This document shows positions 1 through 64,000 of a DNA stretch of 64,000 nucleotides, in pieces. The position numbers and the translations under genes are program-made. The stretch's first letter is position 1. Each line of letters opens with the position of its first letter. The stretch covers positions 1 to 64,000 of the forward strand of contig NZ_SBJH01000071.1 in the NCBI RefSeq assembly GCF_004368405.1, read 5' to 3'. The notes below the pieces were generated by a model, which ran no database searches, was not told where the DNA came from, and was given only the letters and a program-made list of their open reading frames with translations. This DNA is from Olivibacter sp. XZL3. Lineage in GTDB: Bacteria; Bacteroidota; Bacteroidia; Sphingobacteriales; Sphingobacteriaceae.

Positions 1-2
1 AT

Positions 3-403
3 AAAAATCTCAAAGATCTGTACCCACAGAACTATAAACTAATAGCGACAAATCAAATATGTAGTTCATAGGGTGGATACTATCTGAAGGAAACTTCAAC
101 AAAAGTTGGCTGAAGGAAATTATAAAGGTTCATAAAAAATGGTCTTCGAAGCTCCCAATCAGTTTAGAAGAACCCGCGTACGACAGGATGCTAGTTATGG
201 AAGAGCAAAAAGTGTTCAAACAGTTCTTGAGAGAAACTTTGCCAAAAGCGGGCCTGCCATTAGGCCTTACCATCAACTATGCCAACAAATTACTTCTTTT
301 AAAGAAAACGAACCTTCGAACTTATATAAAAAGCATTAAAAGGTTATTAAAATGGAAAACACTGATACTAGCATCACAACTTAAACAAAAGAATTCGGCG
401 TAA
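3..403 (+). pseudogene. 3' fragment of an unrecognised gene, apparently frameshifted
   Basis: The left edge cuts into a plus-strand reading frame. From base 3 one frame is open for 22 codons and stops at 69-71. A second frame is open from 65 to the TAA at 401-403 and reads like real protein, with charged amphipathic segments and a lysine-rich tail. Joining the two frames near base 63-66 needs a one-base change and gives a continuous protein end, which suggests a frameshift. The end lies only 3 bases from the convergent gene at 407. By position next to glycosyltransferases it may be a polysaccharide gene, but no motif is recognised. The alternative is a short independent gene starting at 188. 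Confidence 0.35.
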
Positions 404-406
404 ACA

Positions 407-1213
407 CTATATAGTGTATCCATAATCTTCAAATATGGGTCGCCAAAAATCAATATGCTTGTCCCAGGCATGACAGCCAAAAGGTAAAACAAACTTATTA
501 GCCCTCAATAACCTTTCAGGAAAATGTTCAATCGAAAATTTTCTAGCAATTCTTGCAGATGGTATTTTAATATGGTTACTCCTTCTATTTACTTCAACAC
601 TCCAAAATATATCCTCATTATATAAATCATGATCGTTTTGTAGATATTTACTTATCTCCTTCTTCCTCTGAGAAGCTATTTTATGAAGCACCCGTACATT
701 TCTCAGTGAAAACCCTCCATTGCCAACCCGATTAATCACTTGTCTGCGATGCGGGTTGTTATGCTTATCTTGAACATTGAAAAGGGTATAGTACCAGTTA
801 ATGACGGATTCCTTTGCGGATTTTATAATATCTGGATAACCGACTTCAGGCGGCCAGGGAGCGCCTATATAATCATAGCCCTTTTTACACCAAAATGCTA
901 AATCATCCTTGAATACAAAAGCATCTAATTGATAAATTAATATATATTTAAACTTACTAAGAAACACTTGATAGAACGAATCGCTGAGCATCAATCTATT
1001 ATAGCCTTCAATACTTTCAAAGTAATTATCGTCAAAGTCTATATATTCGTCTATTGGATAGGACAAATTTATTTTGTTTAGTCTTTTGGGCCGAATAGAA
1101 ATAATAGGATAAGCAGACAATACAGATACGCATTGATCCATGGACATCTTCTCATAATCTGTAAGCGTCTCTTTATAAAACGGAATAACTACCGCAACAA
1201 GTCTTTCTTTCAC
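407..1213 (-). CDS. DUF5672 family protein, putative glycan-modifying transferase
   Basis: The 268-residue protein has the look of the DUF5672 family: an N-terminal strand (LVAVVIPFYKE, residues 5-15), then a central block with YNRLMLSDSFY, ILIYQLDAFVF and YDYIGAPWPP. The aspartate in the QLDAFVF motif resembles a nucleotide-sugar/metal-binding site of glycosyltransferase-A folds, and family members usually sit in polysaccharide loci; a transferase role is therefore inferred, not shown. The start is a GTG at 1213, as no ATG precedes the first strand. It follows the glycosyltransferase at 1235 by 21 bases and is the last gene of a four-gene minus-strand run. Confidence 0.72.
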   Translation of the reverse strand: MKERLVAVVIPFYKETLTDYEKMSMDQCVSVLSAYPIISIRPKRLNKINLSYPIDEYIDFDDNYFESIEGYNRLMLSDSFYQVFLSKFKYILIYQLDAFVFKDDLAFWCKKGYDYIGAPWPPEVGYPDIIKSAKESVINWYYTLFNVQDKHNNPHRRQVINRVGNGGFSLRNVRVLHKIASQRKKEISKYLQNDHDLYNEDIFWSVEVNRRSNHIKIPSARIARKFSIEHFPERLLRANKFVLPFGCHAWDKHIDFWRPIFEDYGYTI

Positions 1214-1234
1214 GAGTTAAAATTTTTATCCTTG

Positions 1235-2503
1235 CTATTGATTCACTATATATGATACCGCGGTTTTCAACTTTTTCATAATAACGTCCCAAGAATAATT
1301 CCGTTCTACATATTCCTTCGCTTTGCTTCCCATCAAAGCTAAATCATCAGCACTTTTATTCAGGGCGTCTTTTAGAACACGCTCAAAACTGGTATAACTA
1401 TCATACAAAAAACCTCCTTCACTTTGTAATATATGAGATTTTAGAACCTCCGAGTGTCTATTGGCAATAACAGGGACTCCGTTGATCATACTTTCTAAAG
1501 TAACCATCGAAAGGCTTTCAAAATATGAAGGAATAATTAATGCTACAGCTTCAACCATAAGTGTATTTTTTATATCGTCATCAACAAATCCAGTTTTGAC
1601 AATATACTCGTTTGGCTGCAATTGCATTAAATCCTGTCCCACCAAAACCAACTTCACATTGAGGTGGTCATTATTTTTACAAAACTCCAAAAAATAGTCA
1701 CAGAGCTCTTTACATCCCTTCGCCTCATCGATTCGGCCTATATAAATGAAGTATTTAACATTTTCGCTTAAGCCATATTCATGCTTTACAGCTCTAACGT
1801 TAGTACTAGAAGACAAAGTTTTTTCAAAGCCCACTCCCACTATATCATTCTTAATAAAGTGATTTTCAAACAAATTTTGAACAAATTGTCTTTCCATATC
1901 TGTATTAAACAAGATCATCTTAGGTAATAAAAATACTTTCTTAAAAATCGGAAAATAAATAGGTGGTTCATCGTGGGCGGTAGGTATTAAAATAGATTTA
2001 GCTGGATTGACACGCAATCCATAAATTGTCGGAAAATATAAATAAGTAAAAAATATTAGCGCGCTATATTGCTCTTCATGCTCTTTTAAGTAACGGATTA
2101 GATTCGGCAAATAAGGACCTTGATTCTTTGCCCAATCATACTCGTCCTGCTCCGTTATTAGATCTAGCACTGGAAATTTCTGTTCTAAATACTCTAGGAT
2201 CCCAAGCGATCTCAATACTTTTTGATGTGGTTTTCTTTTTCTGAACTTCCTGTGAAGTTTATGTAATTCTTTTGGGTTCCTACTATGTAAGGTCTTAAAT
2301 CGAATAACTCTCACACCATTGACATCAGTTTCGCCTTCGTCATAGTAATTATTCCAAGTTTTGTAATCTTGAGCACAGGAGGTTAGGACTACGACATCAT
2401 AACATGCATTCAACCTTTCGGCTAAAAGTCTACAGTGGAGTTCCGCTCCTCCATTAACTTCTAACCCATACCGTTGAACAACCAAAGCAATTTTCTTCTT
2501 CAT
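1235..2503 (-). CDS. Glycosyltransferase family 4 (GT-B fold)
   Basis: This is a retaining glycosyltransferase of the GT4 type, expected to transfer a sugar from a nucleotide donor during cell-surface glycan assembly at the cytoplasmic face of the inner membrane. The N-terminus has the acceptor-side signature (QRYGLEVNGGAELHCRLLAE). The C-terminal half has FIYIGRIDEAKGCKEL, a typical donor-domain start, and SYFESLSMVTLESMINGVPVIA, containing the family E-x7-E motif. I start at the ATG at 2503 because homologues usually begin just before the first strand (KKKIALVV); an ATG at 2518 would add five residues. It lies about 30 bases after the gene at 2536. Substrate is unknown. Confidence 0.85.
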   Translation of the reverse strand: MKKKIALVVQRYGLEVNGGAELHCRLLAERLNACYDVVVLTSCAQDYKTWNNYYDEGETDVNGVRVIRFKTLHSRNPKELHKLHRKFRKRKPHQKVLRSLGILEYLEQKFPVLDLITEQDEYDWAKNQGPYLPNLIRYLKEHEEQYSALIFFTYLYFPTIYGLRVNPAKSILIPTAHDEPPIYFPIFKKVFLLPKMILFNTDMERQFVQNLFENHFIKNDIVGVGFEKTLSSSTNVRAVKHEYGLSENVKYFIYIGRIDEAKGCKELCDYFLEFCKNNDHLNVKLVLVGQDLMQLQPNEYIVKTGFVDDDIKNTLMVEAVALIIPSYFESLSMVTLESMINGVPVIANRHSEVLKSHILQSEGGFLYDSYTSFERVLKDALNKSADDLALMGSKAKEYVERNYSWDVIMKKLKTAVSYIVNQ

Positions 2504-2535
2504 AACTTGAGCGCGCATTATTTACATTATAAGTG

Positions 2536-3606
2536 TCAATTGGTGCTTGTAAGACCCCTATAGATATCTAAGTACAATGCAGCCGTTCTATCCCAGTTGA
2601 ATTGCTTTGCATATGCCTTCATATTTTCGGCTGCCTGCTCATTAAACTGGTCCATGCCATCGGCAAACAGCTTTTGCATATAGGCTGGCTCGAAGTGCTC
2701 GAAATAAAAAGCGTGTTTGCCTCCTATCTCTGGCAGCGATGTCTTATTGGATAAAAACACGGGCTTTCCAAAATGCATGGCCTCAATAACCGGCAATCCA
2801 AAGCCTTCCGCTAAAGAAGGAAAAATAAACGCTTCACAATGCTGATAATACCAAGCCTTATCCCGATCGCTTATAGGACCGGTAAAAACGATGCGATTGG
2901 ATACCCCGTGCTCTTTCCCTACTTCATAGATCTTTTCCTTGTACTCTTCCACAATAATACCACTGATTATCAAGATTAAATCGTTGCCAACTAACAAAGG
3001 GGGAATAACGTGGAAATTTTTCTTACTGGAAACCAATCCCAAAGCAAACAAAAACGCTCCAGCAGGGCTAAAGCGAGGTAAATGTCCAGCCACTACTTCT
3101 AATTTATCAGCACCATTATAAATGACACGTATTTTGTCTTTTGCTTCTGGAAACTGACGAACTACATCCTCCGCTACAAAACGGGAAATAGCAATCACAA
3201 CATCGCAATGATGAATATATTTCCTAAATCGTTTCAAATACTTTTCTACCTTCGCCCGACTACGGCCTGGCTCATGCAATTGATTAAGATCGTGAATGGT
3301 AAGTACTTTACGCCCTTTTACCCTTCCAATCGGCAAACGGGCATATTGGTCTGTGAAATGATAAATGTCATAACGAAACGGGAAGAACACCTTGTAAATC
3401 TCTCTTAGCGCTGTATACGTAATCCCACTCCAACCGAACAATCCAAAATACCTTTTGCTCATATAAAAAGTGATTTTCAATTGATTGCTCTTTTGCTTCG
3501 CAATAGCCTCTCCTAAGCTCCTACCAAAATGAAATAGCCCGGTGTTTTGGTATTTCATCGAATCTAAAGCTATCAGTAACTTTCTACTTCCTGATAACTT
3601 ACCCAT
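2536..3606 (-). CDS. Glycosyltransferase family 4 (GT-B fold)
   Basis: The 356-residue protein is a second GT4-type enzyme. The N-terminal half carries FRYDIYHFTDQYARLP and VLTIHDLNQLHEP. The C-terminal donor domain shows FLFALGLVSSKKNFHVIP, IVFTGPISD and the E-x7-E region FPSLAEGFGLPVIEAMHFGKPV (around residues 268-290). Its first 34 bases overlap the end of the GT9 gene at 3573-4586, so the two are surely co-transcribed and probably translationally coupled. The ATG at 3606 is kept because the first beta strand (RKLLIALDSM) begins right after it. A role in a surface oligosaccharide is inferred from the neighbours; donor and acceptor cannot be told. Confidence 0.85.
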   Translation of the reverse strand: MGKLSGSRKLLIALDSMKYQNTGLFHFGRSLGEAIAKQKSNQLKITFYMSKRYFGLFGWSGITYTALREIYKVFFPFRYDIYHFTDQYARLPIGRVKGRKVLTIHDLNQLHEPGRSRAKVEKYLKRFRKYIHHCDVVIAISRFVAEDVVRQFPEAKDKIRVIYNGADKLEVVAGHLPRFSPAGAFLFALGLVSSKKNFHVIPPLLVGNDLILIISGIIVEEYKEKIYEVGKEHGVSNRIVFTGPISDRDKAWYYQHCEAFIFPSLAEGFGLPVIEAMHFGKPVFLSNKTSLPEIGGKHAFYFEHFEPAYMQKLFADGMDQFNEQAAENMKAYAKQFNWDRTAALYLDIYRGLTSTN

Positions 3607-4586
3607 CCTGTTATGATATTCATTAAGTCTTTTGCTAATATGTCGTTAATTGATTCGCTCTCACTCTCTAAAAACGTTGCCTTTTCCCCTATAGGACGCC
3701 AACGCTGTGCGTTTATCGGCTTAACATTCGGAAACAGTCCCAAAGTGTGTACGCCGACTGCAGCAGCGAGGTGTAAAGGCCCCGTCCCCGATGCAATCAA
3801 TCCGTCTACTGAAGAAATAAAAGCAACAAATTGTGTTAATGGCATCGTACCGGTTAGGTTTACGACGTCTGCCGGTAAAGTACTTAACCAAGGCTTAAGC
3901 ATTTCTCTTTCTTTATCAGAACCGGTAACGAATAATTTGATCTGTTTATTATGGGATAATAAACGAATTAATTGACTATATCTCTCTAACGACCATTCTT
4001 TACCACTTCCGTTAGAAAGGGGATGAATGATTAAGTTGAACTTATTTGAATCGATTAAGCTGCGAAAACGCGCCAACAAGTTTTCAACCCGTGAAAAATC
4101 GTAGTATTTCGCTATTTGAGCAGCATTTGGCGTTTTATCGATTTCTAACTTGGTCAGTAAAGCCATGTTTAATTCCGCCTCATGTAAAGCAGAGTTTTTT
4201 CGAGAGAGCTTAACCAAACTATTACAGTATAGCCAATGATACCACCTATTTCTTGTTCCGACCCTAACCGGAACGCCCGCTTTATCCATTAGCATAGCAA
4301 TGTCTTTTTTCGGAAAAACATGAACCGCTTGATCGATTTTAAGACTCTTTACATAGTTTACCTGCCCACTTAAGTCCTTCATAGCTAAGATATCATCATA
4401 GCTGATAAATTCATCAACACTTCCACAACACGCGACAACGGACTTGGTATAGTTTCTTCCAAGAAAGGAAATTTTGATATCTGGGTAGTGTTCCTTGATC
4501 AATTTACACATAGGTAGAGTCAGAACCACATCTCCGATTGCGTCAACTCTACTGATTAAAACATGCTTGATTCTGTTAAATGACAT
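3573..4586 (-). CDS. Glycosyltransferase family 9 (heptosyltransferase-like)
   Basis: GT9 enzymes transfer ADP-heptose or related sugars to the lipopolysaccharide inner core. The 337 residues show the family N-terminus (VLISRVDAIGDVVLTLPM, residues 9-26, with the conserved GD) and the C-terminal donor site GLIASGTGPLHLAAAVG (around 262-278), followed by TLGLFP. Length matches WaaF/WaaC-type enzymes. It is the first gene of the four-gene minus-strand run down to 407 and overlaps the next gene by 34 bases. Whether it uses heptose is unknown; Bacteroidota genomes carry many GT9 paralogues. Confidence 0.85.
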   Translation of the reverse strand: MSFNRIKHVLISRVDAIGDVVLTLPMCKLIKEHYPDIKISFLGRNYTKSVVACCGSVDEFISYDDILAMKDLSGQVNYVKSLKIDQAVHVFPKKDIAMLMDKAGVPVRVGTRNRWYHWLYCNSLVKLSRKNSALHEAELNMALLTKLEIDKTPNAAQIAKYYDFSRVENLLARFRSLIDSNKFNLIIHPLSNGSGKEWSLERYSQLIRLLSHNKQIKLFVTGSDKEREMLKPWLSTLPADVVNLTGTMPLTQFVAFISSVDGLIASGTGPLHLAAAVGVHTLGLFPNVKPINAQRWRPIGEKATFLESESESINDILAKDLMNIITGWVSYQEVESY

Positions 4587-4667
4587 CTATAAACTGTGAC
4601 AATTGTTTAACTACATACCTATCTGACGTAGTACCTCTTCATTACGCTACAAATTTTATGCTAAAAA

Positions 4668-5072
4668 TCAATCATCGTTCAGAAAAAGCTCATCTTTTAA
4701 ATCATCAATCTCTCTCCGATCCTTCTTTGTAGGCCGGCCTGTACCCCTATCTCGTTTTAAAACCGGCGCGTGGAACATCGATTTATACCCATAAGTTTCT
4801 TCTACAGGCGTTAAATCTTCATAAAAAGTAACTGCAGTCTTCGCATCCACACGCTTATCTAACAAATCAAGCACTTTGACTACCTTTTTTTCAATACCTT
4901 TTTGAATGTGATAGGTTTCACCCACTTTTACGACATAAGAAGGCTTAATATTTTGACCGTTTAACTTTACCCTACCGGCTTTGCAGGCCTCTGTAGCTAA
5001 ACTGCGTGTCTTAAAAATACGGATAGCCCATAAATATTTGTCAATTCGGAGCTTCTCTAACTCTTTGGTCAT
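4668..5072 (-). CDS. hslR: S4-domain RNA-binding protein, Hsp15-like
   Basis: Small protein (134 residues) with an S4 RNA-binding domain at residues 7-70: LRIDKYLWAIRIFKTRSLAT, then AGRVKLNGQNIKPSYVVKVGE. This layout matches Hsp15 (HslR), which in E. coli binds free 50S subunits carrying a stalled nascent chain. The lysine/arginine-rich C-terminus (residues 105-123) is typical of the Bacteroidota form. A promoter -7 box (TACATTTG, 5086-5079) ends six bases before the ATG, so the transcript may have almost no leader. It is not functionally linked to the flanking glycan genes. Confidence 0.82.
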   Translation of the reverse strand: MTKELEKLRIDKYLWAIRIFKTRSLATEACKAGRVKLNGQNIKPSYVVKVGETYHIQKGIEKKVVKVLDLLDKRVDAKTAVTFYEDLTPVEETYGYKSMFHAPVLKRDRGTGRPTKKDRREIDDLKDELFLNDD

Positions 5073-5078
5073 AATTTA

Positions 5079-5086
5079 CAAATGTA
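5079..5086 (-). promoter_or_regulatory. Promoter -7 box of hslR
   Basis: The minus strand reads TACATTTG, a perfect match to the Bacteroidota TAnnTTTG element, six bases upstream of the hslR ATG. No clear TTTG is seen 19-20 bases further upstream. The predicted start of transcription falls on or next to the start codon. Confidence 0.5.
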
Positions 5087-5126
5087 ACTTTTTAAGGGGA
5101 AAGCTCAAAATGAAGCTTTTCTAGTT

Positions 5127-5172
5127 CAGGGTCAACGCATTTAAACTTGATTAAAAAGTTGGAATAGGTATT
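5127..5172 (-). repeat. Solo insertion-sequence end, ISAs1-like
   Basis: This 46-base segment begins CAGGGTCAACGCATTTAAA and matches 7888-7933 at 39 of 46 positions, in the same orientation. The other copy flanks a truncated ISAs1-family transposase, so both are best read as the distal end of the same kind of insertion sequence, here with nothing else left. The pair brackets the genes 5298-7806. Confidence 0.5.
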
Positions 5173-5297
5173 TTTTTTCAATCTTTGACCAAAACCTGGA
5201 CGTCGTTAGGCCATCGTTCTCTTTAGCTGATTTTTCACCCGACCACCATACAAACTAATCGGTTCCTCTATCAGGTAACTAAAAACGCTAAACACAC

Positions 5298-5885
5298 CTA
5301 ATCCTTATTAAAAGCGCTGTTTTTAAAAATAGCTCTAAAGATAAGCCAGATAAGACTACCTGAGAGCACTCCCACTAATGCACCACCGAGAATATCAAAC
5401 GGATAATGAACGCCATTGTAAATTCTGCTGTAAGAAACCAGCAAAGCCCAGAACAATAAAATGATCTTCAACCAATTATATTTTGCAGGCAATAAGAAGA
5501 AGAGAAATGTCACAAGCCCAAATGCATTGGCACTGTGAGATGATACAAAACCATATTTACCACCTGGACCCGCTTCGCTTAAATGAACCAGGCCGGCTAA
5601 AGTTGGTTCGTGAGAAGGTCGAAAACGCTTCACCAGATTTTTCAAAAGTCCCGAAGCAGTCTGATCACACAAAGTAATAGTTGCAGCAATTGCGAGTAAA
5701 ATGTAAATAGCGAATTTCTTATAAATTCTAACTAAAAAAACCAATAACACAGCGTAAAACGGAAACCAGAACAATTTGTCACTTGACCAATACATTATCG
5801 TATCAAAGAAAGCATTGTGTTTTCCGTTGATCGCTAGAAACAACTCTGTGTCAAACTGTTTTAAATCTTCAAGCATTGATTTCAT
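5298..5885 (-). CDS. PAP2-family membrane phosphatase
   Basis: Type-2 phosphatidic-acid phosphatase family; members dephosphorylate undecaprenyl pyrophosphate, phosphatidylglycerol phosphate or lipid A. All three catalytic motifs are present: KNLVKRFRP (K82, R89, P90), SSHS (residues 115-118, histidine 117) and SRIYNGVHYPFD (R154, H160, D164). Five to six hydrophobic helices fill the rest of the 195 residues. The second motif is SSHS rather than the common PSGH. Undecaprenyl pyrophosphate recycling would fit the nearby glycan genes, but the substrate cannot be decided from sequence. It is separated from the kinase-like gene upstream by about 100 bases. Confidence 0.88.
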   Translation of the reverse strand: MKSMLEDLKQFDTELFLAINGKHNAFFDTIMYWSSDKLFWFPFYAVLLVFLVRIYKKFAIYILLAIAATITLCDQTASGLLKNLVKRFRPSHEPTLAGLVHLSEAGPGGKYGFVSSHSANAFGLVTFLFFLLPAKYNWLKIILLFWALLVSYSRIYNGVHYPFDILGGALVGVLSGSLIWLIFRAIFKNSAFNKD

Positions 5886-5989
5886 TTAATAAAGTTTTTA
5901 GGTTAATATCTGAAATGGTTTTTTATTTCGATAACAGCATGCTGTATTAACATTACGTGACAATGGTATTCAGGAATAGCTGTTAAACA

Positions 5990-6751
5990 TTAAATCCTGA
6001 TGAGATATTTGTAAAATTTCAAGACTTTCTTTACTTTCCGTTTAATCAACATTTTACTGGATGCTTCACTTATTTTCTTGAGACAGTATGCGGAAGACAG
6101 TCCCGACAAAGACGCATATTCCTCACTGATGATCTTCATAACTTCTTTATCAACGGTGAGCTTTCCGAAATTTTTAAGTCTTTTATCTATCTTGATATGA
6201 TCATAAAAGTTTATTCTATTCAAATCAACCATATAAAAACGATAGACGCCATTTTCTTGCCTGATCAGAAAATTCCCAGCCGTATTATCAATAAACTGAA
6301 TACCGTTTTCATGTAGATTGTAGATTAATGCAGCATATCCCTTAATGATCTCCGTTCGTCCAGGAAAATCCCTGTTAAAAAGAATCTCTGCCAAAGTAGA
6401 ATGATTTCCGAGATGTTCACTTATATAATAACTTGAAGTTAAACCGATGAAATCATGATTTTCGATATAAGCTACAGGTTTAGGAGTGCATAAATTTTTA
6501 GCTAAAAGTAACTGTGCGTATTCAAAAGATCTTCTTGCTTTAGACCTCCGGTAAAATTTATAAACATGTCGGTTAATAATATTATGCTGTTTGAAGGATT
6601 TAAAGTTGAATAGCAACCCATTAATTTCAAAAACTTTAACAACATTTCTGTTTCCGTTACCAATGATTGCTCCATCGGTCCTAAATTTTTTTAAAGTAAG
6701 GATGATTTCTTCCTTATACTGAGAACAATCTTCTGCAAAAAACACCTTCAT
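5990..6751 (-). CDS. Lipopolysaccharide kinase-like protein (Kdo/WaaP family)
   Basis: The 253 residues follow the fold of small protein-kinase-like lipopolysaccharide kinases (KdkA/WaaP), which phosphorylate the inner core. Visible elements are a candidate ATP lysine (FNFKSFK, K51), a catalytic loop FIDNTAGNFLI with D155 and N160 at the right spacing, and a metal-binding VDLNR (D176) in place of DFG. The usual histidine of the catalytic loop is replaced (FID instead of HxD). It follows the GT9 gene at 6769 by 17 bases, so the pair likely acts on the same lipid-linked sugar. The phosphate acceptor is inferred from context only. Confidence 0.75.
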   Translation of the reverse strand: MKVFFAEDCSQYKEEIILTLKKFRTDGAIIGNGNRNVVKVFEINGLLFNFKSFKQHNIINRHVYKFYRRSKARRSFEYAQLLLAKNLCTPKPVAYIENHDFIGLTSSYYISEHLGNHSTLAEILFNRDFPGRTEIIKGYAALIYNLHENGIQFIDNTAGNFLIRQENGVYRFYMVDLNRINFYDHIKIDKRLKNFGKLTVDKEVMKIISEEYASLSGLSSAYCLKKISEASSKMLIKRKVKKVLKFYKYLIRI

Positions 6752-6768
6752 TTCACTTATTTAACCGT

Positions 6769-7806
6769 TTATTTTCGTTCCAGAGTTCTATAGATCAGCT
6801 GTATAATTTTTTCATTATCAGCATGATTGGTGTTAACCGCAAAACTCTTGTCATTATATGGCGCATAGACATTCTCGTCAGTTACAGAAAACAACCCAAT
6901 TGTAGGTATACCTGAAGCACTTGCTAAATGCATTACCCCACTATCAGCTGCAATGAAGAGTGCAACATTTGCAATGAGCCCTCCCATTTCACGAATATCC
7001 GTACTGTAAAAATGGGGAATCTTAAAATTTAGCTTCGATATATTTTCGACAGGTAACAGCTCAATAATATTATAATTTGGAAAATTTCGTTGCAACATCT
7101 CATAAAATTTGGCCCACCACTCTTCAGGATAACATTTTTCACCCGTTGCATTGGTAAAAAGACAAATAGTATCCCTGTGGTTACCAGTTAAATTATCCAA
7201 TTTTTCCTTTCCCAGAGCAACTTCAGTTTGGTCTAATTTGAGATCGAGATTAGGAATGGCTGTGGAATTTTCGCTATAGCCTAATCTGGATAAATAGTCC
7301 CTTAGGTTATAAATTGAATTTTTAGCCAAGTGTTTGTAATCCATATATTTAGCTTGTAATTCTTCATTAAAATCACCAAAAAACTTGTAACGTGAACGAG
7401 CAAACAGTGTTGACAATCTACCTGATGAAGAACCTGTAGTTGAATTGATCACAAGATCATATTTCCTGGCTCTCAAAAGAGCCCAGCCTTTCAGGTATTT
7501 AAATAAATTACCGAAAGGCTTTTTAGGAAGCTGAATGATTCTATCAATATTTTTATAGTTCTTAAAAATTGAAGGTGACACTCCTCCTTTCACAAAAAGG
7601 TCTACCTTACTATCCGGAAAAACATGGATAACTTCCTGAACGAGGGGCGTAATTATCAAAAGATTTCCTAACCGGTGATTAGGTCTGGTAATTAATATTT
7701 TTTTTATAACGACATCTTTTTTTTTATCTACCACAGAATGGGATTTACCAATATCTTTAGTAAGATTTCTCATTACAGCTCTTCTGACAGCATTAGTTTT
7801 TTTCAT
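6769..7806 (-). CDS. Glycosyltransferase family 9 (heptosyltransferase-like)
   Basis: A second GT9 enzyme, 345 residues, with an unusual basic N-terminal extension of about 35 residues before the first strand (KKILITRPNHRLGNLLIITP, residues 35-54). The donor site reads LFIAADSGVMHLASASG followed by TIGLFS. The extension may help membrane attachment; this is inference. It is co-transcribed with the LPS-kinase-like gene 17 bases downstream. A candidate -7 box (TAATTTTG) lies at 7868-7861, about 54 bases upstream of the ATG, just outside an insertion-sequence end, so the promoter region borders the mobile-element remnant. Confidence 0.85.
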   Translation of the reverse strand: MKKTNAVRRAVMRNLTKDIGKSHSVVDKKKDVVIKKILITRPNHRLGNLLIITPLVQEVIHVFPDSKVDLFVKGGVSPSIFKNYKNIDRIIQLPKKPFGNLFKYLKGWALLRARKYDLVINSTTGSSSGRLSTLFARSRYKFFGDFNEELQAKYMDYKHLAKNSIYNLRDYLSRLGYSENSTAIPNLDLKLDQTEVALGKEKLDNLTGNHRDTICLFTNATGEKCYPEEWWAKFYEMLQRNFPNYNIIELLPVENISKLNFKIPHFYSTDIREMGGLIANVALFIAADSGVMHLASASGIPTIGLFSVTDENVYAPYNDKSFAVNTNHADNEKIIQLIYRTLERK

Positions 7807-7860
7807 TGTTATCCGGTTTTACATCTATACCGATTGTAGTCTTCCCTAATTAGCTACATT

Positions 7861-7868
7861 CAAAATTA
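7861..7868 (-). promoter_or_regulatory. Candidate -7 box of the GT9/kinase operon
   Basis: The minus strand reads TAATTTTG, matching TAnnTTTG, 54 bases before the ATG at 7806. The expected -33 element would lie at the inner edge of the insertion-sequence remnant starting at 7888; no clear TTTG is seen there. Confidence 0.4.
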
Positions 7869-7887
7869 GCAAATCCAGTCAGAATTG

Positions 7888-7933
7888 CAGGGTAAACGCA
7901 TTTAAATTTGGTTAATAAAGTGAAGTAGGTATT
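7888..7933 (-). repeat. Insertion-sequence end, ISAs1-like
   Basis: This segment starts CAGGGTAAACGCATTTAAAT and is 39/46 identical to 5127-5172. It lies downstream of the truncated transposase and is read as the right end of that element. Confidence 0.5.
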
Positions 7934-7980
7934 GATTGTCCCATCCTGCTTTCCATCTTTTAGTAATGCGGACAACAGGC

Positions 7981-8175
7981 TTAATACCCGCCCACATCCC
8001 ACTGTTGTCGACAAAGGTAAGCAACGCCTGTTAGTTGCCCTTCACTCGCTCCGCATAGTACACCGATAACTGAAAGCATAATGATGTTGCTTAACAGGTG
8101 ATTTTTGTTCCGATTGACCCTGTGGTCAGGGAAATTCTCAAAGTATTCGTAAAGAAAGGTTTTTGTCTGTGCCAT
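7981..8175 (-). pseudogene. ISAs1-family transposase, N-terminal fragment
   Basis: The 64 residues contain FLYEYFENFPDHRVNRNKNH followed by LLSNIIMLSVIGVLCGASEG, which is the N-terminal domain shared by ISAs1/H-repeat transposases (usual length about 370 residues). The frame then runs into unrelated sequence and stops. A -7 box (TATCTTTG, 8187-8180) survives four bases upstream of the ATG. It cannot be an active transposase. Confidence 0.75.
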
Positions 8176-8212
8176 AAGGCAAAGATATCTGCTGAAAAGG
8201 CGTCATTTGTAT

Positions 8213-8300
8213 GGTTTAAGGTTTAAGTTTTATGTTATGCTTTTGCTTGAGGTGAGTAGTCACCCTATTGCCTATAGCTTACCGCCTACAGCCTTCCATA
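8213..8300. repeat. Intergenic permuted-word tract
   Basis: Two runs of short near-repeated words: first variants of GGTTTAAGTTTTATG (8217-8240), then variants of GCCTATAGCTTACCGCCTA (8271-8292). It lies between the IS remnant and dapD. Similar tracts with other words recur in several spacers of this window. Confidence 0.5.
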
Positions 8301-8348
8301 CAGCTATGTCAATAAATTTTACTTTCTTTGTTAAACTTTTTTATTGAA

Positions 8349-9167
8349 ATGACTGCAGAATTAAAAAAACTAGTTGAAGAAGCCTGGGAAGAAAGGCACT
8401 TAATAGAATTTAAAGAATATAGAGAAGCGATTGAAACCACCATTCTTCATTTAGACGAAGGAACTTTACGTGTTGCAGAAAAGGTAGCTGGAAGATGGCA
8501 TATTAACGACTGGATTAAAAAGGCCGTTATTCTCTACTTTCCCATCCGTCAAATGAATGAAGTCCATGTAGGACCTTTCGTTTTTCACGATAAAATGAAG
8601 CTTAAAACTAACTATAAGGAAGCAGGCGTACGCGTAGTACCTCATGGCTTAGCTCGTTATGGCGCTTACTTAGCTAAAGGGGTGATCATGATGCCTTCTT
8701 ATGTTAATATTGGCGCTTATGTAGACGAAGGTACGATGGTAGACACCTGGGCTACTGTAGGATCTTGTGCGCAGATTGGGAAAAATGTACACTTAAGTGG
8801 TGGCGTAGGTATTGGTGGTGTATTGGAACCAGTGCAAGCGGCGCCGGTTATTATTGAAGATAACTGTTTCTTGGGCTCAAGAGCGATTGTCGTGGAAGGC
8901 GTTCGCGTAGAAGAAGAAGCTGTACTCGGCGCAAATGTTGTGTTGACAGCATCCACAAAAATCATCGACGTAACGGGCGATATTCCAAAAGAGTACAAAG
9001 GGCTTGTTCCTGCCCGGTCGGTAGTGATTCCCGGATCGTACACCAAAAAGTTCCCTGCGGGCGACTACCAAGTACCCTGCGCACTCATTATTGGCCAACG
9101 TAAGGAATCAACTGACAAAAAGACTTCGTTAAATAACGCATTAAGAGACCATAATGTAGCGGTTTAA
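8349..9167 (+). CDS. dapD: Tetrahydrodipicolinate N-succinyltransferase
   Basis: Catalyses succinyl-CoA-dependent N-succinylation of tetrahydrodipicolinate in the lysine/diaminopimelate pathway, so it feeds both protein and peptidoglycan synthesis. The 272 residues show an N-terminal helical domain (ELKKLVEEAWEER) and a left-handed beta-helix of hexapeptide repeats (VNIGAYVDEG, VDTWATVGSCAQIGKNVHL, SGGVGIGGVLEP, CFLGSRAIVVEG), all characteristic of DapD. The ATG at 8349 is chosen; an upstream in-frame TTG at 8328 would add seven atypical residues. It is a single gene, followed by a perfect 12-bp stem-loop at 9211-9252. Confidence 0.95.
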   Translation: MTAELKKLVEEAWEERHLIEFKEYREAIETTILHLDEGTLRVAEKVAGRWHINDWIKKAVILYFPIRQMNEVHVGPFVFHDKMKLKTNYKEAGVRVVPHGLARYGAYLAKGVIMMPSYVNIGAYVDEGTMVDTWATVGSCAQIGKNVHLSGGVGIGGVLEPVQAAPVIIEDNCFLGSRAIVVEGVRVEEEAVLGANVVLTASTKIIDVTGDIPKEYKGLVPARSVVIPGSYTKKFPAGDYQVPCALIIGQRKESTDKKTSLNNALRDHNVAV

Positions 9168-9210
9168 TAACCAACCGATTACAGCATAGTCGCTTTTGCG
9201 CAATCTTGGC

Positions 9211-9252
9211 CGGAACGCAGCGAAATGGATGTTTACACCCCGCTGCGTTCCG
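9211..9252 (+). terminator. Stem-loop downstream of dapD
   Basis: A perfect 12-bp inverted repeat, CGGAACGCAGCG (9211-9222) and CGCTGCGTTCCG (9241-9252), with an 18-base loop. No T-run follows on either strand, so it may be a rho-dependent, processing or messenger-stabilising element rather than an intrinsic terminator. Confidence 0.45.
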
Positions 9253-9347
9253 ATCAAATAAGCGGAATACGTTTTGAACACTGATATTTCCCATTTGCAG
9301 CGAAACATGTGCTTAGCTATTTAGTTCACTAACATCAATTTTGTTTC

Positions 9348-10334
9348 ATGAAAATTCTCGTAAGGCTTCCCAATTGGTTAGGCGATGTGGTAATGGCAAC
9401 GGGATTTCTACAAGCTTTACAGGAACAATACCCGGGCGCAGAAATACACATCATCTTAAAAAAGGAATTAGCGGTTATTGCGGAATATATCCCTGAACAA
9501 TTCAAAACGCATTTGTTTTCTAAAACGGATTTCCCCGGAATTAAGGGAGCATTTCAATTTGGCAGAAATCTACGTAAATATAACTTTGAGCTCTTTTTTT
9601 CGCTTCCGGATTCTTTTTCTTCAGCCCTTATCGGGTGGGCTACCGGTGCAAAAAAAAGAATTGGCTATAAAAACGAGCTGCGTTCTTTACTGCTAACACA
9701 TGTTTTCCAAAAAGAACGTGGAATACACAGGGTGCTCGAATATATCAGCCTGTTAGCGAAGTTTGCTTCGAAAGAAGTTTCAGCGCCGAGGACCTCGCTA
9801 TCTATTCAAACGAGGGCAACCGTTAAAGAGAAACTGATTCTGCTAAATTTTAATTCGGAGGCGTCTTCGCGCCGAATGCCGAAAGAGAAGGCCATTAGCC
9901 TGGTAAAAAAAATTGTTCGGGAATTTCCTGACTATAATATAGGACTTCTGGGGGCGCCAAAGGAGCTGCCTTTTATCCAAAGTATTATAGCGGCTTTGGA
10001 AACCCAACCAACAATTATCAATTTTGCAGGAAAAACGTCGTTAAAAGGGCTCGTTGAGCTATTAGATAAATGTAGCGTATTGCTGACGACAGACTCTGGG
10101 CCTGCGCATCTAGCGAACAGTATAGGGACGCCTACAATCGTGTTATTTGGCGCCGGAAATGAAAAAAATACGGCACCGTTCAATACGGGTTCCTTGGCCA
10201 TTATACGAGCCGGAAGGTTAAGCTGTGAGCCCTGCGTAAAAAATGTTTGTCCTCTTTACGAAATACCCGAATGCATGAATCAATTAAATGAAAGGTTAAT
10301 TCTTGAAACGCTGACAAAATTTGTAAACAAATGA
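9348..10334 (+). CDS. waaF: ADP-heptose:LPS heptosyltransferase II-like (GT9)
   Basis: GT9 enzyme expected to add heptose to the lipopolysaccharide inner core. The 328 residues begin with the canonical MKILVRLPNWLGDVVMATGF, and the donor site TTDSGPAHLANSIG lies at residues 247-260, followed by IVLFG. A cysteine-rich end (CEPCVKNVC, then PECM, about residues 292-310) matches the WaaF pattern. The stop codon overlaps the next gene's ATG by four bases (ATGA), indicating coupling with the tsaC-like gene. A near-consensus -7 box (CAATTTTG, 9336-9343) ends four bases before the ATG. Confidence 0.85.
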   Translation: MKILVRLPNWLGDVVMATGFLQALQEQYPGAEIHIILKKELAVIAEYIPEQFKTHLFSKTDFPGIKGAFQFGRNLRKYNFELFFSLPDSFSSALIGWATGAKKRIGYKNELRSLLLTHVFQKERGIHRVLEYISLLAKFASKEVSAPRTSLSIQTRATVKEKLILLNFNSEASSRRMPKEKAISLVKKIVREFPDYNIGLLGAPKELPFIQSIIAALETQPTIINFAGKTSLKGLVELLDKCSVLLTTDSGPAHLANSIGTPTIVLFGAGNEKNTAPFNTGSLAIIRAGRLSCEPCVKNVCPLYEIPECMNQLNERLILETLTKFVNK

Positions 10335-10894
10335 ATAACGACATCAACCAAGCGCTAGCGGTATTAAAGGCCGGCGGCATCATTCTCTATCCCACTGACA
10401 CGATCTGGGGAATCGGTTGCGATGCTACGAATCCGGAGGCGGTTGAAAAGGTCTATCAATTGAAAGGACGGGCAAAAGACAAAAGCCTGATTGTGCTATT
10501 GGAAAATGAGAATAGATTGTCGAGCTACGTGCAGGAAATCCCGGAAGTCGCTTATCAATTGATTGAATATACTGACAAACCGCTGACCATCATTTACGAT
10601 GGGGCAAAAAATCTGGCTTCAAACTTGGTTGCTGACGACGGGAGCATCGGCATCCGGATCGTAAAACACCGATTTTGTGAGCAGCTCATCCAACGTTTCC
10701 GTAAGCCCATTGTCTCTACGTCGGCCAACCTAAGCGGCGCGCCATCCCCCAGAAATTTTCAGGAAATAAGCGATGCCATTAAAGAAGGCGTTGATTATGT
10801 CGTTACTTTTGGACAAGACGATCTAACTCCTAAACAGGCTTCCACAATTATGAAATTAGATCCAAGTGGTGCATTTTCTTTTATTAGAAAATAG
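10331..10894 (+). CDS. tsaC: L-threonylcarbamoyladenylate synthase (TsaC/Sua5 family)
   Basis: Makes threonylcarbamoyl-AMP from threonine, bicarbonate and ATP, the first step of the t6A modification at position 37 of ANN-decoding tRNAs. The 187 residues show the YrdC fold: GGIILYPTDTIWGIGCDA, then LKGRAKDKSL (substrate-binding KxR), GIRIVKH and PIVSTSANLSGAPSP. It is the short form without the extra C-terminal Sua5 domain. It overlaps the preceding heptosyltransferase by four bases, a coupling without obvious functional link. With miaA and cca close by, the stretch has three tRNA-maturation genes. Confidence 0.93.
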   Translation: MNNDINQALAVLKAGGIILYPTDTIWGIGCDATNPEAVEKVYQLKGRAKDKSLIVLLENENRLSSYVQEIPEVAYQLIEYTDKPLTIIYDGAKNLASNLVADDGSIGIRIVKHRFCEQLIQRFRKPIVSTSANLSGAPSPRNFQEISDAIKEGVDYVVTFGQDDLTPKQASTIMKLDPSGAFSFIRK

Positions 10895-10989
10895 CTTGCA
10901 ATGCAATGAGCTGTCGACCGCAGGCAATGAGTTTGTGTCTCTTTATGATGGCCTAAAACTACCCAGACAGTGATGAAGCCAATGGCCGA

Positions 10990-11040
10990 ACATACGTCAT
11001 ATGCTTACAACCGGCAACTCGCAACTGGTAACTCACAAAA
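10990..11040. repeat. Intergenic permuted-word tract
   Basis: Short variants of one word, including GGCAACTCGCAACTGGTAACT, fill the spacer before cca. The same word family occurs at 28528-28592 and 29535-29575. The open frame through this tract would extend cca upstream but reads as low-complexity sequence, which argues for the later start. Confidence 0.55.
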
Positions 11041-11046
11041 TTTCGC

Positions 11047-11054
11047 TATTTTTG
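11047..11054 (+). promoter_or_regulatory. Promoter -7 box of cca
   Basis: TATTTTTG matches TAnnTTTG exactly and ends eight bases before the ATG at 11063. No good -33 element is seen. It supports the start at 11063 rather than the open frame from 10970. Confidence 0.5.
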
Positions 11055-11062
11055 CCTCACTG

Positions 11063-12472
11063 ATGAGAGAACACCTGCAACTTCCTATTTTTGAAACGTT
11101 AAGCAATTTGGCCCAACAATACAACATAGAAATCTATGTAATTGGTGGATATGTGCGCGACCGATTGATGAAAAGACCTTTCAAAGACGATATTGACATT
11201 TTGGTTATTGGAAGTGGTATCGACTTTGCCGAAAAAGTCGGTAACCATTTGAATACCAAGGTTTCGGTTTTTAAGAACTTTGGAACTGCGATGTTGCGTC
11301 ACGACGGAATTGATATTGAATTTGTGGGCGCTAGGAAAGAATCATACCGCAGGGACTCGCGCAAACCGATTGTTGAAAATGGCACCTTGGAGGACGACCA
11401 GAAAAGGCGCGACTTTACGGTTAACGCCATGGCACTAAGCTTGAACAAGCATAACTTCGGCGAACTATTAGACCCTTTCAATGGTGTAAAGGATATACAG
11501 ATCAGAACCATCCGCACCCCTTTGGAACCGGAAGCGACTTTTTCTGACGATCCGCTGCGCATGATGCGCGCCATCCGTTTTGCCAGTCAATTGCAATTTA
11601 AAATCAGCTCGCCCACTTTTAACGCGATCAAATCTCAACGCGAACGCATTAAAATCATCTCAAAAGAGCGGATTACGGATGAACTCAATAAGATTATTTG
11701 CTCGAAAAAACCGAGTATTGGTTTCACTTATCTTTTCGACACGGGCTTACTCGAACTTATTTTTCCGCTAATGACGCAACTCTATGGGGTGGAAATTATA
11801 GACGGCAAAGGCCATAAGGACAACTTTTATCATACGCTCGAGGTATTGGATAATATCGCTGAATTAACCGATGATCTATGGCTGCGATGGGCCGCTATTC
11901 TGCACGATATTGCAAAACCTGCCACAAAGCGCTTCGACAAAAAACAAGGGTGGACCTTCCATGGTCATGAAGATCGTGGAGCTAGAATGGTGCCCAAAAT
12001 ATTTGCCGAACTGAAACTTCCGCTCAACGATAAAATGAAGTTCGTACAAAAATTGGTGTTGCTTCATCTCCGCCCCATCGTACTGGCTAAAGATATTGTA
12101 ACTGATTCGGCAGTGAGACGCCTACTTTTCGAGGCAGGAGACGACATCGACAGCCTCATGAAGCTTTGCCATGCGGATGTAACAACCAAGAATGAATACA
12201 AGCGCAAAAAATATCGGGAGAACTTTGAACTGGTAAAGCAACGCATAAAAGACGTGGAGGAACGTGATCAAATAAGAAACTGGCAACCTCCCGTTAGTGG
12301 CGAAGATATTATGAAATCGTTCAACCTCCAGCCGGGACCAGAAGTGGGAATAATTAAAAAGGCCATTCGGGAAGCGATTCTGGAGGGCGAAATAAAAAAC
12401 AACCGGGAAGAAGCATTGCTCTTTATGAAAGAAAAAGGGAAAGAACTTGGCCTTGCCACGCATCAGCCATAA
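11063..12472 (+). CDS. cca: CCA-adding tRNA nucleotidyltransferase with HD domain
   Basis: Adds or repairs the 3'-CCA end of tRNAs. The 469 residues have the class II nucleotidyltransferase head with GGYVRDRL (about residue 28) and the metal-binding pair in KDDIDIL (D43, D45), the RRDFTVNAMA motif, the neck region and a C-terminal HD domain (AAILHDIAKP, then FHGHEDRGA). The in-frame sequence from 10970 lies in a permuted-word repeat, so I choose the ATG at 11063, just after a -7 promoter box. No operon partner is evident. The family also contains poly(A) polymerases; the RRDFT motif and HD domain favour a CCA enzyme. Confidence 0.9.
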   Translation: MREHLQLPIFETLSNLAQQYNIEIYVIGGYVRDRLMKRPFKDDIDILVIGSGIDFAEKVGNHLNTKVSVFKNFGTAMLRHDGIDIEFVGARKESYRRDSRKPIVENGTLEDDQKRRDFTVNAMALSLNKHNFGELLDPFNGVKDIQIRTIRTPLEPEATFSDDPLRMMRAIRFASQLQFKISSPTFNAIKSQRERIKIISKERITDELNKIICSKKPSIGFTYLFDTGLLELIFPLMTQLYGVEIIDGKGHKDNFYHTLEVLDNIAELTDDLWLRWAAILHDIAKPATKRFDKKQGWTFHGHEDRGARMVPKIFAELKLPLNDKMKFVQKLVLLHLRPIVLAKDIVTDSAVRRLLFEAGDDIDSLMKLCHADVTTKNEYKRKKYRENFELVKQRIKDVEERDQIRNWQPPVSGEDIMKSFNLQPGPEVGIIKKAIREAILEGEIKNNREEALLFMKEKGKELGLATHQP

Positions 12473-12480
12473 TCACTTTG

Positions 12481-12522
12481 CTCGGTTTTTACTTTTTAAT
12501 TTTTACTTTTTTAGTGATATTA
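12481..12522. repeat. Intergenic T-rich word tract
   Basis: The spacer between cca and the next gene contains repeated variants of GGTTTTTACTTTTTAATTTT. It resembles the tract at 20960-21060 and has no coding potential. Confidence 0.4.
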
Positions 12523-12553
12523 GCGTTTTCAAATAAAAACAGGATTTTCTGTC

Positions 12554-13171
12554 ATGGCTATTTATAGGTTTCGAGTTACTTTTGAAGATTACGACGATAT
12601 TATCCGCGAAATTGATGTGCTTTCTACACATACGTTTTTGGACCTGCACCAAGCGATCCACCAGTCGACCGGATACAATCCGGAGGTTCCCTCCTCCTTT
12701 TATATTAGTAACGATCAGTGGATGAAGGGAGATGAAATCGCCTATCTTCCCGAAAAACGGAAAGCAGAACGGGGAGTAGCTTTAATGGAGAATTCAAAAT
12801 TGAACAAGTTTATCGACGACCCTCATCAGAAGTTTTACTATACCTATAACTTTGACCGACCCTTTGATTTTCACGTTCAACTTATCAAAATATTACAGGA
12901 AGAAAGCGGAAAAACCTACCCGCTTACCGTTAAAACTATCGGCATTGCACCACGAGCATTTGGTTCAACGGTAGTCCCCGCCGAAGCATCTGCGTTGAAA
13001 AAAGACAAGGAGGATTACGACTTCTTAAATGAAACAGAGTACGGTATCGATGAAACGGAAAGTATGGACCTGGATCTAATGGATGATGAAGAGACCCAAG
13101 ACGATTCAGAGGAAAAAGACGACTTCTCCGGTGAATTTTCTGACAACGAAAATTACGAAGACGATTATTAA
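12554..13171 (+). CDS. pRiA4b ORF-3-like family protein with acidic tail
   Basis: The 205 residues begin with IYRFRVTFEDYDDIIREIDV and continue TFLDLHQAIHQSTGYN and FDFHVQLIKI, matching the plasmid pRiA4b ORF-3-like domain, an IS-passenger-related alpha/beta domain of unknown biochemical role found in many chromosomes. The last 50 residues are strongly acidic (runs such as LDLMDDEETQDDSEEKDD) and probably disordered. It sits between cca and miaA, about 50 bases before the miaA frame, so co-transcription with miaA is likely. There is no nearby transposon, so it appears to be a resident gene. Function unknown. Confidence 0.78.
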   Translation: MAIYRFRVTFEDYDDIIREIDVLSTHTFLDLHQAIHQSTGYNPEVPSSFYISNDQWMKGDEIAYLPEKRKAERGVALMENSKLNKFIDDPHQKFYYTYNFDRPFDFHVQLIKILQEESGKTYPLTVKTIGIAPRAFGSTVVPAEASALKKDKEDYDFLNETEYGIDETESMDLDLMDDEETQDDSEEKDDFSGEFSDNENYEDDY

Positions 13172-13220
13172 TTAGTGGAACGATTACCCTACTATTCGAT
13201 TACGCACTTATTTAACCGTT

Positions 13221-14120
13221 ATCAAGACGCTCATCACCATAGTAGGCCCTACGGCAGTTGGCAAAACAGCCCTGGCTATCGAAATAGCCAAGACTTTTAA
13301 TACGGCCATCATCTCCGCTGATTCCAGACAATTTTATCGTGAAATGGCTATTGGCACGGCCAAACCCAGTAAAGAAGAACTCGATGCGGCCCCTCATTTC
13401 TTCATAGATTCTCTTAGCGTATTGGACGACTATAGCGCGGGCGATTTTGAAAAGGATGCACTGGCTACGCTCAACCAACTTTTCAGGAATAACGACTGTG
13501 TTGTAATGGCGGGAGGAAGTGGGCTATTCGTGAATGCCGTATGTGAAGGATTGGACGAACTACCACGTCCCCTGCCCGGTGTCCGTGAACGATTGAACGA
13601 ATCTTTTAAAGAAAACGGACTCCCCTTCTTACAAGAAGAATTAAAACGTAAAGATCCGGTTTATTACGAAGAAGTGGATATTCACAACCCCCAGCGCATT
13701 ATCCGTGCCTTAGAGGTATACGAAAGCACGGGTAAGCCGTTCTCTTCTTTTCGGAAAGACCGATCAAATCCCCGCCCTTTTCGAATCCTAAAAATAGGAC
13801 TCAACACGGAACGAAGCCTTCTGTATAACCGAATTAATAGAAGAGTAGACAACATGATGGAAGAAGGACTACTGGAGGAAGTTAAAACCTTGCTTCCCTA
13901 CCGGGAACGTCCGCCGCTACTTACCGTGGGCTATGCCGAACTTTTCGACTATTTAGATGGGAAATATTCCCTTGCAGATGCGATTGATAAGATCAAGCAA
14001 CATACGCGTCAATTTGCCAAACGCCAGATAACCTGGTTCAAAAAAGATCCCAACACACATTGGTTTGAGCCGACACAAACAGCGGAAATCATTAGGTTCA
14101 TCACAAATCAACTAAAATAA
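13221..14120 (+). CDS. miaA: tRNA dimethylallyltransferase without an ATG start
   Basis: Transfers the dimethylallyl group to A37 of tRNAs reading UNN codons. The P-loop VGPTAVGKTALAIEIAK is encoded at 13242-13292, followed by ISADSRQFYREM, AGGSGLFVNAV, NPQRIIRALEVYESTGKP, NRRVDNMMEEGLLEEV and the C-terminal FAKRQITWFKKD, all typical of MiaA. The first ATG (13344) lies after the P-loop and would give a dead enzyme, so translation must begin upstream. The frame is open back to the stop at 13173 but has no ATG, GTG or TTG. ATC at 13221, directly before KTLITIVGPT, is where homologues place methionine; ATT at 13194 is the alternative. An ATG-to-ATC mutation or read error is possible. Confidence 0.88.
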   Translation: MKTLITIVGPTAVGKTALAIEIAKTFNTAIISADSRQFYREMAIGTAKPSKEELDAAPHFFIDSLSVLDDYSAGDFEKDALATLNQLFRNNDCVVMAGGSGLFVNAVCEGLDELPRPLPGVRERLNESFKENGLPFLQEELKRKDPVYYEEVDIHNPQRIIRALEVYESTGKPFSSFRKDRSNPRPFRILKIGLNTERSLLYNRINRRVDNMMEEGLLEEVKTLLPYRERPPLLTVGYAELFDYLDGKYSLADAIDKIKQHTRQFAKRQITWFKKDPNTHWFEPTQTAEIIRFITNQLK

Positions 14121-14343
14121 GCCAAGCGATGCTTCGTTCCCTTCCGCCAGAGCAAACCTTTGGGTTTTGGGTTATTGATATCTTGTTTATTCCTTAAGGC
14201 ATTCACCCAAATACCTGAGCTCCTTTTTGGCTTTTTACCGTCCCAATGGGAGGCAGGTCATCCCCAAAGGAGGCAAGCTTTTTTACTTTACTTTGGAATT
14301 TTTACCTATTTATCTATTTACGCCATTTTTTTATTTAATTTTT

Positions 14344-14375
14344 ATTGCACAGAACGAATAAAAATTTTACATTTG
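14344..14375 (+). promoter_or_regulatory. Orphan Bacteroidota promoter
   Basis: TTG at 14345-14347, 20 bases, then TACATTTG at 14368-14375: a textbook -33/-7 pair. No coding gene follows on the plus strand before the convergent rlpA; only the hairpin at 14418-14456 does. It could start a short non-coding RNA. Confidence 0.5.
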
Positions 14376-14470
14376 AACACTTTGTAAAAGTAATAGCTAA
14401 CACATTATAAACTTAGAACTTTCAAGGGGGCACATTTACTGTGTTCCCTTGAAAGTATTAAAAAACAGTC
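14376..14470 (+). ncRNA. Candidate small RNA (promoter plus long hairpin)
   Basis: The 397-base spacer 14121-14517 between miaA and rlpA holds no convincing gene. A consensus promoter ends at 14375 and a 17-bp stem-loop (ACTTTCAAGGG at 14418-14428 pairing with CCCTTGAAAGT at 14446-14456, extended inward by GGCACA with TGTGTT) follows about 35 bases after the expected start of transcription. The stem is not followed by a T-run, so the 3' end is unclear. Proposed only from promoter and structure; could equally be a terminator for the convergent genes or a repeat. Confidence 0.3.
14418..14456. repeat. Long inverted repeat
   Basis: The two arms pair over 17 positions (with two G-T pairs) around a five-base loop. 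It is by far the strongest dyad of this spacer and lies between the convergent miaA and rlpA. Confidence 0.7.
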
Positions 14471-14517
14471 GGATACACTTTCCTCAATTTTTTTGACACT
14501 CCCGATAGATAGCCGGG

Positions 14518-14895
14518 CTACTTCCGTTTCTTATAGCTGATTTCAACTCGGGCGGTGCCCGCGCGGACCATCCCCAATCGACGAGCAGCTTTCTTCGACA
14601 GATCGATGATTCTACCGGAAACAAATGGCCCCCTATCATTAATCCGAACTTTTACCGTCCGCCCATTGTTCAGGTTTTTGACTTTTACCTTCGTACCGAA
14701 AGGCAGCGTTTTGTGAGCCGCTGTTAATTTATACTGCCTGAATTTCTCACCACTTGCGGTGTGCCTACCTTTGAATTTGTCAGCGTAATAAGACGCGCCA
14801 CCTCTTTCGCGCAATCGTGGCGCGCAAGAGGCCAATAAAAATAGGCAGGCACTGAAAACCAGTACCTGCCTTAATATGCTAAAAAAACAACTCAT
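14518..14895 (-). CDS. rlpA: RlpA-like double-psi beta-barrel lipoprotein
   Basis: RlpA proteins bind denuded peptidoglycan and in some species act as lytic transglycosylases. The 125 residues begin with a lipoprotein signal peptide (lipobox LLASC, cysteine about residue 24) and continue with the double-psi barrel: [40 protein letters not shown] and [18 protein letters not shown]. The conserved aspartate and histidine of the catalytic form are present; the SPOR domain found in E. coli RlpA is absent, as in many short forms. Its ATG directly abuts the stop of the GH92 gene, so the two are one transcript. Confidence 0.88.
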
Positions 14896-17154
14896 TTATT
14901 CGCTATCTATTGATGACTGTGGCCAAGTGCCTTTTTTCTTTCCCCACTTTTTGTTAGGCTTTTCTCCCATTATAAACTCTATCTCGCCACCGTTTATTAT
15001 GTCTGCATGTGTAAAATAGGTTTTATCATACTTCTTACCGTTGAATCTTACCTCTTGCACGTAGATATTATCTTTACTGTTATTCACCGCTTTAAAACGC
15101 AATTCCTTACCGCCACCTGGTCTGAAAACCACCTCATCTGCCGCCGGACTGCCTATCACATATTCACTGCTAGCGGGGTTAGCTGGATAAATACCGGCAA
15201 TACTCCACACTGCCCAAGCGCTCATTTGTCCGCAATCTTCGTTTCCTGAATACCCATCCGGCTGATCATGATACATGGAATCGACAATCTGACGCACGCG
15301 ATGTTGTGTTTTCCAAGGCTCGCCTAAAAAGCTGTACATATAGGCAATGTGATGACTAGGTTCATTACCGTGTGCATACTGACCGATCAGACCACTTACA
15401 TCTGGAGAAGTATTTCCGCCGGTAAGTTCAGAGCTTACCGAAAATAGAGAATCGAGTTTCTCACTCAGCTTGGCATGGCTGCCATAGAGCTTAGCAAGTC
15501 CTCGTACGTCATGCGGTACAAAGAAGGAATGTTGCCAAGCGTTCCCCTCAACGTACTGCGCTTTGACTTCGTCGTGTTCTGACAAATAAGGATCAAATGG
15601 AACGACAAACTTGCCATCGCTGTTTTTAGCGCGCATGAAGCCCGTTGTTTTGTCGAAGATACGCTGATAGGCTTGCGCCCGCTTACTGAAAGTCTGGTAA
15701 TCTTCTTCCTTGCCCAACTTTTTCGCCACCTGGGCAATACACCAATCGTCGTAACCATACTCTAAGGTCACGCTGGCGCTATGCCCCATTTTGTCCTGTG
15801 GCATATAGCCGTGCTTAATATACTCTGGCACGCCACGGCCTGATTGAAAAGCGGAGGCCAACATTGCCTTGTATGCTTTTTCTACATCGATTCCCGGCCA
15901 GTCTTTTAAAACCGCATCTGCTATGACCGGTATGGCGTGATATCCCGTCATGGTGTTGGTTTCCCATGTACTTAAATCCCATACAGGCAACAATCCGTTT
16001 TCATCGTAAAAAGCAAGCATACTATTAAGCATCGCGGTGTACTTTTCGGGTTGTGTGATGGTAAATAAGGGGTTTAGCGCCCGAAAGGTATCCCACAAAG
16101 AATATACGGTATAACGCTGATTGTTGCCGGCCATTTTAAGCACATTGCCGCTCACATTTTTGTAGGCACCATCTGCATCGGAAAACAAAGACGGCGCTAT
16201 ACAGGTATGATAAAGGGCCGTATAAAACACACGCTTTAACTTTTCATCTGATGAAGACACTTGCACCTTTTTCAATTCGTGCTCCCATTTATCGGCAGCT
16301 TCCTCTTTTACGCGATTAAAATTCCAGTCGCTTATTTCCTGAAGGGCTTGTAGCGCTTTGTTCTCATCTGTCATCGATAGCGCAACTTTGATCTCTACGT
16401 TTTTTTGCTGCTCATCAAACACCAATTGAGCGCTAATACCTTTTCCCCGCTCTTCCGTTTTCGCAGCTTTTATCTGTGCAGATTGCACCCCATGCCCTGC
16501 TAAAATTGCCTGCTGAAAGGGTGCCGAGCTTCTTAAGGCGAAATACACGCGTTGTACCTTAGCCCATCCTGTGGAGTAGCGATACCCAACCAGCGTTGAA
16601 TCATCTACCACTTTGACGTAGGTTTCAGTAGGTGAATCCCAATTTAAATGGAAGCCCAAATCAAGTCGCACAACAGGAATGCTTTGACTTGGAAATTGGT
16701 ACCGATGGTATCCAACCCGTTCGGTAGCCGTTAATTCGGCCTTTATTTTATTGTCAAGCTCAACCTCGTAGTAACCCGGAGAAGCTTTTTCATTATCATG
16801 ACTGAAGGTGGCTCGAATATCGGCTGTTTCATCTTTCAAGGGATATAGCAAAGGCATTACCGAAATATCTAACCAGTCGCCAATACCCGTCCCGCTTAAA
16901 TGGGTGTGACTAAATCCGGCAATATGATTTTCACTATAGTGATAGCCGCTACACCAGTCCCACCCTGCTTGTCCATTATCGGGGCTTAACTGCACCATCC
17001 CGAAAGGAACAGTAGCTCCCGGAAAGGTGTGCCCATGCCCACCTGTGCCGATAAAAGGGTCAACATATTCGACTAATTTTCTCTCTTGCGCGCCTACCAT
17101 TAACGGTATGCTCAACAACGCACCGCATACTATTCGAGAAATATTCTTATTCAT
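14896..17154 (-). CDS. GH92 family alpha-1,2-mannosidase, secreted
   Basis: GH92 enzymes are calcium-dependent exo-alpha-mannosidases that trim mannose from host or fungal N-glycans. The 752 residues have a signal peptide (cleaved after VGA, about residue 22) and family blocks: VDPFIGTGGHGHTFPGATVP, AGWDWCSGYHY, GFSHTHLSGTG near the N-terminus; YSLWDTFRALNPLF in the middle; GNEPSHHIAYMYSFLG and YSGNEDCGQMSAWAVW near the C-terminus, carrying catalytic acids and metal ligands. Length is normal for the family. No SusC/SusD pair or sugar-locus regulator lies nearby, so it is not part of a standard polysaccharide utilisation locus here. The linkage specificity is inferred from the family. Confidence 0.93.
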   Translation of the reverse strand: MNKNISRIVCGALLSIPLMVGAQERKLVEYVDPFIGTGGHGHTFPGATVPFGMVQLSPDNGQAGWDWCSGYHYSENHIAGFSHTHLSGTGIGDWLDISVMPLLYPLKDETADIRATFSHDNEKASPGYYEVELDNKIKAELTATERVGYHRYQFPSQSIPVVRLDLGFHLNWDSPTETYVKVVDDSTLVGYRYSTGWAKVQRVYFALRSSAPFQQAILAGHGVQSAQIKAAKTEERGKGISAQLVFDEQQKNVEIKVALSMTDENKALQALQEISDWNFNRVKEEAADKWEHELKKVQVSSSDEKLKRVFYTALYHTCIAPSLFSDADGAYKNVSGNVLKMAGNNQRYTVYSLWDTFRALNPLFTITQPEKYTAMLNSMLAFYDENGLLPVWDLSTWETNTMTGYHAIPVIADAVLKDWPGIDVEKAYKAMLASAFQSGRGVPEYIKHGYMPQDKMGHSASVTLEYGYDDWCIAQVAKKLGKEEDYQTFSKRAQAYQRIFDKTTGFMRAKNSDGKFVVPFDPYLSEHDEVKAQYVEGNAWQHSFFVPHDVRGLAKLYGSHAKLSEKLDSLFSVSSELTGGNTSPDVSGLIGQYAHGNEPSHHIAYMYSFLGEPWKTQHRVRQIVDSMYHDQPDGYSGNEDCGQMSAWAVWSIAGIYPANPASSEYVIGSPAADEVVFRPGGGKELRFKAVNNSKDNIYVQEVRFNGKKYDKTYFTHADIINGGEIEFIMGEKPNKKWGKKKGTWPQSSIDSE

Positions 17155-17268
17155 TGTTAAGTAATTATGTTAGCTTGATGTTAAGATGGGCTAAAATAAA
17201 GAATATATTTTGAAACTGCGGTACTAAAACGGTTTAATAGCGATTACGATCCCAATTTGTGTATGCTC

Positions 17269-17778
17269 TTACTTTTCCAACGGTACGAATTTCATAGAGA
17301 TGGAGTTTACGCAGTGCCGTGTATTTTTGGCAGTAAAGCCTTCTCCTAGGAACACATGTCCTAAATGCCCACCACAATTTGCACACACAATTTCTGTCCG
17401 CATACCATCCGGATCAGGGATTCTTTTAACCGCGCCTTTTATTTCATCATCGAAACTTGGCCAGCCGCAATGCGACTCAAATTTATCTTCCGAACGGTAA
17501 AGGGGCGCGTTGCATTTCTTACAGACATACATCCCTTTTGCCTTATTATCGAGCAGGGCTCCCGAAAAAGGGCGCTCCGTGCCTTTTTTTTCTATAACCC
17601 ATGCCTCATCAGCACTTAGCTTATTGTAATTACCGGCCGACTTAACGGTGGTATCTATTTGCTCTTTTGATTCCATTTGTACTTTCTTTTTAACCGATTC
17701 ACTTTCCTTTGAGTTTTCTTGTGCACAGGCCTGAAAAAACAAGCCTAAATACATCAACAACACACCGACTTTTCTCAT
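17269..17778 (-). CDS. msrB: Exported peptide-methionine (R)-S-oxide reductase
   Basis: Reduces methionine-R-sulfoxide in proteins. The catalytic domain occupies residues 55-169: [12 protein letters not shown], the zinc cysteines CKKC (86, 89) and CANC (132, 135), SHCGWPSF with C104 as likely resolving cysteine, and the catalytic RHCVNS (C156). Residues 1-20 are a signal peptide with a lipobox-like FQAC (C18), so the enzyme is probably a lipoprotein of the periplasm or outer membrane, repairing oxidised envelope proteins. A lysine/glutamate-rich linker (21-50) follows. It is a single gene; MsrA is not adjacent. Confidence 0.94.
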
Positions 17779-17804
17779 TGCGTTTAGCTATATACCAATA
17801 TACG

Positions 17805-17836
17805 AAAAAAGCCCGAAATTAGTTTACGGGCTTTCT
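17805..17836 (-). terminator. Intrinsic terminator of sucD
   Basis: AAAGCCCG at 17808-17815 pairs with CGGGCTTT at 17827-17834 around an 11-base loop. On the minus strand the stem runs into six T residues, so it terminates sucD transcription. Confidence 0.8.
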
Positions 17837-17890
17837 TTATGTTGTCAGCTAACAGTCAATTAACTTTTAGCTTTAAGTGATATCTTTTTG

Positions 17891-18772
17891 TTAAGCTTGT
17901 ACTTTCGCTAGTTCTTCAGCAATAGCCGCTCCGATTTCGGCAGGCGATTCCACTACACGTATACCACATTCACGCATAATCTTCATTTTTGCAGCAGCCG
18001 TATCATCAGCTCCACCAACAATTGCTCCGGCATGGCCCATTCTGCGTCCCGGAGGCGCTGTTTGCCCTGCGATGAAACCAACAACAGGCTTTGTACCATG
18101 TTCTTTAATCCAACGAGCAGCTTCTGCTTCCATACCTCCGCCGATTTCGCCAATCATAATAATCCCTTCGGTTTCGGGATCATTCATCAAAAGCTCAACA
18201 GCTTCTTTAGTAGTAGTACCAATAATAGGGTCGCCACCGATACCGATAGCCGTTGTAATACCAAGGCCCGCTTTTACCGTTTGATCTACGGCCTCATAGG
18301 TTAACGTACCTGATTTGGAAACAACGCCCACATTACCCTTTTTGAAAATGAATCCGGGCATAATACCGATTTTCGCTTCGTCAGCGGTAATGATACCTGG
18401 GCAATTCGGCCCGATTAAACGAGAATCTTTATCCTTCAGGTATTCTTTTACCTGAATCATATCCTTTGTCGGAATACCTTCTGTAATACAAACGATAACT
18501 TCTACCCCAGCACTGGCAGCTTCCATGATCGCATCCGCAGCAAACGCGGGTGGAACAAAAATAATAGACACATTAGCACCCGTAGTGTCTACAGCATCCT
18601 GAACGGTATTGAAAACCGGACGGTCAAGATGTGTTTGCCCTCCTTTTCCCGGAGTTACACCACCTACTACATTGGTACCATACTCGATCATTTGCGATGC
18701 ATGGAACGAACCTTCAGTGCCAGTAAAGCCCTGAACGATAACTTTTGAATCTTTATTTACAAGTACACTCAT
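17891..18772 (-). CDS. sucD: Succinate-CoA ligase, alpha subunit
   Basis: Alpha subunit of the TCA-cycle enzyme that interconverts succinyl-CoA and succinate with formation of ATP or GTP. The 293 residues show the CoA-binding Rossmann domain ([29 protein letters not shown]), the GPNCPG motif (121-126) and the active-site phosphohistidine loop [12 protein letters not shown] (H247). The beta subunit sucC is not in the window, so the subunits are encoded apart, as is common in Bacteroidota. A promoter lies at 18792-18819 and an intrinsic terminator at 17805-17836, so the gene is monocistronic. Confidence 0.96.
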
Positions 18773-18791
18773 TGGTCGAATTTTTGTATGG

Positions 18792-18819
18792 CAAACTTAC
18801 TAAATTCATTTGAAAACAA
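18792..18819 (-). promoter_or_regulatory. Promoter of sucD
   Basis: On the minus strand TTG (18819-18817), 17 bases, then TAAGTTTG (18799-18792). The ATG follows 19 bases after the -7 box, giving a short leader. Confidence 0.55.
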
Positions 18820-18837
18820 GGGAAAGAGATTTAAAAT

Positions 18838-19012
18838 AGCTTTAGGCTAGTTTTAGGTTGTAGTTTTAAGTTATACGTCATCAAGCAGAGACTATAGATT
18901 TTAAGTTATAAGTTTTAAGCTATATAGGCTTTATGCTCTAAAAGTAAGCTTTAGGTGTGAAATGTAAGTATCTCGGCAACGAATAAGCAACAACCAATAA
19001 CCAACAACAAAC
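18838..19012. repeat. Intergenic permuted-word tract
   Basis: The 242-base spacer between sucD and the ABC transporter is filled with variants of short words such as TTTTAAGTTATAAGTTTTAA (18899-18918) and, at its end, CAACAACCAATAACCAACAA (18987-19006). No coding potential. Confidence 0.6.
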
Positions 19013-19014
19013 AA

Positions 19015-20847
19015 CTAAATACCTGCAGAGTGAAACTGCAAATCGTAAAGGCGCTTGTAATAACCATTCAAATGAAGCAGTTCCTGATGATTGCCCATTT
19101 CCTTGACTTCACCATGATCTAATACGATGATCTTGTCAGCTTTTTGAATGGTAGACAAACGATGGGCAATAACGATAGATGTGCGATTCTTCATAAGTTT
19201 CTCAATCGCGTTCTGAATCAATAATTCTGTCTCCGTATCGACGGAAGAGGTAGCTTCGTCTAAAACCAAGATCTTCGGATTATGCACCAGCGCCCGAATA
19301 AAGGAAATCAATTGCGCCTGGCCGGCCGACAAGGTCGATCCGCGTTCTTTTACTTCATAGTCATACCCGCCTGGTAGACGTTCGATAAAGGCATGCGCTC
19401 CCACTTTTTTCGCCGCTTCGATCATCGCTTCCCGCGTAATACCCGGGTCATAAAGACTGATATTATTGGCTACCGAATCAGAAAAAAGGAAAACGTCTTG
19501 CAAAACCGTAGCAATTGTTTGACGCAGATAGTTGATATCATAATTGCGGATATCGGCGCCGTCCAACTGAATGGATCCTTTATCGATTTCGTAAAACCTA
19601 CTGAGGATATTGATGGTGGAAGATTTGCCGGCGCCGGTTGCTCCCACTAAAGCCAAGGTCTCCCCTGCCTTGACCTCAAAACTTACGTCTTTAAGCACCC
19701 ACTTCACGTTCGGCTTGTTTGCTTTATCAGCAGCGTCACGCTGCCGAGGAACTTCCTCTTTATCCGACTGTAAAGGATCGTCATAAGTAAACCAAACGCG
19801 ATCAAATTTAATGTTGCCCTGTATTTTCTCCGGCTTTAAGGTTCCGTTATTAGGTGTCTTTTCATCCGTATCCAGCACGGAAAAAATCCGTTCCGCCCCA
19901 ACCATCCCCATCTGCAGGGTATTAAACTTATCTACCAACTCCCTAATAGGCCGGAAGATCATATTGATATACATAATAAAAGCGACGACAACCCCTGGCG
20001 ACACCCGTCCTGCTAATATAGACTTGGAACCATACCAAACCAACAATCCCAAGGCTATTGCCATGATGATCTCAATTACGGGAAAGAATATCGAGAAGTA
20101 CCAGTTTGAACGGATATGCGCATTGCGATGTTCTGCATTAATGGCTTTAAATTTGTCCATTTCCTGTTTCTCTCGCGCAAAATATTGGATAACACTTACA
20201 CCGGATATGTGCTCTTGCAAGAAGGTGTTTAAACTGGACACCCAGTGTCTTACATCTTGAAAAGCGGATTTCATTGCTTCCTGAAAGAAATAGGTGGCGA
20301 TCACCATCAAAGGCGTTGGCGTCAATACAATCAGTGTCAATTCCCAATCGGTATAGAGCATAACGCCGATAATAACGATCAACTGAAGAATGTCACCTAT
20401 AATCTGAATCAACCCTTCTGAAAATATATCCGCAATAGTTTCTAAGTCTGAAATAGTACGTGTTATCAGTCTTCCTATGGGCGTCTTGTCGAAATACTTA
20501 AGCCGTAGATTGATAATATGATTAAAAGTTTCTATTCGCAAGTCCCGAATGACCGATTGTCCCAACGAATTAGTCAATAGCGTATGATAATACCTAATAG
20601 CAGTCTGAAAGACCAACAAACCCAACATCGCCAACGTCATCAAATTGAGTCCTTCGTAGTTATTCTTCAGAATAAACTCGTCCAAGGTATATTCCACCAG
20701 CATAGGCAAAAGTGGAGAAATGCCTGCTACTACAAGTGTTAACAGAACCGACCAAACAAAATAGCTACGATAAGGTCGTAAATATTTCCCCAACCTACCT
20801 AATAGTTGAGCATCGTATGTTTTACCCGTTATCTTTGCTTCACTCAT
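19015..20847 (-). CDS. ABC exporter, fused permease and ATPase (MsbA/MdlB type)
   Basis: Type IV (exporter-fold) ABC half-transporter of 610 residues, inner membrane, working as a dimer. Residues 1-320 form the six-helix transmembrane domain; residues 345-610 the ATPase, with Walker A GATGAGKS (402-409), Q-loop, signature LSAGQ (506-510, a mild variant of LSGGQ), Walker B ILVLDE (526-531) and H-loop AHR (561-563). A charged insert (about 358-380) lies between the first ATPase strands. Closest types export lipids, peptides or drugs; the substrate cannot be inferred. It stands alone between sucD and truA. Confidence 0.92.
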   Translation of the reverse strand: MSEAKITGKTYDAQLLGRLGKYLRPYRSYFVWSVLLTLVVAGISPLLPMLVEYTLDEFILKNNYEGLNLMTLAMLGLLVFQTAIRYYHTLLTNSLGQSVIRDLRIETFNHIINLRLKYFDKTPIGRLITRTISDLETIADIFSEGLIQIIGDILQLIVIIGVMLYTDWELTLIVLTPTPLMVIATYFFQEAMKSAFQDVRHWVSSLNTFLQEHISGVSVIQYFAREKQEMDKFKAINAEHRNAHIRSNWYFSIFFPVIEIIMAIALGLLVWYGSKSILAGRVSPGVVVAFIMYINMIFRPIRELVDKFNTLQMGMVGAERIFSVLDTDEKTPNNGTLKPEKIQGNIKFDRVWFTYDDPLQSDKEEVPRQRDAADKANKPNVKWVLKDVSFEVKAGETLALVGATGAGKSSTINILSRFYEIDKGSIQLDGADIRNYDINYLRQTIATVLQDVFLFSDSVANNISLYDPGITREAMIEAAKKVGAHAFIERLPGGYDYEVKERGSTLSAGQAQLISFIRALVHNPKILVLDEATSSVDTETELLIQNAIEKLMKNRTSIVIAHRLSTIQKADKIIVLDHGEVKEMGNHQELLHLNGYYKRLYDLQFHSAGI

Positions 20848-20959
20848 ATTTACATTCGCTGCTTTGGATCCTCAGACACCCGCTTACGGCTTTTGTTTGT
20901 TGATGCACTGTTCATTTTTTAACGAATCATAAGCCCGACCGACCTAGGCCCGACTTTTT

Positions 20960-21060
20960 CTTATGACTTTCGATTTTTGAATTTTTAATTTCCACTTTTT
21001 ACCACCCCTACGAGAGGCAAACTTTTTAATTTTGAATTTTGAATTTTGAATTTTCACTTT
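20960..21060. repeat. Permuted-word tract reaching into the truA 3' end
   Basis: Variants of TTTTGAATTTTGAATTTT (21029-21055) and related words fill the spacer downstream of truA and extend into its last codons, so the end of the protein is encoded by repeat sequence. Confidence 0.55.
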
Positions 21061-21823
21061 GTTCATCCCAAGGATACAAAACTTCTGTGAGATACAGGCC
21101 ACAAGCTGGGACAGAAACGCCGGCCGCACTTCTGCTCTTACTCTTAATCACCTGGTGAATATATGCCGGATCATGCTTTCGGTATCCGATTTCCATCAAG
21201 GTGCCTACGATCGCTCTCACCATATTCCTTAAAAATCGATCGGCGGATATATAAAAAACCAATCGCCCTTCATCCAACCACCGCCATTCCGCACGAAAGA
21301 GCCGGCAGTTGTTCGTAAAAACTTGTGTATGGGATTTGCTGAAACAGCTAAAGTCCCGATAGCTCATCATTTGTCTAGCCGCTTCGTTCATGGCGGCCAC
21401 ATTTGGCCGTTCTCTCAGCTGCCATGAAAAATTGTGAAGAAAGGGATTCTTACTGAAATGGATGTGGTATTCGTAAGATCGCTTGATGGCATCAAAGCGT
21501 GCATGTGCTTCGGCAGCAACAACAAACAGCCGTTTTACTGCAATGTCTACTGGCAATAAGGCATTTAAGCTTGCCACTATGCGCTCTTCCCGACCTTCAA
21601 CAGTTCCTTCCTCATCATCAAAATGCGCGTAAAGCTGCGTAGCGTGCACGCCGGTATCCGTTCTTCCACAACCCAACGTTTGCACCTCGCTTCTCAACAC
21701 GGTACTTAATACGCCGTTAAGTACCTCCTGCACACTTATGGCGTTTTTCTGGATCTGCCAGCCGTGATAAGCCCCTCCGTTAAATGCAAGTTCTATAAAA
21801 TATCGTTTCCTCTCTGGTTTCAC
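21026..21823 (-). CDS. truA: tRNA pseudouridine synthase A
   Basis: Converts U38-U40 of tRNA anticodon arms to pseudouridine. The catalytic loop CGRTDTGVHATQ holds the essential aspartate; further family blocks are LAFNGGAYHGWQIQ, ARFDAIKRSYEYHIH, RFLRNMVRAIVGTL and AAGVSVPACGLYLTEV. I start at the GTG at 21823: an upstream TTG (21832) lies inside a -7 promoter box (TAAGTTTG, 21837-21830), so it cannot be in the messenger. The last ten residues (SENSKFKIQN) derive from an intergenic repeat tract, probably an extension after loss of the original stop. Divergent from the DUF4293 gene. Confidence 0.92.
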   Translation of the reverse strand: MKPERKRYFIELAFNGGAYHGWQIQKNAISVQEVLNGVLSTVLRSEVQTLGCGRTDTGVHATQLYAHFDDEEGTVEGREERIVASLNALLPVDIAVKRLFVVAAEAHARFDAIKRSYEYHIHFSKNPFLHNFSWQLRERPNVAAMNEAARQMMSYRDFSCFSKSHTQVFTNNCRLFRAEWRWLDEGRLVFYISADRFLRNMVRAIVGTLMEIGYRKHDPAYIHQVIKSKSRSAAGVSVPACGLYLTEVLYPWDEQSENSKFKIQN

Positions 21824-21829
21824 TACCTG

Positions 21830-21837
21830 CAAACTTA
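21830..21837 (-). promoter_or_regulatory. Promoter -7 box of truA
   Basis: TAAGTTTG on the minus strand, six bases before the GTG start. It rules out the upstream TTG as start codon and implies a nearly leaderless messenger. Confidence 0.5.
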
Positions 21838-21906
21838 GATAAAAGTAAGAAGATTTTTAACATCAACCGTTAAGTCTTTCATCACAATGGGGCCGGTGTT
21901 TCAGCC

Positions 21907-21936
21907 TTGTGTCTTGACCTGAATATCTTATCTTTG
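21907..21936 (+). promoter_or_regulatory. Promoter of the DUF4293 gene
   Basis: TTG (21907-21909), 19 bases, TATCTTTG (21929-21936), a good Bacteroidota promoter, 22 bases before the ATG. Confidence 0.65.
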
Positions 21937-21958
21937 CAAGAACATATATTTTTTTCAC

Positions 21959-22438
21959 ATGATACAGCGCATACAAACTGTTTGGCTATTACTGGCTTCT
22001 GTAACCATCTTAGCTTTATTTCTATTCCCTTACGCACAGTTTTCCGACAATAGTGGTATTGCCATGGCATTAAAGGTAACTGGCGTCTTAAATCACGCAG
22101 GTGGACAAAATCAATCGAGCACCTCCTTTGCATTTGTTCTTCAGTCAATTGCAACAATTTTACTTGCAATATTGCCTTTCATCACAGTGTTAAAATATAA
22201 AAATAGAAGGAAGCAAATAAGTTTAATTTTGATAAGCCTTTTGCTTGTGATTCTTTTCGCTTTTTGGCTATTTATCTCTGCAAACACGGCGGTGGAAGCC
22301 GTTAACAAAACGATCGAACTGAACAATATCGGTATTGGTGCATTACTCATCCTTCCGTATATTGTTTTCCTGCTCCTCGCTATGAGAGGGATTAATCATG
22401 ATACGAAACTCATTAAATCGGCGGATCGTCTACGATAG
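21959..22438 (+). CDS. DUF4293 family membrane protein
   Basis: The 159 residues match DUF4293, a small integral membrane family restricted to Bacteroidota, with the typical start MIQRIQTVWLLLA. Four hydrophobic helices can be seen at about 6-26, 58-78, 84-106 and 124-144, with a short polar loop (33-55) after the first. No catalytic motif is visible and no function is known. In several Bacteroidota this gene lies close to truA, here divergent across 135 bases. It has its own promoter and an intrinsic terminator at 22465-22491, so it is transcribed alone. Confidence 0.85.
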   Translation: MIQRIQTVWLLLASVTILALFLFPYAQFSDNSGIAMALKVTGVLNHAGGQNQSSTSFAFVLQSIATILLAILPFITVLKYKNRRKQISLILISLLLVILFAFWLFISANTAVEAVNKTIELNNIGIGALLILPYIVFLLLAMRGINHDTKLIKSADRLR

Positions 22439-22464
22439 TGTGTATTTTTTGAGAAAAAATGTGG

Positions 22465-22491
22465 AAAAGGACGAGAAATCGTCCTTTTTTT
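22465..22491 (+). terminator. Intrinsic terminator of the DUF4293 gene
   Basis: AAAAGGACGA (22465-22474), GAAA tetraloop, TCGTCCTTTT (22479-22488), then a T-run. It also shows that the open frame from 22459 is not the start of the downstream porin gene. Confidence 0.9.
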
Positions 22492-22626
22492 AGCACAAAA
22501 CTAAAGCAACAAATCAAGCAGAAGAAACTAATAATCAACACGTTAAATTACAACAAGAAGAATGGTCTAATTTTTGGTCACTATGCAGTAATTTCAAAAA
22601 ACAATTTAGAAACGAAATTAAATTTT

Positions 22627-23928
22627 ATGATCAGTAACTTTAGACTAAGAAAAACTAGCTCTCTAATTGCTTTAGCGTGTTTTGCTGCTGCACCAGCATT
22701 CGCTCAAACAACAGAGGTTAATGATGTAAAGCCATTCGCTCCTGAAAGCGAATTTAGGACATGGTCCATCGGCGTCGGAGCAGGCGTTATCAACCAATGG
22801 AATGTGATGGGTTTCCGGAGAGATTTTAGGTCGGTAGAAAGCCAGTTAGGTTATAACTTCTATGTTAAAAAACAAATAACACCCTCTTTTGGACTTAAGG
22901 CGGAGTATTTAGGCGGAAAGCTGAACGGCAGTAGTGAAGCAAATGCTGACAAGTTCTCGACCAAGTTACCTTGGTCTGCCGCTTTAAGTGCAGATATCAC
23001 GTTGGCAAACATCAATTGGAGACAAGAAGGCGTAATTAAGCCTTATGTAGCAATTGGTGTAGGAGCGCTTAGTTATAATCCAACGACGACTATAGGAGGC
23101 GTTGAACAAGAGCTTGGCTCAACCACCAAGGCGTTTATCCCAGCGGGCCTTGGACTTAAATTTGGCGTTGCTAACGGAATTAACGTCGATTTAGGCTATC
23201 AGGTGAATTTAGCCAACACAGCAACGCTAGATGGAGTAAACACCGGCACAAAAGACATGTTTTCCTATGTGCATGCCGGTCTGGAATTTGCTTTGGGAGA
23301 TGCCACCAAACCATTCCTTGCCAGTCGCAATCCGGTAGTGGATATGCGCAAAGAATACCAAGCTAGTTATGATGAATTAGCGGCTGCCTTAAAAGCACAG
23401 AAAGAGGAAAATGAAACGCTGAAAGCGCAATTAGCGACCGACTTAGCGGACGATGATGGAGACGGTGTGGCAAATAAATTTGATAAATGTCCGGGTACGG
23501 CCGCAGACACGAAAGTAGACGGGTCTGGTTGTCCGCTCCCTGAAGCAAAACAAGTAGTACAACAAATCACGGTGACTGAAGAAGACCGTCGAGTAGTTGA
23601 CGAAGCAATTAAAAACCTCGAGTTTGATCTGAGCAAAGCAACCATTCGTCCGAGCTCTTATCCTAGTCTGGACAAGGTGGCTAAACTGTTAGTAGAAAAG
23701 AACTTCAGTCTGAAGTTGGCAGGACACACCGACAACACGGGCTCCATGAATTTAAACATGCGTTTGTCGAAAGAGCGTGCTGAAGCTGTTAAAGCATATT
23801 TAGTAAGCAAGGGAGCTAATCCGTCGCGCATAGAGGCAACCGGTTACGGGCCAACTCAACCTATTGCGACGAATGCAACAGCGGAAGGGCGTCAAGCAAA
23901 TCGCCGAGTAGAATTTACCTTATACTAA
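22627..23928 (+). CDS. OmpA-family outer membrane protein
   Basis: The 433-residue porin-like protein anchors the outer membrane to peptidoglycan. From the ATG at 22627 it has a signal peptide (ACFAAAPAFA, cleaved before QTTEV), an N-terminal beta-barrel (about 30-245), a short coiled segment (LKAQKEENETLKAQL), one thrombospondin type 3 calcium-binding repeat (DDDGDGVANKFDKCPGTAAD) and the OmpA C-terminal domain (LAGHTDNTGSMNLNMRLSKE, SRIEATGYGPTQPIA, NRRVEF). The upstream open frame is rejected because it includes the terminator of the previous gene. A strong terminator at 23952-23986 ends it. The exact porin orthology is not claimed. Confidence 0.93.
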   Translation: MISNFRLRKTSSLIALACFAAAPAFAQTTEVNDVKPFAPESEFRTWSIGVGAGVINQWNVMGFRRDFRSVESQLGYNFYVKKQITPSFGLKAEYLGGKLNGSSEANADKFSTKLPWSAALSADITLANINWRQEGVIKPYVAIGVGALSYNPTTTIGGVEQELGSTTKAFIPAGLGLKFGVANGINVDLGYQVNLANTATLDGVNTGTKDMFSYVHAGLEFALGDATKPFLASRNPVVDMRKEYQASYDELAAALKAQKEENETLKAQLATDLADDDGDGVANKFDKCPGTAADTKVDGSGCPLPEAKQVVQQITVTEEDRRVVDEAIKNLEFDLSKATIRPSSYPSLDKVAKLLVEKNFSLKLAGHTDNTGSMNLNMRLSKERAEAVKAYLVSKGANPSRIEATGYGPTQPIATNATAEGRQANRRVEFTLY

Positions 23929-23951
23929 AAAGAGACTTCTAAGTCATTAAT

Positions 23952-23986
23952 AAAAACGGCCGTCTATCACGGCCGTTTTTTATTTT
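23952..23986 (+). terminator. Intrinsic terminator of the OmpA gene
   Basis: AAAAACGGCCGT (23952-23963) pairs with ACGGCCGTTTTT (23969-23980), five-base loop, then a T-rich run. It overlaps the stop codon of the convergent gene at 23980 and may terminate both. Confidence 0.92.
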
Positions 23987-24312
23987 AAGTAATTTAAAAA
24001 GCTCCAAAGGCGTCTTGCCTTTAAATAATTCGCGCGTTTGTCATTAGTATAAGCTTCTCGTTCGAAACATATCATGCGGTATGCACGACTGGCATCTTTA
24101 CAAATGCACCACCGAAGCAGCCACTCAGCAACATACCAAATATAAAACGGCAGAATCAACAGCTCGAGTTGTTGCCTAAGATGAATCTTCTCATGCCTTA
24201 AGAGCTCTGCCGAAATGCCTTGCTGCTTTAATGAGGTGTTTACAATCACAAAAGGCCATAAAGCCATGGCCTGGATTCTACTATTCGACGGAATAATATA
24301 GTGAATTATCAT
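23980..24312 (-). CDS. Small HExxH-motif membrane protein, function unknown
   Basis: The 110 residues contain LLRHEKIHLRQQ, an HExxH zinc-peptidase motif, followed by a hydrophobic helix (LLILPFYIWYVAEWLLR) and a conserved-looking AYRMICFEREAY. The arrangement of HExxH, aromatic helix and a downstream glutamate resembles small Bacteroidota proteins related to M48/M56 peptidases, but a third zinc ligand is only a guess (the glutamate in FEREAY). I start at the ATG at 24312; an in-frame TTG at 24327 is the alternative. It follows the beta-barrel gene by 27 bases and forms the last gene of the sigma-factor operon, so it may act in that signalling route. Confidence 0.6.
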   Translation of the reverse strand: MIIHYIIPSNSRIQAMALWPFVIVNTSLKQQGISAELLRHEKIHLRQQLELLILPFYIWYVAEWLLRWCICKDASRAYRMICFEREAYTNDKRANYLKARRLWSFLNYLK

Positions 24313-24339
24313 AAGCTTAACGGGCAATCAAACATGCCC

Positions 24340-25677
24340 TTAAAAACTGGTAATTACCCGAACTCCTCCATAACGAAGATTCATATCCTGATTGGATAAG
24401 CTGCCAATGGGAATCTTAAAAAAGGGTTCAACAGCTATACCAACCTTTTTTGAAACCGGCATTCTCCTTCCAAAAGAGAAATTGAGAAATCCAGAATAAC
24501 TGCTCCCCTGTAACAGCGTTTCATTTGATTTCTCGCTTACACTGCTTATTTGAAATTCGGGCTGGCTAAATGCATAACCTTCGGTATTTTGTACCGTTCT
24601 ATTATTAATAGGCGTACGGGTCACAAAGTGGTCTATCCGATCTTCGTTCAACACCGCAAAGAAAGAAATACCTGCGGTAGCATAGAACTGCTTACTTACT
24701 TGATATTTAATATCAATTGGAATATCAAGGGCTAACAGATTGGTATTGATTGAGGTCAATTCTTTTGTTTCAAGTGACCTGGCAGTGAACATTGGCGATG
24801 CCTCACTCAGCGAGGCATTGACAGGCAAATTTGAAGCTCCATTCGATGTGCTGGGAGAAGATTGGCGAAACCCCAAATCGACCAACGAGACACCTGAACC
24901 GATAGATACCTTTTTTGAAATATTGTAAGCAACGGTTACTCCTCCTCCCATGTTAAAACGCTCATCCGTTAAAGAGGGCGCAACCATAAGACCTATGTTC
25001 CAACGCCTATCAGCGGTCTCATCGGTTCTATCGCCCGATACCCGAACTGAAGAACTGTTTTCACTTAACATTTGGATTAATGCCTCTTCTCTTTCTTTGG
25101 CAGACAAATTAGCCGTTCCGGTGCTTTTCTCTCCCGACTCATGGGTAGGCCTTTCGCTGCTCTCTGTGCTGCGATTAAAGGGTAGAAGCGCGGTTCTGTT
25201 CTCAGTGAGTTCGGAAGTACTGTTATCGGCGTTCATCAGCTTTTCATTATCAAATGCAACAGCATGACTCACCGCTGTCTCTTCTTTTGCTTTTCTCTCA
25301 GGCACCTTCGCTAATATGCTTTTGTTGTTTTCTACTCTCCTTTTCAATCGCAGTGCTCCAACTGTTTTATTACGGTTAGTAACGGTTGGTTCTTGCCCGA
25401 CTAACGACTCGCCCTCGCTTTTTTCAGCCTTATCGGTTTGCGTATAGTCTGTTGACGACTTAATTTGTTGTTCTACCGTGTTTCTATTAATAAAAAATAC
25501 CAGTCCCACCAAAATGGCAGCAGCAGCACCGCTAAAGTACCAGATTGGCAGCACCCTTTTCGCTGATTTTTGCTTCCTCGCAAACCGCTCCCACGCCCCT
25601 TCTCTATAAGGCGCTGAATGTGCTCGCAAGACCTCCGCCATACGATCGATCAGTTCCTTATTATCTTTCTCTTTCAT
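24340..25677 (-). CDS. Anti-sigma-like membrane protein with C-terminal beta-barrel domain
   Basis: The 445 residues divide into a cytoplasmic helical head (1-40, ELIDRMAEVLRAHSAPYREG), one transmembrane helix (about 45-63), a long polar serine/threonine/glutamate-rich linker (65-220) and a C-terminal region (225-445) with alternating strands of an outer-membrane beta-barrel type (WNIGLMVAPS, VSIGSGVSL, DIPIDIKYQVSKQFYATAGI). It lies 18 bases downstream of the sigma-factor gene, the usual place of the anti-sigma factor, and the N-terminus resembles Bacteroidota anti-sigma heads. Anti-sigma function is inferred from position and layout. The combination of inner-membrane helix and barrel is unusual. 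Confidence 0.7.
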   Translation of the reverse strand: MKEKDNKELIDRMAEVLRAHSAPYREGAWERFARKQKSAKRVLPIWYFSGAAAAILVGLVFFINRNTVEQQIKSSTDYTQTDKAEKSEGESLVGQEPTVTNRNKTVGALRLKRRVENNKSILAKVPERKAKEETAVSHAVAFDNEKLMNADNSTSELTENRTALLPFNRSTESSERPTHESGEKSTGTANLSAKEREEALIQMLSENSSSVRVSGDRTDETADRRWNIGLMVAPSLTDERFNMGGGVTVAYNISKKVSIGSGVSLVDLGFRQSSPSTSNGASNLPVNASLSEASPMFTARSLETKELTSINTNLLALDIPIDIKYQVSKQFYATAGISFFAVLNEDRIDHFVTRTPINNRTVQNTEGYAFSQPEFQISSVSEKSNETLLQGSSYSGFLNFSFGRRMPVSKKVGIAVEPFFKIPIGSLSNQDMNLRYGGVRVITSF

Positions 25678-25695
25678 GGTTAATATACTATACTT

Positions 25696-26298
25696 TTATT
25701 GTTTCCCAATAGCAAACTCTTCAATATAAAGCTTCCTTAGCCGTTGCTTTGCGCGGGTAAGGTAAGTTCTCGAAGTACTGTCAGGTATGTTCAACATCTT
25801 TCCTATTTCCTCATGGGCATATCCTTCAACTTCGTATAGATTAAAAATAATTCTTTGAATCTCAGGTAGTCTTTCTAAAAGCTTTAGGATATCGTCCGCA
25901 AACAGCTTGTCCGACGCATTGATCAAAACAGGACTTACATCCTGCTCTCCCACTTCCTCCATCGCTACCATATGTTTTTTCGAACGCAATAAGTCGATGG
26001 ATAGGTTCGCCGCAATTCTGGCCAACCAGCCTCTGAAGGATTTTTCGAGCACAGTTCCCTCGCCTACCCGATTAAACCGTGCCAAATTTTTAAAAGCTTT
26101 GATAAAAGCTTCATTCACCAACTCTTCAGCATCATATTCGCTTTTAACATATCTGGTTACCACCGCTGATACATATCCATAGTATTTCTTGTAGATGAAT
26201 TCTTTTGCCCGCTCATCGTCCGTTTGGACACAAGCATCCAATGCACCATCCAGTGTTAATGTCTTCTTTTTACTTAAAAATCCTACACGGTAATTCAC
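25696..26298 (-). CDS. ECF-type RNA polymerase sigma factor
   Basis: The 200 residues contain sigma region 2 (FIYKKYYGYVSAVVTRYV, then DAEELVNEAFIKAFKNL), a linker, and region 4 (LLERLPEIQRIIFNLYEVEG, HEEIGKMLNIPDSTSRTYLT, RAKQRLRKL), the standard layout of extracytoplasmic-function sigma factors. The N-terminal 25 residues are somewhat longer than usual. It heads an operon with the membrane beta-barrel protein and the HExxH protein, a typical sigma/regulator pair. A candidate -7 box (TACTTTTG, 26373-26366) lies 67 bases upstream. The inducing signal and regulon are unknown. Confidence 0.92.
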   Translation of the reverse strand: MNYRVGFLSKKKTLTLDGALDACVQTDDERAKEFIYKKYYGYVSAVVTRYVKSEYDAEELVNEAFIKAFKNLARFNRVGEGTVLEKSFRGWLARIAANLSIDLLRSKKHMVAMEEVGEQDVSPVLINASDKLFADDILKLLERLPEIQRIIFNLYEVEGYAHEEIGKMLNIPDSTSRTYLTRAKQRLRKLYIEEFAIGKQ

Positions 26299-26692
26299 TG
26301 CAGCAATACAACTAGTTTGGAAAGCGTTTTATCCTTCTTAGTCAACAAAACAATCAAAGCTCATTCAAAAGTACACAAACCTCTTAACAAAGGCTATCCT
26401 TAATTTTCCGGTTTGCAAAGGATTGCTCTTGTTAATCTGAGTTCGACCATTCTTTATGAGCTCAGCAATTCACTAGCAATCCTAGGCAACGCTGCATAGG
26501 ACAGCTATTGGATTAGTTTTGCCTATTTTTCCACTTCTGAGCAGAAAATAATAATCAAACTAGATTATTACACTCATTCTTATCAAACTAGCCATTCGCT
26601 TCTTTTATAAAAACCGTCTGGTGGTCCCTTTTTGTCCATACGCTTGTCTAACGAACGTGACAAGGGAAACGCTACAGTTTACTCACTACTCC
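26299..26692. other. Non-coding spacer between the sigma factor and lysS
   Basis: About 500 bases separate the divergent sigma-factor and lysS genes. Apart from the lysS promoter at 26693-26724 and a candidate minus-strand -7 box at 26366-26373 I see no open frame with coding character, no strong dyad and no tRNA. The A/T content is not unusual. Confidence 0.5.
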
Positions 26693-26724
26693 TTTGCATA
26701 TCAGACCAAATTTGTCTAAGTTTG
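26693..26724 (+). promoter_or_regulatory. Promoter of lysS
   Basis: TTTG (26693-26696), 20 bases, TAAGTTTG (26717-26724): a full consensus match. The leader to the ATG at 26799 would be about 68 bases. Confidence 0.8.
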
Positions 26725-26798
26725 CGAAAAATCAGAGCCAGGTTACTTCGTAAAAAACCTAGGGTTCTTCCTCCTTCAAGAGTGTTATATTAAAGTAA

Positions 26799-28517
26799 AT
26801 GAGCAGCATTTTATCAGAACAAGAAGTATTACGCCGACAGGCTTTGGATCAATTGGTTCAACTAGGAATAGATCCCTATCCAGCAGAAGCATTTGATGTC
26901 AACGTGAATGCCCGTGACATACACGAAAATTATGACCGCGACAAACTAAACTATAAAAACATTAGTATCGCCGGCCGTATGATGAGCAGAAGAGTAATGG
27001 GGAGCGCCTCCTTCTTTGAACTGCAAGATGCTACCGGCCGCATACAGGTTTATCTCACCAGAGATGAGCTCTGCCCTACCGAAGATAAAACCTTGTATAA
27101 TACTGTATTTAAGAAGTTACTCGATATAGGCGACTTTATAGGCGTCAAAGGCCATGTATTCACCACACAAACCGGAACGATTTCCATCCATGCCGCTGAA
27201 ATAAAACTGTTGGCAAAATCGCTTAAACCACTTCCGGTGGTTAAGGAAGCCGACGGTAAGGTGTTCGACGCTGTAACCGATCCGGAGTTTCGCTATCGAC
27301 AGCGTTATGTTGATTTGGTAGTGAATCCACATGTCCGCGAGACTTTCACGAAAGTGACAAAAATCAAATCCGCCATCCGCCAGTTTTTGGATGAACAAGG
27401 CGCCATTGAAGTTGACACACCTGTTTTACAGAGTATACCTGGGGGCGCTGCCGCCAGACCATTCATTACACATCACAACGCTCTCGACATTCCATTGTAT
27501 TTACGTATTGCCAACGAGTTATATTTAAAACGCTTAATTGTTGGCGGCTACGACTGGGTTTATGAGTTCAGTAGAAACTTTCGCAATGAAGGGATGGATA
27601 GAACCCATAATCCTGAATTTACTGTGCTCGAGTTCTACGTAGCGTACAAAGACTACCTTTGGATGATGGATATCACCGAGCAGCTCTTTGAAAAAGTCGC
27701 GATCGCAACGAATGGCAAAACGACTATACAAGTCGGCAACAAGGACATTAACTTCGCAGCTCCTTATAAACGGATTAGCATATATGACGCGATAAAAGAA
27801 CATACGGGCTTTGACGTCGCAGGCTTAGACGAAGCGGGACTAAAAGAGGTCTGCAAGCAACTCGATATCGCCGTGGACGAAAGCATGGGTAAAGGAAAGC
27901 TCATTGATGAAATTTTTGGAGAAAAATGTGAACATCATTATATACAGCCAACCTTTATCATCGACTATCCGGTCGAGATGAGTCCTTTAACGAAAAAGCA
28001 TCGCAGTAAAGAAGGTCTTGTTGAACGTTTTGAGCTCATGGTGAACGGCAAGGAATTAGCGAATGCTTATTCCGAACTTAATGATCCGATAGACCAGCTT
28101 AAGCGTTTCGAAGACCAATTGAAATTAATGGAACGCGGCGACGATGAGGCTATGTTTATAGATTATGACTTTCTACGCGCCTTGGAATACGGTATGCCCC
28201 CCACTTCCGGTATCGGTATTGGCATCGATCGGCTAGCAATGTTAATGACCAACCAAGCGAGTATACAAGACGTATTGTTTTTCCCACAAATGCGACCTGA
28301 AAAGGTTGTGAAAGTAGCCTCTGTTGGCGACTACGAATCGCAGGGAGTTCCTGCTGTTTGGGTCCCTGTGTTACAGAAAATGGGCCTTACAACCATTGAG
28401 GCGTTGAAAGGGGCAAACCCAAACAAAGTCTTTAATGACTTGGGCGGATTACGCAAGAAGATGAAAATTGAAGCCGCGATGCCGACAAAAGACGAGGTGT
28501 TGGAGTGGTTTAAATAA
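26799..28517 (+). CDS. lysS: Lysyl-tRNA synthetase, class II
   Basis: Charges tRNA-Lys. The 572 residues have an N-terminal OB-fold anticodon-binding domain (ISIAGRMMSRRVMGSASFFE), then the class II catalytic core with motif 2 (YEFSRNFRNEGMDRTHNPEF) and motif 3 (PPTSGIGIGIDRLAMLMTN). A 65-residue C-terminal extension (VPVLQKMGLTTIEALKGANP, then GLRKKMKIEAAMPTKDEV) goes beyond the usual 505 residues and is a known feature of many Bacteroidota LysRS. A strong promoter lies at 26693-26724. The 3' end meets a permuted-word inverted repeat shared with the convergent SDR gene. Confidence 0.97.
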   Translation: MSSILSEQEVLRRQALDQLVQLGIDPYPAEAFDVNVNARDIHENYDRDKLNYKNISIAGRMMSRRVMGSASFFELQDATGRIQVYLTRDELCPTEDKTLYNTVFKKLLDIGDFIGVKGHVFTTQTGTISIHAAEIKLLAKSLKPLPVVKEADGKVFDAVTDPEFRYRQRYVDLVVNPHVRETFTKVTKIKSAIRQFLDEQGAIEVDTPVLQSIPGGAAARPFITHHNALDIPLYLRIANELYLKRLIVGGYDWVYEFSRNFRNEGMDRTHNPEFTVLEFYVAYKDYLWMMDITEQLFEKVAIATNGKTTIQVGNKDINFAAPYKRISIYDAIKEHTGFDVAGLDEAGLKEVCKQLDIAVDESMGKGKLIDEIFGEKCEHHYIQPTFIIDYPVEMSPLTKKHRSKEGLVERFELMVNGKELANAYSELNDPIDQLKRFEDQLKLMERGDDEAMFIDYDFLRALEYGMPPTSGIGIGIDRLAMLMTNQASIQDVLFFPQMRPEKVVKVASVGDYESQGVPAVWVPVLQKMGLTTIEALKGANPNKVFNDLGGLRKKMKIEAAMPTKDEVLEWFK

Positions 28518-28527
28518 TGGTCAAGAC

Positions 28528-28592
28528 TTGTCAGTTATGAGTTGTGAGCCTCAAAATGAAAAGCCCATAACCCATAACTGGCAACTCACAAG
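28528..28592. repeat. Inverted permuted-word tract between lysS and the SDR gene
   Basis: TTGTCAGTTATG (28528-28539) pairs with CATAACTGGCAA (28573-28584), 12 positions with one G-T pair, and both arms are built from variants of the same word. It reaches into the last codons of the SDR gene and may act as a bidirectional transcription end. Confidence 0.55.
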
Positions 28593-29395
28593 CCAGAAAG
28601 TTTATCCAACGACTTCTTATAGGTCTTACCCGTTTGTTTAATAATAAATTCCTTCCGTAATAAAAACGATAGTTTGCTACTCAGGCGGTTAAGAAAGCCG
28701 GGAATATAGGTCGCTCTTCTTTTCCGGAAGGCGGTTAATCCTTCTTTCGCAACTTGTTGTACCGGCATCAAATACCCGCGCAGCTCTTTAAAACCATCGC
28801 CGGATGTCATTTCCGTCGCAATACCTCCAGGTAAAAATATCGTTAGCGACAGCTCTTTGTTCTCCAATTCTTGCGAAAGTGCCGCCGCAAAATTAAGCAA
28901 GAAACCTTTCGTGCCGGCATAAGCGGCCTGAAATGGCGTCGGAAAAATCGCAGCCATACTAGAAACGATCATGATACCTCCGACAGATTTTTTTTTCTCA
29001 AAATAGGCTGCCAGTTGACTTGTCATATAAGTAACACTAATGATATTGACTTGGATCATTTGATTAAATTGTTCCTTTGACAAAGCCAAATGCTTCCCCA
29101 AATAGGTAACACCGGCATTTAGAACAGCAGCATACAAGTCTCGCCGGCTTATAATTGTTTCCAAAATTTCTTCAACCTGTTCGGGCTCGGATAAATCCGC
29201 AACGACAATATCTACACATGATTTTGTTTCACGTTCTATCGTATGCTTCAATTGTTCCAACCGCTCTTTACGTCGAGCCAACAAAATTAAATTCGCGCCA
29301 TGTTGAACAGCTAACTGCCTTGCCATCTCCTCCCCTAATCCGGAAGAGGCGCCGGTAACCAATACCCACTTGCCTTTAAAATCTAGATTTCTCAT
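28586..29395 (-). CDS. Short-chain dehydrogenase/reductase
   Basis: NAD(P)-dependent oxidoreductase of the classical SDR type, 269 residues. Visible are the cofactor motif VTGASSGLGEEMA (about residues 10-22), ARRKERLEQL suggesting NADP preference, the structural NAG (LNAGVTYLG), the serine of IVSSMAAIF and the catalytic YAGTK. The start at 29395 is chosen because homologues begin directly with the first strand (LDFKGKWVLVTG); an ATG at 29425 would add ten residues. Similar proteins are annotated as fatty-acyl or ketoacyl reductases, but the substrate is unknown. Confidence 0.9.
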   Translation of the reverse strand: MRNLDFKGKWVLVTGASSGLGEEMARQLAVQHGANLILLARRKERLEQLKHTIERETKSCVDIVVADLSEPEQVEEILETIISRRDLYAAVLNAGVTYLGKHLALSKEQFNQMIQVNIISVTYMTSQLAAYFEKKKSVGGIMIVSSMAAIFPTPFQAAYAGTKGFLLNFAAALSQELENKELSLTIFLPGGIATEMTSGDGFKELRGYLMPVQQVAKEGLTAFRKRRATYIPGFLNRLSSKLSFLLRKEFIIKQTGKTYKKSLDKLSGL

Positions 29396-29534
29396 CTGAT
29401 TGTTTAACCGTCGATTTGTTGGCAATCGACTCTATAATTGTTAGTTTTAAAAATAATCTAGCTTTTGTCTTAAGTATGTTTGTCATGCAGCAGACGCTTT
29501 TCAATACATGAATACTATCAATCTTTTGCTGTAG

Positions 29535-29575
29535 CCATGCTTACAACTGGCAACTCGTAACGCATAACTCCGCCG
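29535..29575. repeat. Intergenic permuted-word tract
   Basis: Variants of the word ACTGGCAACTCGTAACGCAT, shared with 10990-11040 and 28528-28592, occupy the spacer downstream of the DUF3467 gene. Confidence 0.5.
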
Positions 29576-29577
29576 CC

Positions 29578-29883
29578 TTACGCTTCTGCCGTTGGGCCAC
29601 CAAAATTCATTGGGAACGGGGGCTCCTCGTGAGTGTCAATTTTCCCGTTCATCGCTTCATACTTCGCAATATTATCTTGAAAAGCCTTCATCAAACGCTT
29701 CGCGTGCTCGGGCGTAAGGACGATTCTAGATTTCACCTTGGCTTTGGGGACGCCAGGCATAACACGAATAAAGTCAACCACAAATTCTGTATGTGAATGC
29801 GTTATAATGGCTAAATTAGAGTACATACCTTCCGCTACCTCTTCGGTCAATTCGATGTTTAATTGATTATTTTGTTCTTCCAT
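29578..29883 (-). CDS. DUF3467 family protein
   Basis: The 101 residues match DUF3467: NIELTEEVAEGMYSNLAIIT, then HTEFVVDFIRVMPG, VKSRIVLTPEHAKRLMKAFQ and a short acidic, proline-rich end. The family is a compact beta-sandwich-like domain of unknown biochemical role. It lies directly downstream of rpoC, separated by an intrinsic terminator, a position that is conserved in many Bacteroidota. A weak -7 variant (TATCTTTA on the minus strand, near 29934-29927) could give independent expression. Function unknown. Confidence 0.85.
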   Translation of the reverse strand: MEEQNNQLNIELTEEVAEGMYSNLAIITHSHTEFVVDFIRVMPGVPKAKVKSRIVLTPEHAKRLMKAFQDNIAKYEAMNGKIDTHEEPPFPMNFGGPTAEA

Positions 29884-29940
29884 ATCAGTTGGTGAGTAAG
29901 CATATATGTGTAAAATGTATGCGGTAAAGATACTAATAAT

Positions 29941-29979
29941 AAAAACAAAACCCCGGAGACAACGCGTCTTCGGGGTTTT
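29941..29979 (-). terminator. Intrinsic terminator of rpoC
   Basis: AAAACCCCGGAGAC (29947-29960) pairs with GTCTTCGGGGTTTT (29966-29979), 14 positions with one G-T pair and a five-base loop. On the minus strand it is followed by a T-rich run. It ends the rplK-to-rpoC transcript. Confidence 0.92.
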
Positions 29980-30005
29980 GTAAATATTACGAGGAGCTAT
30001 AGACC

Positions 30006-33000
30006 TTAAGCTTCTTCTTTCGAAGCCAGCAACTGGTCATACTCTTCTTTCGATCCTACGATAATGCGATCGTAATTACGCAATCCTGTACCAGATGGTA
30101 TGAGATGCCCTACAATAACATTCTCTTTCAAGCCTAATAAGTCGTCACGTTTACCGCTAATAGCCGCTTCGTTCAATACTTTAGTAGTTTCCTGGAAGGA
30201 AGCTGCCGATATAAACGATTTGGTTCCTAAAGATGCACGTGTGATACCTTGTAGCATCGGACTTGAAGTAGCCGCGATCGCATCGCGCACCTGTACCAGT
30301 TTCAAATCGCGGCGTTTCAAGCTCGAGTTCTCTTCACGTAATTTACGCAACGAAACGATCTGTCCTGCTTTCAGTACATTGGAATCACCTGGATCAGTTA
30401 CGACCTTCTTATCGTACATGCTGTCGTTCTCTTCGATAAAGTCCCACTTATTAACGGCATCTTTTTCCAAGAAACGTGTATCACCCGGATCCTCAATCAT
30501 CACTTTCTGCATCATTTGGTGTACGATGGTTTCAAAGTGCTTATCGTTGATCTTAACACCTTGCAGACGGTAAACCTCTTGGATACCATTCACCAAATAC
30601 TCCTGCACGGCAGCAGGACCTTTTATGGCTAAGATATCGGATGGAGAAATAGAACCGTCAGAAAGTGGCATACCAGCCTTCACAAAGTCGTTATCCTGTA
30701 CCAGGATGTGCTTCGAAAGTGGCACCAAGTACTTTTTAACCTGACCATCGCGCGACTCGATTTGAATTTCACGGTTACCACGTTTAACACCTCCTAAAGT
30801 TACTACACCGTCGATTTCTGTTACCACGGCCGGATTAGAAGGATTCCGCGCTTCGAATAATTCGGTCACACGAGGTAAACCACCCGTAATATCTCGGGTC
30901 TTTCCTGCTGAACGTGGAATCTTCGCAATAATCTCACCCACCTTCGCTTTGCCGGCGTTATCCACAGCAATGTGCGCGCCAACTGGCAAGTTGTAGGTAC
31001 GAATTACATCGCCTGCGTTGTCTAAAATCTTAATGGCAGGGTTCTTCGTCTTATCACGTGTATCGATAATTACCTTTTCACGGTGTCCAGTCTGTTCATC
31101 AGACTCTTCACGATAGGTAACACCTTCGATAATCGCGTCGAACTCAACTTTACCCGCAAATTCGGAAATGATAACGGCGTTGTATGGATCCCAAGAACAA
31201 ATTCTATCGCCTTTGCTTACCTTATCGCCATCCGCAATATATAAGAACGAACCGTAAGGTATATTATTGGTCATCAGAACCTTCTTAGATTCCGGATCCA
31301 AGATCCTGAATTCACCTGAACGACCTAATACGATCTGCAGTTTTCCTTCTTCTGTTTCCCGCTCTACTGAACGCATATTTTCGAACTCAACGATTCCGTC
31401 AAATTTCGCTACGATTTGCGATTCAGCTGCAATGTTAGAAGCCGTACCACCCACGTGGAACGTACGAAGCGTAAGCTGCGTACCTGGCTCACCAATAGAC
31501 TGAGCTGCAATAACACCAACCGCTTCACCCATCTGAACACGTTTACCGGAAGCAAGGTTCCGACCATAACACAAAGCACATACACCACGCTTGCTTTCAC
31601 AGGTCAATACCGAGCGGATTTCTATCCCTTCTACAGTAGAATGCTCGATTTTCTCCGCAATCTCTTCAGTGATATCTTGATCAGCGCTTACCAACAATTC
31701 GTTAGTTACCGGATCGTAAACATCGTGTAAAGAAGTACGCCCCAGAATACGATCATATAATGGCTCAACAATGTCTTCGTTATCTTTTAACGCTGTTGTG
31801 AAGATACCTCTTAAAGTACCGCAGTCTTCCTCGGTAACAATCATATCCTGCGCAACGTCATGCAAACGACGGGTTAAGTAACCGGCATCGGCCGTTTTCA
31901 ACGCCGTATCGGCAAGACCCTTACGGGCACCGTGCGTAGAGATAAAGTACTCAAGTACCGACAATCCTTCTTTAAAGTTGGATAAAATCGGGTTCTCGAT
32001 AATCTCACCTCCTGAGGACCCCGATTTCTGAGGCTTCGCCATCAATCCCCGCATGCCGCACAACTGACGAATCTGCTCTTTTGAACCACGCGCTCCAGAG
32101 TCTAGCATCATATACACCGAGTTGAAGCCTTGGTTATCGTTGGATAAAATATCCATTACGTTCGCAGTCAAACGGTTATTGATACGGGTCCAAATATCGA
32201 TGATTTGGTTATAACGCTCATTATTAGTAATGAATCCCATATTATAGTTATTCATCACTTCTTCTACTTCCCTTGTTGCTTGTTCAATTAAACCAGCTTT
32301 CGCATCAGGAATATTAAGGTCTTGTAAGTTGAACGATAAACCACCGCGGAATGCCATTTGGAAACCGAGTTCCTTGATATCATCTAAGAACTTAGCCGCC
32401 CGAGCCATACCTGTGTTTTTTACTACATCGCCAATAATGTCGCGTAAGGATTTCTTCGTAAGCAATTCATTGATATAACCTACTTCTTCAGGCACAACCT
32501 GATTAAACAATACGCGACCTACCGTTGTATCAATCAGTTGTTTAACGATATTTCCGTCCTTATCCTTTACGTTGGTTTTAACCTTAATAAAGGCATGAAG
32601 ATCAATTTTCTTCTCGTTATACGCGATGATAACCTCCTCTGGTGAGTAAAAGGTCATATCCTGCCCTTTTACCACACGGGTTTCATCGGTCCTACGACCT
32701 TTTGTAATATAGTAAAGTCCCAACACCATGTCCTGAGATGGTACAGTAATAGGTGTACCGTTCGCAGGGTTCAAGATATTGTGCGCTGCCAACATCAAAA
32801 TCTGGGCTTCCAAAATAGCTGCATTTCCTAACGGTAAATGCACCGCCATCTGGTCACCGTCAAAGTCGGCGTTGAACGCTGTACATACTAAGGGGTGAAG
32901 CTGTATAGCCTTACCTTCTACGAGCTTCGGTTGGAAAGCTTGAATACCTAAGCGGTGTAACGTAGGTGCCCGGTTCAGGAGAACGGGGTGTCCTTTCAAA

Positions 33001-34286
33001 ACGTTTTCCAAGATATCCCACACAATCGGATCTTTACGATCCACAATCTTCTTAGCCGACTTCACAGTTTTTACAACACCGCGTTCTATCATCTTGCGAA
33101 TAATAAACGGTTTGTATAACTCAGCCGCCATATCTTTAGGTAATCCGCACTCATGCAACTTCAGGTTCGGACCTACCACAATCACCGAACGTGCCGAATA
33201 GTCAACGCGTTTACCCAGTAAGTTTTGACGGAAACGTCCTTGTTTACCTTTCAATATATCGGAAAGCGATTTCAGCGCACGATTACCCTCAGTCTTAACC
33301 GCATTTACCTTACGGGAATTGTCAAATAAAGAATCTACCGCTTCCTGAAGCATACGCTTTTCATTACGCAGAATCACTTCTGGCGCTTTGATTTCAATTA
33401 GGCGTTTCAGACGGTTATTTCTAATGATCACCCGACGATATAAGTCGTTCAAATCAGAAGTTGCAAAACGTCCACCTTCCAAAGGAACTAAAGGACGCAA
33501 TTCTGGTGGGATAACCGGAACGATTTTAACGATCATCCATTCCGGACGATTTTCAATGCGCTCACGCGATCCACGGAATGCCTCTACTACTTGCAGACGT
33601 TTTAAGGCTTCATTTTTACGTTGTTGCGACGTTTCATTGGCTGCCTGATGACGTAGGTCATAAGAAAGCTGATCTAAATCAATACGCTGCAGCAGCTCTT
33701 CCAAGGCTTCAGCGCCCATCTTAGCCACAAACTTTTGCGGATCTTTATCGTCGAGATATTGATTCTCTTTCGGTAAAGTATCTAATATATCAAGATACTC
33801 TTCCTCGGTTAAGAAATCCATGTACTGGATTCCGTCTTCCTCTTTTATACCGGCCTGGATCACTACATATCTTTCGTAATAGATGATCATATCCAACTTC
33901 TTTGTTGGCAAACCCAATAAATATCCGATTTTGTTTGGAAGTGAACGGAAATACCAGATATGAGCCACAGGAACAACCAAGTTGATGTGTCCCATACGCT
34001 CCCTACGTACCTTCTTCTCAGTAACCTCTACTCCACATCGGTCGCAGACGATACCTTTATAACGAATGCGCTTATACTTACCGCAGTGGCATTCATAGTC
34101 CTTTACCGGACCAAAGATACGCTCACAAAACAAACCATCACGCTCCGGCTTATAAGTACGGTAGTTAATGGTTTCCGGTTTTAATACTTCACCGCTAGAA
34201 CGCTCCAAAATAGCCTCTGGAGACGACAAGCTAATCGTAATGGAAGTGAAGTTGCTTTTTATTTTATTATCTTTCTTGTAAGACAT
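30006..34286 (-). CDS. rpoC: RNA polymerase subunit beta'
   Basis: Catalytic subunit of RNA polymerase, 1426 residues. The N-terminal zinc ribbon (C66, C68, C81, C84 in ECHCGKYK and IVCDRCG), the active-site metal loop NADFDGDQ (472-479) binding magnesium, the bridge-helix/trigger-loop region ([10 protein letters not shown]-type stretch [20 protein letters not shown]) and the second zinc site ([13 protein letters not shown]) are all present. Length is typical of Bacteroidota. It follows rpoB after a 91-base spacer that holds an inverted permuted-word repeat, and it ends in a strong terminator. The protein appears intact. Confidence 0.98.
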
Positions 34287-34293
34287 AGCTTTT

Positions 34294-34378
34294 TAAGGTT
34301 TTAAGGTGAAAGGTAGAAGGTAGAAGGTATATTGGCCAGTAAAGCCTTAAACCTTATACCTCATACCTTATACCTAAT
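34294..34378. repeat. Inverted permuted-word tract inside the rpoB-rpoC spacer
   Basis: The left arm consists of variants of AAGGTAG (for example GGTAGAAGGTAGAAGGTA, 34312-34329), the right arm of complementary variants (ACCTTATACCTCATACCTTA, 34351-34370), so the transcript can form an imperfect hairpin of about 30 pairs. It sits inside an essential operon. Confidence 0.65.
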
Positions 34379-37300
34379 TACTCTAACGTGATATCTAAAC
34401 CTAAGCCGCGAAGCTCATGTACCAATACATTAAATGATTCAGGCACAGATGGCGTTGGTAAATTATCCCCTTTAACGATTGCTTCGTAGGTCTTGGCTCT
34501 ACCGATAACATCATCTGACTTAACAGTAAGAATCTCTTGCAGAATGTTGGATGCACCAAAGGCTTCCAGCGCCCACACCTCCATCTCACCGAAACGTTGG
34601 CCACCGAATTGCGCTTTACCACCCAAAGGTTGCTGCGTAATAAGCGAGTACGGTCCGATAGAACGCGCGTGCATTTTATCATCTACCATGTGCCCAAGCT
34701 TAAGCATGTAAATTACACCTACCGTTGTTGGTTGGTCAAATCGCTCTCCTGTTAATCCGTTATATAAATAAGTCCGTCCAGAAGCAGGGAGCTCGGCTTT
34801 CGCCACCCACTCTTCCACTTCTTCAGTTGTTGCACCATCAAATATAGGAGTAGCGAATTTCATTCCTAATTTTTGTCCGGCCCAGCCCAATACCGTTTCA
34901 TAAATCTGGCCAAGGTTCATACGGGAAGGTACACCCAGTGGGTTCAATACGATATCAACAGGAGTCCCATCTTCCAAGAAAGGCATGTCTTCGTCACGTA
35001 CAATACGTGCCACAATACCTTTATTTCCGTGACGACCCGCCATTTTATCCCCTACTTTCAGTTTACGTTTCTTCGCTACGTATACTTTAGCCATTTGCAC
35101 AATACCGGATGGAAGTTCGTCTCCGACGGTTATTGCAAACTTATCACGACGGTAAGCACCCAGCTCTTCATTCAATTTGATATTATAGAAATGTAAAGCC
35201 TGTTTTACCAGTTCGTTTTTATCGTCATCTGTCGTCCACTTAGAAGGGTTGATATTAGCGAAGTCGAGCTCGGCCAACATCTTTTGCGTAAATTTCGCCC
35301 CTTTAGGAATCAACAACTCTTTGTAGACGTTGTATACGCCTTGAGAGGTTTTACCGTTCACAATGGCAAACAGCTTATCAATTAAGCGCTCCCTCAACTG
35401 ACGAACAGCACGCTCATGGTTAAGATCTAACCGCTCTATAGCAGCTTTCTCTTCTTTTTTGTCGGTCTTCTTCGCGCGAGAGAAAAGTTTCGTATCGATG
35501 ACCACGCCTCGGATAGAAGGAGGTGTTTTCAAAGACGCGTCCTTAACGTCACCCGCTTTGTCACCGAAGATCGCACGCAAAAGTTTCTCTTCGGGAGAGG
35601 GATCAGATTCACCTTTAGGAGTAATTTTACCAATCAAGATATCTCCTTCACGCACTTCCGCTCCGATACGGATAATACCGTTTTCATCTAAATCTTTGGT
35701 AGCTTCTTCGGAAACGTTCGGAATGTCAGAAGTAAGCTCTTCTTCTCCACGTTTAGTATCACGCACCTCCAATTCAAACTCCTCAATATGAAGCGAAGTG
35801 AAAATATCTTGGCTTACTACACGCTCAGAAATTACAATCGCATCCTCAAAGTTGTATCCCTGCCAAGGCATGAATGCCACTTTTAAGTTACGCCCTAAAG
35901 CCAACTCTCCGTTCTCGGTTGCATAACCTTCACACAGTACTTGTCCTTCTACTACACGCTGACCTTTACGGACTATCGGCTTTAAGTTGATGCAAGTGCT
36001 TTGATTCGTTTTCTTGAACTTGATTAAGCGATATGTTTTAATATCATCGTCGAAAGAAACCAACTTTTCATCCTCGTTTCTGTCGTAACGAATTTTGATC
36101 TCGTTAGCGTCTACATACTCTACTACACCATTGCCTTCGGCATTGATCAACGTACGGGAGTCACTCGCTACGCGACCTTCCAATCCGGTTCCCACAATAG
36201 GAGCCTGCGGACGCAACAATGGCACCGCTTGACGCTGCATGTTTGAACCCATCAACGCACGGTTCGCATCATCGTGTTCCAAAAACGGAATTAATGAAGC
36301 CGCTATAGAGGTAATTTGGTTAGGCGCTACGTCCATTAAATCCAAACGCTCCGGCTCGATAATTGGGAAGTCACCTTCAAAACGCGCTTTTACTTTTGGC
36401 GTAATGAAATTTCCTTTTTCATCATATTCCGCATTTGCCTGCGCAATGGTCTTTCCGTCTTCGTCTTCGGCTGAAAGATAGATTACGGGTTCTTCTACTA
36501 CCACCCGACCGTCCTCAACTTTGCGGTAAGGTGTTTCGATGAAGCCCAAATTATTAATTTTCGCATGTACACATAGAGAGGAAATCAAACCAATATTCGG
36601 CCCTTCTGGCGTTTCAATCGTACATAGGCGACCGTAATGCGTATAGTGAACGTCACGAACCTCAAAGCCCGCGCGCTCCCGTGAAAGTCCGCCTGGCCCA
36701 AGCGCCGAAAGACGACGTTTATGCGTGATTTCAGCCAATGGGTTCGTTTGATCCATAAATTGCGACAGCTGATTAGTTCCGAAGAACGAGTTGATCACAG
36801 ACGACAAAGTACGCGCGTTGATCAAATCAGTCGGAGTAAACACCTCGTTGTCGCGAATATTCATCCGCTCGCGAATGGTTCGAGCCATACGAGAAAGCCC
36901 AACCCCGAATTGAGCATATAACTGCTCGCCTACGGTACGCACGCGACGGTTGGATAAGTGGTCAATATCATCAACCTCCGCCTTCGAGTTAATCAAGTTG
37001 ATCAAATACTTAACAATCGCAATAATGTCCTGCTTTGTTAATACCTTGATCTCATCAGGCGTATCCAATTGTAGTTTACGGTTAATGCGGTACCGGCCCA
37101 CATCACCAAGGTCATATCTTTTATCAGAGAAGAATAAGCGCTCAATAATACCACGAGCTGTTTCTTCATCAGGTGGTTCAGCGTTTCTCAATTGACGATA
37201 GATATGCTCTACCGCTTCCTTCTCTGAGTTGGAAGTATCTTTCTGTAGTGTGTTATAGATGATGGAGTAATCAGCGTTGTTAGCGCCGTCTTCCTTTGTT

Positions 37301-38187
37301 AAAATAATAGATTTAACACCGGCATCTATAATCATGTCGATGTGATCGTCCTCCAGGATGGTTTCGCGCTCCAGGATAATTTCATTACGATCAATCGATA
37401 CAACTTCTCCCGTATCTTCATCTACGAAGTCCTCAACCCATCTCTTCAGAACCCTAGCGGCTAGTTTTCGGCCAACTAATTTCTTCAGACCAGATTTGCT
37501 GACTTTAACTTCGTCGGCCAATTCAAACAACTCAAGGATATCTTTATCCGAGTCATAACCGATTGCCCGTAAAAGCGTAGTTACTGGGAATTTCTTCTTG
37601 CGGTCGATATAAGCGTACATCACGTTATTGACGTCTGTAGCAAATTCGATCCAAGACCCTTTGAAAGGAATCACCCTCGCAGAGTATAGTTTGGTGCCAT
37701 TGGTATGGCGGCTTTGGCCAAAGAATACACCGGGCGAACGGTGAAGTTGCGATACGATTACCCGCTCTGCGCCATTGATAACGAAAGTACCTTTAGGAGT
37801 CATATAAGGAATCGTACCCAAATATACATCCTGTACTATGGTTTCGAAATCTTCGTGTTCTTCATCATTACATGATAAACGTAACTTAGCTTTTAGCGGT
37901 ACGCTATAAGTTAAGCCCCGTTCGATACATTCCTGAATATCATAACGTGGCGGATCGATGAAATAGTCCAAAAATTCAAGCACGAAAATGTTTCTTGAAT
38001 CAGAAATAGGGAAGTTTTCGGAAAAAACTTTGAACAGCCCTTCCTGGTGGCGGTTATCAGAAGTCGTTTCCAATTGGAAAAACTCCTTGAAAGACTGCAA
38101 TTGCACATCCAGAAAATCGGGATAGTCGATGACTCTTTTGCTGGTTGCAAAGTTTACTCTTTCGTTACGAATATCTTTGTTTGCCAA
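34378..38187 (-). CDS. rpoB: RNA polymerase subunit beta
   Basis: Second large subunit of RNA polymerase, 1269 residues. Family blocks include [17 protein letters not shown], the rifampicin region [18 protein letters not shown] followed by [19 protein letters not shown]-type [12 protein letters not shown], and the C-terminal [15 protein letters not shown] and [20 protein letters not shown]. At the classic resistance sites the residues are the sensitive ones (D in FMDQ, H in THKRR, S in RLSALG), so a rifampicin-sensitive polymerase is expected. It is preceded by a hairpin at 38287-38312, where E. coli has its rplL-rpoB attenuator. Confidence 0.98.
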
Positions 38188-38286
38188 GGGAATTATATTT
38201 TAGTTTAAATTAAACTTCACGCAACATGTTTCAACCTACGAGGTTCTGTACAGTCAAACAGTATTTAAAATGATATAAACGGCAAT

Positions 38287-38312
38287 AGACCCCAGCAAAA
38301 CTACCGGAGTCT
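38287..38312 (-). terminator. Hairpin between rplL and rpoB, possible attenuator
   Basis: AGACCCCAG (38287-38295) and CCGGAGTCT (38304-38312) form a 9-pair stem in the minus-strand RNA, with two G-U pairs and an eight-base loop. No T-run follows, so if it acts, it would be a partial terminator or processing site as in E. coli. Confidence 0.45.
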
Positions 38313-38342
38313 AATACCATTTAGGATCTCTTTAGATGAGAA

Positions 38343-38720
38343 TTATTTAATCTCAACTACAGCTCCTGCTTCTTCTAGTTGTTTTTTCAACGCTTCAGCT
38401 TCGTCTTTAGTAACACCTGCTTTAAGTTCTTTAGGAGCACCATCAACTAAATCTTTAGCTTCTTTAAGACCTAAACCAGTTAAATCTTTCACTAATTTAA
38501 CAACAGCTAATTTTTGACCACCAGCTTCTTTCAAAATTACATCAAAAGACGTTTTTTCTTCTGCAGCAGGTGCATCACCACCAGCAGCAGGGCCAGCAAC
38601 AGCTACAGCTGCAGCAGCCGGCTCAATACCATACTCGTCTTTTAAGATTTGAGCTAACTCGTTAACTTCTTTTACTGTCAAGTTTACTAACTGCTCAGCA
38701 AACGCTTTTAAATCTGCCAT
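38343..38720 (-). CDS. rplL: 50S ribosomal protein L7/L12
   Basis: Stalk protein that recruits translation factors to the ribosome, 125 residues. The N-terminal dimerisation helices ([20 protein letters not shown]), the alanine-rich hinge ([14 protein letters not shown]) and the C-terminal factor-binding domain ([36 protein letters not shown]) are all normal. It follows rplJ after a 67-base spacer and is usually made in fourfold excess over other ribosomal proteins. Confidence 0.98.
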
Positions 38721-38787
38721 TTTATTTTAAATTTTTGAATTTACTTTTTTCTATTAACTAATTACTTAAACGGTTTGCAAGGATCCG

Positions 38788-39306
38788 TTAACCTCTTTCT
38801 TGTAAAGTTTTAACCAAACCTGCAATTGTACTACCACCCGATTTAAGGGCAGAAATAACATTCTTAGCAGGCGATTGAAGTAACCCAATGATATCTCCAA
38901 CGAGTTCTTCTTTGGATTTCAACGCTACGAGCGAATCTAATTGGGAGTCGCCAACAAATACCGAAGCATCTATATAAGCCCCTTTTAAAATTGGCTTATC
39001 ACCTTCTTTACGAAGTTCTTTGATTAATTTCGCAGGTGCATTACCTGTTTCCGAAAAAAGAATAGTAGATGCGCCTTTTAAAACGCCCTTCAATTCCTCT
39101 GCATCAACCCCAGCTGCTTCCAACGCCTTTGCAATCAGCGTGTTTTTTGCAACCTGAATCTTAATACCTCTCTCAAAACACTTGCGACGGATATTGTTAA
39201 CTTTTGCAACAGTCAAATCAGCAGTATCGGTAATATAAAAATTGCCGTAAGATTTGATCTGATCAGTTAAAGCTTGAACAATTTCTTGTTTTTCTTCTTT
39301 TCTCAT
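38788..39306 (-). CDS. rplJ: 50S ribosomal protein L10
   Basis: Base of the ribosomal stalk, binding 23S rRNA and L7/L12 dimers. The 172 residues show the N-terminal RNA-binding domain (ADLTVAKVNNIRRKCFERGI, VAKNTLIAKALEAAG) and the C-terminal helix that holds L12 (LKSGGSTIAGLVKTL). Only two bases separate it from rplA, so there is no room for the long L10 leader that controls this operon in E. coli; any autogenous control must act elsewhere. Confidence 0.97.
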   Translation of the reverse strand: MRKEEKQEIVQALTDQIKSYGNFYITDTADLTVAKVNNIRRKCFERGIKIQVAKNTLIAKALEAAGVDAEELKGVLKGASTILFSETGNAPAKLIKELRKEGDKPILKGAYIDASVFVGDSQLDSLVALKSKEELVGDIIGLLQSPAKNVISALKSGGSTIAGLVKTLQERG

Positions 39307-39308
39307 GA

Positions 39309-40007
39309 TTAAATCCCCGCTACTGATTTAGTTTCTACCTGAATACCCGGACTCATTGTTGAAGAGAGATGGATACTCTTAAAATATGTTCCTTTCGCCG
39401 CAGATGGTTTCAATTTAGAAATCGTTTGGATTACCTCCAACGCATTATCATAAATCTTATCTGCATCGAATGACACTTTACCAACTGAAGCATGAATGAT
39501 ACCGGTTTTATCAACCTTGAAATCAATCTTACCGCCTTTTACCTCAGTAACTGCTTTAGCCACATCTTGTGTAACAGTACCTGACTTAGGGTTAGGCATG
39601 AGGTTTCTAGGCCCTAAAATACGACCTAATCTACCTACTTTAGCCATAACGCTTGGCATGGTAATAATGATATCAACATCGGTCCATCCACCTTCGATCT
39701 TGCTGATATACTCATCTAACCCTACGTAATCCGCACCTGCTGCTTTAGCTTCTTCTTCCTTGTCGGGAGTACATAACACTAAAACGCGTACGGTCTTACC
39801 GGTTCCATGAGGCAAGGTAGCTATACCACGAACCATTTGATTTGCTTTACGTGGATCTACGCCTAAACGAACGTCGATATCCACTGATGCATCAAACTTA
39901 GTAGTGGTAATCTCCTTTACAAGTGCTGCCGCCTCCTGTAAAGTATACGCTTTACCAGCTTCAATTTTGGATAGTGCCGCTTTTTGATTTTTTGTTAATC
40001 TAGCCAC
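39309..40007 (-). CDS. rplA: 50S ribosomal protein L1
   Basis: Binds 23S rRNA at the mobile L1 stalk and can act as translational repressor of its own messenger. The 232 residues include [40 protein letters not shown], the signature [20 protein letters not shown] and [17 protein letters not shown]. Normal length. It follows rplK after 23 bases. Confidence 0.98.
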
Positions 40008-40030
40008 TTTCTTAAACTGATTTCTGTTAA

Positions 40031-40474
40031 TTAATTGTTCCAGGGTGCATCACCACTTACAGTGATACCCATACTACGCGCCGTACCTGCAACCATTTTC
40101 ATGGCCGACTCTACTGTAAACGCATTCAAGTCGCTCATTTTATCCTTAGCGATAGTTTCTACTTGTTCCCAAGTAACTTTGCCTACTTTTTTACGGTTAG
40201 GCTCGCCTGACCCTCCTTTTATCCCGGCAACCTCTATAAGTTGCACAGCAACCGGGGGAGTCTTAATGATAAAATCGAAAGACTTATCAGCATATACAGT
40301 AATTACAACTGGTAATACCTTGCCTGGCTTGTCTTGGGTACGTGCATTAAACTGCTTGCAAAACTCCATGATGTTCACCCCTTTTGCACCTAACGCAGGC
40401 CCTACCGGGGGTGATGGATTAGCTGCGCCACCCTTCACCTGTAATTTCACTAACGCACTGACTTCTTTTGCCAT
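40031..40474 (-). CDS. rplK: 50S ribosomal protein L11
   Basis: Part of the GTPase-associated centre of the large subunit, target of thiopeptide antibiotics. The 147 residues have the proline-rich N-terminal domain ([20 protein letters not shown]) and the C-terminal rRNA-binding domain ([15 protein letters not shown]). It is the first gene of the rplKAJL-rpoBC transcript; a consensus promoter lies at 40589-40619, leaving a leader of about 105 bases with two short palindromes (AGGCCTACTAGGCC-type at 40552-40567 and CTCTAAAAAAGAG at 40572-40584). Confidence 0.98.
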
Positions 40475-40588
40475 TTTCGATTTAAATTTAAATTACTAAA
40501 TGTTTGTTAGTAAGTTGGAAGCAATATAACGTAACATTTGTTTTCTAATCAAGTGGCCTAGTAGGCCTTAACTCTTTTTTAGAGTGCG

Positions 40589-40619
40589 CAAAAATACAAC
40601 AAAATTCAGAACTAACAAA
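40589..40619 (-). promoter_or_regulatory. Promoter of the rplK-rpoC operon
   Basis: On the minus strand TTTG (40619-40616), 19 bases, TATTTTTG (40596-40589). This is a full consensus and lies inside the hairpin that follows nusG: the -7 box overlaps the end of its 3' arm and the T-run. Confidence 0.78.
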
Positions 40620-40653
40620 ATGTTTTTTGTAAAAATCTGAATTCTGTTGTATT
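40593..40653 (-). terminator. Long stem-loop after nusG, overlapping the rplK promoter
   Basis: AATACAACAAAATTCAGA (40593-40610) and TCTGAATTCTGTTGTATT (40636-40653) form an 18-position stem with a 25-base loop; on the minus strand a TTTTT run follows. It looks like a terminator or attenuator for the tuf-secE-nusG transcript. Confidence 0.65.
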
Positions 40654-40690
40654 ATGCGAAAAGATATCTTGTTGGGATAGAGTAAAGTTA

Positions 40691-41236
40691 TTACTCCTTT
40701 TCAACTTGCATATAATTTAGTTCCAAAGGTGTCTTTCTACCAAACACTTTAACCATCACCTTCAATTTCTTCTTCTCCTCGTTCACCTCTTCTATTTCAC
40801 CTGAAAAGCCATTGAACGGCCCATCGGTCACTTTTACGGATTCCCCTACATAATAAGGGACATTCATCATCTCCCCCTGCTCGCTCATCTCATCAACAGT
40901 ACCAAGGATACGGTTAACCTCTGCTTGGCGTAAAGGAATAGCATTGCCTGCTTTATCGCCTAAAAACCCTATAACGCTATTTATATTTTTTATTACGTGT
41001 TCTAACTCACCGTCTAAAGCCGCTTCTAGTAATACGTAGCCAGGATAATAATTACGCTCTTTAGCGATCTTTTTCCCTTCCCGCATTTGGAAATATTTTT
41101 CCATGGGAATCAAAACCTGCGGAACCAAATGATTTATTCCCAAACGATTAATCTCAGCCTCAATATATTGCTTTACTTTCTTCTCCTTACCGCTTACCGC
41201 GCGTACAACATACCATTTCAATTGCTGATCTGCCAT
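40691..41236 (-). CDS. nusG: Transcription termination/antitermination protein NusG
   Basis: Binds RNA polymerase and links it to Rho or the ribosome. The 181 residues have the NGN domain (KWYVVRAVSGKEKKVKQYIE, then YPGYVLLEAALDGELEHVI) and the C-terminal KOW domain (GESVKVTDGPFNGFSGEIEE). It follows secE by 18 bases, the standard secE-nusG pair. A large stem-loop overlapping the next promoter lies 37 bases downstream. Confidence 0.97.
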   Translation of the reverse strand: MADQQLKWYVVRAVSGKEKKVKQYIEAEINRLGINHLVPQVLIPMEKYFQMREGKKIAKERNYYPGYVLLEAALDGELEHVIKNINSVIGFLGDKAGNAIPLRQAEVNRILGTVDEMSEQGEMMNVPYYVGESVKVTDGPFNGFSGEIEEVNEEKKKLKVMVKVFGRKTPLELNYMQVEKE

Positions 41237-41254
41237 TCTATAATCCTCCTTGAT

Positions 41255-41449
41255 TTAGGCCGTTGTACCGTAAAACAATTTCAATATCGCACTTGAAGAT
41301 TGATCCATCGCTAACACAACAAGCGCTATGATGATCGATGCTATAAGCACAACCACCGCTGAATTCTGTAATTCCGACCAAGTTGGCCAAGACACCTTTT
41401 GAGTCATCTCATGATAGGAGTCTTTTAAAAAATCAAGTACGTTTGCCAT
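41255..41449 (-). CDS. secE: Preprotein translocase subunit SecE
   Basis: Small inner-membrane subunit that stabilises SecY in the Sec translocon. The 64 residues have the conserved cytoplasmic amphipathic helix (FLKDSYHEMTQKVSWPTWSE) followed by one transmembrane helix (VVVLIASIIIALVVLAM). This is the short one-helix form typical outside gammaproteobacteria. It lies between tRNA-Trp and nusG. Confidence 0.96.
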   Translation of the reverse strand: MANVLDFLKDSYHEMTQKVSWPTWSELQNSAVVVLIASIIIALVVLAMDQSSSAILKLFYGTTA

Positions 41450-41536
41450 TGTTATGATATAGAAATATATTCTTTAGACTTTAGCTAACGGCCTACTGTT
41501 AACATTTTAAGCCAACGAAAACCGACTGTTATTTAG

Positions 41537-41607
41537 CACGGGCACAAGGATTCGAACCCTGATCAAAGGTTTTGGAGACCTCTATTCTACCATTGAACTA
41601 TGCCCGT
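41537..41607 (-). tRNA. tRNA-Trp (anticodon CCA)
   Basis: The acceptor stem ACGGGCA/TGCCCGT, T arm with GGTTCGAATCC and an anticodon loop CTCCAAA give a complete cloverleaf of 71 bases with anticodon CCA. It sits between tuf and secE, the same place as in many bacteria, and is read with them. Confidence 0.95.
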
Positions 41608-41661
41608 AAGTTAACTGGCTAATCGGCGTTCAAACCAATTAGCCAGTTTAATATGCTTGTA

Positions 41662-42849
41662 TTAAGCGATAATTTCAGTTACCTGACCAGCACCTACTGT
41701 TCTACCACCTTCTCGGATAGCGAAACGTAGACCTTTTTCCATGGCGATCGCGTTGATCAATTTAACATTGATTGTAACGTTATCACCAGGCATAACCATC
41801 TCTACACCTTCTTGAAGCGTAATCTCTCCAGTAACGTCTGTCGTACGGAAATAGAACTGAGGACGGTATTTGTTGAAGAATGGCGTGTGACGACCACCTT
41901 CTGCTTTTGATAATACGTAAACCTCTGCTTTAAATTCAGTGTGAGGCGTTACACTACCTGGTTTACAGATAACCATACCGCGACGGATATCAGTTTTTTC
42001 AATACCACGTAATAATAAACCTACGTTATCACCAGCTTCACCGTAGTCTAGGATCTTGCGGAACATTTCTACCCCTGTTACAGTAGATTTCAAGTTCTCA
42101 GCTCCCATACCTAAAATTTCAACTGGATCACCTGTGTTGATTACACCACGCTCAATACGTCCTGTTGCAACAGTACCACGACCAGTGATCGAGAATACGT
42201 CTTCAATCGGCATCAAGAAAGGAAGATCTGTCAAACGTGGAGGAATTGGAATGTAGTTATCTACCGCGTCCATCAACTCCATAATCTTGTCTACCCATTC
42301 TGCCTCGCCGTTTAAAGCACCTAATGCTGAACCTTTGATTACAGGAATGTCATCACCTGGATATTCGTAGAATGACAATAGTTCACGAACTTCCATTTCT
42401 ACTAAATCCAATAACTCTGGGTCGTCAACTAAGTCAGTTTTATTCATAAATACTACTAGAGCCGGTACACCTACTTGGCGAGCCAATAGAATGTGCTCAC
42501 GAGTTTGAGGCATTGGACCGTCAGTTGCAGCAACAACGATGATAGCTCCGTCCATTTGCGCAGCACCAGTAACCATGTTCTTTACATAGTCAGCGTGACC
42601 TGGACAGTCAACGTGAGCATAGTGGCGATTTGCAGTTTGATATTCTACGTGAGCGGTGTTGATTGTAATACCACGCTCTTTCTCTTCTGGAGCCGAGTCA
42701 ATTGAATCAAATGAACGAGCTTCTGACAAACCTTTGTCTGCCAAAACCTTCGTAATAGCAGCAGTTGTAGTGGTTTTACCGTGGTCAACGTGACCGATTG
42801 TACCAATATTTAAGTGTGGTTTACTGCGGTCAAATTTCTCTTTTGCCAT
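41662..42849 (-). CDS. tuf: Elongation factor Tu
   Basis: GTPase delivering aminoacyl-tRNA to the ribosome, 395 residues. The G motifs GHVDHGKTT (residues 19-27), [17 protein letters not shown] and GSALGAL are intact, as are the switch I segment ([15 protein letters not shown]) and the domain 2 and 3 signatures ([26 protein letters not shown]). It lies in the tRNA-Thr/Tyr/Gly/Thr-tuf-tRNA-Trp order known from tufB loci and has no promoter of its own that I can see, so it is co-transcribed with the tRNAs. Only one tuf copy is in the window. Confidence 0.98.
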
Positions 42850-42907
42850 TTTTTATGCGTATTAGTAAGTTAATTTTTATTTTGGTTCTTTTTTATTTAC
42901 ACTTACG

Positions 42908-42979
<72 letters not shown>

Positions 42980-43034
42980 TTGTTTGAACAACAAAAAGCT
43001 AAAGCCGATATCGGTTTTAACTCTTTGATTCAAG

Positions 43035-43107
43035 AGCGGAAGACGGGTCTCGAACCCGCAACCTATAGCTTGGAAGGCTATCGCTCTACCAATTGAGCTA
43101 CTTCCGC
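43035..43107 (-). tRNA. tRNA-Gly (anticodon TCC)
   Basis: Acceptor GCGGAAG/CTTCCGC, anticodon stem ATAGC/GCTAT with loop CTTCCAA, T arm GGGTTCGAGACCC. The cloverleaf is 73 bases and complete. Confidence 0.95.
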
Positions 43108-43197
43108 TTACTGTTATGATGATCTTATCGGAGCGTGTTTTTTATCTTATCAGATGAATTCAAACATAATCACACTGCACCAAATAATATCTAATGG

Positions 43198-43278
43198 TGG
43201 GGGGAGAAGGATTCGAACCTTCGAAGCCGAAGCAACGGATTTACAGTCCGTCCCATTTGACCGCTCTGGAATCCCCCC
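43198..43278 (-). tRNA. tRNA-Tyr (anticodon GTA)
   Basis: Acceptor GGGGGGA/TCCCCCC, anticodon stem CGGA/TCCG with loop CTGTAAA, a long variable arm (GCTTCGGC region) as expected for a class II tRNA, and T arm AGGTTCGAATCCT. The total is 81 bases. Confidence 0.95.
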
Positions 43279-43285
43279 AACTTAG

Positions 43286-43358
<73 letters not shown>

Positions 43359-43434
43359 AATATATCTAAGAACTTTCACCCATCTGGAACCATCTCTTTC
43401 TTTAACTTCAACCCCTGTGTTCCCTTTGGGACTG

Positions 43435-43464
43435 CAAAGATAGACAAGAAAGTATTAATTCAAA
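43435..43464 (-). promoter_or_regulatory. Promoter of the tRNA-tuf-secE-nusG operon
   Basis: On the minus strand TTTG (43464-43461), 18 bases, TATCTTTG (43442-43435). Transcription would start near 43428 and read four tRNAs, tuf, tRNA-Trp, secE and nusG. Confidence 0.7.
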
Positions 43465-43593
43465 AAAAAAGTGAAAATATTTATCACAAAAAAGTGCCGT
43501 TTTGAGCAAATGGCTTAATTATCAACGAAATATTTTTCGAAAAATCCCACACATTTTATCGTCCATTTCTGTTTCTTCTATCGGCTTGCACAT

Positions 43594-43628
43594 GAAAAAA
43601 TCCCTTAAGGATTCTCTCCTTAAGGGAT
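43594..43628 (-). terminator. Intrinsic terminator of hpf
   Basis: ATCCCTTAAGGA (43600-43611) pairs perfectly with TCCTTAAGGGAT (43617-43628); on the minus strand six T residues follow. It separates the hpf transcript from the tRNA-tuf promoter. Confidence 0.92.
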
Positions 43629-43650
43629 GCCTCATAAATGTAGTGAAATT

Positions 43651-44001
43651 TTAAATGAGTTCTCCCGCCTGCACTTCCGCCAGCACCTCTTTATGATGAG
43701 TCACTTTAGCCCGTGTTTTCGTTTTATGTTTATTTATTTGCCTACGCAATGATTCTATCGCCAAATCCGTCGCTTCCTCAAAACTCTTGGCCTGCCCTTT
43801 AGCAAAAAGTTGGTTTCCCGGAATGTTCAACTTAAACTCCGTAATCTTGTTAGCTTCGTCCTCTACATTCTCCAATTTCAAATAGCATTCGCCTGCTATT
43901 ACCTGATCGAAAAATTGATCCAGCTTGTCCACACGACGTTGGATAAAGTCTATCAATTTCTTGTCTGCCTTGAATTGAATGGATTGCGTGGTGATGTTCA
44001 T
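43651..44001 (-). CDS. hpf: Ribosome hibernation promoting factor, short form
   Basis: Binds the decoding centre of the 30S subunit in stationary phase and blocks translation. The 116 residues form one S30AE/HPF domain (ITTQSIQFKADKKLIDFIQR, EFKLNIPGNQLFAKGQAKSF, DLAIESLRRQINKHKTKTRA). The long C-terminal dimerisation domain of full-length HPF is absent, so this is the short type. It follows xerC by 13 bases and ends at a strong terminator. Confidence 0.93.
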   Translation of the reverse strand: MNITTQSIQFKADKKLIDFIQRRVDKLDQFFDQVIAGECYLKLENVEDEANKITEFKLNIPGNQLFAKGQAKSFEEATDLAIESLRRQINKHKTKTRAKVTHHKEVLAEVQAGELI

Positions 44002-44014
44002 AAGTCCTCCTTTT

Positions 44015-44896
44015 TTAAGCTTTGGGATGAGCTTGTTTGTAAATAGATTTCAATCGCTCCACCGAATTGTGCGTATACACCTGTGTTGCGACTAAATTTG
44101 CATGACCTAATAACTCTTTGATAGCGTTCAAATCTGCCCCCTTATTTAATAACGCTGTTGCGAAGCTATGCCTTAGCACATGTGGGCTCTTCTTTTGCTG
44201 GGAAGTTATTAGCGACAAATAACGAATTACTACTTGGTAAATAAGCTTCGGATAAGCTTGTTTACCTTTTATAGTAACGACTAAAGTTAAGCATTTGTTA
44301 TCTAAAGTTTCATTTTTTTTTAACAATAAATAACGCTCGATCAAAACTTTTAGCGACGGCAACAAAGGCACGATCCTTTCCTTATTCCGTTTACCTAAAA
44401 TCCTGATGGTTTGATTGTAATAATCTATGTCTCCTTCTTTCAATTGTATCAATTCGGCCAGTCGCATCCCGGTACCGAAAAGCAATTCGATAATCAGCCG
44501 ATCACGCTGCCCTTGGAAGCTGTCGGGAAAGATGCTATCGTGATCTAGCAACTGATTCAATTTATCTTCTTGAATAACCACCGGCAATCTCTTTGGTGCT
44601 TTTAGCGCTTTTACCAGCAAAGTAGGGTTCTGCTCGTAAAGCCCTTCTCTTTGCAAGAATTTGTAATAGGTACGCAGTGACGACAACACCCTATTAATGG
44701 AAGAAACGGCTAAACCACCCTCCATTAATGTCGACAAATAATATCTCAACTGTTTATGTCCTACTTCTTCAAAACAGACAGATTCAGTCTTCCAGAAAAG
44801 CAAATAGCTCGTAATATCTTTTTCATAAGCCGTTACCGTATGATCCGAAGAGTGCTTCTCGAATCTCAGAAAGGATATAAATCGTTCCAAATACAT
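44015..44896 (-). CDS. xerC: Tyrosine recombinase XerC/XerD-like
   Basis: Site-specific recombinase expected to resolve chromosome dimers at dif. The 293 residues have an N-terminal SAM-like core-binding domain (1-95) and the catalytic domain with R145 (GTGMRLAEL), H239 and R242 (SPHVLRHSFATALLNKG), H265 (ELLGHANL) and the nucleophile Y274 (QVYTHNS). The co-transcription with hpf is common in Bacteroidota and supports a housekeeping rather than phage integrase role. No dif-like site was identified here. Which Xer protein it is cannot be decided; the symbol is tentative. Confidence 0.88.
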   Translation of the reverse strand: MYLERFISFLRFEKHSSDHTVTAYEKDITSYLLFWKTESVCFEEVGHKQLRYYLSTLMEGGLAVSSINRVLSSLRTYYKFLQREGLYEQNPTLLVKALKAPKRLPVVIQEDKLNQLLDHDSIFPDSFQGQRDRLIIELLFGTGMRLAELIQLKEGDIDYYNQTIRILGKRNKERIVPLLPSLKVLIERYLLLKKNETLDNKCLTLVVTIKGKQAYPKLIYQVVIRYLSLITSQQKKSPHVLRHSFATALLNKGADLNAIKELLGHANLVATQVYTHNSVERLKSIYKQAHPKA

Positions 44897-44975
44897 ACAC
44901 CCAATTAAGTTAAATTATTTCCCGGTCCACGTCTGTTCGTCGCGAACAACCTGTTGATCGCTGCGCCTATTGCCA

Positions 44976-45683
44976 TTATAACTGATACCTGGTTATTTTT
45001 CCTTTCACTATAAACAGCTTGATTATGGCCTTTTTATCGACAACAATATCACCGCCATAATCAGGATTAGCCGCCCTTAATATAAGCTTTTCAGGGTTAT
45101 TATGTGCAAATAAAAGCTTCAGGGTCACCAAATTATTCGCCAGTTCATTGGTAACAACCAAATAAGCCTCTCCCCAGAGGATTACATCCAGGTTACAGAC
45201 TTCTTTAACCGCTATGATTTCCCCGCTGGCAAATTTGGGATGCATATTGTCACCATATATAGGTAAGTAAGCTGTACAATCGTTAAAGGGGCGAAAGTTC
45301 ACATAAAACTCGGGCGCTTCGCGGAAAGCGTCAGGTCCGTCAAACACGATATCCGTCAAGGGAATATTATAATACGGTACTTCTTCCGCTAACGGCTCCT
45401 GCACTAAGCGATGATCCCTTTTTCGAGGCCTATGCTTATAGGGAACATGAGATAGAAACGGCGCACCTTCTTTTGTCTCAAGCCATTTCAAACTTATATT
45501 ATGATAGTCGATAATATCTTTTGCTAAGCGCTTCCCAACGATTCGCCCGCCGTTTTCAATCGCTGAAAAATTATTGACGTGGGTAGCGATTCCACCATAA
45601 AACTGTTCTAAGGTCATGTTCCGCGAAAGGCGGGCTTCTTTAAACAAGGGCCCTAATGTCGCTCGGTCCAAATGATCTATCAT
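44976..45683 (-). CDS. S24/LexA-like regulator lacking the catalytic serine
   Basis: The 235 residues have an N-terminal helical DNA-binding-like region (DRATLGPLFKEARLSRNMTL, then AIENGGRIVGKRLAKDI, resembling an XRE helix-turn-helix) and a C-terminal S24 peptidase-like domain (about 125-235). In LexA and CI-type proteins the nucleophile lies in GDSM; here it reads YGDNM, with Asn146 in place of Ser. The general-base lysine position (TLKLLF, K189) seems kept. Self-cleavage is therefore not expected. The ATG at 45683 is used; a TTG at 45701 is the alternative. It is divergent from the unknown gene at 45807 and may regulate it. Confidence 0.72.
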   Translation of the reverse strand: MIDHLDRATLGPLFKEARLSRNMTLEQFYGGIATHVNNFSAIENGGRIVGKRLAKDIIDYHNISLKWLETKEGAPFLSHVPYKHRPRKRDHRLVQEPLAEEVPYYNIPLTDIVFDGPDAFREAPEFYVNFRPFNDCTAYLPIYGDNMHPKFASGEIIAVKEVCNLDVILWGEAYLVVTNELANNLVTLKLLFAHNNPEKLILRAANPDYGGDIVVDKKAIIKLFIVKGKITRYQL

Positions 45684-45727
45684 AAATAAAAAAAATATCA
45701 AATTATCATTTTATATAAAAAAGATAT

Positions 45728-45735
45728 TATATTTG
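45728..45735 (+). promoter_or_regulatory. -7 box upstream of the gene at 45807
   Basis: TATATTTG matches TAnnTTTG, 71 bases before the ATG. The 123-base divergent spacer is very A/T-rich and contains short dyads (AATATC at 45694 and GATATT at 45723) that could be operator sites for the divergent regulator. Confidence 0.45.
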
Positions 45736-45806
45736 CACATATATCTATAGGCAAGATACGATAATCGACGCCTTTTAACAACATTTTTTACCTTCAACTT
45801 AATATT

Positions 45807-46874
45807 ATGGAAAATTTTCATGAAGCCATTCAAACCGTACACTTCCGTTATCTAAAAGAAGACGCCATTCGAAATCCATTTTCGTTTATCAAAGAATTCT
45901 GTACCCAGGAAACCGAAGTGGAGCTTTTCCGGGATGATATACTCACCCTCGTGAATGCCGCAAGTACGGAAAAAACAGACAGCACCGAAAAGTTCTATGC
46001 TAGTCATGAAAACTTCGTCTACGATCATAAACAGATCATAACCGTTATTGAGGCCTTATGGGTACTACAACACCAACCCGAACTCGATTTAAGCATTACG
46101 GAGACACACCCACTCTACCAAAAGTCTATCTGGAGAAGCCTCCGCATTGATGTTGAAGCAAGAATAAACGGACATGCAGGCCACTACAGAAAACTGGAAA
46201 ACCAAGAAATAAACAACATTCACCTTTTTCTAAAAGATTTCTTTCTATACCGCGATCTGGATGAATGGAGAGAAATCCTAGACGATCTGCTGTCATACGC
46301 CCATCATCACGAGCACTATATCGATACCTTGTCCCTTTCCGAATTCATCGTCATCCGCGAATACCTCGAGAAGGTAGCCGAAGCGATCTTCTTAATTGCA
46401 GATCTACGCTTTAACTATGCAGAAGAACAGATCGAAATGCAAGCTAATAAAGAAAGCGACTTAGCTTCGACCCAAGATACAGAAGCCGATCCATCCGATC
46501 AGCCACGGTCGATGCCATCATTAATGGATGCCAATTTTACGGATGGTTTGATACAATACCTCAACACTTTCTGGAGCCACCTTGAAACCGATAACCTTGA
46601 TTATCCTTGCGGCCCTGTTATGTTTACCGAAACGCTCGAAACGGAACTACTCACCTATTTTGACTCTTTTCATCCGAAATTTCTTGAAAGGAATTTCCGT
46701 AGGGTTTACATGGGCTATCTCGAACACCTGTTCGAAACCGGCACTCCCTATTACCTTGATGAGCTAAAAAGCTTCACGTCTCATATGGACACATTTTTTG
46801 AACTGTTGAACCTAGCAGATCACGAAACAAGACATTGGCCACAAGAAAACCGCATAGGATACCAGGAAGCCTAA
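45807..46874 (+). CDS. Unknown helical acidic protein, divergent from the S24-like regulator
   Basis: I do not recognise this 355-residue protein. It is mostly predicted helical, acidic and rich in aromatic residues and histidine, has no signal peptide or membrane helix, and is cytoplasmic. Residues 1-210 read as one helical domain (FHEAIQTVHFRYLKEDAIRN ... YLEKVAEAIFLIADLRF), followed by a low-complexity acidic linker (about 212-235, ANKESDLASTQDTEADPSDQ) and a second helical domain (240-345) with a repeated aromatic pattern (LIQYLNTFWSHLE, VYMGYLEHLFETG). The divergent partner is an S24-like regulator. A terminator follows at 46944-46980. Confidence 0.65.
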   Translation: MENFHEAIQTVHFRYLKEDAIRNPFSFIKEFCTQETEVELFRDDILTLVNAASTEKTDSTEKFYASHENFVYDHKQIITVIEALWVLQHQPELDLSITETHPLYQKSIWRSLRIDVEARINGHAGHYRKLENQEINNIHLFLKDFFLYRDLDEWREILDDLLSYAHHHEHYIDTLSLSEFIVIREYLEKVAEAIFLIADLRFNYAEEQIEMQANKESDLASTQDTEADPSDQPRSMPSLMDANFTDGLIQYLNTFWSHLETDNLDYPCGPVMFTETLETELLTYFDSFHPKFLERNFRRVYMGYLEHLFETGTPYYLDELKSFTSHMDTFFELLNLADHETRHWPQENRIGYQEA

Positions 46875-46943
46875 CTCGACTACCGTTTCCTTCGGATCTC
46901 AATCACAAAAGAAAAAAAGTTATTAACCAAAACGAGTAGAAGC

Positions 46944-46980
46944 AAAAAAGCCATTCACAAATTTTGCGAATGGCTTTTTA
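46944..46980. terminator. Bidirectional terminator between the 45807 gene and rpsU
   Basis: AAAAAAGCCATTC (46944-46956) pairs with GAATGGCTTTTT (46968-46979), with A and T runs on both sides, serving the two convergent genes. Confidence 0.9.
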
Positions 46981-46998
46981 TAATTGACATCTACTATA

Positions 46999-47190
46999 TT
47001 AAACGGTATCCTGATTCAAGGATTGTTTGTAGATTGCTTTTTTAATTTGAGTACGGCGGGTAACAGATTTTTTCTCGTATGCTTGGCGCGCACGAAGCTC
47101 TCTTAACACTCCAGTCTTTTCAAATTTCTTCTTAAAACGTTTCAAGGCTTTATCTAACGATTCGCCATCTTTTACATTTACGATAATCAT
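46999..47190 (-). CDS. rpsU: 30S ribosomal protein S21
   Basis: Small basic ribosomal protein (63 residues) near the anti-Shine-Dalgarno end of 16S rRNA. The sequence starts [20 protein letters not shown] and contains [17 protein letters not shown], typical of S21. It stands alone with a -7 box (TATCTTTG, 47238-47231) 40 bases upstream and a terminator downstream. In Bacteroidota S21 is part of the set of proteins that hide the anti-Shine-Dalgarno sequence, which fits the weak ribosome-binding sites in this window. Confidence 0.96.
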
Positions 47191-47230
47191 GCTCTTTATA
47201 CCCCCTTTCTATTGTCAAAATTTGGGACAA

Positions 47231-47238
47231 CAAAGATA
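47231..47238 (-). promoter_or_regulatory. Promoter -7 box of rpsU
   Basis: TATCTTTG on the minus strand, exact TAnnTTTG match, giving a leader of about 35 bases. The -33 element is not clear. Confidence 0.55.
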
Positions 47239-47345
47239 GGCGTTTTTTTAGAAAACTAAAAATTTAAATTCTTTATTATTCTTTGGGCTAAATTCCGGCG
47301 CCATTCACTAAAGACATCAACGCGAAAAAACAACCTTCCAAAAAA

Positions 47346-48488
47346 TCAGTCGCCCTTCAATATATTTGCCCTTAACGCCAGTGAGGCGATGTGCGTATGT
47401 GCATACGTGTATTGAACCTCTGCTTTGAGAAAACCGAATCCTAATAACAGGCCACATCCTCCAGCAGCAACAGTCTCCTTAATCCGGGAACTAAACAGGT
47501 CGGTATATTCAACAGCCGCATCTTCCACTACATCTCGGATATAAGCATCGTTTATTCTGAGTCTGAACACGCCGCTGCTTCCTAAATCACTTGTTTGATG
47601 TGCCATCCCACCATGTCCGTAAATTTCCATAAAGCTGTTCAACTTAAAATTGAAAAATAGGATCGCTTGTTGCGTTTTGGTATGATGAGATAGCTGTAAA
47701 GAGGTGCCGGCTGTACTAAAATAATCGTTATTGAAAGTTAGAAAGCGATCGCCATTTGGGGTAAATTCTGTTTTATTTCTCATATAAGACAGCAGCAAAT
47801 TAACGGTAAACTTAGGGTCTTCCCGGCTGTCGAACCATTGCGATAAGCTATGCCGAACCGCCCCACCCCAAGCGGAAACATCCACTTTTCCCTCATTTAA
47901 ACCTACGGCAAATGGCATAACCCGTAAAGAAATCTCGGTACTTTTACCTAAAGTGAGGCTCAACTGCGGCATAACGAAAGGCGTTACCCCTACGTTCGTG
48001 CCTACACCGTCAATCATATTGAAGTTTGCACTCAGGTAGTCGCCCGTAGCGGGATTGACTAAACGATTGTTTGTTGAAGGATCCAATAAAAAAAAACTGA
48101 CAGCCCCTCCGCTCGCGTCCGTAAATAATCCGGGGGTCAGCGGGGCTGCACTGATGTTGGCGCTTTGATATAGATGATTGGTGCGTATATAGCGATTTCC
48201 ATCATTGATCGGGATAACAGCCGACGACCCCACTAAACTGAAAGAGAGGGCGCCCGCCCTTTTTGATATCGCGCCTCCTTCCCATCCTTGATTTAGCGAA
48301 AAGCCAAAATTTGAGGAAAATAAATTGGTATAGGCCGAAAAATAGCTATTTCCGAAACGTTCCAGATCCCTTACTTGTATCTCATAGTCCTGCAAAGTCT
48401 GGGTATAACCTAACTGGCAGACAAAAACCGACAATAGCGACAGATATTTAAACGGCTTATAAACGTACAACGGAGTTACCTTAATCAT
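47346..48488 (-). CDS. Secreted outer-membrane beta-barrel-like protein (DUF6588-like)
   Basis: The 380 residues start with a signal peptide (YLSLLSVFVCQLGYTQ, cleaved about residue 31) and continue as glycine/aromatic-rich amphipathic strands (FGFSLNQGWEGG, LSFSLVGSSAVIP, FTVNLLLSYMRNK, FLKAEVQYTYAHTHIASLAL), the pattern of a Bacteroidota outer-membrane barrel. It resembles DUF6588 proteins, but I cannot confirm this. The ATG at 48488 is chosen; it overlaps the stop of the lipoprotein gene by eight bases, so the two are translationally coupled and probably form one envelope unit. Function unknown. Confidence 0.65.
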   Translation of the reverse strand: MIKVTPLYVYKPFKYLSLLSVFVCQLGYTQTLQDYEIQVRDLERFGNSYFSAYTNLFSSNFGFSLNQGWEGGAISKRAGALSFSLVGSSAVIPINDGNRYIRTNHLYQSANISAAPLTPGLFTDASGGAVSFFLLDPSTNNRLVNPATGDYLSANFNMIDGVGTNVGVTPFVMPQLSLTLGKSTEISLRVMPFAVGLNEGKVDVSAWGGAVRHSLSQWFDSREDPKFTVNLLLSYMRNKTEFTPNGDRFLTFNNDYFSTAGTSLQLSHHTKTQQAILFFNFKLNSFMEIYGHGGMAHQTSDLGSSGVFRLRINDAYIRDVVEDAAVEYTDLFSSRIKETVAAGGCGLLLGFGFLKAEVQYTYAHTHIASLALRANILKGD

Positions 48489-49320
48489 GATTAGAAGGAA
48501 TGAGGGTAGCATAGCCTATTTGGGAACTACCATTTGTTAAACTTATATTGAGCAAATCATAGGCGGAATTAAGAACCTGAAAAGTAAGTTGCTCTTTTAG
48601 CGCATCTGACACAGCTGGCACCGTGATACGCAATTCTTTTTGCTCTTGTCCCTCCAGGGAATAGGTAGCAAATACTTCAGATCTCGCTCCAAAAAGCTCT
48701 TCAAAAACAGCGCACGCTACCCCTTCCGAAGGCGCTTCGATTTTCACTTTAGCGCCCTTGCCTCCTTTATAAAAAGTAAACTTTAAGCCTCGTACGCACT
48801 GCCATTCAGGCCTCTCGGTCACATCCGCTTCTTGCTCGTCAAATATTCTATCAATCAACCAGGTTTTCTGCCCGCCATCCTGGTCTCCTCGCTCAAGCGC
48901 TAAATGCAAATAAGTCGGTGAGCTGTTCACCGCATTTCTCAACGCTGAATAATCGAGGTATCGAAAGCTGGCTTGGCAACTAGCGCTTTCGAGGTCGACT
49001 TGTGTCAGACGCGCCAGCTCAGCTTGATTAGACCAGCTGTTTGTACCGTCTGGATACCGAATATCAATGAGCGGTGTGGATTCCGCGCCCGCAGGCAAAA
49101 CAACCTCCGTTCCTGCTAAACTATCCGGTCTGGAAACGCTCTGCTGGCCTTCTATAAAGTTATTCTCGTTGGCGTAAATCTTAAGGTAAGTAGCTTCCGC
49201 GAAAACCTCTTCCGGAAAAACATAATGGTAATCCATTATACTACATGTACGATCTTTTTCACAACCCAATAAGCACACAAGTAATACACCTAAAAACAAT
49301 GTGGTATGCGTTCTTTTCAT
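48481..49320 (-). CDS. Putative lipoprotein, function unknown
   Basis: The 279 residues begin with a clear lipoprotein signal (LFLGVLLVCLLGCEKDRTC, lipobox LLGC, cysteine about residue 20). The mature part is polar, beta-rich and contains several cysteines (C26, and near residues 114, 174 and 202) that may form disulfides. A repeated mention of YLDYS and TYLHLALERG suggests a beta-sandwich, but no family is recognised. It overlaps the barrel gene at 47346-48488 by eight bases and probably works with it at the outer membrane. Divergent from the DUF2490 gene. Confidence 0.6.
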   Translation of the reverse strand: MKRTHTTLFLGVLLVCLLGCEKDRTCSIMDYHYVFPEEVFAEATYLKIYANENNFIEGQQSVSRPDSLAGTEVVLPAGAESTPLIDIRYPDGTNSWSNQAELARLTQVDLESASCQASFRYLDYSALRNAVNSSPTYLHLALERGDQDGGQKTWLIDRIFDEQEADVTERPEWQCVRGLKFTFYKGGKGAKVKIEAPSEGVACAVFEELFGARSEVFATYSLEGQEQKELRITVPAVSDALKEQLTFQVLNSAYDLLNISLTNGSSQIGYATLIPSNHD

Positions 49321-49617
49321 ATAAAATTCAGTATCTAATATAATCCAGTGTTACGAAGGAAACCACACAATCGACCACAACTTGTACCCGCCCCTACATA
49401 CGAACCTACCGAGATCTCCAACTATTCGCCGGGGAAGCTCCGCTTTCATTCGGACCTTCCAGAGTTGTAGAACCGTTTACTATAACAAATCGAAATAATG
49501 TTACCCAAAAAGCCTGCCATTTATGGTGTCCTTTACAAAGCATTCCTTTCGATTTTATCTTTTTTTTCCTATTTTAACGCCGTAATCAGGATGCTGAATC
49601 CATTATAAAAAAACCGA

Positions 49618-50352
49618 ATGAAACCTATAGCGCCTCATTTTTTAAGTTTAGCCTGCGTGCTAACGACCATAACGTGCCTTGTAATCCCGGGAACATCTCT
49701 TAAAGCGCAAGACAACCAATTTGGAAACTGGTATGCGTGGTTTAATAATGTTAAGTTCAGCTCCCAATGGGGAATGACCAACGACATTCAGTTTCGAGCC
49801 GGACGGAATTGGAATGAAAATTCGCTTTTCTTGATCCGGCCCGGTGTAAATTACTACATTAACGCCAATCAAACTGCCTCAGCCGGCTATGCCACGACTA
49901 TTGTAAGCAACGAATTAGCCGAAGGCCAGCGGCGTTTAACCGAACACCGCATTTGGGAGCAATTCATTTTTACAGGAAAGCTTTTCCATATTTCCGTCCA
50001 ACATCGCTTTAGACTTGAACAGCGCTTCTTGAAACGGCCTATCGAGACCGTTTTCACACAAAGAGCCAGATACTTTATCAGGGGAATTATTCCATTGACC
50101 ACTCCACTCAAGCAAACCTTTACTGAAGGCTCTTTTGTCGCCCTTCAAAATGAACTATTCGTCAATATTCAAAACAAAAACAACGTAAATGGAAGCCTTT
50201 TTGATCAAAATAGGGCTTACCTAGCATTTGGCTACAGATTTTCTCCAAAATACGACTTGGAGGTAGGATATATGAATCAGTTTTCCAAAAGAAGCTCTCA
50301 CCCGAATTTGCTGAATCATATTGCACAGGTCGCCTTCTATACACGCTTATAG
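49618..50352 (+). CDS. DUF2490 family outer-membrane protein
   Basis: The 244 residues start with a signal peptide (cleaved about residue 30, TSLKAQ) and match DUF2490, whose members are outer-membrane barrels of about 230-250 residues: QFGNWYAWFNNVKFSSQWGM, then FLIRPGVNYYINANQTASAG, EHRIWEQFIFTG, VQHRFRLEQRFL and a C-terminal aromatic VAFYTRL. The end in an aromatic/basic pattern is typical for barrel insertion. Function unknown. It is convergent with the glucanase gene and divergent from the lipoprotein gene across a 297-base spacer without recognised sites. Confidence 0.85.
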   Translation: MKPIAPHFLSLACVLTTITCLVIPGTSLKAQDNQFGNWYAWFNNVKFSSQWGMTNDIQFRAGRNWNENSLFLIRPGVNYYINANQTASAGYATTIVSNELAEGQRRLTEHRIWEQFIFTGKLFHISVQHRFRLEQRFLKRPIETVFTQRARYFIRGIIPLTTPLKQTFTEGSFVALQNELFVNIQNKNNVNGSLFDQNRAYLAFGYRFSPKYDLEVGYMNQFSKRSSHPNLLNHIAQVAFYTRL

Positions 50353-50391
50353 TTTCATATATACTTGACATGCGCTGATCCCCATTATAAC

Positions 50392-52539
50392 CTATTCGTT
50401 CCTATTCAGTTTTTGCGCCAGTTTTTTTATGTCCGGATCTTCCGAAAACAGATTCCATATCAGCCCTGTCCGTGCATTTTCCAACATAATCGGAACAATT
50501 CCCTGATGTATGGGATCAAAATCACTGGACACCCAGTTATCTTTAAAGTTAAATTCGTCCCTAAACCCGTATTCTGTCCAAAGAAAACTTCCTAAGTTCC
50601 GATAATAGTTTTTAAGAGCCTCCATGGCGATAGTAGGTGTATATGGGTAAGTTGCAATGGCTGCCGACGGATTAAAGCGATTAACAGAAAGCGAATCGTT
50701 TCCTACATAGGGCCATAACAGATTGGTTAAACTTACGAACTGCTCACTTCTGTTCAAGGCAGCTCGGTAATAAATAGTCGACAGGGCACGCTGATTGTCA
50801 AAATAGTTCACAGAACCATCAATAGAGCTCTTGGGATTAAAGGCCAAAAAAGGCTGCTGTTGATCTATCAACGATGATTTTGCAGAACCAGCCTTTAGTT
50901 GGATCCCGTAATAGGTGCTGTCGGTCATGAAGGTGTCTCGACCGTACAACTCGGGCTTATCTTTAAGCATGATGAGCGTATCGTTAGCGGACGTCGACAG
51001 TCTGCCAATAGCCGGCCCTATATGCTTTAACGGCTGTTTAAGCCCCAATTCATACATGTTTACGTCGACGGCATGGCTCGGCGAGCTGATCGCTAACAGA
51101 TAAGCGATAAAACCGCTATTATAGCCGCCTAATGGCACGGCCTTGGCAAAAGCGCAAACCGGCGACCAGGTGTTGTATAGGTGATGCCCGCTTTCATCTT
51201 TCACGAATTTTGTCCAGTCGACCACCTCCCACAAAGACGTAATAGCCTCTCGTATTGCCTTTTCGTCAGCTTCTTCTTTATTAAAATAGTTCCGCGCCAC
51301 TAATAGCCCCTGCATTAAATAGGCCGTTGACTCTAAATCGGCAGCTATCTCGCAAGAATCCGTCATAATTGGTTTTCCGGACCGTCCATCAAGCAGTTCG
51401 GGAAAGGCACCGTGATAAGAGGTTGCCCGTTCTAAGAACTTAACGATTTTCTTCAGTCTGTCTAATAGCAATTGCCGCGGAATAAACTTTCGTTCTACCC
51501 CAACTACCTGGGCCAAAAGACCAACGCCCGTTCCTTTTACAGATACGTGTGCGTTGCTTGCTAACGGAGATATCTTATGCATGCCACTATTAAACTCGGT
51601 TTCATCCGTAAAATAGGCAATATGCGACTTCTCGATTACATTTAACAACTCGTCGTCCGTCGCAGACTTCGTTTCAGCAGCCTTTACGTCCGAAAAAGGT
51701 GACTCCCGGTACTGATAATCCACCCAGGCTATTTTATAATAGTATTTTACATTTGTGCGCGGAACGAAATCCGTGTATTTATTAAATGAAATAGGCCTTA
51801 CCGCAACGGGCACGAAGTTTTGATTATCTTCCGATCGATATATTTTAATGTAGCGAATACTTGGTGTCAACGGCAACTGCCAGGCAATATCTACGTGTCT
51901 TTCATAAGCCTCCACAACAGAAAGAACAGCCTTGCCTGTTAACTTCATATCGGGCGTTTTACTAGGCAAAAATTCGATTTGATCTAAAAACAGACGATGT
52001 TCTTTACCGTCTCGGTCTGCACCTTGCTTAAACACAATACCGTTAATCGGCGCTTGACTATCTAAATTTCCTATTTCTTTTAAAGGAATAGCAAGTGACA
52101 GCCAAACGTTATCCTGGTAGTTCCCAATAAACGCTTGCAATTTGACTTCGTCAGACAGATTCTCTCCTTGCATGAGTTGTATTATTGGCAGCTCTGATTT
52201 GGATGTGGCACTTGAAACAAAGATTTTAAAGTGCAGCAAATCGTTGCTTTTTGGCAAGTACCCATAATCGTTGCTATAATGGACAACCGATCTCCACTCG
52301 CCCGCATTCCCAGAGACATAATCTAGCAAAAGCGAATTTCCCGGACTGAAAAAGATGCTATCGGCGACAGGGAGGTGACCGTTCATATGATTAATCCAGC
52401 TATTCCCTTCAAAAGAGGATTGTGAATAGTAATAGCTTTTTGGCATTAAACTGTTTTCAAACAACACTTCAGGGTAGTTAGATGCCGCTGCTTGAATGCT
52501 GAAAAAAGTTGCAAGTAAAAAAAAGTATATTTTGTTCAT
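50392..52539 (-). CDS. Secreted glycoamylase-like (PF10091, GH144-type) glucanase
   Basis: The 715 residues carry a signal peptide (1-19), a beta-sandwich N-terminal region (20-215), a fibronectin III-like segment (about 205-295, VDIAWQLPLTPSIRYIKIYR) and a C-terminal alpha-barrel domain (from 300) with VKGTGVGLLAQVVGVERKFI, SYHGAFPELLDGRSGK, STAYLMQGLLVARNYF, GGYNSGFIAYLLAISSPSH and PSAAIATYPYTPTIAMEALK. This matches the PF10091 glycoamylase-like domain, which in GH144 members is an endo-beta-1,2-glucanase. Substrate specificity is inferred from family only; several positions (CEIAADLESTAYL) differ from common GADLVETAYL. No sugar-transport pair is adjacent. Confidence 0.8.
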   Translation of the reverse strand: MNKIYFFLLATFFSIQAAASNYPEVLFENSLMPKSYYYSQSSFEGNSWINHMNGHLPVADSIFFSPGNSLLLDYVSGNAGEWRSVVHYSNDYGYLPKSNDLLHFKIFVSSATSKSELPIIQLMQGENLSDEVKLQAFIGNYQDNVWLSLAIPLKEIGNLDSQAPINGIVFKQGADRDGKEHRLFLDQIEFLPSKTPDMKLTGKAVLSVVEAYERHVDIAWQLPLTPSIRYIKIYRSEDNQNFVPVAVRPISFNKYTDFVPRTNVKYYYKIAWVDYQYRESPFSDVKAAETKSATDDELLNVIEKSHIAYFTDETEFNSGMHKISPLASNAHVSVKGTGVGLLAQVVGVERKFIPRQLLLDRLKKIVKFLERATSYHGAFPELLDGRSGKPIMTDSCEIAADLESTAYLMQGLLVARNYFNKEEADEKAIREAITSLWEVVDWTKFVKDESGHHLYNTWSPVCAFAKAVPLGGYNSGFIAYLLAISSPSHAVDVNMYELGLKQPLKHIGPAIGRLSTSANDTLIMLKDKPELYGRDTFMTDSTYYGIQLKAGSAKSSLIDQQQPFLAFNPKSSIDGSVNYFDNQRALSTIYYRAALNRSEQFVSLTNLLWPYVGNDSLSVNRFNPSAAIATYPYTPTIAMEALKNYYRNLGSFLWTEYGFRDEFNFKDNWVSSDFDPIHQGIVPIMLENARTGLIWNLFSEDPDIKKLAQKLNRNE

Positions 52540-52729
52540 ATTAGCCGTATTCTAACAGTCAAAGGTCGAAGCAAAAACCAAGCCATGGCGTTTAAGTAAG
52601 CTCCCATACAAAAAGCCCATTGCTGTTAACCGATAAAATTAGGCATTTTACCGATAAACAATGTACACCTACCTAATTCTGATAGAATCAAAGTCAAATA
52701 TTCATTTATCTTTACAAAAAAAAGAAAAT

Positions 52730-53638
52730 ATGAATAACTATAAAGCTCCTCAACACAGATCAAACTCGGGCAGGGTATGGGTAGGACTTATTATTATCAT
52801 CATTGGGTTTTCGATGTTATCAAATACGCTCGGCTTTATATTCGATTTTCCAAATTGGCTATTCTCATGGCCTATGTGGCTCATCGTTATAGGCTTAGTA
52901 CTTGGGGCACGAAATAACTTCAAAAAGCCTTCATCCTTTATACTAATTCTTATCGGCTGTTTCTTCTTAATAGAAAGAATGTTCGATGTGAGTCTTGGCA
53001 GATTTTTTTGGCCTGCATTTATCATATTGCTTGGCTGTTGGCTGATTGCCGGCAGGAATAGAAGATATTTTTCGCCCCCGTCACCTTCGGATCCGCACAC
53101 AGACCCCTACGGCGAGCGTTCAAAAAACACCGACTCATTCACCCCGCCTAAACATCCCTATCAATCGGATCTCGATTGGGATAAAAGGGTGACCAACGAA
53201 ACGGACACCTCAACAGAACAAGACAATCAAGAAGGTTCGGCTTTTCAAGCCGAACCTGACACGTTTTATAATAGCGAACAATCCTCCGGAAAAATAAGTG
53301 AAGATTATATCGACTCGGTTTCTATTTTCGGACAAGTAAAAAAGAACATCTATTCGAAAGACTTCAAAGGAGGAGATATCGTTAACATCATGGGTGGAGC
53401 CGACATTAACCTCATTCAGGCCGACATAAAGCACCCGGTAATTCTGGAAGTGGTACAAATTTTCGGTGGAACGACCATCCTGGTTCCTTCTCACTGGAAA
53501 GTAAACCCCGAGATGACAGCCATTTTTGGAGGAGTGGAAGATAAACGCTTTATCAATAATGTGGCTGTAGACAATCGCAAAAACCTGATCATAAAAGGCA
53601 CGTCCATTTTCGGAGGTATTACAATTAAAAGTATTTAA
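52730..53638 (+). CDS. LiaF-like membrane protein (DUF5668 plus LiaF C-terminal domain)
   Basis: The 302 residues have three to four membrane helices at the N-terminus (VWVGLIIIIIGFSMLSNTLG, WPMWLIVIGLVLGA, FILILIGCFFLIE, FWPAFIILLGCWLIAG), a long polar linker (115-195), and a C-terminal repetitive beta domain with VSIFGQVKKNIYSKDFKGGD, IVNIMGGADINL, VVQIFGGTTILV, AIFGGVEDK and TSIFGGITI, the LiaF-C pattern. The family includes inhibitors of cell-envelope stress two-component systems in Bacillota. The start at 52730 is chosen: an upstream frame from 52661 is poorly supported. It precedes a sensor kinase by 21 bases. Confidence 0.82.
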   Translation: MNNYKAPQHRSNSGRVWVGLIIIIIGFSMLSNTLGFIFDFPNWLFSWPMWLIVIGLVLGARNNFKKPSSFILILIGCFFLIERMFDVSLGRFFWPAFIILLGCWLIAGRNRRYFSPPSPSDPHTDPYGERSKNTDSFTPPKHPYQSDLDWDKRVTNETDTSTEQDNQEGSAFQAEPDTFYNSEQSSGKISEDYIDSVSIFGQVKKNIYSKDFKGGDIVNIMGGADINLIQADIKHPVILEVVQIFGGTTILVPSHWKVNPEMTAIFGGVEDKRFINNVAVDNRKNLIIKGTSIFGGITIKSI

Positions 53639-53659
53639 CTGTTAAGATTCCCAAATTCA

Positions 53660-54703
53660 ATGGCGTCAACCGCACTTATCACGTCCAGGCAAAAGCTCAT
53701 TGCTATCAGCTGTGTATCGGTCTGGGTAGGCACGCTCATTATACAAACCGGCCTGCTCCTTTGGTTTGACTTTATTTTTGAGCTTGCACTCTTAGATAGT
53801 TTAGTTAGTGCTACTACTATTTCGGCCGCTTGCTATATTATCGCTAATAACTTAAATTATTATCAACCGCGCAAAGAACGTTATTTCTATATTATTATCT
53901 GGGGCCTATCATTGGCCGCCATCAGTCTCACAATCAACCGCTATATAATACAATACATTATAAAGGATAAATCTTATTTGGCTTTTCTTGATTTATCACT
54001 CCCCATAAGGTATTGTACCAACGGCTTGGTAATTGCTTGGGTCGCTATGATGCAAGTTCTATGGAACACATTACACGACCAAAAAGAAAACGAACAACGA
54101 AAAGCCGACGCAGAAAAACTTGCGCGCGAAGCAGAGCTTTATAACCTCCGACAGCAGCTCCAACCACACTTCCTTTTCAATAGCTTAAATTCTATCATTG
54201 CACTCATCGGACGAAAGCCAGAGGAAGCTAGAAATATGACCTTCCAGCTTTCTGACTTTTTACGAGGGACGCTCAGAAAAGACGACCAACAGCTGATACC
54301 GCTGAAAGATGAGATTGAACACTTAAAGCTCTATTTAGAAATAGAGAAAGTCCGCTTCGGTCATCGCCTCGATACGGATATACTTATGGAAGACTGCGAA
54401 GACTGCTTATTGCCCGCTATGATTCTGCAACCATTGGTTGAAAACGCCATTAAATATGGTCTGTATGACACCACCGGTCAGGTAAAAATTGCCATTTGGG
54501 CAAAAAAAGACGAAAATCATTTATTGGTGGCTATTCAAAACCCTTTCGATAAAGACAGCAACCTACCGCATAAAGGCACTGGGTTCGGACTAAGAGGCGT
54601 GCAACGAAGATTGTTTTTATTGTTTGGACGAACGGATTTGTTGCAAACTCACCATACAGCACATATCTTTACAAGTAATATAAAAATACCACAATATGAT
54701 TAA
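53660..54703 (+). CDS. LytS-type sensor histidine kinase
   Basis: The 347 residues have four membrane helices (about 13-36, 42-63, 74-97, 117-135) and a cytoplasmic His_kinase domain of the LytS/YehU kind: phosphate-accepting H170 in QLQPHFLFNSLNSII, then MTFQLSDFLRGTLRK, ILQPLVENAIKYGLYD (N-box) and GTGFGLRGVQRRL (G-box). It follows the LiaF-like gene and overlaps the response regulator by eight bases. A role in envelope stress sensing is inferred from the LiaF-like partner. Confidence 0.93.
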   Translation: MASTALITSRQKLIAISCVSVWVGTLIIQTGLLLWFDFIFELALLDSLVSATTISAACYIIANNLNYYQPRKERYFYIIIWGLSLAAISLTINRYIIQYIIKDKSYLAFLDLSLPIRYCTNGLVIAWVAMMQVLWNTLHDQKENEQRKADAEKLAREAELYNLRQQLQPHFLFNSLNSIIALIGRKPEEARNMTFQLSDFLRGTLRKDDQQLIPLKDEIEHLKLYLEIEKVRFGHRLDTDILMEDCEDCLLPAMILQPLVENAIKYGLYDTTGQVKIAIWAKKDENHLLVAIQNPFDKDSNLPHKGTGFGLRGVQRRLFLLFGRTDLLQTHHTAHIFTSNIKIPQYD

Positions 54704-55442
54704 AGCTGTTTTGATAGACGATGAACCGCTCGCTCGAAGCATCATTAGCGAGTATTTGGCCGACTATAAAGAAATACAGATTATTGAAGAGTGTAACGAT
54801 GGATTCGAAGGGGCAAAAGCCATTATGCAACATCAACCGGACTTGGTTTTTTTGGATATACAAATGCCAAAAATCAACGGCTTCGAAATGTTAGAGCTCA
54901 TTGATCAACAACCTCCTGTTATATTTACGACCGCATTCGATGAGTATGCCATCAGAGCCTTCGAAAAGTATGCAATAGACTACTTACTTAAACCGATCAG
55001 TAAATCGCGCTTCGATCAAGCGATAAGCAAATTCCTTCAACAACGAAATGTACAAAGTACAGTGGCACTGGAACAAACAAAAAAGATGTTGGAGACGATC
55101 AGTCCCTCCCCTTCCCTCGAACGTATCGTCGTAAAAACCGGCAATAAAATAAATGTAATCGCAGCAGATAACCTGATCTGCCTTGAAGCGGATGACGACT
55201 ATGTCCATTTACACACCACAACGGGAAGCTACTTGAAGAATAAAACGATGGCTTTTTTTGAAAAAGAATTGGATCCTAACATATTTGTGAGAATTCATCG
55301 TTCTTATATAGTACGTATAGATAGCATCGTCAGACTCGAAGCCTTCGAAAAGGAAAGCCATATTGCCATCCTTAGCAACAATATGAAGGTAAACGTAAGT
55401 AAATCAGGCTATTCAAAACTTAAACAGGTTTTAGACATTTAA
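54696..55442 (+). CDS. LytTR-family response regulator
   Basis: The 248 residues have a receiver domain (1-120; acidic pair D8, D9 in LIDDEP, phosphate acceptor D54 in FLDIQMP, K in YLLKPI) and a LytTR DNA-binding domain (about 140-245; RIVVKTGNKINVIAADNLIC, ADDDYVHLHTTTGSYL, FVRIHRSYIVRIDSI). It is the partner of the overlapping sensor kinase. Targets are unknown; the downstream serine hydrolase and upstream LiaF-like gene are candidates. Confidence 0.95.
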   Translation: MIKAVLIDDEPLARSIISEYLADYKEIQIIEECNDGFEGAKAIMQHQPDLVFLDIQMPKINGFEMLELIDQQPPVIFTTAFDEYAIRAFEKYAIDYLLKPISKSRFDQAISKFLQQRNVQSTVALEQTKKMLETISPSPSLERIVVKTGNKINVIAADNLICLEADDDYVHLHTTTGSYLKNKTMAFFEKELDPNIFVRIHRSYIVRIDSIVRLEAFEKESHIAILSNNMKVNVSKSGYSKLKQVLDI

Positions 55443-55457
55443 GATATTATTCAAATA

Positions 55458-56912
55458 ATGCACCGATATTTGCTCATAGCCGTTTTATTTTTTGTTGGAT
55501 ATTTTTCATGCTCCGCTCAAGACCAAAACAGTGATACAATAGTAGATCGATTTAAAAACTTTTTCAATAGCCATCAATCAGATTCTATTTATCAACAATG
55601 GAGTCAGCAGGCAAAGGCAGCGGTATCTAAATCGCAACTTGACTCCCTACTAAACCAACAGCTTTATCCCTTGGGCAAGCTCGAAAGCGCTACCTTTCTT
55701 AAAACCGAAAACGACCTCGAGCATTTTAAACTTGCATTTTCACAAGAAACGCTGAAACTCGTTTTGGGAATTGATTCTAATAACAAAATAGGAACTTTCC
55801 TTTTTCAGCCCCTTGATGAATCCGTGAAAGAAAGCGACACAACCAGCGTACCCGCAAAAAAAGACACCGTCAGCCTGTCAAAAAACAGCTCGCCAACAAC
55901 AGAAAATACGGTAGACAACTGGGTTGACTCACTTGCACTCCAATATATTAACACGCCCGGGACCTGCGGCCTTGCAATTGGTATTATACATAACGGCAAA
56001 GCAAGTTATTATTATTACGGTGAAACCATTCGGGGCAATAAGGTATTGCCAGACCAGGGAACCTTATTTGAGATTGGCTCCATTACCAAAACGTTTACGG
56101 CAACCCTTCTGGCAAATGCAACCTTGACAGACAGCATCAATCTTAACGATCCGATCGCCAAGTATTTACCCGACAGCGTAGCCCAAAATACCGCATTAGA
56201 AAAAATCAACTTTCAAAATTTAGCAACACATACATCAGGCCTTCCGCGCTTGCCCGATAATATCAACCCGAAAGAGCCTTTAGACCCTTATAAAGACTAT
56301 AATAGAAACGCGCTGTTCGCTTATCTTAAAAACTATAAACAACGGAATGCACCCGATTCTGTTTACGAATACAGTAATCTCGGATACGGAATCATCGGCG
56401 AAATATTGGCCTATAAAAAGAACTCTTCCTATAATGAACTGGTGGAAAAAACAATATGCGGTCCTTTAGAATTAATCAACACTACGGAGTTTCCCGGTGG
56501 GGATAACCTCGCTAAATTTATCCCCACCTATAATGAAAAAGGAGAACTGACGCCGCATTGGCATTTTCTGGCTTTAAGTGGCGCCGGATCTTTAAAATCG
56601 ACCATCCGGGATTTGCTTAAGTTTGCAGAAAGCAACATCAATATTCCCAATACAACTTTGGGAAAAGCAATAGCGCTTACGCACAAACCATCATGGCTTC
56701 TTTCCGAGACGCAAGACCTCGGCCTAGCGTGGCATATAAATATAGAAAACTTCCAAGAAATTTTTTGGCATAATGGAGGCACCTTCGGCAGCAGTAGTTT
56801 CCTGGCCTTCGCTCCTGACAAGAAAATTGCGGTTGTGGTACTGGCCAACGCCGCAAAATCGGTAGACAGCATCGGCTTTTCGCTAATAAACAACCTAATC
56901 GCAAACCACTGA
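55458..56912 (+). CDS. Serine hydrolase of the beta-lactamase class C/PBP4* fold
   Basis: The 484-residue secreted protein has a signal peptide (1-20), a DUF3887-like N-terminal domain (about 25-120, FKNFFNSHQSDSIYQQWSQQ), a serine/threonine-rich linker (121-150) and a beta-lactamase-type domain from 150. Catalytic motifs are SITK (S208-K211), YSN (305-307 in YEYSNLGYG) and the third motif HNGG (FWHNGGTFGSSSFLAF). Such enzymes act as D-Ala-D-Ala peptidases, esterases or peptide amidases; a resistance beta-lactamase is not implied. It follows the LytTR regulator by 15 bases and belongs to that operon. Confidence 0.88.
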   Translation: MHRYLLIAVLFFVGYFSCSAQDQNSDTIVDRFKNFFNSHQSDSIYQQWSQQAKAAVSKSQLDSLLNQQLYPLGKLESATFLKTENDLEHFKLAFSQETLKLVLGIDSNNKIGTFLFQPLDESVKESDTTSVPAKKDTVSLSKNSSPTTENTVDNWVDSLALQYINTPGTCGLAIGIIHNGKASYYYYGETIRGNKVLPDQGTLFEIGSITKTFTATLLANATLTDSINLNDPIAKYLPDSVAQNTALEKINFQNLATHTSGLPRLPDNINPKEPLDPYKDYNRNALFAYLKNYKQRNAPDSVYEYSNLGYGIIGEILAYKKNSSYNELVEKTICGPLELINTTEFPGGDNLAKFIPTYNEKGELTPHWHFLALSGAGSLKSTIRDLLKFAESNINIPNTTLGKAIALTHKPSWLLSETQDLGLAWHINIENFQEIFWHNGGTFGSSSFLAFAPDKKIAVVVLANAAKSVDSIGFSLINNLIANH

Positions 56913-56938
56913 CCCCATGCGCAAACGCGACTAAAACG

Positions 56939-57532
56939 TTAATCGGTCAGCTTATGCCCATCGACTTTTTTTAGGAGATTTTCAATAACTTTGGGAAAAT
57001 GCTGATGTTCCAGTTGCTGCCCTTTGAACTTCACCATCTCCAAATTGTCACCGGGTTCTATCCTAAATCGAGCTTGGTATATAATCTCTCCCTCATCAAA
57101 GTGCTCGTTTACATAATGAATAGTAATGCCAGACTCTTCCTCCTTGTTGTCCAAAATAGCTTGGTGGACACGATCTCCATACATCCCTTTTCCACCATAG
57201 GCCGGCAATAAAGCGGGGTGTATATTGATGATCTTTTCAGGAAATGCTTTGAGTAAATTTGCAGGTATCAGCCACAAAAAACCTGCAAGAACCACTAGAT
57301 CGATTTGCATGCGATTTAACAACTCAACTATATGGTCTGTATGGTAGAATTCGTGACGGTCAAATACGTGAGAAGGGACTTCAAAGTTATCGGCCCGTTG
57401 CAATACATAGGCCTCAGGATTATTAGTTAATATTAAAGAAACTTCCGCATCTTGACTATATTTAAAGTGCTCCATTATCTTTTGGGCATTGGAGCCTGAG
57501 CCAGACGCAAAAATAGCTATGCGTTTTTTCAT
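56939..57532 (-). CDS. purN: Phosphoribosylglycinamide formyltransferase (GART)
   Basis: Third step of purine synthesis, using 10-formyl-tetrahydrofolate. The 197 residues show the substrate loop IAIFASGSGSNAQKIMEHF (4-22), LAGFLWLIPANLL, the catalytic NIHPALLPAYGGKG and the EESGITIHYVNEHFDEGEII folate segment with the catalytic aspartate. Normal length. A -7 box (TAACTTTG, 57584-57577) lies 45 bases upstream of the ATG, so it is probably an independent unit; purH is only 770 bases away but on the other strand. Confidence 0.96.
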   Translation of the reverse strand: MKKRIAIFASGSGSNAQKIMEHFKYSQDAEVSLILTNNPEAYVLQRADNFEVPSHVFDRHEFYHTDHIVELLNRMQIDLVVLAGFLWLIPANLLKAFPEKIINIHPALLPAYGGKGMYGDRVHQAILDNKEEESGITIHYVNEHFDEGEIIYQARFRIEPGDNLEMVKFKGQQLEHQHFPKVIENLLKKVDGHKLTD

Positions 57533-57576
57533 ACAGTATTAATTTAACACGATGAGTCTTATCTCGTAATTTACGC

Positions 57577-57584
57577 CAAAGTTA
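57577..57584 (-). promoter_or_regulatory. Promoter -7 box of purN
   Basis: TAACTTTG on the minus strand matches TAnnTTTG, leader about 40 bases. It is identical to the purH -7 box at 58274-58281. Confidence 0.5.
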
Positions 57585-57694
57585 ACTATTATGCTGCATT
57601 TATTCTGTCGGTTGATGACATCTCAACGTAAATTTGACTTAGTCGCTCCTCGCTTTCCGTCATAATTTTTACTTTTACTTTATAATAAAATTTT

Positions 57695-58207
57695 ATGAAA
57701 CAAAATATCTATTCCTACGCTATTAACATGCTACTGGCATGTATACTCAGTGTCACTACTGCTTGTGCACAAAAAACCGGTCAGGTCCCAAAAGAGATTC
57801 CAGAATTCACCTTCTATACCGTCGACAAAGACGCCCCCTTCACCCGCAACAACTTGGCTTCTAATGGAAAAAACATAGCGATTCTCTTTTTTGATCCAGG
57901 CTGTAGTCATTGTCAGCAAGAAGTACTGGCCCTGGGAAAAAATTACAGCAACATAAAAAATGTAAACCTTTACTTGGTTGCCATGCAAGAAAAGAATCTG
58001 ATCAATGCGTTTATGTCGATGTATGGGGGACAACTTCGGGATAAAAACAATGTAACGCTTTTACATGACAAAAACTATGAATTTATAGGCAAATTCAAAC
58101 CCACTCAGTATCCGGCAACCTTTGTATACGGTAGTGATAAAAGACTCAAGAAATATTGGGACGGCGAAAAAAACATCGCGGAAATTATCAAAGCATTAAA
58201 TCTCTAG
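57695..58207 (+). CDS. Exported thioredoxin-fold protein
   Basis: The 170 residues begin with a signal peptide ending near a cysteine (SVTTACAQ, C24; lipoprotein or SPI cleavage both possible). The mature part has the thioredoxin-like fold with the redox motif CSHC (C70, C73) in IAILFFDPGCSHCQQEVLAL, the cis-proline region YPATFVYG and a final helix. It resembles AhpC/TSA or TlpA-type redoxins that keep periplasmic cysteines or cytochromes reduced. No partner gene is adjacent. Its exact substrate is unknown. Confidence 0.82.
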   Translation: MKQNIYSYAINMLLACILSVTTACAQKTGQVPKEIPEFTFYTVDKDAPFTRNNLASNGKNIAILFFDPGCSHCQQEVLALGKNYSNIKNVNLYLVAMQEKNLINAFMSMYGGQLRDKNNVTLLHDKNYEFIGKFKPTQYPATFVYGSDKRLKKYWDGEKNIAEIIKALNL

Positions 58208-58273
58208 CGTAAGGCCTACAATATCGCCTAAAACTCTATGCAAAGGCCGTGGTAACTAATCAATATAAAATGC

Positions 58274-58281
58274 TAACTTTG
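58274..58281 (+). promoter_or_regulatory. Promoter -7 box of purH
   Basis: TAACTTTG, exact TAnnTTTG match, 20 bases before the ATG at 58302. The -33 element is not clear. Confidence 0.5.
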
Positions 58282-58301
58282 CTTTTTTTAAATCATCAGT
58301 A

Positions 58302-59828
58302 ATGAGTCATCCCGTTAAAATTAAAAACGCATTAATTTCTGTATATTACAAGGGCAATCTAGCGCCTCTGGTTGAAGTGTTACACAGTTATGGTGTTCAC
58401 TTCTATTCTACTGGAGGAACAGAGAAATTTATTAAAGATCTCAATATTCCTGTAACACCGGTCGAAGATCTAACAGGGTATCCGTCCATCTTGGGAGGCC
58501 GCGTAAAAACCTTGCACCCGAAGGTGTTCGGCGGCATTTTGGGCCGCAGGTCTTTGGCGGAAGACAAGGAGACCTTAGAAACCTATGAAATTCCAGAAAT
58601 GGATCTGGTAATCGTTGATCTATATCCATTTGAAGAGACGGTGGCTTCCGGCGCGCCCGAAGAGGATATTATAGAAAAAATCGATATCGGCGGCATTTCC
58701 TTGATCCGTGCAGCTGCAAAAAACTATAATGATGTTGTTATCATATCCTCAAAAGACGATTACACAACACTGGCTGATATATTAAAGGAAAATGAGGGAT
58801 ATACCTCTTTAGCGCAACGAAAGTCTTTTGCAAAAAAAGCGTTCAACACCTCCTCCCATTACGATACAGCTATCTTCAAATACTTCAACCAGGAAGAGCC
58901 ATTAGAGGTATTTAAATATAGTGAGCAGAAAAAGACTCCCTTACGTTATGGCGAGAACCCACACCAGAAAGGGGCTTTTTATGGCGATCTTGACGCCTTG
59001 TTCAAAAAGCTTAACGGAAAAGAGCTTTCCTATAATAATTTAGTGGATATTGATGCGGCTGTAGCACTGATAGACGAGTTCCAAGAGCCCACTTTTGCTA
59101 TCCTGAAACACACCAACGCCTGCGGTGTCGCAAGCAGAAGCACGATCTTAGAGGCTTGGCAGGATGCCCTGGCCTGCGACCCTATTTCTGCCTTCGGTGG
59201 CGTATTAATCTGTAATCGCCCCATTGAACAGGATGCGGCCGAAGAAATTAATAAACTATTTTTTGAAGTGCTGATAGCGCCTTCTTTTACACCCGAAGCT
59301 CTTCGGGTGCTGGTAAGCCGCAAGAACAGGATCATACTGGAACGAAACGACATCGAATTACCTAAAAATCAATTCAAAAGTCTCTTAAATGGCATTATTG
59401 AGCAGGACAAAGATTTGGTCATTGAAGATAAGGAAGGAATGACCACGGTAACAGACCGGACGCCTTCAGAAGAAGATTATGCAAACCTGTTTTTTGCCAA
59501 CAAGATCGTCAAACATACGAAATCGAATACCATCGTATTTGCAAAAAACAATCAGCTTCTAGCCAGCGGTGTCGGACAAACATCACGCGTAGACGCATTA
59601 AAACAAGCGATCGAAAAAGCGAAGTCTTTTGGTTTCGACTTACGCGGATCCGCTATGGCTTCTGATGCATTCTTTCCGTTTCCTGACTGTGTGGAAATCG
59701 CTGCTGACGCCGGTATTGCAGCCGTGCTTCAACCCGGTGGATCAATAAAAGACAAAGACTCTATTGATATGGCCAACAAAAAAGGCATATCCATGGTAAC
59801 GACGGGTATCCGACACTTCAAACATTAA
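58302..59828 (+). CDS. purH: Bifunctional AICAR formyltransferase/IMP cyclohydrolase
   Basis: Last two steps of purine synthesis to IMP. The 508 residues have the N-terminal MGS-like cyclohydrolase domain (VKIKNALISVYYKGNLAPLV, YSTGGTEKFIKD, GGRVKTLHPKVFGGILGRRS) and the C-terminal formyltransferase (PLRYGENPHQKGAFYG, ILKHTNACGVASRS, SAFGGVLICNRPI, RGSAMASDAFFPFPDCVE, LQPGGSIKDKDSIDMANKKG). Normal length and intact. It ends at a bidirectional terminator shared with the convergent transglutaminase gene. Confidence 0.97.
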   Translation: MSHPVKIKNALISVYYKGNLAPLVEVLHSYGVHFYSTGGTEKFIKDLNIPVTPVEDLTGYPSILGGRVKTLHPKVFGGILGRRSLAEDKETLETYEIPEMDLVIVDLYPFEETVASGAPEEDIIEKIDIGGISLIRAAAKNYNDVVIISSKDDYTTLADILKENEGYTSLAQRKSFAKKAFNTSSHYDTAIFKYFNQEEPLEVFKYSEQKKTPLRYGENPHQKGAFYGDLDALFKKLNGKELSYNNLVDIDAAVALIDEFQEPTFAILKHTNACGVASRSTILEAWQDALACDPISAFGGVLICNRPIEQDAAEEINKLFFEVLIAPSFTPEALRVLVSRKNRIILERNDIELPKNQFKSLLNGIIEQDKDLVIEDKEGMTTVTDRTPSEEDYANLFFANKIVKHTKSNTIVFAKNNQLLASGVGQTSRVDALKQAIEKAKSFGFDLRGSAMASDAFFPFPDCVEIAADAGIAAVLQPGGSIKDKDSIDMANKKGISMVTTGIRHFKH

Positions 59829-59857
59829 CAGGAAAACTGTTTGTTTATCTCCTTTAG

Positions 59858-59892
59858 TAAAAAGACCAGCGCCATTGAGCCCTGGTCTTTCT
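59858..59892. terminator. Terminator between purH and the transglutaminase genes
   Basis: AAAGACCAG (59861-59869) pairs with CTGGTCTTT (59882-59890) around a 12-base loop, with A- and T-rich flanks on both strands. Confidence 0.82.
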
Positions 59893-59895
59893 AAT

Positions 59896-61801
59896 TTATA
59901 GCTGCTCTAAAAATACAACCTTGCCTAAATCTGCCTGATAAACTGCATTAATAAACTGTGCAAAAGCAAGGTACTTTTCGGGCGCAAACTGCCCTTCATG
60001 CAGTATGAGCGCTCTATAGAAAAAAAGGTCATTTCCTTCCACATATAACCTCATGGTAAAAGAACCGAACTCCGTATCAAGCTCAATATTAGAAGGCTTT
60101 AGATCAACGCGATAATCTTTTGGAAAAGTAAAGACCAGCGAATCCACATCTTTATATCCGCTGTTTAAAAAGAGAGGCATTGTTCGTTCCTGCGTTGTTG
60201 GAACAGCTGCTCTTCGATTAAAAAGATTTGGAATCAGATAAATCCGCTTTCCGCTTTTCGGCGCATACCTACGGACCTCGATATTAAACCGTTCGTTTAG
60301 TTGCAGATCATGAGCTTCTTTTTGAACGTAGGTGATATTTTTAAACGCAATATTGTCCACATGGTATATTTCTTTCAACTGCTTCTCTTGTTCTATTGAT
60401 GGAAGTCCCAGTACGGCAAACCGATTGTCAAATTGGTTCCCATAGAAAGAAGTGGATAACGGCCCTTTAACATCTCCTTCTTTATCTAAAACGAACCGCC
60501 CTTCTCTTTTCTGCAAATTTTCCTCCGCTGCAAAGCCCGGTGTCCGGAGCAATTTACCACCCTCTTCCGTACACGCAAACACAATTCGGTCGGCCGTGAA
60601 GCTACCCAAAAAACCAAAAGGAACTTGCTGACTTGTGCATTCCAGCCACACGATATCCTGCTCCAAAGGAACCGCTAAAATAACATGGTTCCCTTGGTTC
60701 ATACTTGCAAAACTGGCATCCATATCCCGCTTAATATCTCCAGCATTTACCACGCAATAATAAGAAGAGATACCAGCTACAGATAAAAGTGATTGCATAT
60801 AATTAACTAAAGCCTTACAGTCCCCATATCCTAATTGTTCGACCTGATCGGCGGCCATAGGCTGAAACCCGCCTATTCCTATTTGAACACTTACATATCG
60901 TACCTTTTGCTGAAGGTGTTTATACAGTACGCGCACTTTCTTTTTATCACTGCTTAGATCAGCCGTTAGCACGTTCACTTGAGCAATCATTTGTGGTGTC
61001 GGCTTTTGCCGTTCCATTAACAAATCATTATATACCCACTTACCGGTCTTGCCAGTTCGTATAGTTCCCCTTTTTACCATAATAATAAAACTTTTCTGGA
61101 GCAACTTTTATTCTTATTTGTTGCCGCTCGTTGGGTGGTGAAAATGGCTCTTTTTTTCTAGCCAGCAACCGGTGAACCTCCCAAGTATGTTTTTTCTGCT
61201 TATCGTTTTCCTCGTCCAAACGCTTCCCATCAAAATTCACTTCTTTAATGTTAACGGCCTCCCCTCGCCCATAGAGCAAGGTATAACTGCTCTGTTCTAC
61301 TGATAGGTCCGGATATAAATTAGGAACCCAATCTGGAATAACCAGATTTTGCTTTAATTTCAATTCATAGTCATATATCACCGTAAAAGGGTATTGTGAT
61401 ACATTTGGAAGGAAATGCTTGACACGGTTATCCTCAAATAGCGAAAAACTGCTCACCGCGCTTTCATCAGAAAAGTCTTTCAAGCTTATTTTCTTTATTA
61501 GATTGCCGTCCTGGTCTTGAATAATGCCGTTAACGGATTTTATTTGCGTGCTCTTATCGTACAGTATGGCCAATCTCGCACGCTCATGACCTACAGAATT
61601 GAAAACTGTTAACACTTGCTTCACCCGCAAAACGACATCATTAGCCGACCGCATGTCGACAACCCATTGTTGATTTCTTATAACCGCATTGGCTCTGACT
61701 TTCAGGGCCTGCGGAATATCGGCGACGGAAAAGTGCTCTTGTGCAACCGCCTTCGTCGCAAAAAAAACAAATAACAGACTTATATAACACCTATTTAGCA
61801 T
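59896..61801 (-). pseudogene. DUF3857/transglutaminase protein split by a frameshift
   Basis: Two frames together make one secreted protein of about 635 residues. The N-terminal part (61801-61040) has a signal peptide (NRCYISLLFVFFATKAVAQ) and the DUF3857 domain, ending NYTNWQDR then stop. The C-terminal part (from about 61050 to 59896) continues GKWVYNDLLMERQKPTPQM and holds the transglutaminase-like core with an intact cysteine (LGYGDCKALVNYM) and histidine (GNHVILAVP), then the beta-sandwich end. A change of one inserted or two deleted bases at about 61043-61050 accounts for the split; there is no slippery run. It lies next to an intact paralogue. Either a real recent inactivation or a read error. 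Confidence 0.75.
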
Positions 61802-61826
61802 AACATAGCTTCTGGATAAAGTTTCT

Positions 61827-63803
61827 CTAAACACCTTTTTTCTCTAAAACGACATCTGCCTTTTCGAGCTGAATAACCCGACTAAAAAGCTCCTTTAAAA
61901 ATAAATATTCATCGGATGTAAAGATGGTTCTATTAAATCGAAGTGCTTGATTACAACGCAAATAATTATTATCCAATTCAATACGACTGATAAACTGTCC
62001 TCCTCGGTCGGGAAGCACCCAATTGGCGTCCGCGGGCTTTGCAGTTAATGTATACCCGGCAGGCAACGCTATATCTACGAGCACAGTCTCCTCTAATAAA
62101 CTTCCAAAATCCACTGGGTAGGTCCTTTCCGCAAGAGTGAAAGGATTTTTGCCGATTTTATTGACGATAAATGGATTAAAATATAAACTGCCATTACCTA
62201 AGCTATCAAATAACTTAATGGCTATTTGATATTCTTCTACCAAACCCATATCAACTGAATCCACACCTGAAACTCGTGCCTCCCTAATCTCCATCCCGAT
62301 ACTTTCTTCCTTCTTTCTTTCAATATACTGCTCAATATCCGGATAATTCGCCAATTCTTTTCTTTTTAAATAGGCCGCGTAATTAAAGTTCGATATTTTC
62401 ATCGTTCCTGTTAACAGCCCATCGTTGGACAGCTCGCCGGTTAAAACGTAAATAATATGCCGCTTTGCGTTTGATTTAATGTCAACCCAGTAAGAAGGCT
62501 TGCTTAGCGACAATACACGACCTTGATCATTAATACAGCGCAATGGCAGCATACCGAAGGGCAGAAAAGGATCAGATGCATCCAAAAAATAGCTTTCTCC
62601 ATCTATATTTAATTTAGCAATTACATAATTGAACTCCGAGATTACCGGATTTAATTTATTAACTATCCCATGCTCTCTGGTGGAAAGAATAACTGTTTCA
62701 ACGTCTAGTCCCGCAGCTGATAGCCCCGCAACTAAAGCAAGATTAATATCTGCGATATTCCCCTCATGACGCTCCAGCGCCTTCTTTATACCCAGCTCAC
62801 TGAATATACCGTAATATTTGTTCCATTTAATTTGACTCCTTACCCATTCGTACACAGCCTTTGCTTTTGTAAGATCTTCCATATTTACCTCAATTATTTT
62901 CGGTAATTTGTCTTCAAATACTCCCTTTTGTTTCATCTGCCCGCCCAGAACCCGGTCTGTTAACAGCTCGCGATCGACGTTTTTCCACTCTTTTGTATAA
63001 TGATGCTGGGAACCATTTCGCAAATAAACAGTAGCCAATTCAAAATAGATGGCGGATTTGAAATTGGACGCAGCGGTCATATAATCCTCCTCAATGAAAG
63101 CCGGAACGTTCTTCATTATATAGACCATCCGCGAACAATCAATCGGCCAACCAGGTAAACGAAAGCCGTCTCTTACCAACGAAGATTTTTGATCTGTTAA
63201 CTTGTACGGCCCTCTCATTACAACGTTATATGTGTAAGTCGCAGGTATAATCGCCTCAAACTCACTGTTAATTTTCGGGATATCGGTCTGAAATTCCCAT
63301 GTTCTGAAATTATAAATCAATGGAGAAATGAGTTGATAACTGTATTCCACTATACTGCCGTCCTGAATATTAGGCATGGTAAACTTAGTAAGTGCAACGT
63401 ATTTGTTCAATTCCTCCCTATATACGTTTTTCGCGTCTAACCAAGTCTCTACCCTTCTGCCGTCGACATAGTTATACGTGACCGCTTTTAAATCTTGCAG
63501 CTGTTCAACTTTATTATCGCTAGCGCGCAAAGGAATTTGAATATTGGCCTGCTTCGGGTCCTCTTTGTTAAAGATTTTCAACTTGACATGGTGTGTAAAA
63601 ACGATATTCAACTCACCCTTTTGATCGTCAAACATGAACCGTGCGGTTCCATACTCATTAAGAACAACAGCACTAGAAACGCTATCCAATTGATATTTTT
63701 TTATGGCTAATTCTTCGTTACTGATTACGCCAAAGGCGAAATCGCCGGCATAGGATCCAAAAAAGCTGCATATAAAGCAAATGCAAAGAGAAAGTCTCGT
63801 CAT
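61827..63803 (-). CDS. DUF3857/transglutaminase-like exported protein, non-canonical active site
   Basis: The 658 residues have a signal peptide (LSLCICFICSFFGSYAG), a DUF3857 domain (about 45-220), a transglutaminase-like domain (about 300-420) and a C-terminal DUF3858-like beta region. At the catalytic positions it reads RHEGNIADIN, with Ile350 where cysteine is expected, and FNYVIA with Tyr393 for histidine; the aspartate (FLDASDP) is kept. Many Bacteroidota members of this family have serine or other residues there, so the domain is probably non-catalytic. It precedes the frameshifted paralogue and the two form one transcript. Function unknown; a promoter is seen at 63830-63861. Confidence 0.82.
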   Translation of the reverse strand: MTRLSLCICFICSFFGSYAGDFAFGVISNEELAIKKYQLDSVSSAVVLNEYGTARFMFDDQKGELNIVFTHHVKLKIFNKEDPKQANIQIPLRASDNKVEQLQDLKAVTYNYVDGRRVETWLDAKNVYREELNKYVALTKFTMPNIQDGSIVEYSYQLISPLIYNFRTWEFQTDIPKINSEFEAIIPATYTYNVVMRGPYKLTDQKSSLVRDGFRLPGWPIDCSRMVYIMKNVPAFIEEDYMTAASNFKSAIYFELATVYLRNGSQHHYTKEWKNVDRELLTDRVLGGQMKQKGVFEDKLPKIIEVNMEDLTKAKAVYEWVRSQIKWNKYYGIFSELGIKKALERHEGNIADINLALVAGLSAAGLDVETVILSTREHGIVNKLNPVISEFNYVIAKLNIDGESYFLDASDPFLPFGMLPLRCINDQGRVLSLSKPSYWVDIKSNAKRHIIYVLTGELSNDGLLTGTMKISNFNYAAYLKRKELANYPDIEQYIERKKEESIGMEIREARVSGVDSVDMGLVEEYQIAIKLFDSLGNGSLYFNPFIVNKIGKNPFTLAERTYPVDFGSLLEETVLVDIALPAGYTLTAKPADANWVLPDRGGQFISRIELDNNYLRCNQALRFNRTIFTSDEYLFLKELFSRVIQLEKADVVLEKKGV

Positions 63804-63829
63804 GAAAAAGGATTTAGATTGTTAACGAG

Positions 63830-63861
63830 TAAAGATAATAATTTAATGAAAGGTGGTACAA
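63830..63861 (-). promoter_or_regulatory. Candidate promoter of the transglutaminase pair
   Basis: On the minus strand TTG (63861-63859), 21 bases, TATCTTTA (63837-63830); the last base deviates from TAnnTTTG. The ATG follows 26 bases later. Confidence 0.4.
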
Positions 63862-63987
63862 TAGCAAAAGAATTTTGTAAATATTCACAAATAGTTCTCA
63901 CTAAAGCAGTGAATAAGACTTCTATGCCCCTATTCTTTTTTTCTTCCTATTGTAGCATATCGGGTTCATATTGTGATATTTTTGTCT

Positions 63988-63995
63988 TAATTTTG
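63988..63995 (+). promoter_or_regulatory. -7 box for a gene beyond the right edge
   Basis: TAATTTTG matches TAnnTTTG on the plus strand only five bases from the window end. It probably belongs to a plus-strand gene outside the window. Confidence 0.35.
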
Positions 63996-64000
63996 CGGAC

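Follow-up and report, generated by a model that had tools for sequence, protein, structure and literature searches.

Background

In E. coli, the promoter of rplKAJL-rpoBC lies downstream of secE-nusG, and to our knowledge it has not been described as nested in an intrinsic terminator. Intrinsic termination releases the RNA 7-9 nt past the stem of the hairpin, and promoters of Bacteroidota carry TTTG as the -33 box. Their -7 box, TAnnTTTG, is placed at -12 to -5 in F. psychrophilum (PMC9723704). Two studies of polymerase recycling used single-molecule assays. In one, 37% of intrinsic termination events, or 55% with added sigma-70, were followed by a downstream restart of the polymerase, which had stayed on the DNA (Kang 2020, PMC6978380); in the other, restarts were mostly antisense, and these were also studied by RNA sequencing (Harden 2020, PMC6978322). 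Our own literature search, made by narrow phrase matching in open-licence PMC full text and judged by titles and the openings of abstracts, listed no paper on a promoter nested in or overlapping a terminator, nor on such an arrangement at nusG-rplK.

In this study, we report the analysis of a 64,000-nucleotide stretch of DNA from Olivibacter sp. XZL3 (contig NZ_SBJH01000071.1, hereafter the window), and describe an element between nusG and rplK which is probably both a terminator of tuf-secE-nusG transcripts and, nested in it, the promoter of rplKAJL-rpoBC.

Sequences and methods

The nusG-rplK spacers surveyed were 151 unique sequences, mostly from Sphingobacteriaceae, and 66 parsed from 69 class-wide loci, giving 217 in total; spacer parsing failed for 18 of 191 loci and for 3 of the 69 class-wide ones. 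Genus assignments (g1, g14, g15, g16) were inferred from likeness to named contigs, and the sample of the window genus (g1) comprised five genomes. For the Pedobacter and Mucilaginibacter searches, 70 of the listed genomes of g14 (Pedobacter-type) and 80 of those of g15 were used.

Hairpin and promoter between nusG and rplK

The minus strand carries, in order, tuf, tRNA-Trp, a short gene read as secE, nusG, rplK and then rplA, rplJ, rplL, rpoB and rpoC, the last five labelled from gene order; the comparison with relatives was made with NusG and RplK. The NusG protein was 100% identical to that of O. jilunii (locus L002), and the genome is close to Olivibacter. In the window, nusG and rplK are separated by 216 nt. 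An Rfam scan of the window returned tRNAs only at the gathering score; the spacer gave 13 sub-threshold matches, mostly to microRNA models of long stems, and none at the gathering score.

Table 1. Features of the nusG-rplK region, in positions of the window
Feature	Positions	Strand	Remarks
nusG	40691..41236	-	
whole hairpin including outer CGCA/TGCG clamp	40587..40658	-	folds at -30.0; clamp encloses the T-run in the window genome
5' arm of dyad (non-promoter arm)	40636..40653	-	
inner 6-pair stem with 4-nt loop, ACAAAA/TTTTGT	40615..40630	-	arms 40630-40625 and 40620-40615, inside the main loop
-33 box TTTG of rplK promoter	40616..40619	-	in the hairpin loop; three same-dyad genomes have TTTG and the fourth, L084, has CTTG
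3' arm of dyad	40593..40610	-	between the -33 and -7 boxes, extending into the -7 box
-7 box TATTTTTG	40589..40596	-	contains the T-run 40594-40590
predicted rplK transcription start	40584..40585	-	inferred from the box at -12 to -5, as in F. psychrophilum (PMC9723704)
small hairpin ACTCT/AGAGT	40571..40585	-	where the rplK mRNA is predicted to begin
conserved rplK leader AAATGTTAC..GCTTCC..AACATTT	40498..40539	-	
rplK (L11)	40031..40474	-	

A first-pass annotation of this DNA had placed the rplK promoter within an 18-pair inverted repeat whose T-run is part of the -7 box; the boxes lie exactly where it had put them on the minus strand, and the repeat with its T-run was confirmed (Table 1). 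The arms, 18 nt each with 25 nt between them, are 94% complementary, forming 17 Watson-Crick pairs and one G.U. The promoter (TTTG, a 19-nt spacer and TATTTTTG) fits the Bacteroidota pattern of TTTG, 17-21 nt and TAnnTTTG, and sits in the loop and the 3' arm, the T-run being common to the stem foot and the -7 box. The pattern alone was matched five times in the window against 2.66 expected, which is not significant; the weight of the promoter call lies on conservation in the genus and not on the pattern count. A sigma-70 scan was uninformative (16 found, 13.2 expected).

Folded alone as nusG-strand RNA, the hairpin reached -30.5 kcal/mol against -9.3 +/- 2.4 for shuffled sequences (z -8.96; none of 200 as good). 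Measured against the about 6-8 U that directly follow the stem of an intrinsic terminator, its U-tract is short, being TTTTT with two bases paired at the stem foot and three unpaired beyond the 18-pair stem, followed by GCGC; the outer clamp would bury this tract. Because the U-tract is poor, termination at the window hairpin may be partial. The dyad site was absent from the list of a terminator scan that considered loops of 3-8 nt only.

Position of the hairpin within its genome

In the genome, 48 of 58 strict promoter-pattern matches were folded with their context, namely all 18 TTTG-N18-20-TANNTTTGCG (TTTGCG-type) matches and 30 of 40 TTTGCA-type matches. The rplK hairpin was the strongest (-30.0, followed by -20.2 and -17.7), and none of the 47 other matches examined had an overlapping hairpin as strong. 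A genome-wide habit of nested promoters was rejected on these 48 of 58 matches. As a reversed control pattern gave 10 matches against the 18 of TTTGCG-type, many of the latter are expected to be chance; the control for the TTTGCA-type gave 3 against 40. A repeat or mobile element was likewise rejected, since an 86-nt query matched itself alone in the genome and the dyad pattern occurred at one place per genome.

Conservation within the genus

A search of 399 family genomes found the dyad pattern in four, at one place each, all in genus g1 and all at nusG-rplK. The first-pass annotation had named non-conservation of the dyad as a ground for giving up its reading; the dyad is conserved in four of the five genomes of g1, and the remaining 395 of the 399 gave no match to the sequence pattern. 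The fifth member, L087, carries a different and weaker hairpin (-15.4) with a poor T-run, ending at its own -7 box.

Among the four same-dyad genomes, pairwise identity was 89-94% in the 5' arm and 100% in the 3' arm plus box. The upstream flank reached 44-75%, the loop 52-81% and the rplK leader 94-97%. The 5' arm differs at three places, all A to G and each keeping a G.U pair; the probability of this was 0.017 under uniform substitution and 0.47 with transitions only, and taken alone these changes are suggestive, weak evidence of pairing. The inner loop stem was predicted in each of the four genomes folded singly; in the aligned consensus it had three inner pairs with two-sided change, and five of its seven pairs were broken or gapped in one of the four sequences. 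The outer clamp is shorter in L002, and none was visible by eye in the spacers of L084 and L085.

A near-perfect dyad around a promoter, with an inter-box spacer conserved in four species, would also suit a DNA operator, a palindrome bound by a dimeric regulator of the rplK promoter. Operators often recur in a genome, and conservation of both half-sites and recurrence at other promoters would be expected; the dyad stands at one place per genome, and its changes are confined to the non-promoter arm with RNA pairing kept. The 18-nt arms enclose a loop of 24-26 nt that changes freely, and arm sequences differ between genera. We regard an operator as very unlikely.

Survey of nusG-rplK spacers

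Under a strict rule, a TANNTTTGC box at a fitting place was found in 58 of the 217 spacers. A strong nested hairpin (<= -14) accompanied it in 22 of these, its 3' end falling 2 to 18 bases beyond the point where the box begins, and a separate upstream terminator was detected in none of the 22. Among the other 36 box-bearing spacers, 28 had a separate terminator at <= -10, four had weak nested hairpins (two of them with a separate terminator), and in five neither element was found by the scan. The mutual exclusion of nested and separate arrangements had a Fisher probability of 1e-9, uncorrected for descent and with cut-offs set after the values had been seen. The remaining 159 spacers had no strict box, and their rplK is presumably transcribed by read-through from nusG. 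A class-wide feature was rejected, as a strict box occurred in four of the 66 class-level spacers, none with a strong nested hairpin.

Recurrence in Pedobacter and Mucilaginibacter

Nested elements were also found in two other genera. The Pedobacter element reads AGGACTGCAAGAT..ATCTTTGCAGTCC and then T4-5, the run coming after CAGTCC and the -7 box TATCTTTG lying in the 3' arm. In Mucilaginibacter it reads ATTC(A/G)GCCCGTAAAG..CTTTGCGGGC(T/C)GAAT and then T4-7. Compared by eye, neither looks like the Olivibacter dyad, and the position of the stem foot relative to the box also differs; the nested layout apparently had at least three origins, as judged from these sequences.

The Mucilaginibacter pattern was present in 8 of 80 genomes searched, and all eight distinct spacers pair; the dyad core was the search pattern, and the evidence is therefore limited to the outer pairs. 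One outer pair covaries, being A-T in five, G-C in three and broken in none of the eight.

Sole-stop and insulated loci in Pedobacter

A promoter-plus-leader pattern matched 48 of the 70 g14 genomes, some already in the set, and scoring with earlier loci gave 61 distinct rows, L003 having been excluded beforehand. The search was anchored on the 3' arm and box, and their retention is no result. Where the dyad lies 41-44 nt after the nusG stop and no other terminator was detected, the 10-base core of the 5' arm was fully paired in 21 of 21 rows and a T-run of 4 or more was present in 21 of 21. Among the 40 insulated rows, taken to carry another terminator or an insertion upstream, the core was paired in 12 and a T-run of this length remained in 13. 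The 12 comprise 8 of 26 rows that have another terminator after nusG, and in which the core is still fully paired, and 4 of 14 with nusG not located upstream, counted as insulated without a terminator check; for rows more than 900 nt from nusG, the scan covered the first 300 nt after nusG. Fisher probabilities for sole-stop versus insulated rows were 4e-8 (arm core) and 8e-8 (T-run), uncorrected for descent; the data had been seen before the 10-base core and the cut-offs for T-run and energy were fixed.

On a tree of rplK-rplA, at least seven state changes were counted, and six independent pairs on supported branches went the expected way 5.3 times on average and the opposite way 0 times (sign test, median p 0.06, range 0.03-0.13). 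On a DNA tree of tuf-secE-nusG, the deepest split within Pedobacter has nested rows on either side, and the separate-terminator rows form one clade. The decays of the Pedobacter arm (L037, L043, L047, L049, L052, L054 and others) count against strict conservation. We read this natural experiment, which separates the stop function from the start function but comes from Pedobacter and not from the genus of the window, as suggesting that the non-promoter arm exists to stop transcription.

The hairpin might instead serve RNA processing or stability, protecting the 3' end of the tuf-nusG mRNA or being cut by RNase III, with mostly read-through and an incidental promoter overlap. In favour of this are the long, AT-rich stem and its short U-tract; RNase III sites exist in this operon in E. 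coli, and read-through from nusG to rplK would be the common state if the boxless spacers are any guide. The Pedobacter and Mucilaginibacter counterparts, however, have T-runs of 4-7 at the stem foot, and the decay of both arm and T-run where another stop is present fits termination better than processing, which we consider unlikely.

Open reading frames between nusG and rplK, following a terminator-like hairpin, were observed in eight Pedobacter loci (L038, L041, L042, L045, L053, L054, L071 and L080), several with a lipoprotein-like start, e.g. MRKIYALLKQ...CKKD. The Pedobacter site seems to accept insertions once insulated.

Geometry of the nested element

The first-pass annotation's central proposal, that the same bases act as terminator and promoter, is supported by three comparisons: the genus keeps the dyad, two further genera have the layout in other sequences, and Pedobacter loses the arm where another stop is present. 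These, together with the two elements and their overlap, can be read from the sequences. Under the nested reading, tuf-secE-nusG transcripts would fold into an AT-rich hairpin, and the spacer and -7 box of the rplKAJL-rpoBC promoter would double as its 3' arm and U-run; many polymerases would stop there, and new sigma-A polymerases would start rplK from the same bases. The rplK-initiated RNA would begin just downstream of the stem, without the hairpin, and should escape termination because it is without the 5' arm (in Olivibacter, without the whole stem).

From the F. psychrophilum position of the box, the start in the window is expected at about 40584. Relative to the predicted start, the stem ends at about -9 in the four Olivibacter genomes, -11 in L087, +2 to +4 in Pedobacter and +6 in Mucilaginibacter. 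The RNA end is thereby predicted at about -4 to +15 of the rplK start, so that a terminating polymerase would sit on the rplK promoter, and by this geometry initiation and termination could not occupy the promoter together. For the window species, we infer termination at the hairpin and its efficiency, the transcription start, and a brief occlusion of the rplK promoter by terminating polymerase. The mutual exclusion that the first-pass annotation had invoked, coupling translation-factor and RNA-polymerase operons, follows from geometry only.

The overlap could also be a space-saving or chance arrangement without consequence, in which terminator and promoter are each needed and share bases, and polymerases neither interfere nor pass over. 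Separate arrangements do exist in Sphingobacterium (L006), in genus g16 and in 5 of 9 rows of genus g4. The 22 nested spacers, however, are 123-229 nt long, so space is not short, and the apparently three origins, with the predicted RNA release close to the start, further speak against an inconsequential overlap, which we hold to be very unlikely.

On the nested reading, a further step may be imagined. After termination of tuf-secE-nusG, RNA polymerase would remain at the rplKAJL-rpoBC promoter with the active centre no more than about 15 bp from the start, and a recycling polymerase charged with sigma could restart at once. We put such a hand-off forward tentatively and think it rather doubtful. 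If it were true, the output of the RNA-polymerase operon would track how often polymerases finish the elongation-factor operon, and selection for it would explain nested elements made from different sequences in three genera.

Other features of the spacers

The rplK leader of the window had no Rfam match. Its GCTTCC, which lies shortly before rplK and appears to be part of a hairpin whose arms vary, occurs in 182 of 217 spacers (31 of the 66 class-wide), and many spacers without it are very short. This may be an autoregulatory leader of the uL1 type in Bacteroidia; uL1 sites before rplK are described for other phyla in a 2024 review (PMC10931766). The small ACTCT/AGAGT hairpin has counterparts, seen by eye, at the same place but of different sequence in L084, L085 and genus g4, and is perhaps a 5'-end stabiliser. 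L006, L176 and L177 (Sphingobacterium and genus g16) carry, besides a separate terminator after nusG, another AT-rich hairpin upstream of rplK, and its T-run ends in the -33 box. Near-repeat spacers, with direct and inverted copies (e.g. AGTATCAAGTA or TCAAATCTCATATCT), were seen in L005 and L018 (Mucilaginibacter), L064 (Pedobacter arcticus) and others.

Comparison with known systems

Where two essential operons meet, the same bases would carry both a stop and a start signal, an arrangement apparently reached more than once. If transcription confirms it, these loci would be natural templates for asking about same-direction restart of polymerase after termination in cells.

The element resembles an intrinsic terminator in that an operon ends in a stable RNA hairpin and then T's, and, in the Pedobacter counterpart, in that the upstream arm is kept where it is the sole detected stop; it differs in its AT-rich stem, structured loop and a U-tract that is only TTTTT and is common to the -7 box. 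It likewise has both boxes and the 19-nt spacing of a Bacteroidota sigma-A promoter (for the -7 box, PMC9723704), but its spacer and -7 box also serve as the 3' arm of a conserved hairpin. With E. coli, the locus shares a separate promoter of the rplK operon after nusG. With post-termination recycling, it shares the presence of both a terminator and a promoter on one DNA, where a polymerase retained after release can restart nearby; those elements are separate there and overlap here, and the hand-off at this locus is hypothetical.
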